Assembly (NCBI RefSeq): GCF_040183065.1
Contig: NC_091123.1
Span: forward strand, 106,862,821 to 106,926,820
Length of the DNA: 64,000 nucleotides
Source of the DNA: Periplaneta americana
Lineage: Eukaryota; Arthropoda; Insecta; Blattodea; Blattidae
Direction: 5' to 3'
In this document: one piece after another, positions 1 through 64,000 of the stretch
Layout of the letters: each line of letters starts with the position of its first letter
Position numbering within the stretch: the stretch's first letter is position 1
Notes under the pieces: generated by a model
Database searches by the model: none
Told to the model about the DNA's origin: nothing
What the model saw: the letters and a program-made list of their open reading frames with translations, nothing else
Made by a program: the position numbers and the translations under genes

Positions 1-105
1 TCTTTTAGTCAGTATAAATCTATCCTCAGAGACAATAGAAGAAGATTCACTTTTCAGCACTTGAAAGAAATGTTTGTAACCTATTGTTATGGTAACAGAC
101 AATAA
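1..105 (+). CDS. hAT transposase, C-terminal end (partial)
   Basis: These are the last 34 residues of a hAT transposase, identical in translation to the C-terminus of the 494-residue protein at 38147-39631. The stop codon is TAA at 103-105. The segment starts inside the dimerisation motif just after the conserved Glu-Arg (RSFS region). Nothing breaks the frame in the visible part. Whether the whole copy is intact depends on sequence left of the window. Confidence 0.9.
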   Translation, partial: SFSQYKSILRDNRRRFTFQHLKEMFVTYCYGNRQ

Positions 106-343
106 AAATTGTGTTTTGTTGAAACTACATTGGAAGATAAGGTACGTCCATTATATTTTTTGTTTAGTTTGATTAAAATGTACCAATATTTAACGTACAT
201 AGTCATTTTTTTTATAATTTTAAGTCCATATTTAATTCCATATTTTGGTAAAAATCCATATTTAATTCCATATTTTGGTAAAAATAACTACATATATATT
301 TACATATTTCATATATTTTTAGTCCATATAAATCCGTTCCCTG
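1..343 (+). mobile_element. hAT transposon, 3' end of a second copy
   Basis: This stretch matches 39527-39868 almost base for base. The only difference I see is one T in a T-run near position 212. It holds the last codons of the transposase, the subterminal TCCATAT motifs, a short tandem duplication around 225-285, and the 3' terminus ending in CCCTG at 343. The left part of the element lies outside the window, so its 5' end and target duplication cannot be checked. The near identity to the complete copy at 37673-39868 shows that this family moved recently. Both copies face the same way. Confidence 0.93.
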
Positions 344-452
344 GTGATCACATTGATCATTGAAGGTGAAACAAAAGAAGATATTTCGAAGAAAATATTC
401 TGAATTTTATGACCATTGACTGCATTTCATATCTCGAACTATCTAAGATACA

Positions 453-676
453 TCTACGTAAAGATTATAATTTTTTGGTCCTACAGAATACATCTGTTAT
501 GGAAACAATTAATATTAGGCGAGAACTTCGGTGTAGCTCAATCATGAGATCGCTTGGTACGTAGAACCAAGGACTCGGGTTCGATACCCGATGCCAGAGC
601 GAATTTTTCTCCTCTAATATTAATTGTTACCGTAACAGATGTATTCTGGAGGACCAAAAAATAATCTTTACGTAGA
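453..676. repeat. Inverted arms flanking a tRNA-like SINE head
   Basis: The central part (about 530-612) looks like the head of a tRNA-derived SINE on the + strand. It has an A-box-like stretch TAGCTCAATCATGAGA at 534-549 and a B-box GGTTCGATACC at 578-588. It closely matches the head at 862-945. Around it, 453-518 and 614-676 are inverted copies of each other with only a few differences. The right arm begins with SINE body sequence, so the left arm looks like an inverted duplicate of SINE plus flank. I do not think this is a functional tRNA gene. Confidence 0.7.
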
Positions 677-861
677 TTCTTCGAGCAACAGTGCATATTA
701 CTGTACAGATTACTGTGGAATCCCGGCCACCAAGTCACTCAACTCCTTGTATAATGGCAGTTGACTTAATATAAAATGTCAACATACATGCCCAACTTGG
801 AGTCATGCCACAAAGGGAAAAACACTATAGGAGAGGGGTTCGATCCAGTACTGTGGATTGA

Positions 862-1372
862 ACTTTGGCATAGCTCAATGGTGAGAGTGCTTGGTACATA
901 GAACCAAGGACCCGAGTTCGATCCCTGGTGCCGGAGCGAATTTTTCTCCTCTGATATTAATTATGTAAGAGGAGTTTTTAAGGTACTAAGCAAAGGCTAA
1001 TTGGGATTTCCCTGTCCCAGTCTCTGACTGGGTCAAAAACCCTGATAGAACTGATATTTAACCCTTGCAGTGAATTTCGGTGTCTGGAGGGCACAATTAA
1101 TCAAATCCACTCACCTCACCTTCACACTGGGGCCCCCTGGGATCTTTTAAGATGCGAAAGAGAGAATGGTGTGCGGAAAGCAATGGGAAGCTACCGCATT
1201 TATGTTTCCCAAGAAAAACTGCAAACATGTGATAGACGACATTAAGATATATGGATCATATGCAGAGACTAAGAGGAAGGCAGAAAATAGCAAAGATTGG
1301 AGAATGCTGGGTTTGCAGTGAAAGACCTGCCCATGGGCAGAACACTTATGTATGTATGTATGTAAGTAAGTA
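862..1372 (+). repeat. tRNA-derived SINE with TATG/TAAG tail
   Basis: The head contains TAGCTCAATGGTGAGA (A-box-like) and GAGTTCGATCC (B-box), followed by a body of about 400 bp and a simple tail of TATG and TAAG units at about 1347-1372. The head is shared with 530-612. The last part, about 1230-1372, is found again on the opposite strand at 62916-63076. Such an internal RNA polymerase III promoter plus a microsatellite tail is typical of SINEs. The element lies in the SEC61G upstream intron. Confidence 0.65.
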
Positions 1373-1624
1373 AGCAGTTTTCCTAAAGTAGGTTCAGATT
1401 GTATGTAAGCAGTTTTCCTAAAGTACGTTCAGGTTATGAATAACACTGCAACAGTGTTGGAAAATCAGCTTTGTTTGTAAATTCACTTGTTGCTAATTGT
1501 AATACTACCATTGACAAACTTTTTGATGAGGTTATATTAAGGCTGGTTGAGTGGAAGAGAAGGCCTTATGGCCTTAACTCTGCCAGTGAAAATAAAACAT
1601 TATATTCTATTACCTGTGAATCTT

Positions 1625-2990
1625 ACTTACTGGCTTTTAAGGAACCTGGAGGTTCATTGGTGCCCTCACATAGTTCGCCTTTGGTTCCTATCCTGAGCAA
1701 GATTAATCCAGTCTCTATCATCATATTCCACCTCCCTCAAATCCATTTTAATGTTACCTTCCCATCTACGTCTCGGCCTCTCAACTAACACTCTACATGC
1801 ATTTCTGGATTCTCCCATATGTGCTACTGTCCGTTACTCAGGAGAAGACGAGGGGCAAGAATGTGACCTTCTTGACTATCGCTGTTGATTATTATAAACA
1901 TCGCTCAGATAAGCATCCCAGTATCGAGGTTATTACTCGTGCAGGAAACATGAGTAACAATGCGTATGGAAATTAAAGCTAAGTTGAACAGAAGGAGACC
2001 TAATGTTTCTGCTTACTACATTACAAATATTGACGTGTTGTCATATGTTATCTGTTCACATCCTTTCCCCCTCAGTCCGCTCTCGTCTTCTCCTGAGTCA
2101 CCGACAGTACATGCCCTGCCTATCTCAAGCGTCTGGATTTAATGTTCCTAATTATGCAGTTCTGTGTTGTGTAACTTTCTCCATTCTCCTGTAACTTCAT
2201 CCCTCTTAGCCCCAAATATTTTTCTAAGCTACTTACTCTCAAACATCCTTAACCTATGTTCCTCTCTCAAAGTGAGAGTCCAAGTTTACAACCATAAAGA
2301 AGAACCTGTAATATAATTGTTTTATAAATTCTAACTTTCAGATTTTTTGACAGCAGACTGGATGATAAAAGCTTAACTGAATAATAACACGAATTTCCCA
2401 TATTTATTCCGTGTTTAATTTCCTCCCGAGTATCATTTATATTTGTTACTGTTGCTCCCAGGTATTTGAATTTTTCCACCTCTTCAAAGGATAAATTTCC
2501 AATTTTTATATTTCCATTTCGTGCAATGTTCTCGTCACCAGACATAATCATATACTTTGTCTTTTCGGAATTTACTTCCAACTTATCTCTTTACTTGCTT
2601 CAAGCAAAATTCCCGTATTTTCCCTAATCATTTGTGGATTTTCTCCTAACATATTCACATCATCCGCATAGATAAGCAGCTGATGTAACCCATTCAATTC
2701 CAAACCCTCTCTGTTATCCTGGACTTTCTTAATGGCATACTCTAGAGCAGGACTTTTCTAATGGCATACTCTAGAGCAAAGTTAAAAAGTAAAGGTGATA
2801 GTGCATCTCCTTGCTTTAGCCCACAGTGAATTGGAAATACATCTGACAGAAACTGACATATATGGACTCTGCTGTACGTTTCACTGAGACACATTTTAAT
2901 TAATCGAACTAATTTATTGGGAATACCAAATTCAATAAGAATATCGTATAAAACTTCTGCCTGTGAATCTTGTACTTAAAAAATTAAAAA
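1625..2990 (-). pseudogene. LINE reverse transcriptase, 3' half, broken
   Basis: Read on the minus strand, this encodes the second half of a non-LTR reverse transcriptase. A GLKQGDALSPLLFNFALEYA-type block and the catalytic YADD box (about 2664-2675, YADDVNML context) are followed by the [11 protein letters not shown] and FKYLGATVT segments and the RLRWAGHVARM-type C-terminus. It is interrupted by frameshifts, by a 23-bp local duplication near 2735-2780, and by a 279-bp MITE at 1828-2106. The 3' end matches the + strand LINE tail at 11068-11556. LINEs copy their own RNA back into DNA at a nick. I do not assign a clade. Confidence 0.85.
1828..2106. mobile_element. 279-bp MITE inserted in a LINE
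   Basis: Terminal inverted repeats of about 25 bp start TGTCCGTTACTCAGGAGAAG on the left. The right end carries the same sequence with two differences. The LINE sequence resumes on both sides, with CTAC at 1824-1827 and GTAC at 2107-2110, so the target duplication is 3-4 bp. The undisturbed LINE at 11068-11556 shows the uninterrupted sequence. The interior has no coding capacity. The superfamily is not clear to me. Confidence 0.8.
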
Positions 2991-3107
2991 CAATATATGA
3001 AGAAGGAGAATGGAAAAGAAAGATACTACAACACAAAACTGAAAGATGTAAATCTGTTATTATTTGCAGAGTCTGGCTTTTCTCCTAATGAGTCCCATCT
3101 AATATTT

Positions 3108-3430
3108 TTAATAATAATAATAATAATAATAAAATGTTGTTGTTGTTTTCTAATGCCAGGCGTTTGACAATAAAGTCATTTGACCTCTTGCACTCCAATA
3201 TTTTTCAAAGATATTATCATGACCAGCCAATGAAGCACAGATTTTGAGGTGTTCCGAATCCATTTCTTGGTTTGAGTTGCACAATGGGCAGTTAATAATA
3301 ATAAAATGTGATTCTGGTAATTTCAATGCTAATTTGTGCAGTAATGAAAATTTCTTAAAAATACCTCTAGGGCACCTTGTAGGCCTACTCTTCCTTTTAC
3401 ACACAGATTCAGTCTCTTCAAACTAATGGT
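3108..3430 (-). pseudogene. LINE 3' end fragment with Cys/His motif and ATT tail
   Basis: The minus strand encodes about 84 residues ending in a CPLC-x(n)-H-x(4)-C motif (CPLCNSNQEMDSEHLKICAS), typical of the C-terminal zinc-binding segment of some LINE polymerases. Downstream on that strand is a short untranslated stretch and a TTA microsatellite (3108-3131), which fits a LINE 3' tail. Only the end of the element is present, as expected for 5' truncation during target-primed reverse transcription. One TAGGCCTA octamer (3380-3387) lies in frame inside it. Confidence 0.65.
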
Positions 3431-3869
3431 ACAGGAGTAGATGTTCTTCTGAGATGGTGCATCTTTAATAAAACATGTGAGGAAATGCCACTATACAATT
3501 TGTGATGGAATTTGCCTTCACTAACTTCAGCACTCATTATTACGCCTTTTCCAGGTCACCAGTCATTTTGCTGCACTAGCATCCCTGGTGCAGTATCAGG
3601 AATGTGGCATTTACATGCCAAATACAAATGAAACTTTCAAAAGTTTCCCAATCGATTAATGCGTTACACATTTTTCTGTCATAAAGAATTGCTTTGTACT
3701 AAATATGTCGAGGTGTTTCAGACTTACCCTATACATCATTTCTCTAGGTATTGAAAGGAATTGAACAGTAAATTTAGATGGGCAGTTAACTGAAAATCAC
3801 ATTATTGTAGTAGTTTAGTCAACTATGCGAAGACAGGTCTGAATCTTTCATGTGATACCAACATGACAC

Positions 3870-3990
3870 CACTTATGAGGCAAGTAGACCAGGAGATAAT
3901 GGGGTAGGATTGCCAGTTCCTTTCCCCTCCATTCCATACATCACCGATTAGCTACAATTTACACTAATCAGACTTTAGAAATCACATTAT
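3870..3990 (+). repeat. Interspersed repeat family A, copy 1
   Basis: This resembles 8035-8210 and, over the shared part, 16975-17090. The common segments are a GAGGCAAnTAGnCC start, an ATAATGGGGTAGG block, and the CATACATC...TTACACTA(A/G)TCAGACTT block. The copy is diverged and truncated on its right side. No coding capacity or terminal repeats are seen. Its value is as a relative of the sequence into which the Tc1 element at 8211 inserted. Confidence 0.6.
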
Positions 3991-4027
3991 ATGGAGTAAG
4001 AATACTGTTTATGTGTGTTTTGGGTTA

Positions 4028-4340
4028 CTTATCTTTGTAGTCTATTGGTTATCATGCTTACCATTACATCTGTGGTTTGCAGTTTCAGATCTGATTGAGA
4101 ACTATAAAAATTTCTAATATGGCTTTGTTTGAAAGGAAAGCGAAGCCAGGAGGCCTATTCATTTACAGCATATAAATTACTTCTGTTCCTCAATGGGGGA
4201 TTTTCAGGCAAAAATTACCGATCATTTCTCGTCCACGTCAACTGTGTTAGTCATTCATTAGCCTGGCCTATGCCCCTCAGAAATGAAATCCTTTGCCAAG
4301 CTGGCAAAATCCAGGTAGATTTTCAGTCATACTGTGAAAA
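4028..4340 (+). repeat. Possible diverged SINE-like repeat
   Basis: The start has a tRNA-like look (GTAGTCTATTGGTTATCATG, then a degenerate B-box around 4076-4090). The order of motifs resembles 19445-19690: a CCATTACATC(T/C)(G/A)TGGTTT block, then an AAAATT(A/T) block followed by CACTTCTC-like sequence. The similarity is patchy by eye. I see no open reading frame of interest. It lies in the intron before the SEC61G exon at 4474. Confidence 0.35.
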
Positions 4341-4430
4341 TGTTAACAACCAACAAACATTTTTATTAACAATTTAAGCTATGCACTTTGTTTCGAAATT
4401 CGAAAATATGTACTTTTTATGTATTACTGA

Positions 4431-4681
<251 letters not shown>

Positions 4682-4776
4682 TTCACATCTTTACTGATTT
4701 AAGCTCTGTTGTTTCATTTTGTGTTTATTTTGCTCTCCAACATTACAAGAAATGTTATGAATCGATTCACGACTTA

Positions 4777-4782
4777 AATAAA
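4777..4782 (+). terminator. SEC61G: Polyadenylation signal of SEC61G
   Basis: AATAAA lies about 95 bases after the SEC61G stop codon in an AT-rich stretch, at the usual distance for a short 3' UTR. Cleavage would be expected about 10-30 bases downstream. This is inferred from position and motif only. Confidence 0.6.
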
Positions 4783-4819
4783 TTATTTTATAACTTAATA
4801 TATATTTTTGGAATGAAAT

Positions 4820-6530
4820 GTTTATGATTTATATCCTGTATTAACCATATAGGCCCTATCCTGTTCTATATAAGAAATTGACTACTCAATAGTCTTTTTT
4901 AAATAGACTGATTAAATTGTAACTGGTCAGAAAATTTAGGCATTCATTCTGTTTTTAAAAATATGTAAATAATATGTTCCCAACCTTGATATGTATAGCC
5001 TACTTCACTCTTTTTGAAATGTTCTCGATTCATGCTGCCTTTAGTATATCAGCATACTTACATAATGCATCTATGAACTTCCCCCCCCCCCCCTCCTTCA
5101 AAAGTTATTTAAATTTCCATTTATTAAGTAGTTAGGTCGTAATGGCGTAGCTATGTGATATAACAATAGCTAAGGCGTAATAAATGCTAATATGAAGAAA
5201 AAAACAATATTTTAATATCATTTTTAAATGTTCAGAGTTAGTAATGCTATATGTGTGCTTCCTTTCTGATGTACAAGCAGATTTTGTAACACCTGTGTGA
5301 GTTTGCTGTTATACCCTGATATGCCACAGTACACAATTGAAATTTTTTCAGCACTTTTCTACAAAACTTGCATGATGAATGTCTAAAAAATAAACATTTG
5401 TTGTTTAAAACACGACATTTCAGTTCCATGTAACAAGATTTCACAACTTAGCACCAGTTGTGTGCATTTGGTCCCCTGAATAGTACTTACTTTCATCTGC
5501 CTAATATATCTGATGCCACATCTGTTAAGAGTGAAATGCTTGTAGAGAGGAGAAAGTCCTTGACAGGGAACATTTTCTCGTGTTTTGTGACTTTGTAAAG
5601 AACTTACCTGTAGATAATATTTGTGTGGTACTTAACCTTAGACTGAGTCTAAACCTCGATATATGTAACAGAAAGCTTAAATGGTAGCGAAATGTTGAAT
5701 ATTGCACTGATATCCACGATCATTAACAGTAGTGGATATGAAATAGGCTCTATATTACAAAAAGAGAAGGATAAAGACAAAATTGTATATCTAAGGACGC
5801 TTATTAAACTTTTCTCAACTCTTGGTAACAGATGTCACCTCTTAATGATTGGGAAGATTTCTCATGCAGAGGAATGGAAACATATCAGTACAAATCTTGC
5901 TGGTCCATAGAATCTTGGAAACAAACCAACATTTTGTATAATCACTATTGAATTTTTTTCATTACAAAAATATGTCAATTGAACAAATCTCATGAGGATG
6001 AAACACTTTTCAGTATTGTTAAAGTAACAGTTACTGAAGTAAAAATCGTATCTTGTGGATGGATTAACTTTAACTAAAATTGTGTCTAGTGAGTTGGATA
6101 GATTCCTTTTTATGACATTAACTTATGTTTAAATTTTCATTAAGTTATTTCAAAATTTTCTTTATAATTATACAAAGAAAATATTATCATTGGAAATGTC
6201 TACCAAACAGCTAAAAGTTTAAAACTTAAATGAAGAAATGGAATGAGTTAAATATAACAAAAGCAGCAAATGCAGTATTAGGAAATCCTAGGTAAAATGG
6301 AATAAAAATTCGGAATGAAATACATATGTTGGAACAAATGTATTAAATTTAAAGTTCATATAGATTAAATCGGTTGAGGTTAGAAAAGATCATGAAATGA
6401 ATTAAATGTGCAGTTCCGAAAAAGGAAGGTTTGCAAACTAAATAGAGACAGTATAAATATATAAGTGATATAGAATGTGATGTACATAGTGCACAAATTA
6501 TGGTTTATAAAATTTTAAAGCAGGAATAAA
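4820..6530. other. AT-rich DNA without recognisable features
   Basis: I see no coding region, terminal repeats or long internal repeats here. A run of about 13 C residues near 5082-5094 is the only low-complexity tract. Short open frames in the region look like chance. Confidence 0.5.
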
Positions 6531-6533
6531 GAT

Positions 6534-6745
6534 ATGAGAGAAAGAGAGAGAGAGAGATGGCTTGCACATTTTGAAAATCTCTGCATAAATTTTATTCAGA
6601 TGAAGGAGTACACAGAAAATGAGGTAGCTGTACAAATAACAGATATTGATTTAATAGAATTTGGTGAAGAAATTGAAATATTAAATTTGTCCCATAATAG
6701 TAAGTTCCCAGGAAGTGATGGACTTTGTATGGAACAACTATGAAC
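6534..6745 (+). pseudogene. LINE relic (pre-RT segment)
   Basis: The frame starts in a GA-rich run, then reads RWLAHFENLC, and later LSHNSKFPGSDGLCMEQL. This resembles the linker and first reverse transcriptase block of LINEs, where R-W-x-x-H-F-x-x-L precedes a K-(A/S)-P-G-x-D-G motif. About 70 residues remain before a stop. No RT catalytic box is visible downstream, so only a small decayed piece is present. Confidence 0.5.
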
Positions 6746-7590
6746 CAGTAGGAAAGAGAAATATCGGAAGAACGTAATGGCTATATGTTACCCTTCGAAG
6801 TTGGAACATTTTGTAGGTGAAGAAGAATGAAAAGTGATGCTGCAAGAAATATATTTCAAACTTTTCATGGAAGAACACGTTTTCAGCATCAATGGTGCCA
6901 AAAAATGGTTTTTGATCTGCCTAGTTTGTCTTTGTCAATGATTTCTCTTAACTAATGGATTTTGTTCTTGCATAGTATCAACATATAAATTCATTTGGGA
7001 ATGACGCACATAAAATATAGGCCTAGCCTAATTATTATTAATAAAGTGTCTTTGTTACAAAAAATACAAAATGACTGCTTATTCAAAATCAACTGAAATT
7101 CTCCTATAGGCATCCAACAAAGAAAACTCAGTGCACAGAAACCAGCAGGTGTGACTGTCTTGCGCAGATGACGTACGCTCCCATTCCCAGCATGCTCTCA
7201 CGCCTACTCCAGGGAGTTAAGAGGGGTATAGCATGCACGCCATGAGAAGTCTGAGCTGAGTTTTGCTTGTAGGATACCTACACCTCCTGTTCCCTTCCCC
7301 CTCATGGGACGAGATTACAAATGAAATGGTGTTGAGAGACCATATGTTTTCAGAGATAAAGTGCATGAAATGTTTCACATTGAAGCTTCAGTTATTGTCT
7401 TTGTTTGTTGTCATTTTTGCTAATCATTTTTTGCTACTTGAGGGGTTAGTTACAGCTTACAGCAGTAAAAGTTTTGGAAATATTCAACATTTTTTTTTTT
7501 CCTCCATTATTGTATCTTGTACAATAATGAAAACTGGTATGTGTGAAATATTTTGTCCTGCTAGTTGAAAAAAAAAAAACATATTTTTAA
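6746..7590. other. No recognisable gene
   Basis: This is AT-rich sequence with a more GC-rich patch at about 7130-7310 that resembles nothing I know. A TAGGCCTA octamer followed directly by GCCTA lies at 7018-7030. The 101-codon frame at 7263-7568 ends in T-runs and has no recognisable domain, so I do not call it a gene. Confidence 0.45.
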
Positions 7591-7592
7591 GA

Positions 7593-8028
7593 TTAAAAAA
7601 ATTATTTATTTTCAAAATTCAAAATGTTGGCAGTCCACTGTGCAGTGATGAAGTGTTTCCCTCATAACTCATAAACTTGTTAACTTTTTCATGTTATCTG
7701 TCTTTTATTTTATTGCTGAAACTCATGTTTACAATATCATGCTCTTTCAACTACATTTCTTAATAAATAATATTTTTTTTATTTTGTGTTAGAAGAAAAT
7801 ACTGATATTTGAACATTTTTTAAAATGAATTTATTTTTGTCAGACAATCTGTCAAAGGTAGAGAAGTGATCTTGCATCATATTGTAAATATGACATGCAT
7901 AAATACACAAAAAATTTCATTACAGAATGTTGGATAGTTTTTGAGTTATGTGGGAAACACTTCACCACTGCACAGTGAACTGAATTTTGAAAAAAAAAAA
8001 AAAAATGTAAATAATTTTTTTAAACTGT
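7593..8028. mobile_element. Fold-back (MITE-like) element
   Basis: The left arm, about 7593-7680, and the right arm, about 7925-8028, are inverted copies. Both contain TTTTCAAAATTCA next to an A- or T-run, then CACTGTGCAGTG and GAAGTGTTTCCC, then CATAACTCA. Arms are about 85-100 bp with a loop of about 245 bp. No coding capacity is seen. Exact ends and target duplication could not be fixed because the arms run into homopolymers. Confidence 0.65.
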
Positions 8029-8034
8029 AAAACT

Positions 8035-8210
8035 TATGAGGCAACTAGGCCTGAAGATAATGGGGTAGGGTGGCCAATTCATTTCCCCGGCCATTGCATA
8101 CATCGCCGACTAGCTGCATATTACACTAGTCAGACTTCAGATCATACAAACAATTGTTCTTCCTCTAACACATAACATCAAGTGAGATGTACTGCCTGAT
8201 AATAGATGTA
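8035..8210 (+). repeat. Interspersed repeat family A, copy 2, left part
   Basis: This is the same family as 3870-3990 and 16975-17150. The copy is split at the TA dinucleotide 8209-8210 by the Tc1-type element at 8211-9944 and resumes at 9947 with CATATCAGCCAGAACTCA. The copy at 16975-17150 has the uninterrupted sequence, so insertion occurred after this copy was in place. Confidence 0.8.
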
Positions 8211-9944
8211 CACTTAGCGGCAAAAAGAATGGGCCGGCCGACAATTTCTAAGTTCCAGAGACATAACATTGCACATGCTCGTCTCATCAAAGCCATAGTT
8301 CACCCGGTAACACTTAATTAAACCATTTAAATTTGCTGTATTTTGTTTAAGAGTCTAAAATATGTAATAAAATCGAATGGCGGGTTGATTCTAGATACAT
8401 CAGGGCCCTTGAAGAGTGAAATAATAATAAAATTGATAAATACAAAATCAACCGGAGTGAATATGAACAGCAAAACCACATATTATGCCGAACTGATATT
8501 AACAGTCACAGTAGCGTAAGTCGTTATGGCATTGGTCTATTGAACAAGTTGATAGTAGTAGCTCAAGGATCGAATCTCCCCCAATCTTCTTTTTTTAATT
8601 ACAAATTTGCCATCATATGTGTCTCGCAAAGCTATAATTATGTGGTGATATCTCTTAGAATATGCCCAAACTCTAATAAATAATAAACCTCCCTCTCTCT
8701 TTCAAGCAATACTGCTATCTGTTAATACAACGTTCTGTCTCGTCATTATGCTTGAAGATAGCACAGAAACAATAACTCATTGCCTTGATTCGCATAGGTT
8801 ATTCTGTGTATGCTACTCTCCGACAGGATTTCAATTGAAGAAATGTCATTTTCTCCGATGAGGTAATTGTCTCCAATAGCAAAGATAGTACTGCCCTAGT
8901 TTATTGTATGAATGGCCACCGATACGATGAACGCTTTTCTTGAGACAAATTATTAACAAGTCGGGTTGCGTGAGGGTCGCGTGTTGGGGGTGGATGTCAT
9001 ATGATGAAGCAGGACTTCTGGAACCCATCCACGGGTGGTTTATGGAAGAAGTCTACGAACACATTTTGGCAAATGTAATGATCCCTTCTGCCCGAAAACA
9101 ATATACAGAAGGAACACTTTTCTTCCAGCAGGATAATCATCCGATACACACCACCAACCGGATTTAAAGATGATTTACGAGGAGGCGTGATGTCGACCCA
9201 GTCAACTGGCCTCCAAATTCACCAGATATGAATCTGATTCAAAATTTGTGGGCTGCAGTCAAAAGGATCCTACGCTCTAATTGGGCAGAACAACCACCCT
9301 TTTGGACACCTGAGGAATTGTGGGACAGAGTTCTAGATGCGTGGGAGGAGATGGCCAAGAATTTAGACCTGTTCCATAATCTTGTGGACTCCATGCCACA
9401 CAGAATGAGGGCAGTTGTTGACGCAGGTGGTTTGTGGACGAGATACTAGTCCCCACCACAGGCCTTGTTTTGTTAATATATAAAAAAATGTTTGTTTTTG
9501 TTAATTTAATTATTTATTTGTGTTTGATATGCATCCGGTTTTTTAGGATGTGAAACACGTATTTTTGTTTATACAGGCCAGCTCTCACCTATTAATAGCC
9601 CACAGTTGATGGGCAATAATATTTTTACAAGGCAGGCATAACGAAGTTTGTTAACAAATGCCATTTCACATTTAAACTAATAAATTAAGTAAAAGTTAAA
9701 ATAAAAAAATAATAATTTTACCGTACTGGGAGGCGAACTCACAACCTCTGGTACGGATGCCAGACTTCTTACCACTGGGCCACACACTGCTCGTAAGGTT
9801 TACTACATTATAGACGGACGACTTTCAATGAAGAGACACCACAGCAATGCCTTGCAGTGGGTTACACTTACACGAGTGAACCGCGCGATAGAAATTAGCA
9901 TTTCTATCGACCAAGAGTCGTCCCATTCTTTTTGCTGCTAAGTG
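8211..9944 (+). mobile_element. Tc1/mariner-type element, 1734 bp
   Basis: Terminal inverted repeats begin CACTTAGCGGCAAAAAGAAT on the left. The right end, read inward, is the same with A for G at one site, giving about 23 paired bases. TA dinucleotides at 8209-8210 and 9945-9946 are the target duplication. The related repeat at about 17083-17100 shows the empty site with a single TA. Inside are a broken transposase (8842-9449) and two patches that look tRNA-like, at about 8515-8585 on the + strand and about 9718-9785 on the - strand. Their meaning is uncertain. Confidence 0.9.
8842..9449 (+). pseudogene. Tc1-type transposase, C-terminal part, broken
   Basis: A DDE transposase that would cut and join transposon ends. 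The first catalytic Asp is in the FSDE motif (about 8854-8862). A frameshift follows the TGA near 8940. The second Asp is in FFQQDNHPIHTT (about 9130). The third site reads SPDMNLIQNLWAAVK, where the expected Glu is Gln. Counting across two in-frame stops (TAA and TGA near 9165-9173), 35 residues separate the second and third sites. The N-terminal DNA-binding domain is not recognisable. It ends WTRY with TAG at 9447-9449. Confidence 0.85.
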
Positions 9945-9946
9945 TA

Positions 9947-10000
9947 CATATCAGCCAGAACTCAGAGGATGTGACAGATATACAGTTATATCAAATGCAT
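9947..10000 (+). repeat. Interspersed repeat family A, copy 2, right part
   Basis: This continues the copy at 8035-8210 beyond the Tc1 insertion. CATATCAGCCAGAACTCA and the following ATACAGTTATA-type sequence match 17091-17145. It ends at about 10000, where a SINE begins. Confidence 0.75.
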
Positions 10001-10002
10001 CA

Positions 10003-10330
10003 TGGTCTAAGGCATCCTGCCTAGGACTCGTATTATGGAATGCGCGCTGGTTCGAATCTTCATGGAGGAAGAAATTTTTCTCATGAAATTTCGGCCAGTG
10101 TATGGGACCGGTGCCCACCCAGCATCGTGATGCACTTGGGGAGCTACGATAGGTAGCGAAGTCCGGTTACGCAAACCAGCTATAACGGTTGAGGGGCTCA
10201 TCATGCTAACCACACGATACCTCCATTCTGGTTGGATGATCGTCCACCTCTGCTTCGGCATGTGGCTGTGAGGCCAGCAGCTGGCTGGTCGGTCTTGGTC
10301 CTTCGTGGGCTGTAGCACCACGGATTATTA
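10003..10330 (+). repeat. tRNA-derived SINE family B, + copy
   Basis: The head has a TGGTCTAAGGC A-box and a GGTTCGAATCT B-box, followed by a unique body of about 230 bp. A diverged copy lies on the opposite strand at 18797-19125, matching end to end including the CCACCTCTGCTTCGGCATGT block. Copies in both orientations at unrelated sites and the internal promoter mark it as a SINE. The 104-codon frame inside it on the minus strand is a chance frame. Confidence 0.85.
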
Positions 10331-10602
10331 TTTTTAAGCTGTTTCTAACCCCTTAATAAGTCTACCATTAAATTTTATTATTTTCAAAATTATACTGATC
10401 CTCATTTATGTCCTATCATGTACCAATATATTTCTCATGAATTACTAACATTAGCACAATCTCTAGCATTCACTCACCCATCTGAGAGTTCATTAAATGT
10501 TGTCATGAACATGGATTCATTCATCTCAGTTGATTACTGAAAAGTTGGAAGTATAGTTATCGTGAAATTGATTGACTGTTTGCAACCAGAGTAATGGATT
10601 TA

Positions 10603-11020
10603 AGGTGTGTATACACTTAACTGAATCTGTAATGTAATGGCCCATAAATCATCTTTTTTTCGTTTCTGCAGTGAACCTTACACAAACTGTTGGGGAGCTG
10701 AATTTGGTTCAAGCAAATTCTAGTACAGTTCAAGATTTATAGATTTTAGTCGTGATGTCTTCCCGTGAGGAAAATTTGGTTTGGTTGTGGTAAGTTTCGT
10801 GGTTTTAGTAATGGTTACTTTGATAAGAGGAAAAGAAAATTCCAATGTTGGTGGCGGACTGTATAAAAATGGTCTTTGTTGGAATTGATGTCGTACATGA
10901 AGTCCTGTTACATTAGTGGGCAGTACAACAATTTTACAGGGATGTCTTCTATTGATTTCGAGAATTTACTGAGCAGAATAGGATCTAAACTAAATATCCA
11001 AAGAAGAAACATATCTTCAC
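10603..11020 (+). pseudogene. PIF/Harbinger element relic with transposase N-terminus
   Basis: TTA at 10600-10602 is followed by AGGTGTGTATACACTTA, a close match to the terminus of the Harbinger at 53097. Further in is a frame with KRKRKFQCWWRTV, then MKSCYISGQYNNFTGMSSID and FENLLSRIGSKLNIQRRN. This is the N-terminal part of a HARBI1-like transposase (the family motif is ...FxNFxRMxxxDFExLLxxIGPxI...). Stops and frameshifts are present and the catalytic half is missing. A LINE tail begins soon after. Confidence 0.7.
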
Positions 11021-11067
11021 TTTTTGATTAATATGTTAATTAATATATCAATATATATTAATATATC

Positions 11068-11556
11068 AAAACATCTTAAAGTTAGAATTTATAAAACAGT
11101 TATATTACCGGTTGTTCTGTATGGTTGTTAAATTTGGACTCTCACTTTGAGAGAGGAACAGAGATTAAGGGTGTTTCAGAATAAGGTCCTTACGAAAATA
11201 TTTGGGGCTAAGAGGGATGAAGTTACAGGAGAATGGAGAAAGTTACACAACACAGAGCTGCACGCATTGTATACTTCACCTGACATAATTAGGACCATAA
11301 AATCCAGATGTTTGAGATGGGCAGGACATGTAGCACGTATGGGCGAATCCAGAAATGCATACAGAATGTTAGTTCGGAGGCCGGAGGGCAAAAGACCTTT
11401 GGGGAGGTCGAGACGTAGATGGGAAGATAATATTAAAATGGATTTGAGGGAGGTAGGATATGATGGTAGGGACTGGATTAATCTTGCTCAGGATAGGGAC
11501 CAATGGCGGGCTTATGTGAGGGCGGCAATGAACCTCCGGGTTCCTTAAAAGCCAGT
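11068..11556 (+). pseudogene. LINE reverse transcriptase C-terminus, 5'-truncated copy
   Basis: The open frame 11147-11548 encodes 133 residues: a REEQRLRVFQNKVLTKIFG start, RLRWAGHVARMGESRNAYRM in the middle, and a GYDGRDWINLAQDRDQWRAY end. This is the C-terminal, DNA-contacting part of a LINE protein. It matches the minus-strand copy at 1625-2240, and the shared 3' end reads CCTTAAAAGCCAGTAAGT. No RT catalytic motif is present, so this is a dead 5'-truncated insertion. Upstream sequence from 11068 is in the same family (KLRIYKTVILPVVLYG-like) but has a stop. Confidence 0.88.
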
Positions 11557-11559
11557 AAG

Positions 11560-11808
11560 TATGTTTCGGATCTCATAATATGGCATTTGTCTTGTATACT
11601 TCTATCAGCAGTAATGACTCCTCTTTCATCCAAAAGCGCCATAATTCGCCAAGATGCTTGCAAACAGCTCTCAAACAACAGTTCTACCTCATTGTCGTCC
11701 CAACTTGAACTGAACATTTCTTTGTGTTTGTTAAAAAACCAACTCATTGTAGATCCAGAGGAGCAGTTCATTCAGCCCTCGGGACCCCATCCTAACTACA
11801 CAAATCTG
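11560..11808 (-). CDS. Unrecognised short open frame
   Basis: The minus strand is open for about 70 residues before it enters the LINE tail (MNCSSGSTMSWFFNKHKEMF..., with a CLQASWRIMALLDERGVITA segment). It is rich in charged and aromatic residues and does not look like low-complexity chance sequence. I do not recognise the family. It lies between the LINE fragment and the hAT element at 11817, whose insertion split the surrounding sequence. It could be a piece of another transposon gene or a host exon. Confidence 0.25.
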
Positions 11809-11816
11809 GTTCACAA

Positions 11817-14614
11817 CATTGGCGTCTTCTGGGGGTGTGCGGATCGTGCGCCAATGCCCAAATAAAATTAGGAAATTATGGTATTATTCTTTTAATCCGT
11901 ATAAAGTACATTACATGAGTGTTTTTCTTTAATAATGATTATTAACACTTCAGCTGAACTGCTACTGCTATCGTCTAGCGGCCTAGCCTAGCAGTATGAA
12001 ACGCGCTAAACTTTGCCATGGCGTTGCAACGAGTCACTGGCTGTCTTGAGACTCATTGCGCTTGCGCCCTCTCACTCTCTCCCTCGTTTTTTAGCTCCTC
12101 AGGACGTTGAAACTACTTCCAACGCCACACGCCGACGCCAGTACCAGCATGAGCAGTTATCGCTGATGTTGCGTATCGTTTTAAGATGGCTAGTGAAAGC
12201 GTTGTACAAAAACTATTACATAGTCCTTTTTCATCGCTTCCTTACGCACAGAAAAAACAAGTTATTGACAGCGGCAGACCATGTCCTAATTTAATAATAT
12301 CAACGTCTGTAAAGGGCAAATGTGGTGCTACTGGAACTGGAAGGGGGTTTGAGAGACATTTTCGGAAAGAGCTATATGAGATTTCAAGCTGGCTCTGCGA
12401 CTGTGATGTAGTGAACAGATTTTATTTTTGGACATGTTTGTTATTCTCAACAAAGAAAACTGTTTGGAATCAGCAAGGGTATGGTGATTTAAATCACCTT
12501 AATACTGCTGTGAAGAAACATAGTGAGTCAGAAATTCATCTCTCTAGTTTTTTAACGTTCAACAGATTTATTGCATCCCCTACTAGAATTGACGTTCTTC
12601 TGGATTCTCAACGAAAGGTTGAAATAGAACTGCATAACGAAAAAGTGAGAAAGAACAGGGAAATATTAAAGAGATTGATTAATGCTGTTTGCTATTTAGC
12701 GAATCAAGAACAGTCATTTCGAGGCCACGAGGAAAGTTCAGAATCTGTAAACAAAGGAAATTACGTGGAATTTCTTCTTGCAAGTGCCGAGTTCGATTCA
12801 CCATTGAAAGAACATTTACTAACATCTACAGTTTTCCGCGGTACTTCGGCAAACATTCAAAATGATTTAATCAATTCAGTAGCCGATGTTCTGAGAGATA
12901 AAATCTACAACGAAATCCAGAATACAGATTTTGTGGCTATTATGCTTGATGAAACATCAGATGTAAAACTGTATTTCGTTATTTTTCAGTTTCACAGAAG
13001 AAAATAGTAGAACGGTTTCTTGGGTTTCGTGACGTGAGCGCTGACAGAACTGCAGTAGCTCTTTTTGATCATGTCAATGAAGTAATGGAACAATATAACT
13101 GTGGGGATAAACTAGTCGCTCAAACATATTATGATGTTGCTGCCGTGATGAGTAGTCACCTCAATGGACTTCAAAGCAAAGTTTTGGAAAAATATTCTAA
13201 AGCTCTCTTTACGCACTGCTATACTCATGTTATGAACCTAGTACTTCAACAGTCATTAGAATGTAACAAGGACTAAAAGTATTTTTTTCCGGTCTTAAAT
13301 CACTGCCTACATTTTTTTCTCGGTCTTCTAAGAGGTTACATGAGCTTTCAGCATTCATGTCCCGAAAGTTACCATCATTGTCTAATACCCGATGGAATTT
13401 TACCTTTAGACTTATCCATACAGTCAGTGAGAATAGAGAAGCGTTGATAATGTTCTTTGAACATGTTAAGGAAAGTGGAAACTTTGATCATATAACTGCA
13501 ATGACCGCAAATGGATTTTCTAGCTTCCTCAAGGATTTCCAGAACATATTTTTAATAAAGATTCTATCTAACCTACTTGCTTTTTCGGACTCCAGTCTAA
13601 AAATGTTGATATTTTGTATGCCAGTAGTAAAATTACAGAATTTCAACAGCAGCTGCAAAAGGAAAGAGAGAATTTCGAAGCAGTGTGGTCTTCTATTCAT
13701 GATACTGTGGAAGATGAAGAGGTGATTGAAGTAAAAAAGAGGAGATTGAACACTGAGTCACAGCGAGATTATTTCAAGCGACTTTATTTCGAAATCATTG
13801 ATAATGTTAGCAACTAGTTAACAATTAGATTTGCATCATTTGAAAAGCTACAGTATTTTAATTTGATAAATCCAACAAAAATGGCCCACTTCAATAAAAG
13901 AGAAAACTTCCCTAATGATTTATTAAATAGAGTGCAAAATATTTATGGCAGTGTTTTTAATGTAAGCAAACTCCTGAATGAACTTCATGTATGGTATGCT
14001 TCTAATGAAGGGACAGACAAAATGCCAATTCAAATTGTAAATTATCTATTGGACATGAATTTAATGAGTGTATTTACGGAAATATACAAATTAGCATTGC
14101 TGGTCTCAACAATTCCTTGCACTACGTCATCTGTGGAGAGGTCATTCTCATCATTGAAGAGGATCCACACCTACTGCCGCTCTACTCAAACACAGAACCG
14201 GATGTCTAACTTAAGCCTTATCTCAATCGAGAAGGAATTACTTGCCAACTTACGAGAGGACAAATCCAGGTTCTACGAAGCAGTAATCAAGAAATTCTTG
14301 CAGAAGGAAAGGAGAGTGGATTTCGAATTCAAATAACTGTGAGTAATGAGACAGCTTTAGTGTTTTTGGTTTTTAATTAATTATACTTATATGTTGTTTA
14401 GATTTATCTCAATCGATGTTTACTCTCTCAGCTTGATTCAATTTTACTGATGTTTCAAAATTAGACGAAAATTTACGCTAATTACCTTTATGAATGACTT
14501 TCCTATTATTTGTTCACAAAAAATGTGAGGGAATGTGTAAAGGTTAATAAAGTATGTTTTATTTAATTTTTTTCTTTGCCAACGCCTTAAGATCAAAGTC
14601 AGGAGACGCCACTG
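11817..14614 (+). mobile_element. hAT element, 2798 bp, with 8-bp target duplication
   Basis: The ends are CATTGGCGTCTTCTG on the left and, read inward from the right, CAGTGGCGTCTCCTG. The sequence GTTCACAA occurs immediately outside both ends (11809-11816 and 14615-14622), a perfect 8-bp target duplication as expected for hAT. The element is full length but its transposase is broken. Duplications without a mismatch suggest a moderate age. Confidence 0.93.
12186..14336 (+). pseudogene. hAT transposase (ZMYM1/TTF-finger type), broken
   Basis: The reading order is an N-terminal segment (MASESVVQKLLHSPFSSLPY), a TTF-type zinc finger (WLCDCDVVNRFYFWTCLLFS), a DUF4371-like region with the first catalytic Asp in VAIMLDETSDV, a segment with the CYTHVMNLVLQQ motif, and a C-terminal dimerisation region with SSVERSFSSLKR and ISIEKELLANL. 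Stops or frameshifts break it near 13005, 13275, 13600-13725 and 13817, so about five pieces remain. It has the same architecture as the hAT at 59387-62145, but the two are clearly diverged. Confidence 0.9.
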
Positions 14615-14683
14615 GTTCACAAGCTATCACATTTTAGGTTTGGCTCACAAGTGTATATGCACCTTTACAGATAAAACCACCAT

Positions 14684-14835
14684 GATGGCTCAATGCTGGG
14701 CTTATAAACCAGAAAGTCCAGGGTAAAATCTGGTCTATTCATAGTGAATTTATAACTTAAGTTGGGCAAGGCCATTGTCAAAGCAGCACAGCAGTTCTCT
14801 CCTTTTCTCGTGTGACATCCCAAAAAAAAAAACAT
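14684..14835 (+). repeat. Degenerate tRNA-derived SINE-like repeat
   Basis: GATGGCTCAATGCTGGGCTT resembles an A-box region. About 35 bases later, AAGTCCAGGGTAAAATCTGG sits where a B-box would be but has lost the consensus TTCRA. The segment ends in an A-run and T-run near 14819-14846. I call it SINE-like only from this layout. Confidence 0.4.
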
Positions 14836-15354
14836 TATTTTTTTTTAGATCCTTATCCTAATGTCTCTATAAAAGTTCGAAATTCCTATAAAATCCTGCT
14901 TTTTACATTAGTCCTGCTAGAAGATCTGCAAAATAAAATTTGAAGCCGAAGTTCTATCTTTTCTACTGCCTCAGAGAAAATAAGTGAAGAGGGAAACAAC
15001 AGGAAATACTTCGCAGCAGTGAAAAATATGTGGACAGATGAATAATCTAGACTGAAGCGGGAAACTTTAAAACATACATTGATCACAAAGAGTAACCTGT
15101 GTTGAATTCTATGACTTCTTGGGCAGCAGTAGTTGTTGAAAGCAATACATTCAAATTAGTGATGGGGTGTGATTTTGTTGCTGTGATAGGTTTGTTACTG
15201 GTTCCATCTGTGACTATAGTTCCAAATTCACAGCTCTGAGAAATCGCCATCTCAGACCAATATGTGATTCACAGATATGGCGACTGATGTATGTAAGTTA
15301 TATGACAGCTTCAGAGTCTAGACAACTGCAAGTCACAAGACTTAAAAGAACAAC

Positions 15355-15640
15355 ATATTTGGGATCTTAATTAACTATCGTCCCACTTTAGAGGTTAACA
15401 AAGGCAACTCTTTGATACTGAAGCACTTGCTATCGGTTATATTCTTCCACGAATGACTCACATTTGTAAAGTCATGGGACACATTACAGATAACACATGC
15501 CAGCGTTTGGTTTGCTTTTATTAATAGTTGCAGTACTAATCACTATTGCTCATACAAGACATAGCAGTGGTATATTAATTCAATTTGCAGAAGAGAGTTG
15601 AACATAAACAACTGTCAGCTCGAGATGGGAAACATTGATA
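15355..15640 (+). repeat. Interspersed repeat family C, copy 1
   Basis: This matches 42545-42850 in the same orientation. Shared blocks include TCGTCCCACT, GGCAACTCTTTGATA, TCTTCCACGAAT, CTAATCACTATTG, the GTGGTATATTAATTCAATT stretch, and ATAAACA near the end. There is no coding capacity or terminal inverted repeat that I can define. This pair is important because copy 2 carries CCGGTA inserted at the TA of GGTATAT. Confidence 0.7.
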
Positions 15641-16974
15641 TGTTTTGATTAAAATATACATATATTGCTAATTTATATAGTTCATATTGCTAAAGACCAT
15701 TAATTTAGAAGAATTTAACACGCATTATTGATTTCTATAACATTTTAAATAATCTAATGTTATAGAATATTTGAAAGAAAAAACTGAACATATCACTGGT
15801 CACCAGTTAAGGATTTGAGTTTCAAAACAATACATTGCGGGCTGTACTATGCCTTTTGATTGTGATATTAAGATTCATTCCAGTTTTGCTCTGATATGCA
15901 TTCCCCTTGCAAAGAACAGTTATATTCCTAAATTTTGTGAAATGACCACGAATTGAAGACTTGAAGAACCCAGACAACTTTGTACCCATTTGACTTCCAT
16001 ACCAATGATGTTATAGTTACTTACCTAGACGCACAATGAGCGCTGCTGTGCTGGCTGTACAAAATTGAAACCCTTCGCGCATCGTCGTCATTGTGGTAAG
16101 TGTGGCATTTAACAGGTGGTTGGGATACTGATTGCGAGTGTATCCAGTGTGTATTGAATCTATCATAATGATGCATTCTTGTAATGCTTATAATTACACA
16201 AATCGCTTCAAGAAAGGGTATAGCATCACTTTTCATGCGTAAATAACGATGTTTAAATGCATCTAATGGTTTAATGTTCAATTAATGCAGGCAATAAATA
16301 GCACTTTCATGTAGATCGAATTATTCTCAGCTTACACTAAAACTATTTCAGCAAACATATTGTTGGTATTTTTTAAATATGATAGAGGCATTATAATAAA
16401 ATGTGTTACTTCTAGCTTTCCTCCTTAAAAAACTACTACTGTTGCGATTGGTTATCTGTCATTAGAAGAAACAATTTTATTGGAACAAATTATCACAACA
16501 CAAATTGTATTCTGAACATTTCACAGAAGATTGCTTCTGGAAATCACATGAAAAAAAAATGGAAGGTGACTCAGTTTTATTCCTCTTTAATTTTCCAAAA
16601 CATCTTACGCGGATAGGTTCATTGTTGAAACAAGTTAAATTCACATAGACCTAATTTCCATTGGCTTGAAATTCATCATTTAAAAGTATATTTAGTATAA
16701 TTTCTTTTTTCGTGGTATAATATTATTTTTAGGTAGAAAAACACCCTATGAGGATTTTGAAAAGAAGTACTGGAGTCTGAGAACCAGACAATATAACTGT
16801 TATTGTGAATGTTCACATGTCCTAATACTATGCGGAACACAATTGTATGCTCAGTCCCAAGAAAAGATTGAGATTAATGGGAGTTATAGAAAAAGAATGA
16901 ACATAATTATTAGGAGTTTGAAAAAAGGAAACCTGGCTTGTAAAAGAAAATGTGACAGATTGTTGTTTAGTCAA
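15641..16974. other. AT-rich DNA without recognisable features
   Basis: No transposon ends, domains or splice-flanked exons were recognised. The 86-codon minus frame at 16021-16281 has no family resemblance and is probably chance. Confidence 0.45.
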
Positions 16975-17150
16975 CTGTCCATTGCATACATCGATATTAC
17001 ACTAGTCAGACTTCAGATGCATACAAACAATTGTTCTTCCTCTGACACATATTGTCAAGTGAGATGTACTGCCTGATATTAGATGTACATATCAGCCAGA
17101 ACTCAATCATAGGATGTAAGAGGTATGCAGTTATAATATCAAACTTAAGA
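16975..17150 (+). repeat. Interspersed repeat family A, copy 3 (empty Tc1 site)
   Basis: It matches the right half of 8035-8210 and runs straight on into the sequence found at 9947-10000. At about 17088-17091 it has a single TA (AGATGTACATATCAGCC) exactly where copy 2 holds the 1734-bp element. This is a clean pre-insertion reference. Confidence 0.85.
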
Positions 17151-17295
17151 AGCTTGACTAAAAAACTGAAGGAAAAACAATCTGATTACCGGTAATGAAA
17201 ATTTGCATGACATTGTAAACAGCAAATTTTTCAGATCTGACGCTTGATTTAATAAAAGAGAGCTACAATATCCCATAATAATATAATAGGCCTAA

Positions 17296-17296
<1 letters not shown>

Positions 17297-17328
<32 letters not shown>

Positions 17329-17330
17329 GG
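17297..17330 (+). repeat. ATT microsatellite
   Basis: A run of about ten ATT units directly precedes the 84-bp tandem duplication at 17331. Confidence 0.9.
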
Positions 17331-17498
17331 GATTCCAATTTAATGCATTTTGAAATAAGATTTGGGTATTGATACTAATTAATTAATGCCATCATTGCTA
17401 ATGATATCATCCATGATTCCAATTTAATGCATTTTGAAGTAAGATTTAGGTATCGGTACTGATTAATTAATGCCATTATTGCTAATGATATCATCCAT
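17331..17498 (+). repeat. 84-bp tandem duplication
   Basis: Two direct copies (17331-17414 and 17415-17498) begin GATTCCAATTTAATGC and end TCATCCAT. They differ at roughly half a dozen positions, so the duplication is not very recent. There is no coding capacity. Confidence 0.9.
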
Positions 17499-17754
17499 GA
17501 TAACGAGCAGGAAATGTCATTAGATATTTATCACCATAATATGTAAGACGAGTGTAACAACCTGACTGCATTAAAATAAAGACTTGAGTTATAATGCACT
17601 AGATGAATTAATATTCTGAAAATATTCACAATAAATGCAAATTATTAACATTATCGATATTTGAGGGCATACAGTAGTAAAAAATTCCATTCTGATTAGC
17701 TGTTAAAGTACTTCGTTCCAATAGCAGACGGAAAAAAGACTGCATAATGTAGAT

Positions 17755-18063
17755 CAGCATTTCTCAACCTTTTTCAATATTTGTCATACTAAAGGTGTAA
17801 TTTAAAACCCCGCAACAATGATCTAAACCAGTGGTTTCTAATAAGACGGAATTTTGAGGATTTTATGAGGGAATGTGTTTGCTGAATGCAGACTTGTGCC
17901 ACGTTCACTGAATGTTGACTATTGTGGACTCACTTTTTACTACTCTTTTCACTTTTATTTTTCTAATTTTTGCTATGACAACCTTTACTATTTCCACTTC
18001 CTCGCGGCACACCAAGGGTTCATTCGTGTCAGTGTGCCGCGGCACACAGGTTGAAAGTGGCTG
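17755..18063. mobile_element. Non-autonomous hAT, 309 bp
   Basis: The ends are CAGCATTTCTCAACCT on the left and, read inward from the right, CAGCCACTTTCAACCT. Outside them lie ATGTAGAT (17747-17754) and ATGTAGGT (18064-18071), an 8-bp target duplication with one difference. The interior contains GTGCCGCGGCACAC near the right end, a short palindrome often seen next to hAT termini. It has no transposase. Confidence 0.8.
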
Positions 18064-18071
18064 ATGTAGGT

Positions 18072-18796
18072 AGAATTTTTTTATTCGAAATTGCAAGTTC
18101 TTTTGGCATTGGATCCTTTTTCACCAAACTCTACGTAACAAACTAAATTAGTTATGGGCATAAAAGCTGCTGTAGAAGATAAATCTGAGTCCCATCTGTA
18201 TGATTTGCTATATACGAGTAACTCAATTTCGATAAAAAGTGTAGATAGAACCTTTTCATTCTCAAATCACGAAATATATTTTAATGTCAGATACTATAAC
18301 ACATGAAATAAGAAGAGGATTTATTGGGCATATAAATGATTGCAGGCAACTCATTTGCCACAACTTCACTTAAAATAGTTTTAAATGACTGCATATAATG
18401 TAATGAGAAGAAAAGTATCATTTGAAGGAGTCTGTTTGTTTATTTTCTGCTAGCATGAAATGTTGTGAAAGACATGTATTTTTTTAAACTATGTGTCTTC
18501 ACTCCATTTTCACCTAGCTCTGATAGAGATATTTTCCTTCGAGAACGAAGTAAATAAGCTGTATAGAAACAACGATAAAATAATAGGGAGCAAAACTATT
18601 AAGTTGCCTATGAAGTTAGTATATCTCCAAAATTAGAACCAACTTCTTTATTTTGAAAATTAATATTATAATATTTTTAAAGTATTCTACTGAGTAAAAA
18701 TGTTTGAGAAATCATTGATCTCTATGTTATAAATCAATAATCCATGTTCAACAAACGTAATGTGAAGAAATCATATAATCAGAAAACATAAATAAA
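18072..18796. other. No recognisable feature
   Basis: AT-rich sequence; I see neither repeats nor coding potential. Confidence 0.45.
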
Positions 18797-19125
18797 TAAT
18801 CCGTGGCACTACAGCACATGAAGGGCCCAGACCGACTAGCCGGCTGCTGGCCTCACGTCCACATGCCGAAGCAGAGGTGGACGATCATCCAACCAGAATG
18901 GAGTTAATGTGTGGTTAGCACGATTATCCTCCCAGCCCTTATAGCTGGCTTTTGCAACTGGATTTCGCTAGCTATCGTAGCTCCCCAAGTGCATCACGAT
19001 GCTGAGTAGGCACCGGTCCCATACACTGGCTGAAATTTCATGAGAAAATTTCTTCCCCCATGAGGATTGGACCAGCACACAATCCATAATGCGAGTCTTA
19101 GGCAGGCTGCCACATCAGAAAACAT
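18797..19125 (-). repeat. tRNA-derived SINE family B, - copy
   Basis: This is the reverse-strand relative of 10003-10330. The CCACATGCCGAAGCAGAGGT block, the TCGTAGCTCCCCAAGTGCAT block and the degenerate tRNA-like head near 19060-19110 are all in the expected order. It is more diverged than the + copy in the head. Confidence 0.82.
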
Positions 19126-19444
19126 ATTGGCATTTAATTCCTCCATATCTCACTTTTTTTTTTGTGTCTACTTTTCCATTAGTTTCACAAACAGAAAAGA
19201 TTCTCCACTCGTATTTGGGAACATTACACACGTTCTTAATTTATATAATGTACGAATATTTAATGCCATTTCTTTAAAAAGTAGGCTATATAAATATTAT
19301 TTTTTATGCTTCATTAGCGAAAATCTACAAAAGCCAGTAAAAAAACTTGACGCATTAGTATTAAGGACAATTGGAAAGAATTATGTTAGATCAGTGACTT
19401 AGGTATTGGAAATGAATAATGATTATTTCATTTGAAGTTTTTCT

Positions 19445-19690
19445 TTAGGTTGATCGGTTACGATATTCTCCATTACATCCATGGTTTACTAGTTAAAACT
19501 TTGACCCAAAGGCATTTTCTGAAACAGAAATAGATCTAAAACTGTAGGTCCCACATCGTACAACCTACAACCTGAATCTAAATGAGAAGACTGGCCAAAA
19601 TTTGGCAATCACTTCTCATTCTCATGCATGTTAAAACTAAACTCTTGAAAATGATCATTCTTGCCACTCATCCTACCAATATTAAACTGA
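19445..19690 (+). repeat. Possible diverged SINE-like repeat, second copy
   Basis: It parallels 4028-4340: a GGTTACGATATTCTCCATTA start, a CATCCATGGTTT block, then CCAAAATTTGGCAATCACTT followed by a TCTCATTCTCATGC-like stretch. Similarity is weak. It is followed by an unexplained stretch with GAGTGTCTCCAACCTTTAAG, whose core also occurs inverted near 41018-41046. Confidence 0.3.
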
Positions 19691-20059
19691 CTTTATACAG
19701 AGTGTCTCCAACCTTTAAGGTCAAAATTATACAGATGATAGAGGACTCTAAACTGAACATTTGGACATAAGGAACCAGTGGTCGGAAATGGATATTTCGG
19801 ACGCCACGAGATCTTGAAAGTATATGAGGGACGTTTCTGTAAGTTGCTTTAATTTTCATAACAAACAACTGCCTGACGCTTCCAGGGTGATATTTGTTAT
19901 TGCTTACAAAATTCATGCGCCGTTGTAATGCATGTATTGAGACAAGTGGTCGCCAATTTCAACAACTGCTCTGAGCTCTAAATTGTTGCTATGAAGTGTA
20001 TATTGTTTTGAAAATAAAACATTAAATATCCTGTTGTTTGCAAGAGAATGTGGTTGTAA

Positions 20060-20239
20060 CCACAGTCTATACAGTCACGAAGCTTGAGTTTTGAGGGTGC
20101 TAGAAACAATAGACTGTGACGGTTCTATTTTGCATTGCCTGTAATGAGGCGATATTAGCAATCCTTGTGGTGAGCAACTACCTAATGTTTGCATATTTAC
20201 TATGTATTGAGCTTCGCGACTGTATATACTAGACTGTGG
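20060..20239. mobile_element. 180-bp MITE with TTGTAA target duplication
   Basis: The left end CCACAGTCTATACAGTCACG pairs with the right end, read inward CCACAGTCTAGTATATACAG then TCGCGAAGCTCAAT. TTGTAA is present immediately outside both ends (20054-20059 and 20240-20245). There is no coding capacity. The right half recurs at about 23262-23366 and the terminal motif recurs as a perfect palindrome at 50761-50786. The superfamily is not certain. Confidence 0.8.
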
Positions 20240-20339
20240 TTGTAACACTGCCCACTTCATATCCATGATCACCTAGGCATTAGATTCTTACCTGCCTGCC
20301 TCATTGTACAACAAACACCACGGATATTTAAGAGTGTCA

Positions 20340-20990
20340 TGCATTATTCTGGACTAGCCATACCCGTGCGCTTCGCTGCACTTGTTAGAAATGAGTATAA
20401 AGCAATTACATTATTAAAATAGGACATTTTGTCCAGAGAACATCCGTGTTTGATAGAAGGATAAATCGTTTAATATGTCACTAGTTGAAATTGTACTTAA
20501 AGAATTAAAATACGATCATTTTGGTCCAGTGAGCATTCATTTGGTGCAAGAATAATTCCATTAACATTTTTTTAATTGTTATTACATGCAAATAATTAAA
20601 ATAGGATCATTTGGTTCAGAGAACATCCGTTTTGGTGCAAGGATAATTCGTTTAACATTTTTCTAAATTAGTCTGGAATGCATGCTTTAATAAATAACTC
20701 CAAGTTAATGTCAATAGAGAGTGGATTGTATACGAAGATAATTTTTTATGTTGGCCTCACTGTGCATCTCTTTTTTCTTTGTTAAGTTTATTTATACATG
20801 CTTCAACATCTGTGGTCATGTCGCGTATTTAGAATGTGTGGGTTTACCCGTTGCCTACGCTATAGTATTCAAGGCCTCTGCGTTGCTACGATAATCGATC
20901 TCAGAATTGGCTTCATTGATGTAGTTGCAAATGCGTCGCTAGGCGTCAGGCGATTACACCCTATTTATACATTGTTCTCAATGGTGTTGT
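20340..20990. repeat. Unclassified interspersed repeat with three ~90-bp units
   Basis: The left end has CCCGTGCGCTTCGCTGCAC, able to form a small hairpin (GTGC...GCAC). It is followed by three direct units at about 20412-20500, 20505-20592 and 20593-20685. Each has an AAAATA(G/C)GA start, a GTCCAG or GTTCAG core, and an AT-rich end containing TTAACAT. The rest to 20990 is unique here. I do not recognise a coding region, and the superfamily is unknown to me. Confidence 0.5.
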
Positions 20991-21542
20991 TGTCAAATTA
21001 ATCAAATTGCACGACACAGCATGAAATAAAATTAAGAATTAGAATAGTTATAACCAAGATATATAATTTTAAATGTGATTTATGTGAAAAATTGCGTTAC
21101 AATAAATTTTCTACAATTTTATGTTGTTCAAATTACGGGCAGTATGGCTATCATTATCAACTTGAATGGCTACAGAAACTTGGTTTTCGTCAGACGGTGG
21201 TTCCAGCGAATAGAGATTATAAAGAATGGACACTGAGCGAATTTTCCTGTGTTTTGTTTCTCTGTGCGCCAGCGTTGTAGTTCCACTTTCAAGCGCTAGA
21301 AGTTAGTGTAATCGAGCATACGCTAAGATAATAATTGAGAATAGAGTTGAGACCCGGGATCCCAACATCGCCTACCTTATTGCATAATCACAGTATAAAT
21401 ATACAGTCGAGCAACTTCAACACTTTTTTTGCCAACATTCACGACACTAGCGCTCAAGCGGCAGGCAAGGCACTGGTCATAGTGTTGATACAGCCAGCAC
21501 GTGCTTTAAAGGTATGCGAGACGTTATAATAACGTTTTAATC

Positions 21543-21665
21543 ATGCGTCGGAATAAAGGCAATGTGTGCAATGACGAAAATTGCAGTAACAACAAGTTTA
21601 AATCTCCGAATTTGTCGTTCTTCAGATTCCCTAAAGACCAAGAGAAAATCATAACTCAGTCATAA
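21543..21665 (+). pseudogene. THAP-type zinc finger, N-terminal remnant
   Basis: Forty codons begin MRRNKGNVCNDENCSNNKFK and continue SPNLSFFRFPKD before TAA at 21663-21665. THAP domains begin with a C-x(2-4)-C pair about ten residues from the start and carry an F-x-x-(F/W)-P-K-(D/N) motif; both are seen. The downstream C-x2-H pair would be expected near 21780-21800, where only a frame-shifted CRDHV-like remnant remains. THAP domains bind DNA and occur in host proteins and in P-element transposases. Which one this derives from cannot be told. Confidence 0.5.
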
Positions 21666-22184
21666 CCTATAATCCACGCTGTAGGTGGCCTAAGTATTGT
21701 GTTCTATAAAACATTTATTAGTTATGTCAGGAAGGAGAGTTTAAACAAAAACAAAGTAAATACCTGTTACAGTATATTATTGTTTTGCAGAGATCATGTG
21801 TAAATGTGTAACCATTCCGATTTTGGATAATGTATCTACAGTTTTTAATGCAAGTAATTCCATAATTTTTGTATTCGTGTTTTTTTCTTTATATTTTTCA
21901 AAAGTTGAATGTTATATTGCATTCAAGTAGGGATTATGGTGTTAATTTTTCAAGAATTCATGGCGTATTATAATTCTTTTGCAAAATATTCATTTCTTGA
22001 ATAAATCCAGACAATGTCGATAAATTTCTGATGTGTTGGTGTAGATTCATGTGGCAGACGTATTAAGTTCTCAAGAAATAAAAGAGCCTTTTTTAATTCA
22101 ATATAAAAAGCAATCTTTCCTGTAATAACTTGCATGACCCTTATTGGTGTTTATTTTACATTTCCAGTGATTATTTGAGCCGTT

Positions 22185-22404
22185 CAGAGCAGAAGTGGTG
22201 TAAGTCAAAATTAGGTAATGAGGTTTAAAGTAAAAATTCTGCAAAATACAGCGCAAAGTAGCAATTAATATATCCTTCGTGCTGTTCACTGACAATTAAT
22301 AGTTTAAATACATTCAATATTAACTGCCACTTTGCGCTCTATTTTATAGAATGTTTACTTTAACCCCTCATTACCCATTTTTGACTTACACCACTTCTGC
22401 TCTG
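22185..22404. mobile_element. Fold-back element with ~78-bp arms
   Basis: The left arm starts CAGAGCAGAAGTGGTGTAAG at 22185. The right arm is its inverted copy ending at 22404, and the arms pair over about 75-80 bases with a handful of differences. The loop is about 65 bp. No clear target duplication or coding sequence is visible. A TAGGCCTA octamer follows 10 bases after the right end (22415-22422). Confidence 0.8.
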
Positions 22405-22560
22405 AAAATAAAATTAGGCCTACATTTTCTGAGTTAATTGAAGTTACAATTTTTTCAACAAAATTGTGTGTTCATTTGTTTGTTCTCACCTACGTCATAT
22501 TAACAGTAAGTGCATGTAATTTACGTATTATAGAGGTAGGATAAGTTAAAATTAAACTTA

Positions 22561-22712
22561 TGTGTGAAAACTGGAAATGTAATGTAAAATGCGGTAAAAT
22601 TGCCATAAAAATTTAAACCACAATATCAGCACTATTTGTGTGAAAACTGGAAATGTAATGTAAAATGCGGTAAAATTGCCATAAAAATTTAAACCACAAT
22701 ATCAGCACTATT
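22561..22712 (+). repeat. Perfect 76-bp tandem duplication
   Basis: Copies at 22561-22636 and 22637-22712 appear identical, and the start of a third (TGTG) follows. Identity implies a very recent event, or an assembly artefact. There is no coding capacity. Confidence 0.93.
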
Positions 22713-23261
22713 TGTGACTCAAAATAATAAAGGAAATATCGGTTCTTAAGAAATTGAAAAATAATGAACTTCATAAATCAATGTCTGTCATATTAAGGTT
22801 TAAATCCTCCCTTTTTTTATTTTCAAGTTTACTTCAGCGGCCGAGTTTACCCCAATTTGCGGTATGGAAAATAGTTAATTTCTCAGGAAAAAGGGAGAGG
22901 AGTTCACCACGCGATGTACCCTACAATTTTGAAGCTACTAATTTTGACTCTTCTCACAGGAGATATAGAGTTCCAATGATTCATAAATATATTTAGGAAT
23001 CAATTGAATTAACCGTCCACGTACGAACAATTATATTATTTCAAACCATGATACATGATCAGGGCCAGGATTCAGTTGTAAGGAGCAGAAAGAATTACGT
23101 TTATTCCCAGCTTCTGAAACTTGTAGATTAACTGTGTGTGAAATTCTTCAAGGATTCTAAAGTAAAATTAATAAGAGCCATATACACTTACTGTATAGCA
23201 TAAAATATAAAATAAATTACGCAAAACCCGTTTTCTAATGTGTTATCATATGTCGTGTGCA

Positions 23262-23366
23262 CACTTTTAACTTGCCTGCCGCTAGAGGGCTACTGTCGCG
23301 CCAGCTGTCAAATGTTCGCATATTTGATATGTATGAGTTGCGCGACTGTATATATTAGACTGTGGC
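23262..23366. repeat. Right half of the TTGTAA-type MITE
   Basis: TGTTCGCATATTTGATATGT, GAGTTGCGCGACTGTATATA and TTAGACTGTGG follow the order and spacing of the right end of 20060-20239. The left half is absent. It shows that the family has more than one copy. Confidence 0.65.
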
Positions 23367-23837
23367 ATAATCCAGTAACGCTTTGCTTCAAATAAATTCA
23401 AGTTAACAGCTTTTCCGGAGAAACTGCCCACAAAAAAATTTTCGAAGTCCAATGATGGGACACTGCGCATGCGCAAGACACGGACAAGTAAAGGAGCTAC
23501 CGACACCATAGATAAAGCTGGTGCTCCAACAGTAACATGTACTTAAACCGTTTTAGCAGGTACGTTTCACAATAGCTGAGACTCAACATAACAAATGGCG
23601 GCAGTTATATTGCATCGTTTAGGGCCGTTTTCTCCAAAGATAGTTAAACTTGGGACAAATTAAACCCGTTCAACTTTACTATTCAGTTTAAACATGCCTC
23701 CATTTTCTCCATAAATATCTGACAGCCCACCCGTTTAAATTAATGTTGGCACAGATGCCCATGGCTTCTCATGTGTTGGCTACACTGAATAACTAGCCAA
23801 TCGGAGCCAAGATTATTGATGGCTCGTCAGATTTTCA

Positions 23838-25086
23838 CAGCGTTGCCAACCGTGGCCGAATTCGGCTAAACGTAGCTTAATTTTTAGTCATGTAGCTTGT
23901 AGCAGAATGATCGTAGCCGAATGTCAAAATGTAGCCGAATTGAGATTCGATGGAGCGACCATCTGTGAATACTTACATTTTATGTGTAAACACTTTCTTT
24001 TAACAAATTTATTTTGTCATACTAATACCCACCAGAATTTCCTCACTTCGTCATTAAAATTACGAAAACATACCGGTATACCTTATTTTATTTCAAGGAG
24101 TGCAGTTTGGTGGTTCCTTTGAACAACCACTTACAGATTTATAACTTCCTACATAATCACCTCTGACAATTCCATCCTGTCCCCTCGTCCCAACATTGCA
24201 CAGTTGCCACAATCCTGGTGACCCTCGACGGGATTCTTGGAATTCGGAAAAGACGCGGCAACTCTGCCTCCACGTGGATTAGACGGGAGTCTGTCAAATC
24301 TTCTGAACAAGGGTTGTGATTGGTTACTGACAGGAGAAGACAAGATTTCCGTCACAGGAAGACATTTATTTAAGACAACCAATTAGTAGGGGGCAGTAGA
24401 AGGTCTGTCGGCAAAGTCCTTTCTACGAAACTGCACTCCATGAAAAAAATACAATAGAAACTTTGTGTCACAGACTGAATTCTGAACAATGCGACCCGCA
24501 TTTATGGCAAGGATAGCAGTGCTATTTTCAGTTTTATTCTCCTATTATGTGAATAGCGCCTATTACCTAACTCACAATTTCTATACTCGTGAATTTGCAG
24601 ACACCCATCAGGCGATTTATTAGGGGTCGCCTACCTAACAAAAGTAAACCTGACAGTTCCTCTGTTTGTGAACTTCCCGGCACACAACAGAGTTTTTATT
24701 AGGGGTCGCCTACTCCGCAAAATTAACCGTACTCCGACTTCAAATAAAAAAAAAACTTAAACCTCTTAGATTTAAAAAACTGACCTTCCCACGCATATCT
24801 ATCCCATTGTCCACTTGCTGCGACACTTTGTCCAAAACACAGTGTCCATGTGTTTAAAAATATTTGTCTACGTATTTATAGGTACATATTTACAGTTAAA
24901 ATTTTAGCTAGTGTTATCAGAAGGATCGACTAGATTTCATTAGGTGAGATACTTTCCCTTTTTTATATTGGTGCATGGTTTGTAGATTGGGTTGAGCAAC
25001 TCTTTACCAAACCCTAGGCCTATGTATTGATTTTTCGGTTTGTAAGAAATAATAATGATTATTATAAATATTAACATTAATAACCC

Positions 25087-25168
<82 letters not shown>

Positions 25169-25359
25169 TGTATTCGTAGCTCTTTCGAATTATTTTTATT
25201 AAATTAGTATAATGGGCAATGAAACAATCGTTAAACGCAGCACATTGAACAACACATACGCAAATTCTTCAAGTTTTGAGCGTAGCTTAATTTCAGTCTT
25301 TGTAGCTGAATTTCGGGATGTTTGTAGCCGAATCGCTCGTGTTCAGGTTGGCAACGCTG
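23838..25359. mobile_element. Non-autonomous hAT, 1522 bp
   Basis: Left end CAGCGTTGCCAACC and right end GGTTGGCAACGCTG are perfect complements over 14 bases. GATTTTCA flanks both sides exactly (23830-23837 and 25360-25367). Both subterminal regions carry repeated GTAGCCGAAT / CGTAGCTTAATTT motifs, likely transposase-binding sites. The interior has no transposase. It holds an AAT microsatellite (25090-25168) and a TTATTAGGGGTCGCCTAC motif repeated about 85 bp apart (near 24617 and 24696). Confidence 0.92.
25090..25168 (+). repeat. AAT microsatellite
   Basis: About 26 uninterrupted AAT units inside the non-autonomous hAT at 23838-25359. Confidence 0.97.
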
Positions 25360-25367
25360 GATTTTCA

Positions 25368-26260
25368 ATATGTCAGCCACAGATCACGATGTTAGTTGTT
25401 TACACAGAATTAATGCTATAATCAAATCAACGCGAATAAAGAAGGAATGCATCTACTAGTTTCACAAATAAATAAGTCATTTATACCCATGTGAAGTGTT
25501 GTGTATCATTTAATCAGCTGTTGTCTTGAATTTATTGGAAAGCGTTCTCGATTCCACTTTTCTCTGATAGGCAAGATCGTACAATAATTTGTGTCTTGTG
25601 TTAATGTGCATTATCTGGTAGCATGTGTGGATCCATTTTAACATAAAAATTAATTTCCTTTAGTTTATTCCTTTCCCTCCGAAAATCACGATCTTAATTA
25701 ATTTCAAGAAGACAACTTCCAGCTTTTTAACGTGTTCGGTAACCCACTAAATTAGGCCTAACTGATGTACCCACGATCTTGATAATTCTAAGGGAAATAG
25801 CTTTTATTTTATAACATTGTAGTATGTGACCTTATCTATTTATGTAATATTCACAGGCCCTAATTTATAATTGGCTAGAATGGGCAAATACCCAGAGCAA
25901 GGGAGCAAGAGAAAGTATTTTAAAGTAGGATGTTGAAATAATTGTTAAATACATGCTCAATAAAAATGAATATTTATAAATAATGTAATAGAAACAGCTT
26001 TTTGTTTGGTGAATTGGCACAATTATTGTTTCAAATTTTTGTTTGGTAATGGAAGGCATTAAGTTAAAGAAAGAGGTTAGGGTGCCAACATTTGCTCTGT
26101 CCTGTTTTCCAGTGACCTAAACCCAGGGTCTAAATATTCATAATAGGTGTTATTCTCTTGTATTATTTTTATTTCAGTAAACGGTTGGTTGCACTGTATG
26201 ATTGCTTCATCGTCCATTATGAATTTTGATCAGATTATCATAAGCTGATTAACATACACT
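25368..26260. other. No recognisable gene; likely left flank of a Harbinger
   Basis: AT-rich sequence with one TAGGCCTA (25753-25760). It lies upstream of the Myb-like gene of a decayed Harbinger, so its 5' part may belong to that element, but no terminal repeat could be matched. Confidence 0.4.
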
Positions 26261-26270
26261 GTAAGGTCCT

Positions 26271-27273
26271 GTGTTTAGACATGGAGAATTCAAGGAAGAA
26301 AGTAAGAATTTTAGTCCAGTAGAAATTGATTTACTGCTCTCTTTACTTAGTACAAAGAAAGATATATTAGAGTGTAAGAAAACTGATAGTGTATCTTTAA
26401 AAGAAAAAGCTTGGCAAGAGCTAGCAGAAAGTTTCAATGAAATTAGTGGAACTGTAGTACTGGTAAGAGATTAAAGGGGGAAGTATGAAAACCTCAAAAA
26501 GACCTGTAAAAGGAGATTTTCCGAAGATAAAAAAATACACATCAGGTGCAGGTGGAGGTCCGAATCAACCGAACTTAATAATAACTTATATTAAAATAAA
26601 AGAGATTATTGGCACAATACAACTTGAGGGGCTACCATCTGTATGTGAATCAGATTGTCCTGGCCAGTCATCACTACGCGCATCTGTGGAGCATCCATCT
26701 GGAAACATTGGAAAAGCGCAATTTCCTCCTCAAATCCAATCAATTCAAAATTCCAATGTAATTCCCTTTTCATCTGTGAATCTGTACAAGTCTGTAGCTT
26801 CTGAATCCCAAGCATTTGTCGCAGGTGACGATTCAAATCCCACTGATCAGGTAATTGAAGATATATACCAATAGTATCTCAGGATAATATACAAATTAAT
26901 GAAGTAGAAGCCATTCCATGTAGCAGTCAATTCAGTATTCGGGACCTGAGGAAACCTACTTTCACTCCACTCCTAGTAAAGAAGAAAAGACCATCACTAG
27001 ACAGTTCATTGACAGGAAAGAAACTTATGGCATTATGGCAAGAAAAACAAGTTCTGCAGTTACAAAAACAAGCAACAGAGGATCAAATTCAGTTCCAAAG
27101 GATGGAGCATGAATTTAAAGTACCGGTAACATAAATATGAAAGAAGAACATAGAGTGAAGATGAAACTCACAGAACTTCATATAAAAAATAAGGAGTTTG
27201 ATCATGAGATGAAAAGAAGAATTCTTGAACTTGATGTTAGGAATAGGGAAATGGACCTTAAAACAAACAGCTA
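26271..27273 (+). pseudogene. Myb/SANT-like DNA-binding protein of a Harbinger, broken
   Basis: PIF/Harbinger elements carry a second gene for a Myb/SANT-like protein that helps the transposase find its DNA. The first frame reads NFSPVEIDLLLSLLSTKKDI then WQELAESFNEISG, matching the trihelix-type fold. After a frameshift, RGKYENLKKTCKRRFSEDKK continues it. A linker (26600-26870) and a charged C-terminal helix follow (MALWQEKQVLQLQKQ, then KMKLTELHIKNKEFDHEMKR). At least three frame breaks and a stop within 27121-27140, next to a TACCGGTA, show that it is dead. It converges with the transposase remnant at 28508-29250. Confidence 0.75.
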
Positions 27274-28194
27274 ACTGAAATCACAAGATTTTGAAGTAGT
27301 TATGGTGTTTATTTTGTTCAAGTCTATATGTTCTTTTTTATTTAAATTAAAAAATTTAATCTAACATATTAAATCACATTAGGTAACTTATATACTGATA
27401 ACTTCAGTTTTGTAGTGGTTGTAATATGTTATGATGTCATTTTGATATTTTCATAATGTCATTCGGTTTATATCATTCACTGTATTAATAATACCATATT
27501 CAACATATCACATCAGGTTATCATGCTACTTAAAACAGAAGATATTTAAATTTATGTAGCTTCTTAAATAATTGAATAACAAGTTAATCAGTAGGTAGTT
27601 TAACTTAATTCCAATTGAAAAACGAAATTTATTGCATGTTATCACCTATCACATAATTTATATATGGCTTATTTATAATATAGTACTAATACATGAGAAA
27701 AAAACAGTAGGCTAGGCCTAATTATAACATGACATCAAAATGTTCATAAATCAATTGTTAGTTTCATTTCTAATTATTTTAATAGACATGAACATAATGT
27801 GACAGTATATTCCCTCCAGCTAATTTCTTATATGTTATAAAATAATGACACTGCATATTTCAAGTAATTAGTTACTTTCTTTCATTGAAATCCGACATTA
27901 ATATAATTTTGATACAAATGCAGATTTATTTCAACTTGTAACATCACTGCGTAATTAAAATAAAGTGGGATTTTTACATAAATTGTGACTACACTATAAT
28001 GTGTTAAAATATTTGTGTATCAGTAGTAATATTTTATACAGCACAGTTACAATTAAGTCATGTCATCGTTAGATTCTATATTATGGCGGTTGTGTTGCAT
28101 CTAAAGCTACACCACACAAGATAATATGTCAGATTTTAAAAAATAACAATTTTAGGCTTAATAATTTATGGTGCAAGTTACTGGTACAGGGTAC
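27274..28194. other. AT-rich spacer between convergent Harbinger genes
   Basis: No coding potential was recognised. One TAGGCTA and one TAGGCCTA lie back to back at 27707-27720. The spacer joins the 3' end of the Myb-like gene and the 3' end of the transposase. Confidence 0.5.
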
Positions 28195-28555
28195 TGCTTA
28201 ATTTTCAGTGAAGTAAAGTTATAATACTTTTGAAAATATCCAAGTTTAACATGAATAATAAACAATGTTACATGTACTACAGTGAATGAAACTTACTTTA
28301 TGTTAATTTCGTCCTTTTGTTTCACTGATTCACAAACAAATTTTAGTCATGAACGTACTGATGGATAAGGTGCTGGTAATGCTTAATTTCCAGTGAAGTA
28401 AAGTTATAATATACTTTTGAAAATATGCAAGTTTAACATGAATAATAAACAATGTTACATATACTGCAGTGAATGAAACTTATTTTATGTTAATTTAATC
28501 TCTTCCTTCACTGGTTCACCAACAAATCATGGAAGTACTGATGGATAAGATGGTT
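28195..28555 (-). repeat. 185-bp tandem duplication at the transposase 3' end
   Basis: 28195-28379 and 28380-28555 are direct copies that differ at about ten positions plus small gaps. The right copy includes the last codons and stop of the minus-strand transposase. The left copy is a duplicate of that 3' end lying downstream of it. Shared segments include AGTGAAGTAAAGTTATAATA and GTACTGATGGATAAG. Confidence 0.85.
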
Positions 28556-29250
28556 TCGCCTGACATTATTTTCTGCTACATTTGGGTGGTTGTTACCTGC
28601 TTGAGGGAAGTTATGCACAGCGTTAATGGCATCCAGCTGGTCATCAGTAACAGGAGGTATATTTTCATTCTCATTGCAAGCTATATTGTGTAAAATAGCT
28701 GTTGCCACAATTACACTTTGAATTCTGTCCAATTTTAGTCTGATTCCAGTAACTAAAACAGGAAATCTTTTCTATACCCCATAGCTCCTCTCTACTCGTC
28801 TTATAGTCCTTATGATGGCCTCCTGAAAAAGTTGTTCCTCTGGCGTGTGTGTAATTGTCAGTGGTGTAATGAGATAATTTTGTACAGCATATCCACTATC
28901 TCCAACTAGAATGGCTGCACCAAATTCTCCATCTTCAAATCGCCTCTTAATTCTTGATATGTGAGTCATCAGATGAGCCTGGCCACCTAGCCACAATGTC
29001 TCGAATCAACAAGGAAGAATCAGACAATTTGCACATTAATTGAAAAAAATTCCTTGCAATTTCTGAAGATTTCTGCATCTCCTCCACTGGTGATTGTATT
29101 TTCACATGTGTTCAGTCAATTGCACTTATATAGTTAGGAAAACGCGAAATCGTATAAATTCCGTGCTTAACCCTTGCCGTTCCTTTAGGTGTTGTCGGCA
29201 TGTTGATACAACGCTGTGACAAATGTCCTATAGCTGTAGAAACTTTTGCA
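28508..29250 (-). pseudogene. HARBI1-like (PIF/Harbinger) transposase, C-terminal half, broken
   Basis: On the minus strand the order is KVSTAIGHLSQRCINMPTTP, RFPNYISAID (first catalytic Asp), then a TGA where Cys is expected, THVKIQSP, a degenerate stretch, HISRIKRRFEDGEFGAAILV followed by GDSGYAVQNYLITPL (second Asp), RTIRRVERSYGV (catalytic Glu), and a C-terminal part with KLDRIQSVIVATAILHNIAC. All three catalytic positions can be seen but frames change several times. The N-terminal part is replaced by the minisatellite at 29251. Confidence 0.85.
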
Positions 29251-30776
29251 AGGACTGAGAGAACAGAGACTGGAATTAGAGTACAGAGAGTGGACTGAGA
29301 GTAGAGAGAGTGAACTGAAAGTACAGAGAGTGAACTGAGAGTACAGAGAGTGGACAGAGAGGAGCCTGGGAGGATAGATAGAGCACTGAGGGATATGGAG
29401 TAAGCTAAGAGAACAGAGACTGAACTGAGTCGCAAGAAGGTGGAGAGCGAGGATGGTGAGTAGACTGAGAGACCAGAGAGTGGACGGAGGGGACAGAGAG
29501 TAGACTGAGAGGAAAGGAAATGTACTGAGAGGACAGAAAGTGGACAGAGATTACAGAGAGTGAATTGAGAGTACAGAGAGTAAACTGAGGGGCAGAGTGG
29601 ACGGAGACGACAGGGAGAGGACTCAGACAACAGTATGTAGCCTGAGAGGATAGGGAGTGGACTGAGAGGATAGGGAATGATGAGCAAGAGGAGTGGGAAT
29701 GAGCTAAGAGAACAGCGAGTGAACTGAGAGAAAAGAGAGTGGACACAGAGAATGTTGAGTATATTGAGAGAACAGAGAGTGGACTGAGAGGACAGAGAAG
29801 GGGCAGAGATTACAGAGAGTGAATTGAGAGTACATTGTGTGGATTGAAAGGACGGAAAGTGATACAAAGAAAACTGAGAGGATGGAGTGGGCTGAGGAGA
29901 AAAAGAATGAACTGAGAAGACGCAGATTGGACTGAGAGAGAGAGAGAGAGAGAGGACTGAGGTAGTAGAACAGGGAAAGGAAACAGAGCGGACCGATATC
30001 AAAGAGAGAGTACTGAAATTACAGTGAGTGAGCACAGAGAGGACTGAGAGGAAAGAATTCTGAATCGCAGTTTCCCCAGTTCACTCTCAGTCCAGTCTCT
30101 ATCCTCTCAGTTCACTCTCTGTACACTCAATCCACTCTCAGTTTTTCACCCCACTCTGTCCTCTCTGTCACCTGAGTCCATATTCTGTACTCTCTGTCCT
30201 CTCAGACTACTCTGTCCTCTCGATCCACACTGTGTCTCCTCTCTGTTCTCTCAGTCCACTCTCTGTCACCTCAGTCTACTCTCTGTCCCTTCCCTGTTGT
30301 CTAAGTCACTCTCTGTCCTATCAGTCCACTCTTTGCCTTCTCAGTCCTCTCAGTCCACTCTCTGTCTTCACTCTGTCCTCTGAGTCCACACTCTGTGATC
30401 TCAGTACACTCTCTGTTCTCTCAGTCAACTCTATCCTCTCTGTCCACTCTCTCTTCTCTCAATTCACTTTCTGGTCCCTCTCTATTCTTTTAGTTCACTC
30501 GCTATCCCCACAGTGCTCCATCTATTCTCTCAGTCTCCTCTCTGTCCTCTCAGTCCACTGCCTGTCCTTTCATTCCACTCTCTGTAGGCCTACTCACAGT
30601 CCACTCTCTGTATTTTAGTCCACTCTCTGTACACTCAGTTCACTCTGTCACTTTTGTGCCTTCTCTGCCCTTTGCCTTCCCTCTGTCCACTCTCTCTCGT
30701 CTCAAAGTTCAGTTCATGAAGGAAAGAGGAGACTGAGAATAAAACAATGACTGAGAAGACAGTGATGACTGAAATT
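29251..30776. repeat. Minisatellite that switches strand (GA-rich then CT-rich)
   Basis: 29251-30053 is made of imperfect units of about 17-20 bp such as ACTGAGAGGACAGAGAGTGG on the + strand. 30072-30704 carries the complementary form (CAGTCCACTCTCTGTCC). 30721-30776 returns to the GA form. The whole can fold into a very long imperfect hairpin and has strong purine/pyrimidine asymmetry. Long frames encoded here (307 and 128 codons, Leu/Ser-rich) simply translate the repeat. Confidence 0.93.
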
Positions 30777-30784
30777 TAGTGGAA

Positions 30785-31720
30785 GGGGTTCAATATGTAA
30801 GGTTTTTTTTAAAGTTAGATTTTCCAGCAAATCCTTCATACCCACATTAATGAATTTTAATTTTAAGGGGCTCGAACTAAAGAGATAACACGCTCACTAG
30901 GTTCAAACTACAGTCCGATATTTAACGGAGGGGATTCATTATGTATACAAGTTTAGGTTTTTCCTGCAATTCTTTATTCCTACAATAAGCAATTATACAT
31001 TTTCAGGGCTCGAACTCAGGACCCGTCATTGGGTTAAAACTACAGACTGTAATGTGGCGGAAGATTTGCATTGTGTATACAAGTTTTTAGTTTTTCCTGA
31101 AATGTTTTATTCCTTTAATAAAAAATTATAAATTTTCGAGGCTCGAACTCAGAGAATAATACCGTCATTGGGTTGAAACTACAGGCTGTAATTTGGCGGA
31201 AGATGTGCATTGTGTATACAAGTTTTAAATTTTTCCTGAAATTTTTATGTCTTTAATGAAGAATTATAAGTTTACGGGGCTCAAACCCAGGAAATAATGC
31301 CGTCACTGGGTCCAAACTACAGACTGTAATTTGGCGGAAGTCGAGCAGTGTGTATACAAGTTTGTAGATTTTTCCTGGAAATTTTTATGCCTCTAATAAA
31401 CAATTATAGCCTACACTTTCGGTATTCGAACTCAGAAAATATTGCCGTCACTTTGTCCAAACAAGAGACTGTAATTTGGCGGAAGATGTGCATTGTCTAT
31501 ACAAGTTTTTAGATTTTTCTTGCAATTTTTTATGTCTCTAATACAGAATTATAAATTTTCGGAGCTCAAACCCAGGATATAATGCCGTCATTGAATCCAG
31601 ACTACAGGCTGTAATTTCGCGGAAGTGGAGCATTGCGTGTACATGGTTTTGGACTTTTCCTGTAATTTTTAATACCTATAATGATGAATTATATATTTTC
31701 GGGGCTCGAATTCGGCCTTA
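30785..31720. repeat. Tandem satellite, about 7 units of 132-144 bp
   Basis: Each unit contains GTATACAAG (near 30943, 31075, 31214, 31352 and 31496, with a changed form near 31637), an AATTTTTCCTG-like stretch, GGGGCTCGAACTCAG, CCGTCATTGGG and AATTTGGCGGAAG. Units differ by 10-25 percent by eye. On the minus strand several carry GTTCGAGCC, which fits a tRNA B-box. Unit 5 carries an extra GCCTA at TA near 31402-31407. Confidence 0.9.
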
Positions 31721-32990
31721 ATTGGTTCCTATGTTGGCGGTTCCATAGATGAACCGTTCCTACCTACTACAAACATAATCTTTGTAATAAGACAACAGTA
31801 TTTTACACTCTTTGCGCGTCTTGTATTCTCTGCTCGACCTGCATTAGGTTTTTATCGAGAGGAAGATTGGCATAAGTAACAATTTTCGTTACAGTGGAGG
31901 CAGATGAGTTAAGGTTGGTAGCGCAAAAAGCGCTAGAAATATGTTGGCACTCCTTCAAATGTTACAGCATAGCGGGACAAATACTGCAGTAGAGCCGCTT
32001 TTCCTTATTTCTCAGTGACAAACTAGTTGTAATAATAATATTTTATATTTCAGATATAAATTATATTATAAAATAATATAATACATTATAAAATTAAGTA
32101 TCGAATTCGTTTAATATTTGTATATAATATAGGTGTATGGTTTTACTTCTCGTAAGAGTTTTGTTTTTCCATTTTCAGCGATATCAAATCATTACATATT
32201 TTAATTATTGTTGGGTTCAACGTCTCAACTCTCATTATAAAGGAACTCTAGAGTCTAGACATTACAGTTAATGACGGATTTATTATTTTATGGATCCAAT
32301 TTATTTTATTTGAGTACATAATGTGCCTAGATATATTAATTATATGTGTTATATTTCTGCTGTGTCGACTGCTAGCTGGTGTGATGTCAGCGCCAACTCT
32401 AGGGAGAAAGCAGAATCTCACGCTTTAGCTGGCTTGAAGGTCATTGAAATCAGTCCGGCTACATCAAAGGTACCGACGCGAAGTGTCCATTCTTTATAAT
32501 CCCTATTCGCTGGTGGTTCTGCATCTGGCCCTGTTGGTTCTGGTTGTGGTTCTGACCTTTACTCCAAAATTCGTCTTGTTTTTGGAAAAGCAGAACCATA
32601 GTTTCTTTTAGCCGCGAAATTACCTACATTTGCGAATGCCTTTGTCGTGTCCTTGAAGATATGATGGATAATCTTGAAAAATTATCGGGACGGAATTTGG
32701 AAGGAGTCGCCTGCTTTTAGTGGAAATACTAAAACAAATTATGTCAAAATGTGAACTGCACACTACAGATCTTTTTTGAAAGTTGCCAGAAACTACTTTT
32801 GTTCAAGTCCTGCCGTGATATTGATTTAACCCATTTTTCACGCAAGTCAATATTTGATGGAAAGTCATGCCAGTTCCATGTTTATCTCCACTTTTACAAA
32901 AGGGTACGCAACAGTAAACCGTTATGAATCGAAGTGTAGATCAGAATATCAATGCCATAACCTGAAAACAATAAGACCCTCTGTATGCAA
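31721..32990. other. No recognisable gene; possible LINE 5' region at right
   Basis: Mostly AT-rich. A 30-base stretch at about 32484-32514 is the reverse complement of about 21205-21240 (core AGCGAATAG then ATTATAAAGAATGGACACT), so an unnamed interspersed repeat is present. The part next to 33104 may be the 5' UTR of the LINE, but no end could be fixed. Confidence 0.4.
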
Positions 32991-33103
32991 ACAAAGTAGG
33001 CCTACAATAGGATTAGGATCAGTCATTTGAGCATGCAGTAGGGGTACATGTTAACAGGCAACAAGTAACGAATTGATGCCCACCTGTTTCAAGCAAAGCA
33101 AAG

Positions 33104-34583
33104 ATGGCGGCCGGCAAGGAAAACGCATATATTGCTCCTGAGTTTTACGGTAATTATGGTATTCTAAATTCAGAAACTTGTTTAAAGTGCTGCTGTTTGG
33201 CAAATGAAGTGGATAATCTGCAACAGGAATTACTATCAGCACGTGAAATAATTAGAATTCTGCAAGAAGACGGTTTTACCTTACAGCAACAACAGAAGGA
33301 TCAAATCTCTAGGCCTAATTTCAGTACCGTGAGAGAAGGAAGTTCCTTGGTAGTGACTGACTGGACTAAAGTAGTATATAAAAATGGGACTAAATCAAAG
33401 AATATAAATGACTTTAATTACGCCACACCTCAACCAATCCCAGTGATTGTGAATCGTTATGAGGTGCTTCAAAGCGATCAAATGAATGACAACATACTCC
33501 ATAAAGAAAAACAACATGGCGGGAGAAGTGGACAAAGAAGTGTAACCCTACCAGCAAGGAAGAAGCACAATGTTATAGTTATTGGTGATAGTCACGCCAG
33601 AGGTTGTTCAGAGAACATAAAGCATTGCAGTAAAATTCCAATCAATGTGATTGGCTATGTGAAACCCAATGCCGGAACAAAGCACATCGTAGAAAGTGCA
33701 AAATCAGACATTAAACATTTAACAAGAAATGACTTTGTGGTAGTGTGGGGTGGTGCAAATGATATTAGTAAGAACAATGCCGCGCATGCTATCAGAAACC
33801 TGACATCACTAGCAAATAAGTGCAGCCACACGAATGTCCTCTTTATTAGTGCCCCTCATAGATATGATCTGATGGCCTCGTCCTGTGTTAACGAAGAAGT
33901 CAATTCATTTAACGACAGATTAAAAAAAAAGAATGGAAATCTTCAGAAATGTGAGAATAATTGACTTAAATCTGGACAGGAATAAATTTACCAGACATGG
34001 TCTTCATCTAAATAATCTTGGAAAACAATTAATGGGAGAAAAAATTATGAGCGAAATACTAGATATAACTGCGAGTTCATCGAAGGATCCCATTGTGATG
34101 GACTGGACAAGACCATGTGCGGAAGTCTCTACAGAAGAAGACGACAATGTAAAGGGAACTGCAGACAGGGGAGACTTGTTAGAAAGAGACGACGATGTCA
34201 TCAAGGGGACTACATGCAGAGTTGAATCGACAGAAGACAACGCAGCCATCAAGGAAACAGCAGACAGGACAAGACCGGACACGGAAGACTCTATGGAAGA
34301 AGACGACGATACAAAGGGGACTACTCAAAGGGGAGACTTGCTAGATGGAGACGACGATGTCATCAATGGGACTATGTGCAGAGAAGACCAGACAGAAGAC
34401 ACCGAAGCCATCAACGGAACAGTAGACAGGAGAGAACTACCTGAGGTGGAGATCGACAATCAAGTGACGTCGCAGCTACATACAACAGGGGAATCATCAG
34501 AGATCACTTGCACCTCCAGTAGAAACCCGAAGAAACCAGCCCATTTGGAGGATTTTTTATGTCCAGGTTTACGCTCAAACTAA
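33104..34583 (+). pseudogene. LINE ORF1 with SGNH esterase domain, one frameshift
   Basis: The start MAAGKENAYIAPEFYG follows a non-repetitive leader. Residues about 30-66 look like a coiled coil (CLANEVDNLQQELLSAREII). An SGNH/GDSL hydrolase follows, with block I GDSH at residues 161-164, block III GGAND at 216-220, and block V HGLHLNNLG after the break. The frame shifts at the A-run 33925-33933, between LKKK and MEIFRNVRII. One base is enough to restore continuity, so it may be a sequencing error. The C-terminal part holds two 54-residue acidic repeats (34107-34430). Such ORF1 proteins bind RNA and form particles; the esterase role is unclear. The stop overlaps the ORF2 start. Confidence 0.88.
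34107..34430 (+). repeat. Two 162-bp acidic repeats inside LINE ORF1
   Basis: Copies 34107-34268 and 34269-34430 are in frame and have equal length. They encode T-R-P...EEDD...RGDLL(E/D)...DDDVI(K/N)GT...TED...DR. The length is a multiple of three, so the frame is kept. This gives ORF1 a highly acidic tail. Confidence 0.9.
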
Positions 34584-37300
34584 TCCATATAAATGTCCAA
34601 AGTCTACGGAATAAGGCACCCAACATGGAACTGATAAGTACAAGTGAAAATCCGGATCTAATTTGTGTTAATGAGCATTGGTTAACTGCAACAGAAATCT
34701 CACTTCATATTCCTATCAAATTTCAATTAGGGAGTGCATATTGTCGCACAGGATTAAAAAACGGTGGTGTATGTATTTTCATAAAAAAGGATCTGAAATT
34801 CAAAGTAATAAATCTAGAGGCTTACTGTATTGATAAATTATGTGAGGTTTGTGCAATCACATTAAGTGACCACAATATTACTCTAGTATCACTTTACCGT
34901 TCACCAAATGGAGATATTCCATTATTCTTTAAAAACTTTGATGCAATCCTAGCTGCCATTAGTAAATGTAATACTAAAATAATTATCGGTACAGATTTAA
35001 ATATTGATCTTACTCAATCAAGTAATGAAGCAGGATACTTCTCAAACTTGCTTAGATCCTATAATTTGTATCCCACTAGCCTTAGCCCAACTAGATATGA
35101 AGCATGTCTTGATTACTTTTTTTTACTGATATCCCACAAATGTACTGTGAAGTAAACCCCCACAACTTTTGTTTCTCTGATCATTCTGGCCTTATAATGC
35201 ATGTTAAGGTAGAAAAACATTTATCTCATGACAAGAATGAATATGTACTACTACGTAACTTTAGTGACAGCAATTTTGTAAAATTTTGTGATATGGTAAG
35301 TTCAATAGATTGGAACCCATTAATCATTTGCACAGAGGTTGACATATCATTTCTGAATTTTGTAAATCACCTTCTAAATTGCTTTGAAACCTGTTTCCCA
35401 TTACAACACAGAAAAAAAGTTGATGCAAGTCTATCTAATTCAAAATGGTACACAAAAGAACTCAAAGCTTTAAAGAACTCTGTACTTGCCCACCATACAG
35501 CCTATATGTGCACTAAAGCTGAGGAGGCAAAGAGACAATACTCAATTTTAAAAAAAAGAATATAAAAGGAAAATAAATGAGGCAAAAAGAAGCATGTATG
35601 ATAATTATATTAACTCCTCTGGCAATAAATGTAAATCAGCATGGAAAATCGTTAAGCAAGAAACTAACATGACCAACAACACAAAAAATGTTCAAATAGA
35701 TCCTTATGCATTTAATGAATTCTGTATTAAATCAATTGAGGACATTGCTGACAAATTTGATGGTGATATGCCTCAGCATTATATTAGCACTGCTCCTGAA
35801 GGAGAATTTACTTGGCGTAGTGTGACAGAAGATGAAGTTATGAAAGCAGTTGCTGAACTTTCTTCCTCTCATAGCTCTGATATTTTCGGCTTCTCTAACT
35901 TCTTCATTAAAAAAATAGTGAATTTAATTGTCATACCATTAACTCTTTTAATCAATATGTGCATCCATGAAAACTCCTTTCCAGATTGCTTGAAACTTTC
36001 TAAAGTAATACCCATATACAAACGAGGTGATATAAACGCAGTGTCCAGCTACAGACCTATTAGCCTTGTCCCAAGTTTTTCAAAAATTATTGAATCTCTC
36101 CTCTACAAGCAAATGAATGAATGGTTCGTCCAACACCAACTTATCTCACCTAGGCAGTTCGGTTTCCAAAAGAATAAATCTACAGTATTAGCCCTGGAAT
36201 ACCTGGTCAAAGAAATCATTACAGCATTTGAAAACAAAAAATGTGTCTCTTTAACACTGTGTGATCTTACTAAAGCATTTGATTGCATATCCCACGAACT
36301 TTTAATAGCTAAGTTACAACACTATGGTATTAGAGGAGAGAGTTTAAACCTTATCAGATCTTATTTAAAAAATAGAAGACAAATTGTTAATATATCAAAT
36401 AAGCTCTCTGATGTGAGACTTGTCACTAATGGAGTTCCTCAAGGCAGCATATTAGGCCCTTTTCTCTTTCTTGTATTAATAAATGATTTACCATTCAGTC
36501 TGCCTCAAGATCTAATCATGTATGCAGATGATACCACCTTAATAACATCTCACTCAGATCTTAACCAGTTAAAGTTGTCACAGATGAATAATCTTAACAT
36601 AGCTAAGCAATGGCTTAATGAAGAAAAAACCCAGAAACTAATCTTAGGCCTCCCCAACACACTAGATAATGAAATATCTTATGTTAAACTGTTAGGGTTT
36701 TATTTGGATCCAAAATTAGGATGGCACAAACACATAGAAAGTATATGTACTAAATTGTCGAGGGTAATTTTTGTTTTTAGGAAGTTAAGGCCATTGGTTT
36801 CAACAGAAACTCTCAGACAGGTATATTTTGCACTGTTTGAATCTCACATTAACTATGGAATTCATATATGGGGAAGTGCAACAGGAGTCAATAGCATCTT
36901 ATTATTACAAAAACGAGCACTGAGGGTAATATTCAATAAAAATACCAAGGAATCATGTAGACCACTATTTCCAGAGTTAAAGGTAATGACAGTTTACAAT
37001 CTATTCATTTACAGAACCTTGATATTCCTCAGATCCAACATAGATCTTTATCAGACTAGATCAGATATACATTCCTTCAACACTAGAAATAAAGATAAAT
37101 TAGATTACACAAGGTGCAGATTGAGTGTAAGCTCAAATACCTGCTTTTTTAATGGCATAAATATATTTAATAAGTTACCATTGGAGGCGAAAAAGTTACC
37201 AATAAATAGGTTTAAGTCCTGCATACATAGATGGTTGCTGAACAGACCTTTTTATTCAGTGAATGAATTCATGGAGTGTGATGTAAATATTGTATTTTAG
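34559..37300 (+). pseudogene. LINE ORF2: APE endonuclease and reverse transcriptase
   Basis: ORF2 nicks the target and copies the LINE RNA. Endonuclease motifs: HINVQSLRNK, ICVNEHWL (catalytic Glu), SLYRSPNGD, GTDLNIDL, and SDHSGL near 35175. Reverse transcriptase motifs: SYRPISLVPSFSKIIE, LCDLTKAFDC, NGVPQGSILGPFLFLVLIND and MYADDTTL (YADD at 36521-36532). The frame breaks twice, at a T8 run (35117-35124) and an A8 run (35551-35558), each needing one base. The start ATG at 34559 overlaps the ORF1 end by 25 bases, which would suit termination-reinitiation. Apart from the two runs the protein looks complete and its key residues are present. Confidence 0.9.
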
Positions 37301-37574
37301 AAATGTAAACTTTTCTTTATATTTTAATTTGTCTCTTTGTATTTTAATTATACTTTTTTGTCCTTATATAAATGTGTTAACCTACAGTATACTCTGTTTA
37401 TCTCTCAGTGTTTGTTTATTTGACTATATATGTTTATTTGCTCATAATTATTTGTCTATATTTATTTGTGCTAAGTTTGTTTATGCATGTGTGAGTGTAT
37501 GTGTGCGTGTGTGTGTATTATCGAACCTGACGATGTCATATCCAGGCCTTGTACACTGGTTTCTGACAAATAAA

Positions 37575-37576
<2 letters not shown>

Positions 37577-37617
<41 letters not shown>
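37577..37617 (+). repeat. ATT microsatellite, LINE 3' tail
   Basis: About 13 ATT units follow AATAAATATT at the end of the LINE. Short microsatellite-like tails in place of poly(A) are usual in CR1/L2 elements. Confidence 0.9.
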
Positions 37618-37618
<1 letters not shown>

Positions 37619-37672
37619 CCATATTCAGGAACAGCACATCCAAACGTAATGTGACGCTACGATACTGATTAG

Positions 37673-39868
<2,196 letters not shown>

Positions 39869-39876
39869 CTGATTAG

Positions 39877-40259
39877 GTTGCTAAAGTAAAATGATGCGAC
39901 GTTATCTTTCAGTTTCAGATAAAATCAGAGTATGAATTAACGGGGATTTCCCCCCTGTTGGAAACTTATCTCCTTCTCATAAATTCATATTTACATCCCT
40001 GCCAGAGATAATTTCTATCCTCCTACAAAATATAATTGTTTTAATACGCGTATACTTTATAAAACATAAAGTAAGCAAAGAAAATAATATTGATCTATTA
40101 AAATCTGACAACAATAAATAACTTAGGAATTACACAGCTTATCTTAAATCATTCACATTTTCAAAGTGTGATTCAGTCGTGGTACAGAAGTGTTATTCAT
40201 TAACTTATTATTGTTACTTCCAATGTTTACATTTCATCACAGTAATGTCAACAACAGCA
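39877..40259. other. No recognisable feature
   Basis: AT-rich flank to the right of the hAT insertion, without repeats or coding potential that I can name. Confidence 0.45.
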
Positions 40260-40268
40260 ATAATAATA

Positions 40269-40330
<62 letters not shown>
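40260..40330 (+). repeat. AAT microsatellite
   Basis: About 23 AAT units with one interruption near the left end. The Asn-rich frame across it is repeat translation. Confidence 0.95.
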
Positions 40331-40765
40331 TTTATGTATGGTATTCTCTATCTAGGATTCTATTCCTTCCTCATCAGAAATCCGTTGAGCCATTATCGCG
40401 TGAAAAGGTAACAAGCGTCCACACAGACATACATACAAACAAAAATTTCAAAAATACAATTTTCGATCTCAGGATGATTAATTATACATGTTAACGTCAA
40501 TTATTTCTAGAAAAGCGAAAATTACCAGAAAAATTTTTGTTACAGATTTATTATTAGTAAAGATGTATTAAGGCTGGTGAGAACCACTTTGGACAGTTGC
40601 TATGAGATGTAAGTTCTGTTTGTGTGTGTAAGAAATTTAATCAGCTTGCAAAAATTTTCTTCAAACATTTTTGTTCAAGACCTTATAGCTCCTGAAATAT
40701 GCATTTCCGAACACTAGTTTCTTATGTCAAAATGCTCAGTTTCGAGACCATCTATTATCTGTATA

Positions 40766-41004
40766 GTCGCCCTGGGTGGCGCAGTTGGTATAGCGCTGGC
40801 CTTCTGTGTCCGAGGTTGCGGGTTGGATCCCGAGTCAGGTCGATGGCATTTAAGTGTGCTTAGGCTAAATGCGACAGGTTCATGTCACTAGAATTAGTGA
40901 CATGTAAAAGAACTCCTGCGGGACAAAATTCCGGTACACCGGCGATACTGATATAACCTCGGCAGTTGCGAGTGTCGTTAAATAAAACATAATTAAAAAT
41001 TAAA
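40766..41004 (+). repeat. tRNA-derived SINE family D, + copy
   Basis: TGGCGCAGTTGGTATAGCGC (A-box region) and GGTTGCGGGTTGGATCCCG (B-box region) form a tRNA-like head. The body ends GTTAAATAAAACATAATTAA. A second copy lies on the opposite strand at 49520-49743 and matches along its full length (blocks GAACTCCTGCGGGACAAAAT and GTCGATGGCATTTAAGTGTG). Confidence 0.9.
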
Positions 41005-41348
41005 TCATCTCTATATTTTAGATCCTAAAGGTTGGAGACACTCTGCCTTTGAGGACAGAATAAACAAGATGCACACAGTTGAATTGCCACTCAATAGGGA
41101 ACACAAGGCAACTGTATTTGCAGGGATTCTTATACAATTCAGCAGTGATGTCAAATTTGGCCACTAATTCGACGTTTTCATATTTTGTGCCTAGCCTGAG
41201 CCCGGGAATTTCGCAACTACAATATTATTGCAGTTGTTGACATTATAGCACTCAACTTATGAAAAATTTATATTTATAGGCTCTACCTATACCTCTAGCT
41301 AATTTTTGGGCTTTTCAACATTACTCTTTGTCTCACTACCTGATAAAG

Positions 41349-41530
41349 CAGTGATCGTCAGCACTCGCTGAAATGGGTAAAGGGTAAGCGCAGCAACATG
41401 ATTTGCCCCGTCTTGCAGCAGGAAGAAGTAGAAAGTATACACGCCAGCAGCCACGAATGCACGCTGGTGCTGTAAGAGACCTGCGGGTAAGAGGCGCTAT
41501 CCCGAGAGTGCACTGAGTTGATGACCGCTG
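41349..41530 (+). mobile_element. hAT MITE, 182 bp, copy 1
   Basis: It starts CAGTGATCGTCAGCACTCGC and ends ATGACCGCTG, whose inward reading CAGCGGTCAT matches the start imperfectly. TGATAAAG flanks both sides exactly (41341-41348 and 41531-41538). A sister copy of identical length lies inverted at 62642-62823 with its own perfect 8-bp duplication. It has no coding capacity and must be moved by a hAT transposase in trans. Confidence 0.93.
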
Positions 41531-41538
41531 TGATAAAG

Positions 41539-42085
41539 CATTAAGACTCACAGTGACAACTGATCTTCATGCCCTTGATAGATTCGAACCCATAACCGTG
41601 GCTTCTACGTAACATTGAAATTGCAAGCTTTAATTAATGAAGATATTTGATACATACATGAATATAGCCCACTAATTTTCAGAATAATGTTGGTGACGAT
41701 TGGTGTTGGTATAAGCCCCCTAGCTTATTCTAATTTTATTGAACCTAAATTTCCCTCTGTACTTTCGTCAGTTTTTATAATTATACTCTTGTATTGAAGT
41801 ATCTAATAGTTTTGATGTATTGCCATTAATTTGAACCAGATTCCATATTCACTTTTGACTAAAATTACGCATGTCATTATTATGGTTTACACTTCTTAAT
41901 TCACGTCTGTTTTCTGATATAAAAATCGTGCAACGGTTTAAACGAACACTAGAGCACTCAGGAGGTATACATTACTGCAATATTTGAATCTCAAACTTTA
42001 CCAATAAAGTAGTGTTACAGGAAGGTACTTCACAACTAATGCAAAAAGAACGAAACAAAATCTGAAAGTAAGTTCAAATTATTGC
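41539..42085. other. No recognisable feature
   Basis: AT-rich; no repeat or gene was recognised. Confidence 0.45.
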
Positions 42086-42089
42086 CTAA

Positions 42090-42240
42090 TGGCCACGTGC
42101 ATCAACGTCGGTTAGTGCAATCACCGGTTAAAATTGCCACCTAACTTCTGGTTAAGCATTTTACGGTGCATCGACCTCGGTTAGCACTTACACAGGAGGT
42201 TAACCAGCCATATTCGAGCGGTTAATGGATATAACCAGTG
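42090..42240. repeat. Paired GTGCATC...CGGTTAG motifs, possible MITE
   Basis: GTGCATCAACGTCGGTTAG (about 42098) and GTGCATCGACCTCGGTTAG (about 42171) are direct copies, and several GGTTAA/TTAACC boxes surround them. Repeated boxes like these are common in PIF/Harbinger-related MITEs, but no ends or target duplication could be fixed. Confidence 0.35.
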
Positions 42241-42310
42241 ATAAATAGGCCTAGTAAAACAAAATGGCAGCCAGATCCACATGTGATTTATTTCTAAGGC
42301 AATTATTATT

Positions 42311-42520
42311 GTATTTGGGTTAATTACTTGGATAGGGATGATGGTGAGCATGAAGTTTCTCTAGTGGAAAAAGAATTATTACGAGGAATTAGGTGACAGA
42401 AAATTTCAGGAGGGATTTCGTTTAATTAGGCCTACTTGGATGGAGATGATGGTGAGAGTGAAGTTTTACTAGTGGAAAGAGACTTATTACGAGGAATTAG
42501 GTGACAGAAAATTTCAGAAG
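42311..42520 (+). repeat. Tandem duplication, about 100 bp, with 6-bp insertion in copy 2
   Basis: Copies at about 42311-42410 and 42411-42520 share GATGATGGTGAG and TTATTACGAGGAATTAGGTG. Copy 1 reads TTAATTACTTGGAT where copy 2 reads TTAATTAGGCCTACTTGGAT, so GGCCTA is an insertion at TA. Confidence 0.88.
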
Positions 42521-42544
42521 ATTAACTTGAAGGACAACATAACT

Positions 42545-42850
42545 GGGACCTAGTTAATTTTCGTCCCACTCAAAAGGTTAAAGTTGGCAACTCTTTGATA
42601 GAGAAGCTATGCACTTGCTATATTTTTCTTCCACGAATTAATCACTTAATTATTCGTAAATATTCTTAGACAATATAATTATGCTCCCACACATCGCAAT
42701 AACATCTCAGAGCGTATTTTGTTTTCAGTATACACGCCATGCTAATCACTATTGTTGATATAAGAAATGGTACCGGTATATCAATTCAATTCGTAGAAAA
42801 GCGATAAACATAAACATAAACGGTTCGTGATGAGAAACATTCACAATCGC
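42545..42850 (+). repeat. Interspersed repeat family C, copy 2
   Basis: Relative of 15355-15640 in the same orientation. Where copy 1 has GTGGTATATTAATTC this copy has ATGGTACCGGTATATCAATTC, an extra CCGGTA at TA (42771-42778). There is no coding capacity. Confidence 0.7.
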
Positions 42851-43719
42851 CAAGAATCATCCGAACACAAAAATCACAATATGACAAACCCGCTTTTATC
42901 TGTCACAGCGATTTTTCCGGAGGTGTCATAGTTTGGAGCTATAAGGTCAAAACGCTGTCACACGTCACCTGCAATTCTTAATATGTGATGAGATGTAAAA
43001 AAATTTTTCCGAAAAAATCCACATGCAGAAAAAACTGCGTCATACATATTGGTTAATATGGAAAATGAATTAAGAATACCCATTATGTGACAATTTATTT
43101 TGGTATAATATAGACATACTTACAATATTTTAAATCACATTTACATTCACAGCAGTATATTGAAATTAAAACTTCAAGATTCATATTATTTGTAATGGTA
43201 CATAAATTTTAACAAACATATTTAAAACTGTATGATTCCTCACTATATTCTTGGAACGTACTAAATTTCTGCATACATCTTTCAAATCTCCAGCCCAGAA
43301 TTGTCATAATTTAAATCAAGTTCTAAGATAACTGGTGTATGTAATACACTGCTCCACCTATTTAGTAGAATGCCTTTAAGTCTGAAGAAAGCTGCAAAAC
43401 AGTACAACGTAATCTGTTGTTGCGACGAAAATTCAATCCCCCGCATACCGGTAAAGCATCATGTCACAAACATGTTCACAAAGTAAATATTATTCAACGT
43501 CTTGAAAACGGCGCAAATATTAATCATATTACTGTAGAGTTTAAAATAATATTCAATTAATTAATTTACTTATTTACTTACTGATTTCCTTACTTTATAT
43601 TCATTTGTTTGTTAACTTTTTATTGTATCTTATAGATAGATATATTCTAGGAAAAATTAATTTGTATTGACGTTGTGTCAGATTCACTTTTTGTAACGAA
43701 TTAACTATTTAACCGGCAT
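42851..43719. other. No recognisable gene
   Basis: AT-rich, with one TACCGGTA (43446-43453). Nothing else was recognised. Confidence 0.4.
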
Positions 43720-43800
43720 TATCACCTTCATCTTAGTCAGACGCTAAATAACCAAAGATGTTGATAAAGCGTCGTAAAATAACCTACCAAGAAACAACTA
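43720..43800 (+). repeat. Possible SINE 3' fragment
   Basis: TCAGACGCTAAATAACCA and AAAGCGTCGTAAAATAACC have the look of SINE 3' ends, as does the end of 40766-41004 (GTCGTTAAATAAAAC). Only about 80 bp are present, so this is tentative. Confidence 0.35.
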
Positions 43801-45175
43801 TTAAATACCCATTCCCGTATGATCGGTTTTTTACTGTCCATAATATTCTTTGACATTCATGTTCTACCTAAACATCATGCTTGCCGATTGCCTGGGACTT
43901 GCTCCGTGTGTTACATGTAAGTAGGTAAACAGTGGCTTTCTCCTATATCGACGGAGCAGTGTAGTTATCTTTTAAATAAAATTACGTAAACTCAGTTTTC
44001 TTAATACATGCTCAATTCACAGTTACAAAATGTTTATTAAGAGCTCATTACATAAAATAATGTTTTAGTAAATTATACAAAACTTTTAAATTGCTTAGCA
44101 AGTCCAAGATGTAGTTAACGACAAAGACATTTATTTATATTCATTCTTGATTTACACACTTTTAACACCATATATGAGAAATAATAATTGTTAAAAACTT
44201 GTTTAATTAACAACTTTATAATTAACTGTTAACTACTGAAATTTAAGAAGGTACTATACCTTAGTGACTAGTTTCGGAATGATATCCGCCATTATCTGTA
44301 GTTTAATGAATATGGGCCAATAGTGTTAACATTGCATTGTTAATAAAATAAAATTAATTTGTACCTGTGATTATAGAATGTAGAAGTTTCAAGATATAGA
44401 TCACTATCAAAATATTTATAGGCCTATAGGTTGTCGGTATGTAAAAAGTAGATATTTAACGTTTGCGTAAAAAATTACGTTTATGGATATATAGACCATA
44501 TAATATTGTAAGAAATGTAGAAGTTAAACTGATAATTTTATGTATTTATAGTAGGCCTACACTTTTCTACATTAGAAAATCTTTGTTCATGTATTTCGTG
44601 TTTTTATATAGTCTACTAATTCATTTTAATAGTTTATTTGAATGTAAAAATATAACTGCAACACCAGACGTCACAAAATATGGAATCTAGGTACTTCATA
44701 TAACACATTTTTAGACATTTCATATAATTTACTTAACTGACTGTGATGCATTACTTTCGCTACTGTTATTGCTGTTGTCACACAGTATAGGTAATCTTTG
44801 TTACTTATTTCACAATGAATAGGCTTCAAGGTTTCTAGCCACTCAGCAGATATTTTCTTACCTTTTCATATTATGATTTTAATAGGAAATAATAAGCACA
44901 CAATAATATCTCCACGTTCATTTACCAGTGTCCATATAATATCAGCGTTCACCTGAAAAGGAAGATTATATTTTATATCTACTATTATATGAAACATGTA
45001 GGGTCATTCCACAGTAACACATGTTAAATTCAGACACATTTATGAAATTATTAGTAGACTTAGCAATTGAGGCGCATAAACTCTGAGTTACGTGTACACA
45101 GGATAAAGCATAGAGCAGCTGGCAAAATAGTCCTCTTCTATCGTACACACACTGTGTCAATTGGAGATTTTGTAA
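43801..45175. other. No recognisable gene
   Basis: Very AT-rich sequence with two TAGGCCTA octamers (44419-44426 and 44552-44559). The 75-codon frame at 44463 has no recognisable domain. Confidence 0.45.
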
Positions 45176-45214
45176 TATAGGTCAGATAGACAGACAGACA
45201 GACAGATAGATAGA
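45176..45214 (+). repeat. GACA/GATA microsatellite
   Basis: Tetranucleotide units AGACAGAC and AGATAGAT, just left of a hAT element. Confidence 0.85.
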
Positions 45215-45256
45215 CAAACTTTTGCCTCAAGACGAACGTAAATACTGTGTTATGTT

Positions 45257-46151
45257 CAAAGCTCGGAACTTGGGGACTTGTGTCTTTACACGTGGTTAAG
45301 CGACCGGACACCAATATCAACAAACTCCCGCTTCCAGCACGGAGGTACTGTCAGGTCTGGTGGAAGAACATATTGCTAGTAGTACGGTGGGTTGAAACAC
45401 GTAATTTTTAGCATATAATATATAATAAAAATAAACATGAGAAATATATCAACTTTACTGTTCTCCTCTGTACATATTTCCGAACCCATAACTTCTTCAT
45501 ATGATACGAAACGAGAAAAATTTATTTCCACATCATATGAAGTGACGAGAGCAAACTTAAAACACTGAATGTTTTCACTGTCACTGTTTTCTTGGTCGAT
45601 TTTCAGCACTTGCTAGCTGATCTCGTATCTGAGAAAAATAAGTAGGCCTATATCCTAAATTTTTCTCGAAAATAATTTTCAATTTGTGTGTCACTATTAG
45701 GGCAGGCTCCTCTACGACTTGATCCATGGCTATGAACAGATTTTCCACTAATTTAAGGGACTGCAATGTTTTTCAATGAATACCTCTAATTTATGTGTGG
45801 CACAACTTACAAAATATAAACTTTCCATTCGAAAACAAATAAGGTATCTCCTCCGAATTCCTCGACGAATTCTGTACCTAAAGTTTAAAAAATGTATTTT
45901 TAAACTTCTATAATACCCATTCGAATAACACGTATTTTCTAATTCTTCAAACAGACCGTTTTCCTGTAATTCTCTGAATGTCACTGGCTTCGAAATGACA
46001 CAGTTTCCTCATCCGTCTTCCTGTTATTCGATGTGACCACTTTCTTAGTACACACGACTGTCCCTGAGCACTTGCAGCGTGAGCTTTGTGTACATCGTAC
46101 CTTAACCTTACTCATGCTCACGACACACAAGTCCCCAAGTTCCGAGCTTTG
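45257..46151 (-). mobile_element. hAT element, internally deleted, 895 bp
   Basis: Terminal repeats are identical over 27 bases, starting CAAAGCTCGGAACTTGGGGA. GTTATGTT flanks both ends exactly (45249-45256 and 46152-46159). Minus-strand fragments of the transposase C-terminus are inside. Confidence 0.93.
45376..46002 (-). pseudogene. hAT transposase C-terminal remnant
   Basis: Read on the minus strand, pieces in three frames give LKLVENLFIAMDQVVEEPA, KLKIIFEKNLGYRPTYFSQI, and finally CFKFALVTSYDVEINFSRF. The last piece corresponds to the [15 protein letters not shown] dimerisation motif of the intact 494-residue protein. The catalytic Glu position is kept (DVE) but the following Arg is Ile. 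RP in GYRPTYF has no counterpart in the intact relative and coincides with a TAGGCCTA octamer (45643-45650). The N-terminal two thirds, with both catalytic Asp residues, are missing. Confidence 0.75.
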
Positions 46152-46159
46152 GTTATGTT

Positions 46160-46271
46160 GGCCAGAATACAATGTATTGTCATCTCTGAGCTGTAGAAAC
46201 ACATTTTCTTAGGCCTATAAAGAATTATACAAAGCAATACTGTTTAAGAAGGTAATTTTAAACAATCTGTA

Positions 46272-46305
<34 letters not shown>

Positions 46306-46920
46306 CATCAAAGCATACAACATTTGTAATTAAAAGGAAAAAGACATAAATAAAGTAAGTAATTGTGAAGTATAAATCACAAAAATATACTTGTTTTAAA
46401 ATAATAACAATACTTTGGCCCAGATTTGTATGTAAAAATGTTTTTTTTCTAATGCATACACTCCTAAAACAAAGTTTAATATCCATATCGAGGTCCGACA
46501 AACGCAAATTCCAAATTTTATTTTACGTAAAAACACATATTTTACAAAAAAAAAAAAAGTTATGTGAATAAATATTTTCGATATTTTCTTCATAAATACA
46601 TATTTTAGTACTTTTCCTCTTTCTCTTTTAACATTTTAAAACAAAAATTTGTATCTCGAAAGAATTCAATACGAATGGTTCACTTTCTCTTGAGGTGAAA
46701 ATGATTCACTTGCACTTGCTTAATCGGGGAAGAACAGAATCCAGTCTCGAGATTACATTATACAGTGACCTCTATGTTAATGTGCGTGTGTTTTTTTTTT
46801 GCGTCTGTAAACACTGACTCAATGCAGTGAGTCGGATATTCTTGCCTGTTTGTTAGTTACAATCAAATCACTAGAGCAGTTAGTTTATTTTGTGAAGTGT
46901 ATAGCTGTGTGAATTTAAAA
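46160..46920. other. No gene recognised; ATT microsatellite inside
   Basis: Contains an ATT run at about 46274-46305 and a T/G-rich stretch near 46784-46800. The part next to 46921 is probably the 5' region of the hAT relic, but its end was not found. Confidence 0.4.
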
Positions 46921-48368
46921 ATGCCTAAAGTGAAATCGTGTGTACGCGAGCGTTTGTAACATACGTAGGCCTACTAGAGTTTAAAAACGCTTTATTTTGC
47001 CAGCCATGTGCGAAATCAGTAAGTACAGACCAACGATCCCAGGTAATACAACATATGTATGTCAGGAAGTAAGCACATCACAGCTGCATCGCGTGTTTCG
47101 TCGAGACAATTTCTTATAGGAGAATCAACGCCATCCCTATCTTAACATTCCAAAACACTCAGATTATTATTGAGATTTATGTAAAGCCTTTCTTTCAACT
47201 GACATTCTTCTTCATAAAGTGAACAATCCCGAGCTCAGAAAGTTTCTTACTAAATATACGAACATAGTCCTCCTGATGAGTAGACACTAAGGAAAAATTA
47301 TCTTCCAAAGTGCTACGATGAAACATTACAAATCATTAGGTCTATATGTGAAAATAAAAAAAATCTGGTTGAGTATTGACGAAACTACCGATGCCAGTGG
47401 TCGAAAAGTGGGAAATGTAATAGTAGGTGTACTTAAAAATGACGAAATCATTTCCAAGAAATTTTTCTTGCTAGCCTATAAAGAAATGCCAGCTGCAAAT
47501 CTTGTAACAATAGCTAGGCTATTTAATCAATCTTTGAATATCTTGTGGCGAATGGTGTGGAATATGGCAATGTATTGCTTCTGCTTATCGACTCCGCAGA
47601 ATACATAAAGAAAGCTGCTGAAGGTCTTTGTGTAAGTTACCCTAACATGATTCATGTAACGTGTCGTTCAATAGTGAAATAATCCGATACATTTATCCTA
47701 ATGTGGACAGTTAGTGTCCAACGAAAAAAAAGGGCTTTGTAAAATCACCATCACAGATTGATCTTTTCAAAAAGATAAATCCTGATTTTCCATTGCCTCC
47801 TACACCTGTAGTCACGCGTTAGAGCACCTGGTTTAACGTCGTGTTGTATTATGCAGATCATTACTACATCTGTAGTAAGTGAACTGGACAAAGACCATGC
47901 CTCTGCAACTGAGACTAAGATCATTAAGAATTTAATATGTGATACTGCTTTAAAATAAGAATTGGCCTTCATGCCTGCTAATTTCGGTTTCTTGATTCAC
48001 TCAAAGAAACTAGGAACGTCTGTAGATTTATTGAGTAATTCAGCTAAAGAAATACAACATGTTGAAAGACAACTTAACACTATCTCAGGTTCGAAAATAG
48101 AAGTTCTAAGAAAAAAATTTAACATTTGAGAAAAATAGTGGCTACCAAACTTTCTGCAAAGCCTCTCAAGTGTGAACTTGATCGTGTGTGTGTTAGTGAT
48201 ATACCCCTCTTCAAATATGCAAGGTTAACATCGTGTGATGTAGAACATTCCTTTTCTCAATATAAGGCATTGTTCTCGAATAATAGGCAAGGATTTGTAA
48301 TCCATAATCTGGAGATGACATTTATTGTGCACTGTAACTCCAGTCTGCATTTTACATCTGATGTTTAG
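46921..48368 (+). pseudogene. hAT transposase relic, relative of the intact family
   Basis: The start MPKVKSC and the following FVTYV...LEFKNALFCQPC parallel MPKVRHS and [11 protein letters not shown]...ILFCNLC of the intact protein. Later pieces: YVRKH (finger), LRKNYLPKCYDE, IWLSIDETTDASGRKVGNVI (first catalytic Asp), LFNQSLNILW, and near the end RLTSCDVEHSFSQYKALFSN (dimerisation motif, Arg changed to His). Multiple stops and frameshifts make it inactive. GGCCTA at 46968-46973 adds two residues (GL) absent from the relative. TTTAGCACAT motifs near 48465-48500 may be subterminal repeats. The ends and target duplication could not be fixed. Confidence 0.85.
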
Positions 48369-48544
48369 CTGCCATTAGTGAGTTTGAATATAATTTTTTC
48401 TAGTAAGTTACGAACATCCTGATGTTTTTGTATTCATTTTCAGAAAATATTTTTTTTCTTGGTTTTAGCACATATTTTTCAAATTTTTAGCACATAAAAA
48501 TAAATATCTTTTAGTGTTTAGCATTACTATAAAAGACACAAAAT

Positions 48545-49457
48545 TTAGATAAACATTTAGAAAACAGTATTATATTATATTTGCTAAATTATGATACCTG
48601 CATGAATAGAACTCTCGTTCAGAGCAAAGATTAAGCATATAGTACATAGCTTAATAAATTATTAAGAAGGCAGAAAGGCAATATATTTAAAATGAAAAAA
48701 CTCAAATATTATATTTAGTAAGATTTTAATATCGGTAAAAAGTTCAAAGTGAAAGTTTTGTAAGTTAACTTGATAATAAAATATAGTAAACTGAGAATCA
48801 AATAAATTATAATGAAGTATCTTCAAAACACAAGATATTATTTAAAACATATAAGTCAGACATTATAGTACGGTAATACCAATTTCAATTACATATTCTA
48901 AATCTCTTTTTCATTATTAATTTGAATTTATACATGCCATAATTTCTTAATAATTTGTGTAGAATGTATTTCAAAATCATGTTACGCATTTTTAGTCCAT
49001 AATAAAATAATTATTGAGGTCGTATTTTTGCCAGCAGTTGTGATGTATTTTGCATTTTCTTGTAAGGTTTATTTTATTTTCTTGTGGAAAAAAGTTAATA
49101 ATGTATATTTAAATATTTGTTCCAGTTGGATTTAGTTCTTAACGTTGCAATGACTTCATATTGTCCCAAATGTCCAACTTCAGTGCTAGAACGTACGAAA
49201 CCTCTAACGTCAAGTCAACCATACCTAGACAGACAGCACAGTGGATAGAAAATGGAAAATGTAAACAAGCCTTAGTCTGTTTTCCCCACCTCCACCCAGC
49301 ACTCCGCTATCAGTTAACTTGTATCGCACTGACTGGGACCTCAACTTCGAAGTCTGCTTTTAGATATACCAAAACAAAAAATTAAGAAAGTTTTCTCGTC
49401 TTATTTATTGCACTTAGGAACACTCTTCATGACAGTAACCAGTAATCGGGAATATAG

Positions 49458-49458
<1 letters not shown>
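48545..49458. other. AT-rich DNA without recognisable features
   Basis: I see no repeats, terminal motifs or coding potential. The 74-codon frame at 49161 has no domain I recognise. Confidence 0.45.
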
Positions 49459-49519
<61 letters not shown>

Positions 49520-49743
49520 GTTATATTTTATTTAACGACGCTCGCAACTGCAGAGGTTATATCAGCGTCGCCGGATGTGCCGGAATTTTGTCCCGCAGGA
49601 GTTCTTTTACATGCCAGTAAATCTACTGACATGAACCTGTCGCATTTAAGCACACTTAAATGCCATCGACCTGGCCCGGGATCGAACCCGCAACCTTGGG
49701 CATAGAAGGCCAGCGCTATACCAACTCGCCAACCAGGTCGACC

Positions 49744-49802
<59 letters not shown>
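49459..49802 (-). repeat. SINE family D (- strand) inside a TTA microsatellite
   Basis: TTA runs lie at 49459-49519 and 49744-49802, with a reverse-strand SINE between (49520-49743), a full relative of 40766-41004. Either the SINE inserted into a pre-existing TTA repeat or its own tail and target duplication were made of TTA and later expanded. Leu-rich and Ile-rich frames here are translations of the microsatellite. Confidence 0.9.
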
Positions 49803-49864
49803 GTATCTCCAATGGGGGGTAGCCCTATTTTACATATGTATGCTAGGGCTATAGTTTTACACAA

Positions 49865-50750
49865 AAAATAGGCCTAAGCATAAAACAAATTGAAAAGAAA
49901 AATAAATTAGCTTACACAATGGAAATAAAACCTAAACCATCCGTAATTTAAACATTGCGATTGCAAATCAAATATCAGTCATCAATTGAGACATACAGAA
50001 AACAGTTACAACACATAAACAAAACATTTCTTATAGCGGTACTCTATAACACAATTAAGCAACTTTCCCTAACATACATCATAAATTAATACACAACAGT
50101 CACACAAAAATACCGGTATTAAATTTGTGATTTGTAACTAACGTTACACAAAAAAGACATTCCAAGCAAATACAATAAGGTTACTTTAAATCTCTCTGAA
50201 AGTAAACGTCTTATATGTTTCCAATTTTATCAGTATGTAGTGCTGTTATATATGTTTAGAATATAGAGCCACTTTCTTAAACTATTGATAACAAAAAGAG
50301 GAATAAACGAAAATAATTTTATTAGAAAGTACTAGTAACTCACGTTACATTTTGTCCGTAAGTGTAAATTTGTGACCGTTGTGTTTTTTTACACAATGAT
50401 TCTTAAATCTTAGTGGAACATTATATAACAATAAACCTCTTTAACAATTGTCTTTTATAATATTGCCACCAATGGTGATTTTGTTACTCCATTACATAGT
50501 GTATGACGTCCCTATAATTTCAAATTTTCACTGTATACACAATGACAAATGAACATTTTATTTCAAAAGAACTTTAAATTCAAATGTATTACATATAATA
50601 TAAACCCAATTATAGATGAGGAGGCGAGACCTGGCATGTGAGCTCTGCGAGGGGGGATAGAGAATTTGTTTTATGGTTAATTTTATACCAATCTACCGAC
50701 ATGGAAGTTGATCTCAGACTGAAACCTATCTTTCCCATCCACACCCATTG
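49865..50750. other. No gene recognised; repeated ACGTTAC motifs
   Basis: TAACTAACGTTACAC (near 50136) and TAACTCACGTTACAT (near 50336) occur here. Very similar motifs occur at 58998-59045 and 59190-59215, next to loosely similar AT-rich sequence, so a diverged repeat family is possible. Confidence 0.35.
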
Positions 50751-50760
50751 ATGATATAGC

Positions 50761-50786
50761 CACAGTCTAATACGTATTAGACTGTG
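50761..50786. repeat. Perfect 26-bp palindrome with 7-bp flanking direct repeats
   Basis: CACAGTCTAATAC is followed directly by its reverse complement. ATATAGC lies on both sides (50754-50760 and 50787-50793). The motif resembles the termini of the MITE at 20060-20239 (CCACAGTCTA and TAGACTGTGG), so this looks like two transposon ends with nothing between them. Confidence 0.9.
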
Positions 50787-51261
50787 ATATAGCCACGGCA
50801 CGCGATAAGGTCAGAGGACAGATTTTGCCTCCTCTACTGTATATTTCTTTGATGTCAAGTTTCTTATAAATTTTGTAAAACATTCTGTCCCCTTTCATTT
50901 TAACAATTGATGTATGAGGGACAGTCAAATGAAAACGGGTCACCTTGCGTATAACTTACGACAGGCAAGTTGGTACCACTGTAATTTGATTGCTGAACTG
51001 ACATCTAGTGGCGACTTGCGAAAGCACAGTTACGATCTTTTCTAAAGGTTGACGCTCACTGGCACGAACCGACCGGAACGGAAATCTACAGCCGTCCGTC
51101 TTCCGCGGAAGCTCTGACGCTCACTGCTCGGAATATTCCGGTACAGTCGACAGGCAGTCTGGTTTAAACATGGAGTGGGATAGTAGCAGTTCCGAAGATG
51201 ATTTTATTTTACTGAGTCTTTAGCTGATGAGGAAGGAAGAAAGAAAATATCAGCCCATAAC

Positions 51262-52554
51262 TAGAGCCCGGATTTTATGTAATGTGAAAATGATAACTAT
51301 GTACATAATAAATATGGAGCTAAAAATGACAAAATATGTAGATAAATATGTAATAAATAAAAATAAACGTTGGTAATTTAAAATCTAAGCTTTATTAGAT
51401 GTATTTTTGCTCACTAATAAAAAATTACAGGTCCACGTGTGATTCAACCTCATTTAATTATTGTGTGGAGGCGCAATTAATAATTAAATATTTTTTCATA
51501 TTTCCTGCCGTCATTGATCGTCTGGTCAACGGCAACTCATACGTAGGAACCATCAAGTCCATCTCTAATCGTTTCCATTGTGTCAGTGTAGCAGGAGTTC
51601 AAATATTTTTTCCGGAGTGTTGATTCATGCGAAATATTGAAGTTGCAGTATTTGTGTAGGAATGCTCGGAACTTTGGAACTCCAAGTTTATACCACTGTA
51701 CGTTTGCAGCAACCATTGCCATGCACAAATTTTTATTAAATTCACTTGTAGAAGACGAATGTTTCAGCACCACTTGTGTAAGAAGAACTTGTTTCTTTCG
51801 ACGGAGCACGTTTTTTATTTCTCACATGAAATCCAATTTTTAAATGCTGTTCTAATTGTAACTTCATGGAGCACCCAATGCGTTTGTCACACACTTTGGA
51901 CTGCACGATTTTACCATTTTAGTAAAGGAATAGTAAATTGAAATCCAGTCTTTTAACTTGGATGCGAATGGCAGTAGGCTTGCTACTTGTATTACCTGAT
52001 GTCAAAATAAGTTTCTTAAAAAAAAAAAAAAACAGAAAAAAACTATTGTTTTCTTTTAGAGCAACTGATTGGGGGTGTTTGTGCGAAACGGTCATACCCA
52101 CAGGGTAATTTTCATTCTTTCCTTCACTACGTTAGCAGTACAATGACCCACCATTTACATTGGTATTTGTACCTACTTTACCGTTACTTCTCAAGGGATA
52201 TAGCCTACAAACTATTAGCATTGCAAAGAGATGTCCATTTTTTGACAGAATACGTTATTATTTTCAATTATTAAATTATATTTATGCACTAGAGACGAAG
52301 GGATAAGCTTTATAAACAATTTAAAAAAAATAACTTAAGAATTACGTAGAGAGAAAATTTCAAAATATGCAATATCCTTAAAAATATGTAAAAAAATATA
52401 ATATATGCCAAAATATTTATTATGCACCAAAATATGTAAAAACATTTAAAAATTCGGAATAATGATTCCTTTAATATGATTCGCGGACTTTTAGCTTTCC
52501 TTATAGCTACATATATAGGAACGGAATATGTAATTACATACAATCCGGGCTCTA
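51262..52554 (-). mobile_element. hAT element, 1293 bp, nested inside the Harbinger-like element
   Basis: Ends are TAGAGCCCGGATTTTATGTA and, read inward from the right, TAGAGCCCGGATTGTATGTA. CCCATAAC (51254-51261) and GTCATAAC (52555-52562) form an 8-bp duplication with two mismatches. Subterminal AAATATGTAA motifs are frequent on both sides. A fragment of transposase is present on the minus strand. Confidence 0.88.
51470..51920 (-). pseudogene. hAT transposase N-terminal remnant
   Basis: Minus-strand pieces give a BED-like finger (VCDKRIGCSMKLQLEQHLKI, then GFH), a frameshift, then TSEFNKNLCMAMVAANVQWY, KLGVPKFRAFLHKYC, HESTLRKKYLNSCYTDTMET, and after a TGA in place of Trp, VAVDQTINDGRK. 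This is the region leading to the first catalytic Asp of the 494-residue family ([13 protein letters not shown]). Everything downstream of it is deleted. Confidence 0.82.
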
Positions 52555-53322
52555 GTCATAACATTATAAAAAAGTGTTTTGATTAATTTAAACATCTTTT
52601 CCCAGATTTGTGTAAAGATCGAGTAATGGTTTTTTTAGTACTTTCGTATGAGCGAAGAAAAATGTTTAAAACTTCATCTGTTATTAGCACTTGATATAAT
52701 GAAGGGAAACATCACATTTCGAAGGCCAATCAGCACAGAAGCGCGATTAGCACTGTTAAAATTAACTTTTCATCACCCATTTTAAGAATAATCTGTCTGG
52801 ACAACGCACCAGCACATATTGAGTGGGAAAGTACTGAGAACAGCCAACACACTTTTCTCCGAAGACCAGCGAAGACATACGAATGCTGACGATCGTCATC
52901 GGAAATTCCGGTAGGGTCTTGTCGCGAGAACCCTGTCCGTCAGGACCGGCAGCCGGTTGCTTCCGTTCGGACAAATGAGCGTTTGCCGTTTAAAATACAT
53001 GCATACGTCTCTCGCAGAATATTGTCGGTTCGTGCCAGTGAGCGTCAACCTTTACACACTAATAGTCGTTCGTTCATTGTGCTGGAAGTGACGTTAAGGT
53101 GCGTACACACTTAGCGAACGAACGACAAACGAATGCATTCGCTGACTGAAAATCGGAACGTGTGTACGTCGCAGCAAAGGCAAACCGATCGTTTGGTTTG
53201 CCTTCGGAAGTGATCCGTCGCTTGTCGGTACATCAAAGGAAGTTGGTATTCGTTGTGGATGGGATTTGCCACTGTTGTAGTTCGTAGCAGAACGCAGCGC
53301 TTAGTTCAATTTCACCAACAGG

Positions 53323-53676
53323 ATGTCGAAACTGGAGTGGACGGAAGACGCTGTTATAAATCTTATTAGAATGCATATAGGGAATAGGAAACTTTATGGA
53401 ATCCCAAGTATCCTACTTACCACAATAAAGTAAGAAAACATGATGTCTGGGAAGCTAATGGAAAGATGTGGACGAGTCAAACACGTGCAAAATTTGAAAT
53501 TATTTTTGTTTATTTATTTTCAGTAGATACATATTTGTTGTTTATTGTAGGGAGCAGAAGTCAAAAAGAAAATGAGTCCCTACTGACATCATTCCGGAGG
53601 GAAAGACAGAAGTCCATAAAAAAGATCTGAAATGGGGAGTGATGAAGTGTACGAGTCAACTTGGTTCGCGTATTAA
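53323..53676 (+). pseudogene. MADF-domain protein of a Harbinger, broken
   Basis: It starts MSKLEWTEDAVINLIRMHIG. After a frameshift come NPKYPTYHNKVRKHDVWEA, a likely small intron region (about 53500-53549), SLLTSFRRERQKSIKK, and SDEVYESTWFAY with TAA. The order W-(x)n-LI-x-MY..., LWNPxxPxYxNKxxKxDxW, and FRRERxK matches MADF domains, which bind DNA and accompany many Harbinger transposases. Broken by frameshifts. Confidence 0.75.
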
Positions 53677-53798
53677 CAAATTCACGCCCAGAAAAAACAA
53701 AGTTTCAATCTTGTGCGCACAAAATAAATTATTGGCACTGAAAAGTGCCTTTTCGTAAGCATGATGCGCATTCGATAAACACAGACAAATCTCTGTTT

Positions 53799-54245
53799 TT
53801 AGTATTTTAAGATAATTATTGTCAGTGAGGTATCCGTATATTGAAACTTTCCCCTGTCTTGCAGTCGTACCTTAATAAAATCTTCCAGTTCCTCAATTAT
53901 AGCAGTACATACTTCTGGAACAATCCTGCTAATCAGCTGTTTCGACGCTTTGGATAAATATATTAAACTTGTATACGAATCTCCTGTAGCGAGATATCGA
54001 AGTGTTAATGCTAGCCTTTCCTGAATAGGTATTGCTTCTCGCCAGCCTGTGTCTTTCTTGGAAATTTTTGGCCCTATATTGCACAGTAATATTTCGAAGT
54101 CCGTTTCTGAAATGCGACAGAAGTTGTGAAACTGTCCCGATTCCATTCGACGTAAATCATGAAGCAAGTCAGTGCCTCTATATTGATTGCGACTTTCGTA
54201 GAGTGGCGTCTGCCACCATCGCCTTTTGCTTTTTAACTTTCTTTT
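53799..54245 (-). pseudogene. HARBI1-like transposase, N-terminal part
   Basis: The minus strand reads RRWWQTPLYESRNQYRGTDL, LLHDLRRMESGQFHNFCRIS, then FEILLCNIGPKISKKDTGWR, EAIPIQERLALTLRYLATGD, and SKQLISRIVPEVCTAIIEEL. This is the standard N-terminal region of HARBI1-type transposases ahead of the first catalytic Asp. The catalytic domain is deleted. A short frameshift lies near 54180. Confidence 0.88.
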
Positions 54246-54476
54246 TGTTAAACTGCCTATAATAACAACGGCTGCACTTGCTATGATTATATTTTCGTCT
54301 GCTATTATTGTGGGTAATCAGCGAACGTGAAAGTTTTCTGACCATTTGCTGATGAATTGTACGTTGCTCCAAACAGCGTACGAACATCGCAGTTTCGCTT
54401 CATCATTCGTTCGTTGTTCGTTCGCTAAGTGTGTACACACCTTTAGAGATACATGTTTACGTCCATCATCACTAAT

Positions 54477-55500
54477 GGAGGCATATAAAGAAGAATAGCG
54501 AGGTGTAGTGCGATTTTTGACTACCGAAGGAGTAGGAGGACGAGAAATTCATTGTCGCATGTCTGCTGTTTACGGCGAACCCAGCATGTCATGTGCGCGT
54601 ATACTGAAATGGCACAAGAGATTCAGAGAGGGACGCGTGTCACTGCAAGGCGAAGTTCGCTCAGGACAGACTCATCATGCCATCACTCCTGCTGTTAATG
54701 CTGATGTTGATGATCTTACTGTATACGGGGAAATCGACGAATCACTATGGAAGAACTTCATCGTTTGGTGGGAATAAGTCACGGTTCCGTACACGTCATT
54801 GCGGCGAAGCACCTGCATTACCGAAAAATCTATGTGCAATGGGTTCCACATCAGTTGACGGAGGAACAAAAAACAAACAGAATGGCTGCTTCACTGGGTC
54901 ACTTGCAACGATACCACGAAGAAGAGTATACATTTCTGTCCTGTATTGTTACTGAAGACGAATCGTGGTGTCACAATTTTGAACCGGAGAGCAAACGGCA
55001 GAACCAACAATGGAAACACATGGGTTCCCCCCATCGAAAAAATCTACAGCAATGTACGCAAGTTCCAGTAAAGTCATATTGACATTCTTCTTCGATTCTA
55101 GGGGTTCTCTCCTTGTTGAGTTTCTCGAGCATGGGGCCACAATCAATGCACAGCGTTATGAAGGAACTTTACAGAAACTGAAACGTGCCATTAAGTCAAA
55201 ACGCCCTGGAATGCTATCGAACAGCACTATCCTTCTTCATGATAATGCCCGTCCACGTACTGCCAACTCCGTGAGGAATACGATTCAGAGATTTGTTTGG
55301 GAAAATCTTCAACACCTCCCCTACAGTCCTGATATCTCCCCATGCGATTTTCACATTTTTGGAGGGTTGAAGAAAGACTTCTTTGACTTCATTTTGCATC
55401 GGACGAAGACGTGTATGGCTGGGTGAAAAACTGGTTCGGTTGACACCCCACAAGCCTTTTCAAGAATGGGATTGATCGTCTTGTCTCCCAGGGGGATAAA
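54477..55500 (+). pseudogene. Mariner transposase (D34D), broken
   Basis: It begins MEAYKEE, then TAG, then VVRFLTTEGVGGREIHCRMS with the helix-turn-helix region and the WHKRFREGRVSL motif. The catalytic Asp residues are in VTEDESWCHNF, STILLHDNARPRTA and LPYSPDISPCDFHIF; 34 residues lie between the second Asp and the Asp of PCDF, the mariner signature. Frameshifts near 54730 and 55010-55080 and a shift after 55370 disrupt it. YVQWVPHQLTEEQK corresponds to the conserved WVPHxL linker. Confidence 0.9.
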
Positions 55501-55591
55501 TGTGTAAACAATTTTGGAGATATTTGAAGTAATAAATGTAATAAAATTAATAATACTTTTTGGCATCTAATCCTCATTTGACTGCCCCTCA

Positions 55592-55981
55592 TAGATAGCT
55601 TGCATGCAATCTGGTTCATTCTCACATAATATGATGTGTCTCTTTCATAGATTTTAAAAAGTAATCTATAACTGCCAGAAATATTGAGACACATTATTTT
55701 AACGTCATCTTCATCTACAGCACTTTGCAACACGTATGAAACTTCGGTTATACTATAATAAAATTTGACTAATAATACAAAAGTTGGTACTTTAATATCC
55801 ATAGAAATTAATTCACCCCTCACATGCTGAATCTTCAATGTTTGTACCATGCACCAAAGAATTCTTAGAAACAGACTCTGAAGTCGAAGTGTTGATACCT
55901 ATCTGATAATCATATCTGGCCTCCTTACTTAAAAAGAAGGTAGCAAGTTTTCCTTCTTATGTGGTAGGCTTAATGCAGTGT
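55592..55981. other. No recognisable gene between two elements
   Basis: A minus-strand frame covers most of it but shows no domain. It is the flank into which the mariner inserted at TA 55592-55593. Confidence 0.4.
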
Positions 55982-56419
55982 CAGTGACGTGCAGTCCACC
56001 CAAGCAACCCAAGTACGGCTTGGGCAGCACTGATTGATTATAAGAATCACGATATCTACGTAAATCCGTGATTAAACTTTCTGTTCATTTAATCATAAAG
56101 TCCTGAAACGTTTCTAAATACGTTTTGTTAATTGTAAGACGCATGATGGGGCATATACAATGCACCAGCGTGCCAGCAGTGCTGAATGCAAGTTAGCATG
56201 GAAGTTGCCATGACAACCCACGTCATCATAACTTCTAACCAATGAGGGACGCCTCACGAGAATGTAGTAGATGCATATACCCCAAGCTGCCGGTAGCCTG
56301 CCTGGGCTGGCTGTGTGCGCGAAGTCGAATGAGTGTAAAACGTACTGTTTCTCTCGCGTTTGTACCGGTACTTTGTAGTTACAGTGTGTACGTGTATATA
56401 AGTGTAATAAAAAGTTTTG

Positions 56420-57179
56420 ATGATGTCTGGTGATAATAATAATTTAATTCAGCAACAAAAGCTAAATACAGTAATTTAACTAAAGCAATACGGGATCATG
56501 ATGTTGCTATTGCACCATATTCGTGCTTCTAACGCACTCGCGACTTTTGGAACTGTGCATATTGAAACTGACCTAAGTGACCAAACACAACAAAGTATTA
56601 TTCAAAATCACTTGTAGATATCTACAGTATTCAAAGGTGTATCAAATCATATTCAAAAAAATTTAATTGAATCTGTTACCAGTGCACTTAATAAGGAAAT
56701 TAAACAGCACTTACAGAAATCAGATTTTTTTGCCATATTAGCTGATGAGACAACTGACGTCTCGAATAAATCACAATTTTCTCTCGTTTATCGATATACG
56801 ATTGAAGGAAGGATGGTAGAGCGGTTTGTGTGCTTCCGTGATGTGAGGACAAAACAGCGGCAGCACATTCTGATCTTTTTTTTAAAGAGATATTCAAGAC
56901 TTTTCAAACTGCAGTAAGAAATTTATCGCACAGAGCTACGATGGAAGTGCAGTGACGACTTCTTCATTACATGGTGTCAAGCTAATACTAAGGCGTTTTT
57001 TCACAAGGTCTCTTTGTTCACTGCTATGCACACTGTTTAAATTTAGCACTGTCCCAAAGTGCTTCAAGTATTCCTGAATGCCGTATATTTTTTGCTACTC
57101 TTTCTGGGCTTGCAGCGTTTTTCTCCAAATCATCAAACCGCACAAAATTTCTTGATGAATTTCTGGGTCGACATTATTA
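56420..57179 (+). pseudogene. hAT transposase (ZMYM1-like), middle part, broken
   Basis: Visible pieces: STVFKGVSNHIQKNLIESVT, FFAILADETTDVSNKSQFSL (first catalytic Asp), YRYTIEGRMVERFVCFRDVR, IAQSYDGSAV (second), a CYAHCLNLALSQS-like motif around 57020-57060, and ASSIPECRIFFATLSGLAAF. After the mariner, TCFPTRWNSSSRLTNT (58515-58570) matches the NTRWNFTFRLIHT segment of the hAT at 12186. Several frameshifts and stops are present. Confidence 0.82.
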
Positions 57180-58512
57180 CGAGGGGGATCCAGGAAATAA
57201 CGACCGTTTTGTTGTAATAATTAAAAAAAAATATTTATTTGAAAAAAACAAAGTCTGTTACATAACTGAAGCTTCCTTTACTTCTCTACATAATCACCAC
57301 CTACATTTAAACATTTGTCGTATCTGTTCACTAGCTTTAGATTTCCCGTGTTATACTCCTCTACCGCCAGTTCATTAAGCCAGGTGTTCACTGTCTTCTT
57401 CAACTCTTCATCACTTCCAAAACGCGTACCACCCAGAAAGTCTTTCAGCTTAGTGAAAAGGTGAAAATCGCTAGGAGCAAGGTCTGGACTATAGGGCGGA
57501 TGATCAAAGATTTCCCAACCGAATTGATCCAGCAATTCTCGAGTTGAAGCAGCAGTGTGCGAGCGGACGTTGTCGTGAAGAAGCACAACTCCTCTCGAAA
57601 GCATTCCTCGCCTCTTGTTTTGGATGGCTCGCCGTAGTTTTCGTAAAGTCTCACAATAACGATTTGCATTGATCGTAGTGCCTCTTGGCATGAAATCCAG
57701 CAAAAGAACACCTTTGCGTTCCCAAAAGACAGTAGCCATGACTTTTTGTGTTGAGAGAGTCTGTTTGAATTTTCTCGGTTTCTTGGGTGATGAGGGATGA
57801 TGCCACTGACGTGATTGGCGCTTGGTCTCTGGGGTGTTGTGAGACACCCAGGTCTCATCACCAGTCACAATTTGATCAAGAAAGGCGTCTCCATCTGTGT
57901 GATATCGCATCAAGAATGTCAATGCTGAGGCCATTCTCTGAGTTTTGTGTTGGTCACTCAGTTGCCGTGGAACCCATCGTGCATAGATTTTTTGGTAGCC
58001 AAGATGTTGCGACACAATTTCACCAAGCAAAGAACGAGAAATGTTAGGAAAGGCAATATGCAATTCGTCGAGTGATGTGCGCCTGTCTTGCAAGATTCTG
58101 TCGTTCACTTTAGTCTTCAGGTCTTCTGTAATGAGTGATGGGCGTCCGGGTCGAGTTTCATCGTGGACATTTGTTCGCCCATTGTTGAACATTTCGCACC
58201 ATTTTCAAACATTTCTTTCATTCATTACAGTATCACCATACACTTCTTTCAATTGCCGGTAAATTTCTGCAGGTTTCAAATGTCGGGCATTCAAAAATCA
58301 AATCACACTCCTCACCTCACAGTCGGCGGGATTATCAATCACGTCGTTCATTTTGAAGTAACACAAAATGCACAATGGCGACTTGTTGCAACCAGTACTC
58401 ACAACATTATGAGAACACATGTTAAGGAAGCCAGTTGACCTTCAAACAAGGAAGGGGAGTCAGCTGCGCGGCGGGTATGCGCGAACGGTCGTTATTTCCT
58501 GGATCCCCCTCG
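57180..58512 (-). mobile_element. Mariner element, 1333 bp, full length
   Basis: Terminal repeats, identical over 27 bases, start CGAGGGGGATCCAGGAAATA. TA flanks both ends (57178-57179 and 58513-58514). The transposase is on the minus strand. Insertion split the hAT coding sequence between a FLGRHY-like segment and TCFPTRW. Identical ends suggest a fairly young copy. Confidence 0.95.
57278..58351 (-). pseudogene. Mariner transposase (D34D), two stop codons
   Basis: The start is MNDVIDNPADCEVRSVI at 58351. A TGA follows at once, before FLNARHLKPAEIYRQLKEVY; a second TGA lies between NERNV and KWCEMFNNGRTNV. The rest is one open frame of 304 codons: ARWVPRQLSDQHK (conserved linker), VTGDETWVSH, VVLLHDNVRSHTA and PYSPDLAPSDFHLF, with 34 residues between the last two catalytic Asp residues. 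It ends GDYVEK. The frame is constant over 358 codons, so only two nonsense changes separate it from a continuous frame. Confidence 0.93.
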
Positions 58513-58620
58513 TAACACATGTTTCCCCAACAAGATGAAATAGCTCGTCACGACTTACCAATACTTAGAGTAGTCTTTTATAATAGTATTTTTAATTTTA
58601 GGCAGTAGTTGCAGTAGGCT

Positions 58621-59327
58621 TAATCTTATAGATTTTGTAAAAAAAAAAAAGGTACCAAATACCAACGTATTTTTATAATTAGTAATGTTACAAGTATTTG
58701 AATCAAATATAAATAGCAAGAAGGAAAAGAAAACTTGACTACGCGTCTGCTTGGGTAATCTGTTGGGCTACCGCACGTGGCTGAGTGTACTTGTGTTAGG
58801 CCTATCCCTTTTATAGTTGTGGCACTTTTAAACATCGTACTGCCACGAAGCAATGGAGCAATCAAACACAAAGGCAGACTTTAGGCCATATCTAAAAATT
58901 TTGCTGCTGAATCGCATTGGAAATAATTTTGTTTCTTGCTTCCTAATTTCAACAATGTTAACATCTCATTAAGTGCAATATTTAAGGAATCATGTAACTA
59001 ACGTTACATATGCGTAAGTCACGCTATCGTCACTCACGTTACTTATTTTCCGATTTAAAAATAGGCTCGTGTATAGTACCAACAATGTATTTTTTATCTA
59101 TGATTTAAGGTAAAAATAAATACTAAGAGGAATAAATAATTTAAGGAATAGATGTGATTATTAACATATCTATGAACGGAAGGAGGTTATTTTCGTAACT
59201 CACATTACACGGCACAAGGTTGTATTTTTTTAACTCTCGTTCGTTATAAGCAAAATGAACATGTAATATATTCAAGTCTAAATATGTTATAACTTATCCT
59301 AGGTCACTATCTCTGTTTATAACAATT

Positions 59328-59334
<7 letters not shown>
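58621..59334. other. No recognisable gene
   Basis: AT-rich, with repeated (A/C)ACGTTAC-type motifs near 58998, 59035 and 59195 (see 49865-50750) and one TAGGCCTA (58797-58804). Confidence 0.4.

Positions 59335-59386
<52 letters not shown>
59335..59386 (+). repeat. TA microsatellite, left of a hAT element
   Basis: About 26 TA units. It continues beyond the hAT element at 62146-62210, so the element inserted into one TA array. Confidence 0.95.
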
Positions 59387-59389
<3 letters not shown>

Positions 59390-62142
59390 GGGCGTATTTT
59401 GCGGACTACCGGGGCTACCGGCGGTAGCCCAAGGAAATTACAAAAGAAAAAGTTTATAATATAACATAATGTAATAATTTTGTATTATTAGTTTTACCAT
59501 AGTAATTAAAATTAAAGTAATTGTTAGATTTATATGCGCTCTCTGCTCTCGAAAAGAAACAAGTTGTCAAGGCGGCATCGCTGGAGAAACCGCTTGCTAC
59601 GTGAGGTAGCCTGTGACCGTTTCGCTCATGCTGTCCTTCGCACAACTGCCCGTCCCCTCCGCTCCCTTATGTTTCCATCGTGCACTGTAGGCGGGCGAGT
59701 TGCCGCTCTCGTGATCGGTTTCTTCGCAGGCGCGAAGCAGCAATAGCTTAGTACGCTAGCAATTGAATGTGATTGTGTTCTTGCAGTGCATTATTTTAAA
59801 TCTGTGATTTGTTCGAGTGTCTAAGAGTTATATTAATTGTGAATTATTAAGTTTTTAATTTCCCAATTAAGTGATATTGTGAAAAATATGGCAGAACAAG
59901 TTTCTGGAGAGGTTTGTGTTGAAAATGACTATGTAATAGAAGGTTTATTAAAAGTGCCTTTTAACCGTCGTACATAACAACGAGAAAGTTGAAATTGTGA
60001 AAATGGAAAGACCAACTCCTGAGTTAAATTTGTCCATGGACGTAAAAGAAAAACAGCGAGAGTACACACGCCATTTCACTTCAACATCATATGGTAAGTG
60101 GAATTGGTTGTGTGGTACTTCTAAACTGTCTAAACTATTTTGCTGGCCATGTTTGTTATTTAGCCGCGAAACTAATGTGTGGTCAAAGGAGGGGTTTTCT
60201 AATATGAACTCCCTTCGAACGGCGGTCCTAGAATATGACAAATTAAAAGCTCATATTTGTAGTAGCATGAACTTTGCAAATTTTGGGAAGACAAGGATTG
60301 ATTTACAGCTAGATAAGCGAAAAGCTCTACACATCAACCAACACAATGCTCTTGTGAAAAAAAAATCGGGAGATTTTACTGCATCTTATTAACGCAGTCT
60401 GCTTTCTTTTCGGGGTCATAACGAGAGCGTGGAATCAGACAATATAGGAAATTATATTGAATATTTAAGTTCCTTAAGTGAATTTGACCATTTACTGGCC
60501 AATCATCTTGAGAGTTCAACAGTATTTCGTGGTACTTCTCTCGCAATTCAGAATGACTTAATATTTGCTATAAGTGGGGTTATGATAAAGAACATAAAAC
60601 CTTTTGTGGCCATTGTTGTTGATGAAACAAGTTACTGCTCTAATCAGAGTCAATTGTCCACTGTTTTAAGATACGTCGACAGTACTGCCAATGTTCAAGA
60701 ACGGTTTATAGGATTCACAAATGTCAGTTCGGACAAAACTGCTGCTGCTTTGTTTCAGCATGTGGAAGGTGTTATAGCAGAATACAATGTCGGCAATAAG
60801 TTAATTGCACAGACATACGATGGTGCTTCAGTTATGGCGGGAAATATTAATGGCTTAAAAACAAAAGTTCAAGAAAAGTATCCTCAAGCACTATTTGTCC
60901 ATTGTTACAGCCATGTTCTCAATTTAGTTTTGCAACAAACTACTTCAACCATTCCAGAATGCCGCATTTTTTCAAAACACTGTCGGGTTTAGCTGCAGTT
61001 TTCTCATCATCTCCTAAAAGATCAGAAAACTGAAGGAATTTATGAACAAGAAACTCCCAAAAGTAGCACCAACTAGATTGAATTTTACATCTCGGCTTGT
61101 AAATACAGTAAAGGAATACAGAGAAAAACGGACTGCTTTCTTTAAAAATATCATTTGTAATGACTCTGAAGAAAACTGGGATGATGCTGTAAATGTGCAG
61201 GCTCAAGGATATTTGAATTTTTTCACACAGTTTCAGAATATATTTCTTCTTGAAGTCTATGCTAGAGTGTTCGCACATACAGATGTGCTCTACAATATTC
61301 TTCAGACAAAAAGTCTAGACATAGCATACTACTTGCAAGAGGTATCAATGTTAAAAAAAAAAAATACTATATCCGAGTTCAGACGTAGTGGGTTTCCGTC
61401 CATATGGAGTAATATGGAAAATGAAAATTCTTCAGCCAATACAATGGAACCACCATTAAAGCAAAGAAAAGGAGATGATGAATTGAAATACAGGCAGCTG
61501 TACTACAGCATACTAGATCGTATGCACATGGAAATTACTGACAGATTATCTGATTATGGAAAGCTTCAGTTCACACATCTTCTAGATTCTCAAAAATTTT
61601 CTGCTTATAGAGAAAACTTCCCGAATGAGGCACTAAACAAATTATTTCAGTCCTATAACAGTCACTTTGATCAAGTACGTTTGAAAAATGAATTAAGTGT
61701 AATATATTCAGCAGAAGTCTTTGATTTTTCGAACAAACCTATCCATGAAATATTATCTGCCATATATGAAAACCAGCTGAACCAAGTTATTCCTGAAGTC
61801 CTTAAATTGGCAACATTAATTGTGACAATACCAGCTACGTCAGCATCGGTAGAAAGAACATTTTCTGCGTTGAAGAGAATAAAATCCTACTGTAGATCAA
61901 CTCATACACAAGAACGTTTATCCGGCTTGGCACTAATATCCATTGAAAAGTAATTTCTACAGAAACTTTGCAAGTGGCCCAACTGTAATTTCAAGGACGA
62001 AGTCATCAACGTATTTTCGTCCCAATCAAGACGTCTGGAATTCACATAAATATGTAAGGAATTTTATTATAGGGATTTTAAAATATATTTTGTGTAATAA
62101 TAGGGTCAGTGGTAGCCCAAACCCTTTAACCAGTATACGTCA

Positions 62143-62145
<3 letters not shown>
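59387..62145 (+). mobile_element. hAT element, 2759 bp, in a TA microsatellite
   Basis: Left end CAGGGGCGTATTTTG, right end read inward CAGTGACGTATACTGG. The 8-bp duplication would be ATATATAT on both sides, which cannot be told from the surrounding TA array. The transposase frame is broken at 59888-61953. The termini resemble those of 55982. Confidence 0.88.
59888..61953 (+). pseudogene. hAT transposase (ZMYM1/TTF-finger type), lightly broken
   Basis: It starts MAEQVSGEVCVENDYVIEGL; a TAA follows near 59967. After that come the TTF-type finger (WLCGTSKLSKLFCWPCLLFS), a frameshift at the A-run near 60357-60365, STVFRGTSLAIQNDLIFAIS, FVAIVVDETSYCSNQSQL (first catalytic Asp), IAQTYDGASVMAGNINGLKT (second), HCYSHVLNLVLQQT, a frameshift near 60985, and an open 303-codon stretch ending SASVERTFSALKRIKSYCRS and LALISIEK (dimerisation region with the catalytic Glu). 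Much better preserved than the relatives at 12186 and 56420. Confidence 0.92.

Positions 62146-62210
<65 letters not shown>
62146..62210 (+). repeat. TA microsatellite, right of a hAT element
   Basis: About 32 TA units continuing the array at 59335-59386. Confidence 0.95.
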
Positions 62211-62213
<3 letters not shown>

Positions 62214-62633
62214 CCGAACCAGACAATTTTGCACACCGAAGGAGTTGCTTGTAATCAGGTGCAGCAAGCGCTTATAATCACCAAACTCGAGGGAAATAAC
62301 GAATTCCCAGGAGAATATATATTAATGTTGTGAAAGTTCACTTCATGTACTTCAAGGAAATACGGAAATTTCAGACAAAATGGTAATTTTATAATTCAGT
62401 GCTTTTGTTCTTAATTTTGTGGCATGGCCCTATACGTTCTTTAGACATGTATTTGTCAGTAATGAAGGAATGGTTACTAGAACACAATGTTTAAAAAATT
62501 ATTCTTCTGTTCATATATTTCCATGTAAATTATAATGAAATATATTATTATTTCTAATACTATCAATGTCCAGTAAAGTACACGGGAGAGGGAGGGGAAC
62601 TAGTGTACCCATTCTTTGCATAGGGCATAGACC
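62211..62633. other. No recognisable feature
   Basis: AT-rich flank between the TA microsatellite and a hAT MITE. Confidence 0.45.
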
Positions 62634-62641
62634 ATTTAAAG

Positions 62642-62823
62642 CAGCGGTCGTCAGCACAGTGCACCCTCGTGCTAGCGTCTGTTACTCGCAGGTCTCTTAC
62701 AGCACCAGGGTGCATCCGTGGCTGCTGGCGGGTACGCTTTCTATCCCTCCCTTCTGCACGACGGAGCATATTTCGTTGCACCGCTTACCCTCTACCCATT
62801 TCAGCGAGTGCTGATAACCACTG
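62642..62823 (-). mobile_element. hAT MITE, 182 bp, copy 2
   Basis: Inverted relative of 41349-41530 with the same length. ATTTAAAG flanks both ends exactly (62634-62641 and 62824-62831). Shared blocks, read on the minus strand, include AAATGGGTA, AGGGTAAGCG, and GGTGCTGTAAGAGACCTGCG. No coding capacity. Confidence 0.93.
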
Positions 62824-62915
62824 ATTTAAAGGGTTATTTTGAATAATTTTCAAGTCTCTATTGTGTTGCAATGTTACTGACTAACAACAAACTAACCTTA
62901 TCAGTCTGCATAATA

Positions 62916-63076
62916 TACATACATACATACATACATACATACATACATACATACATACATACTTACATAAGTGTTCTACCCAGGGGCAGATCTTTCACTG
63001 CAAACTCAGCTTTCTCCAATCTTTCCTATTTTCTGCCCTCTTCTTAGTCTCCGCATATGAGCCACATAATATCTTA
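62916..63076 (-). repeat. SINE 3' part with CATA tail, interrupted at TTA
   Basis: The CATA run at 62916-62961 is the tail. The rest, read on the minus strand, matches 1237-1352 (GGCAGAAAATAG(G/C)AAAGATT, TTTGCAGTGAAAGA(T/C)CTGCC). The match stops exactly at TTA (63074-63076), where the Harbinger element begins, so the SINE was the target. Confidence 0.8.
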
Positions 63077-63232
63077 CGCCGGTTCCTACGTGGGCGACAG
63101 CAGCGACGCGACACAAGCGGACGGAGCGACCCAGCGATACGCTTGTGTCGCAATTATTTATGTAGGTTATTGTGTTCTACGTGGACTGACGATGCGGGCG
63201 ACACCGGCGATCATATTCAAAACTATTTCACC

Positions 63233-63540
63233 ATGATCTCCAAGGAGAAAAGACGTAACTTAATACTTTTAGACAGTTCGGTGCTAACGTATGCATATTT
63301 AAAAAGGAAGAGTGAACGACGTCAAACAAACATTATTTATAAAGAACGTCCAATTTATGGCGAGTTTCATCACCTTTATAGAAGATTGCGGCAGTATCCG
63401 GAATTGTTTCGTAATTACACGAGAATGACAATAGAAACATTCGATTACATTGTCAGTGTTCTAAAAAATGGTTTTACTTTGAGGACAACCAACTTTCAAA
63501 GGCCAATATCATTGGAGGAACGGCTTATTGTTACTCTCAG
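63233..63540 (+). CDS. HARBI1-like transposase, first exon
   Basis: The start MISKEKRRNLILLDSSVLTY is preferred over the upstream ATG at 63143, whose sequence (MCRNYLCRLL...) looks like translated terminal repeat. Then follow GEFHHLYRRLRQYPELFRNY, TRMTIETFDYIVSVLKNGF and TTNFQRPISLEERLIVTLR, the usual N-terminal region of Harbinger transposases. The frame ends at a consensus donor AG|GTAAGC (63541), phase 2, at the point where the family continues with FLATG. The catalytic domain should lie beyond 64000. No stops are present in the exon. Confidence 0.8.
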
Positions 63541-63821
63541 GTAAGCATCATTAAATTTATTATTTTTCAGTCATCAAACATGATTTTTTTACTTATGTAA
63601 AGAAAATACAATTATTATTGAGTAAATAGAAATTGTATAACATCAAAGATGGTGGAAGGTACATAAATAGTTCAATCTTGGTTAAAATTTAGTGTACAAA
63701 TTTTATGTGCTCTCGGATTTTTACATCTTTGCACGCTTACTGTATTTACACAAAAGGTTGTAAAAGTTACAAATAACAGGGTGTTGTTACTCGCTTAATG
63801 GGCTTTTTAATGCCAAGTTTG

Positions 63822-64000
63822 TTAATTAAACGGATTAACTAGTACGTCGGTCACAGTCAGTGATTGCTGATCCTGTTCGACGTTGACTTCATACTCGTAG
63901 TTGTATTGATTGAAACATGAAGGTACGTAACTGCTTGAAGATGAATGTGAAGCTGAAGACTGTCCTGGTGAAGGCATTGGTGAAGGTGTAGCACTATCTA
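63822..64000 (-). CDS. Ser/Pro-rich C-terminus, probable Harbinger accessory protein (partial)
   Basis: Open from the window edge for 59 codons to TAA at 63822-63824. It reads DSATPSPMPSPGQSSASHSS, SSSYVPSCFNQYNYEYEVNV, then EQDQQSLTVTDVLVNPFN. I see no domain in this tail. By position, antisense and convergent to the transposase, it is likely the C-terminus of the MADF/Myb-like partner. If the transposase continues beyond 64000, this gene sits in its intron. Function is inferred from context only. Confidence 0.45.
   Translation of the reverse strand, partial: DSATPSPMPSPGQSSASHSSSSSYVPSCFNQYNYEYEVNVEQDQQSLTVTDVLVNPFN

Follow-up and report, generated by a model that had tools for sequence, protein, structure and literature searches.

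The octamer TAGGCCTA as a probable transposon excision footprint in the genome of Periplaneta americana

Why does the octamer TAGGCCTA recur so often in the window, the whole stretch of 64,000 nucleotides of the P. americana genome analysed here, and where does it come from? The initial annotation had counted 19 occurrences, and all of these positions were exact (19/19). Its rough estimate was about one or fewer by chance. The Markov expectation was 0.42–0.59 at orders 1–3, and the word was present at more than 30 times this expectation. The expectation climbed to 2.5–16 at orders 4–6 because those orders contain TAGGCCTA itself, and was 0.31–0.36 once the sites themselves were taken out. Masking of the minisatellite and of simple repeats left 18 occurrences against 0.42 expected. 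By the order-3 ratio of observed to expected counts, TAGGCCTA ranked above every other octamer occurring at least 8 times in the window. In a 200-kb sample of 20 spread 10-kb stretches, 19 occurrences were found against 1.5 expected, and 11 of the 20 stretches contained none.

Genome-wide, where the figures are word counts and not independent events and some words lie in tandem arrays, TAGGCCTA occurred 457,526 times and the reversed word 16,914 times. TAGGCTA and TAGCCTA together occurred 615,663 times (187,645 for the reversed controls), and TACCGGTA occurred 108,900 times (64,554 for the reversed control). The excess was about 0.4 million words per length class (GGCC; GGC/GCC), and about 0.87 million together by control subtraction. 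The density of TAGGCCTA in the window, 1 per 3.4 kb, was above the genome mean of 1 per 7.1 kb. In a census of TA-N4-TA words in 264 kb (the window plus the 20 spread stretches, with simple repeats masked and one count per context), GGCC showed the strongest excess (36 vs. 1.9), followed by CCGG (11 vs. 1.6). Among the 3-nt spacers, GGC/GCC (48 vs. 17.4) and CAG/CTG (104 vs. 60.4) exceeded expectation, and CCG/CGG was barely above it (22 vs. 18.4).

The window sites for which relatives were compared, together with two putative compound sites, are as follows:

42427..42434: TAGGCCTA, probable scar in copy 2 of a tandem duplication of 108 bp (copy 1 TTAATTACTTGG, copy 2 TTAATTAGGCCTACTTGG)
42246..42253: TAGGCCTA, probable scar; GGCCTA absent from one homologue (L011:5359-5673)
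30585..30592: TAGGCCTA, probable scar in a minisatellite, G-TA-C context; word in 0/14 covering alignments
46966..46973: TAGGCCTA, probable scar in a decayed hAT, Y-V-[GL]-L-E-F, G-TA-C context; fixed spacing in 57/57 relatives
33310..33317: TAGGCCTA in LINE ORF1; RP likewise in P0121 and P0122; not an insertion relative to these
31407..31413: TAGCCTA, putative sister scar of the GCC type within a tandem array; AATTATA, lacking GCCTA, in three of the other copies
7018..7030, minus strand: TAGGCCTAGCCTA, putative compound GGCC+GCC scar; same 13-mer as at 27708, in reverse complement
27708..27720, plus strand: TAGGCTAGGCCTA, putative compound GGC+GGCC scar; includes the TAGGCCTA counted at 27713

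The two copies of the tandem duplication at 42311-42520 differed as the initial annotation described, and a gap-free alignment paired 42325-42412 with 42433-42520. Its reading of the octamer as a 6-bp insertion at TA was supported by relatives without GGCCTA at four window sites (42427, 30585, 42246 and 46966). Insertion, as opposed to an ancestral octamer, was supported at these four sites and at the high-copy repeat site described below, and did not hold at 33310; the word is usually an insertion at TA. Site 42246 was compared with its single homologue, at 68.5% identity. At site 30585, 2 of the 14 alignments covering other minisatellite units read exactly CTGTA-CTCTCA. The N-terminus of the decayed hAT at 46966 carried two additional residues, GL, while all tested relatives (57/57) fitted the loose motif Y-x-x-E-F, and this copy had a frame break just upstream of the site. 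The RP residues at 33310 were also present in relatives at 64% and 59% identity, so the word or the residues there are old. The remaining 14 TAGGCCTA sites had no informative relative when the window was compared with itself and with the sampled stretches. In an all-against-all listing of indels over 273 kb, TAGGCCTA was contained in 0 of 17 six-base indels, a set too small to test. TA-GCC-TA at 31407 was found in 1 of 4 comparable tandem copies. Window positions 1-355 repeated, at 97–100% identity, the hAT element's 3′ terminus (39527-39880).

The further window sites are listed below. TACCGGTA occurred 7 times in the window against 0.25 expected, which is an excess of the word.

3380..3387: TAGGCCTA, G-TA-C context
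17287..17294: TAGGCCTA
22415..22422: TAGGCCTA
25015..25022: TAGGCCTA
25753..25760: TAGGCCTA
32997..33004: TAGGCCTA, G-TA-C context
44419..44426: TAGGCCTA
44552..44559: TAGGCCTA, G-TA-C context
45643..45650: TAGGCCTA
46210..46217: TAGGCCTA
49869..49876: TAGGCCTA
58797..58804: TAGGCCTA
17187..17194, also 24071, 27121, 42771, 43446, 50111 and 56363: TACCGGTA, possibly a CCG-type scar; word excess
19282..19288, plus strand: TAGGCTA
4996, 11984, 40861, 47472, 47515 and 52201: more TAGGCTA/TAGCCTA, some of which may be chance

High-copy TA sites were taken from the sampled stretches, and any 3–33-nt insert at their TA was sought genome-wide. Site 1 was TTCCATTTCG-TA-CAATATTCTGG and site 2 was ATTCGCCCA-TA-CGTGCTACATG. 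By our reading of the frame, site 2 appears to lie in a LINE frame whose product also includes ...GHVARMGESRNAY... (window ORF 11132-11548), and site 1 is putatively part of the same interspersed repeat family, as judged from co-occurrence in the same stretches. Empty copies were counted at site 1 only, where plain TA was found in 25,436 copies and inserts of 3–33 nt in 37. Before insertion, site 1 was a single plain TA. Sorted by eye, the 37 inserts comprised GGC, GCC and GGCC (5 each), CTG (4), CAG (2), and one each of CCGG, CGG, GG, GC, GTC, GAC, TTG, ATG, CGAG and CGCT, and the other six were duplications or other inserts. Site 2 gave 173 inserts, and the 100 of these that were listed comprised GCC (15), GGC (11), CA (11), GGCC (9), CAG (6), CTG (3), GG/CC (3) and TG (2), plus others. 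The CA inserts may largely represent CATA slippage, since TG was rare. All insert loci were kept in these counts and may include segmental duplicates. The reversed-pattern controls were 0 for site 1 inserts, site 2 inserts and site 1 empty copies.

TA-x-TA inserts thus arose at both sites, with x mostly GGC, GCC or GGCC, beside CAG/CTG. GGC, GCC and GGCC together were the commonest class, with 15 of 37 inserts at site 1 and 35 of the 100 listed at site 2. Doubling of TA with a short spacer was seen by eye in 31/37 inserts at site 1; at site 2, 84 of the 100 listed ended in TA with 1–4 nt between, 79 of them with 2–4 nt. Both orientations of the residue were present, GGC:GCC being 5:5 at site 1 and 11:15 among those listed at site 2, and CAG:CTG being 2:4 and 6:3, respectively. 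TA-CGAG-TA occurred once per test site, and the mariner in the window (57178-58514) ends in TA-CGAGGGGG, as if its relatives had left 4-nt footprints.

Excision of Tc1/mariner-type elements has a 3-nt overhang geometry. We consider it probable that TAGGCCTA is the excision footprint of a DNA transposon of the IS630/Tc1/mariner type. Such an element would have the ends 5′-GGC...GCC-3′ and would land at TA, with a predicted preference for G beside the TA, as G-TA-C or G-TA-T. Its excision would leave 3-nt 3′ overhangs, GGC, on both flanks. Overhangs overlapping over all 3 nt would form a G-G mismatch, the repair of which would give TA-GGC-TA or TA-GCC-TA, while overhangs pairing through the inner self-complementary GC (2 bp), with fill-in, would give TA-GGCC-TA, which is TAGGCCTA. 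The assumption of a GGC end alone would thus yield all three main products. TACCGGTA and TACCGTA/TACGGTA would be the corresponding products of a CCG-ended element. In the flanks of GGCC words, GTAC was found 8 times against 1.1–1.2 expected, with 5 of the 8 in the window; in those of GGC/GCC words, GTAT/ATAC was found 16 times against 4.7 and GTAC 4 times against 1.5. The ratio of GGC+GCC to GGCC was 2–3:1 at the test sites, yet it was near 1:1 genome-wide after control subtraction, which counts against the model.

Footprints of Tc1/mariner elements are 2–4 bp (PMC7913693), and the DNA elements of the P. americana genome are mainly Tc1-Mariner and hAT (PMC12774602). Sleeping Beauty leaves the footprint TAC(A/T)GTA (PMC3432063). 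The cockroach inserts resemble those of Sleeping Beauty and Tc1/mariner in that TA is retained on both sides of a 3-nt residue found in both orientations (PMC3432063, PMC7913693), and in the cockroach the Sleeping Beauty residue CAG/CTG itself shares its TA sites with the GGC class. Unlike in Sleeping Beauty, the cockroach residue is GGC/GCC together with the 4-nt GGCC, which CAG ends cannot form via an inner GC pair. Passer, of the pogo superfamily, leaves footprints of 0–4 bp, so that 4-nt residues occur in related elements, although the part of that report drawn on here makes no mention of a GGCC footprint (PMC9976928). In rice, Mariner excision footprints were likewise found through genome comparison, with 90 and 102 recent transpositions in two genomes (PMC4423477), compared with about 0.4 million excess words per length class here. 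Among the matches listed from the open-licence full-text literature, no title or abstract opening presented TAGGCCTA as a scar. The octamer co-occurs with "footprint" and "transpos" in PMC7650587, where it is part of a primer, and a perch primer also contains it (PMC9312242); neither is evidence. The footprint chemistry is already known, and it is the scale and the absent donor that are unusual.

The initial annotation had speculated that the words are scars from the excision of an element that targets TA and has GG...CC ends with a 2-base overhang, a guess that came close. The idea of excision scars stood in kind, since GGCC was found beside GGC, GCC and CAG/CTG at the same TA, while no donor was found. 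The overhang fared less well. Ends of GG...CC with both 2-nt overhangs retained would yield TAGGCCTA directly, and a TA-flanked element with GGGG...CCCC ends does exist (L016:3901-4118). This version would need the loss of one base to give GGC/GCC, yet GGC+GCC outnumbered GGCC at both sites (10:5 and 26:9) and GG/CC alone was rare (1/37; 3/100); for these reasons, a 3-nt overhang (GGC) fits better and we consider the 2-nt version improbable. Telomerase could also put G residues on broken ends: 2-nt staggered TA-3′ ends would each gain GG, half of TTAGG, and be joined as TAGG|CCTA, a head-to-head half repeat of the P. americana telomere AACCT/TTAGG (PMC12774602). Independent addition of G predicts 18.8 TA-GC-TA at site 2 (from 9 GGCC and 26 GGC/GCC) and 5.0 at site 1, where 1 was observed in each case, and telomerase repair leaves both the CAG/CTG and the CCGG inserts at the same TA unexplained. 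A telomere-repeat origin is disfavoured by the missing TA-GC-TA class and is, in our estimate, very unlikely.

Elements of the PIF/Harbinger type with GG(G/C)CC ends and a TAA/TTA target, tabulated as such in PMC4423477, might leave scars, but the test sites CG-TA-CA and CA-TA-CG are neither TAA nor TTA and TA alone was doubled, and we give this origin very little weight, less than telomerase repair. Least probable of all is that the word is a binding site under selection or an artefact of assembly. The sharpness of the word and the lack of a clear halo of one-mismatch forms would suit either of these, whereas the insertions were found in copies of several kinds of repeat (LINE-associated, hAT and satellite) together with a range of related inserts, and the data are HiFi with a 99.5% consensus cut-off (PMC12774602), provided that the same assembly is concerned.

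If TAGGCCTA is the footprint of a GGC-ended element, a donor with matching TA-GGC...GCC-TA ends might be expected; the inverted-end pairs of 335 kb (overlaps included) gave one doubtful family, and 59 junctions gave no resident element, which counts against the model. The sole family with TA-GGC inverted ends in the 335 kb (overlaps included) was a small MITE family, TAGGCRTCTTCTTAGCGG, with the inner repeat TAGGC(A/G)TCTTCTTAGCGG and 126 exact ends genome-wide (L005:2123-2427, L024-L035). This family is doubtful as the donor because an ATAC(C/T)ATT-like flank outside the TA was common to 7/11 copies. Its repeat probably runs on beyond the TA, although the left and right flanks of single copies matched at only 3–4 of 10 positions there, so that the match stops near the TA and the family keeps some standing as a candidate. 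A resident element was found at 0/59 'ATTCGCCCATAGGC' junctions, which are site 2 junctions with GGC (reversed control 1). Four of the 59 had no LINE sequence in the 21 nt following GGC; in 4-kb stretches, which would miss any larger resident, neither an inverted end nor the remaining LINE half was seen for these four, and they are probably chance 14-mers. The TA-flanked GGGG...CCCC element mentioned above leaves GGC/GCC unexplained and was rejected as the donor. Searches of viral contigs with hAT, mariner and LINE proteins gave no match. The donor is therefore rare, diverged, longer than the search could show, or gone. We tentatively suggest, at rather less than even confidence, a ghost transposon, that is, a TA-targeting, GGC-ended cut-and-paste element whose excision was efficient enough to leave several hundred thousand germ-line scars and few or no copies of itself. 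Its footprint, and not its body, would be its commonest trace in the genome.

If the excision reading is right, nature would have documented the repair of one type of double-strand break hundreds of thousands of times in a single genome, and the excision numbers, repair choice (mismatch repair vs. GC microhomology) and insertion preference of an unseen transposon would be readable from repeat copies. It is also a caution against taking any over-represented word for a binding site, since it may be a scar.

The suggestion that the sites accumulate with age was not borne out by the one-mismatch forms or by a survey of hAT copies for GL/RP inserts. Neutral, steady gathering of scars would predict about as many one-mismatch forms as intact ones. 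The window contained 10 such forms against 9.8–11.3 by chance and the 200-kb sample 44 against 37.7–42.2, with the four central transitions somewhat elevated in the latter (16 vs. 8.6). Since there was no clear halo, most sites look recent when measured against substitution. Among the 120 of 789 hAT matches listed, no copy more than 75% identical carried a two-residue GL or RP insert. GGCC and GGC words co-clustered in the part of C1 that was listed first (r 0.69, plus-strand TAGGCTA only). Across 26 scattered bins, which count against the model, GGCC showed no clear correlation with GGC (r 0.17) and no significant correlation with CAG/CTG (r -0.34, p 0.09), and GGC tracked the control word pair GAC/GTC (r 0.55).

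Extreme density was seen in one 10-kb stretch (L040, C1:755001-765000), with 10 TAGGCCTA, 8 TAGGCTA/TAGCCTA, 9 TACAGTA/TACTGTA and 1 TACCGGTA. At C1:1034003-1034514, 7 successive TAGGCCTA were found at 84-bp spacing, and the satellite unit there seems to contain the word. In the 264-kb census, TA-ACC-TA/TA-GGT-TA (54 vs. 31) and TA-AAA-TA/TA-TTT-TA (273 vs. 195) were elevated too, and both are unaccounted for by the scar model. Other elevated TA-N4-TA palindromes in the 200-kb sample (L004-L023) were TATCGATA (9 vs. 2.9) and TAATATTA (42 vs. 19–25).
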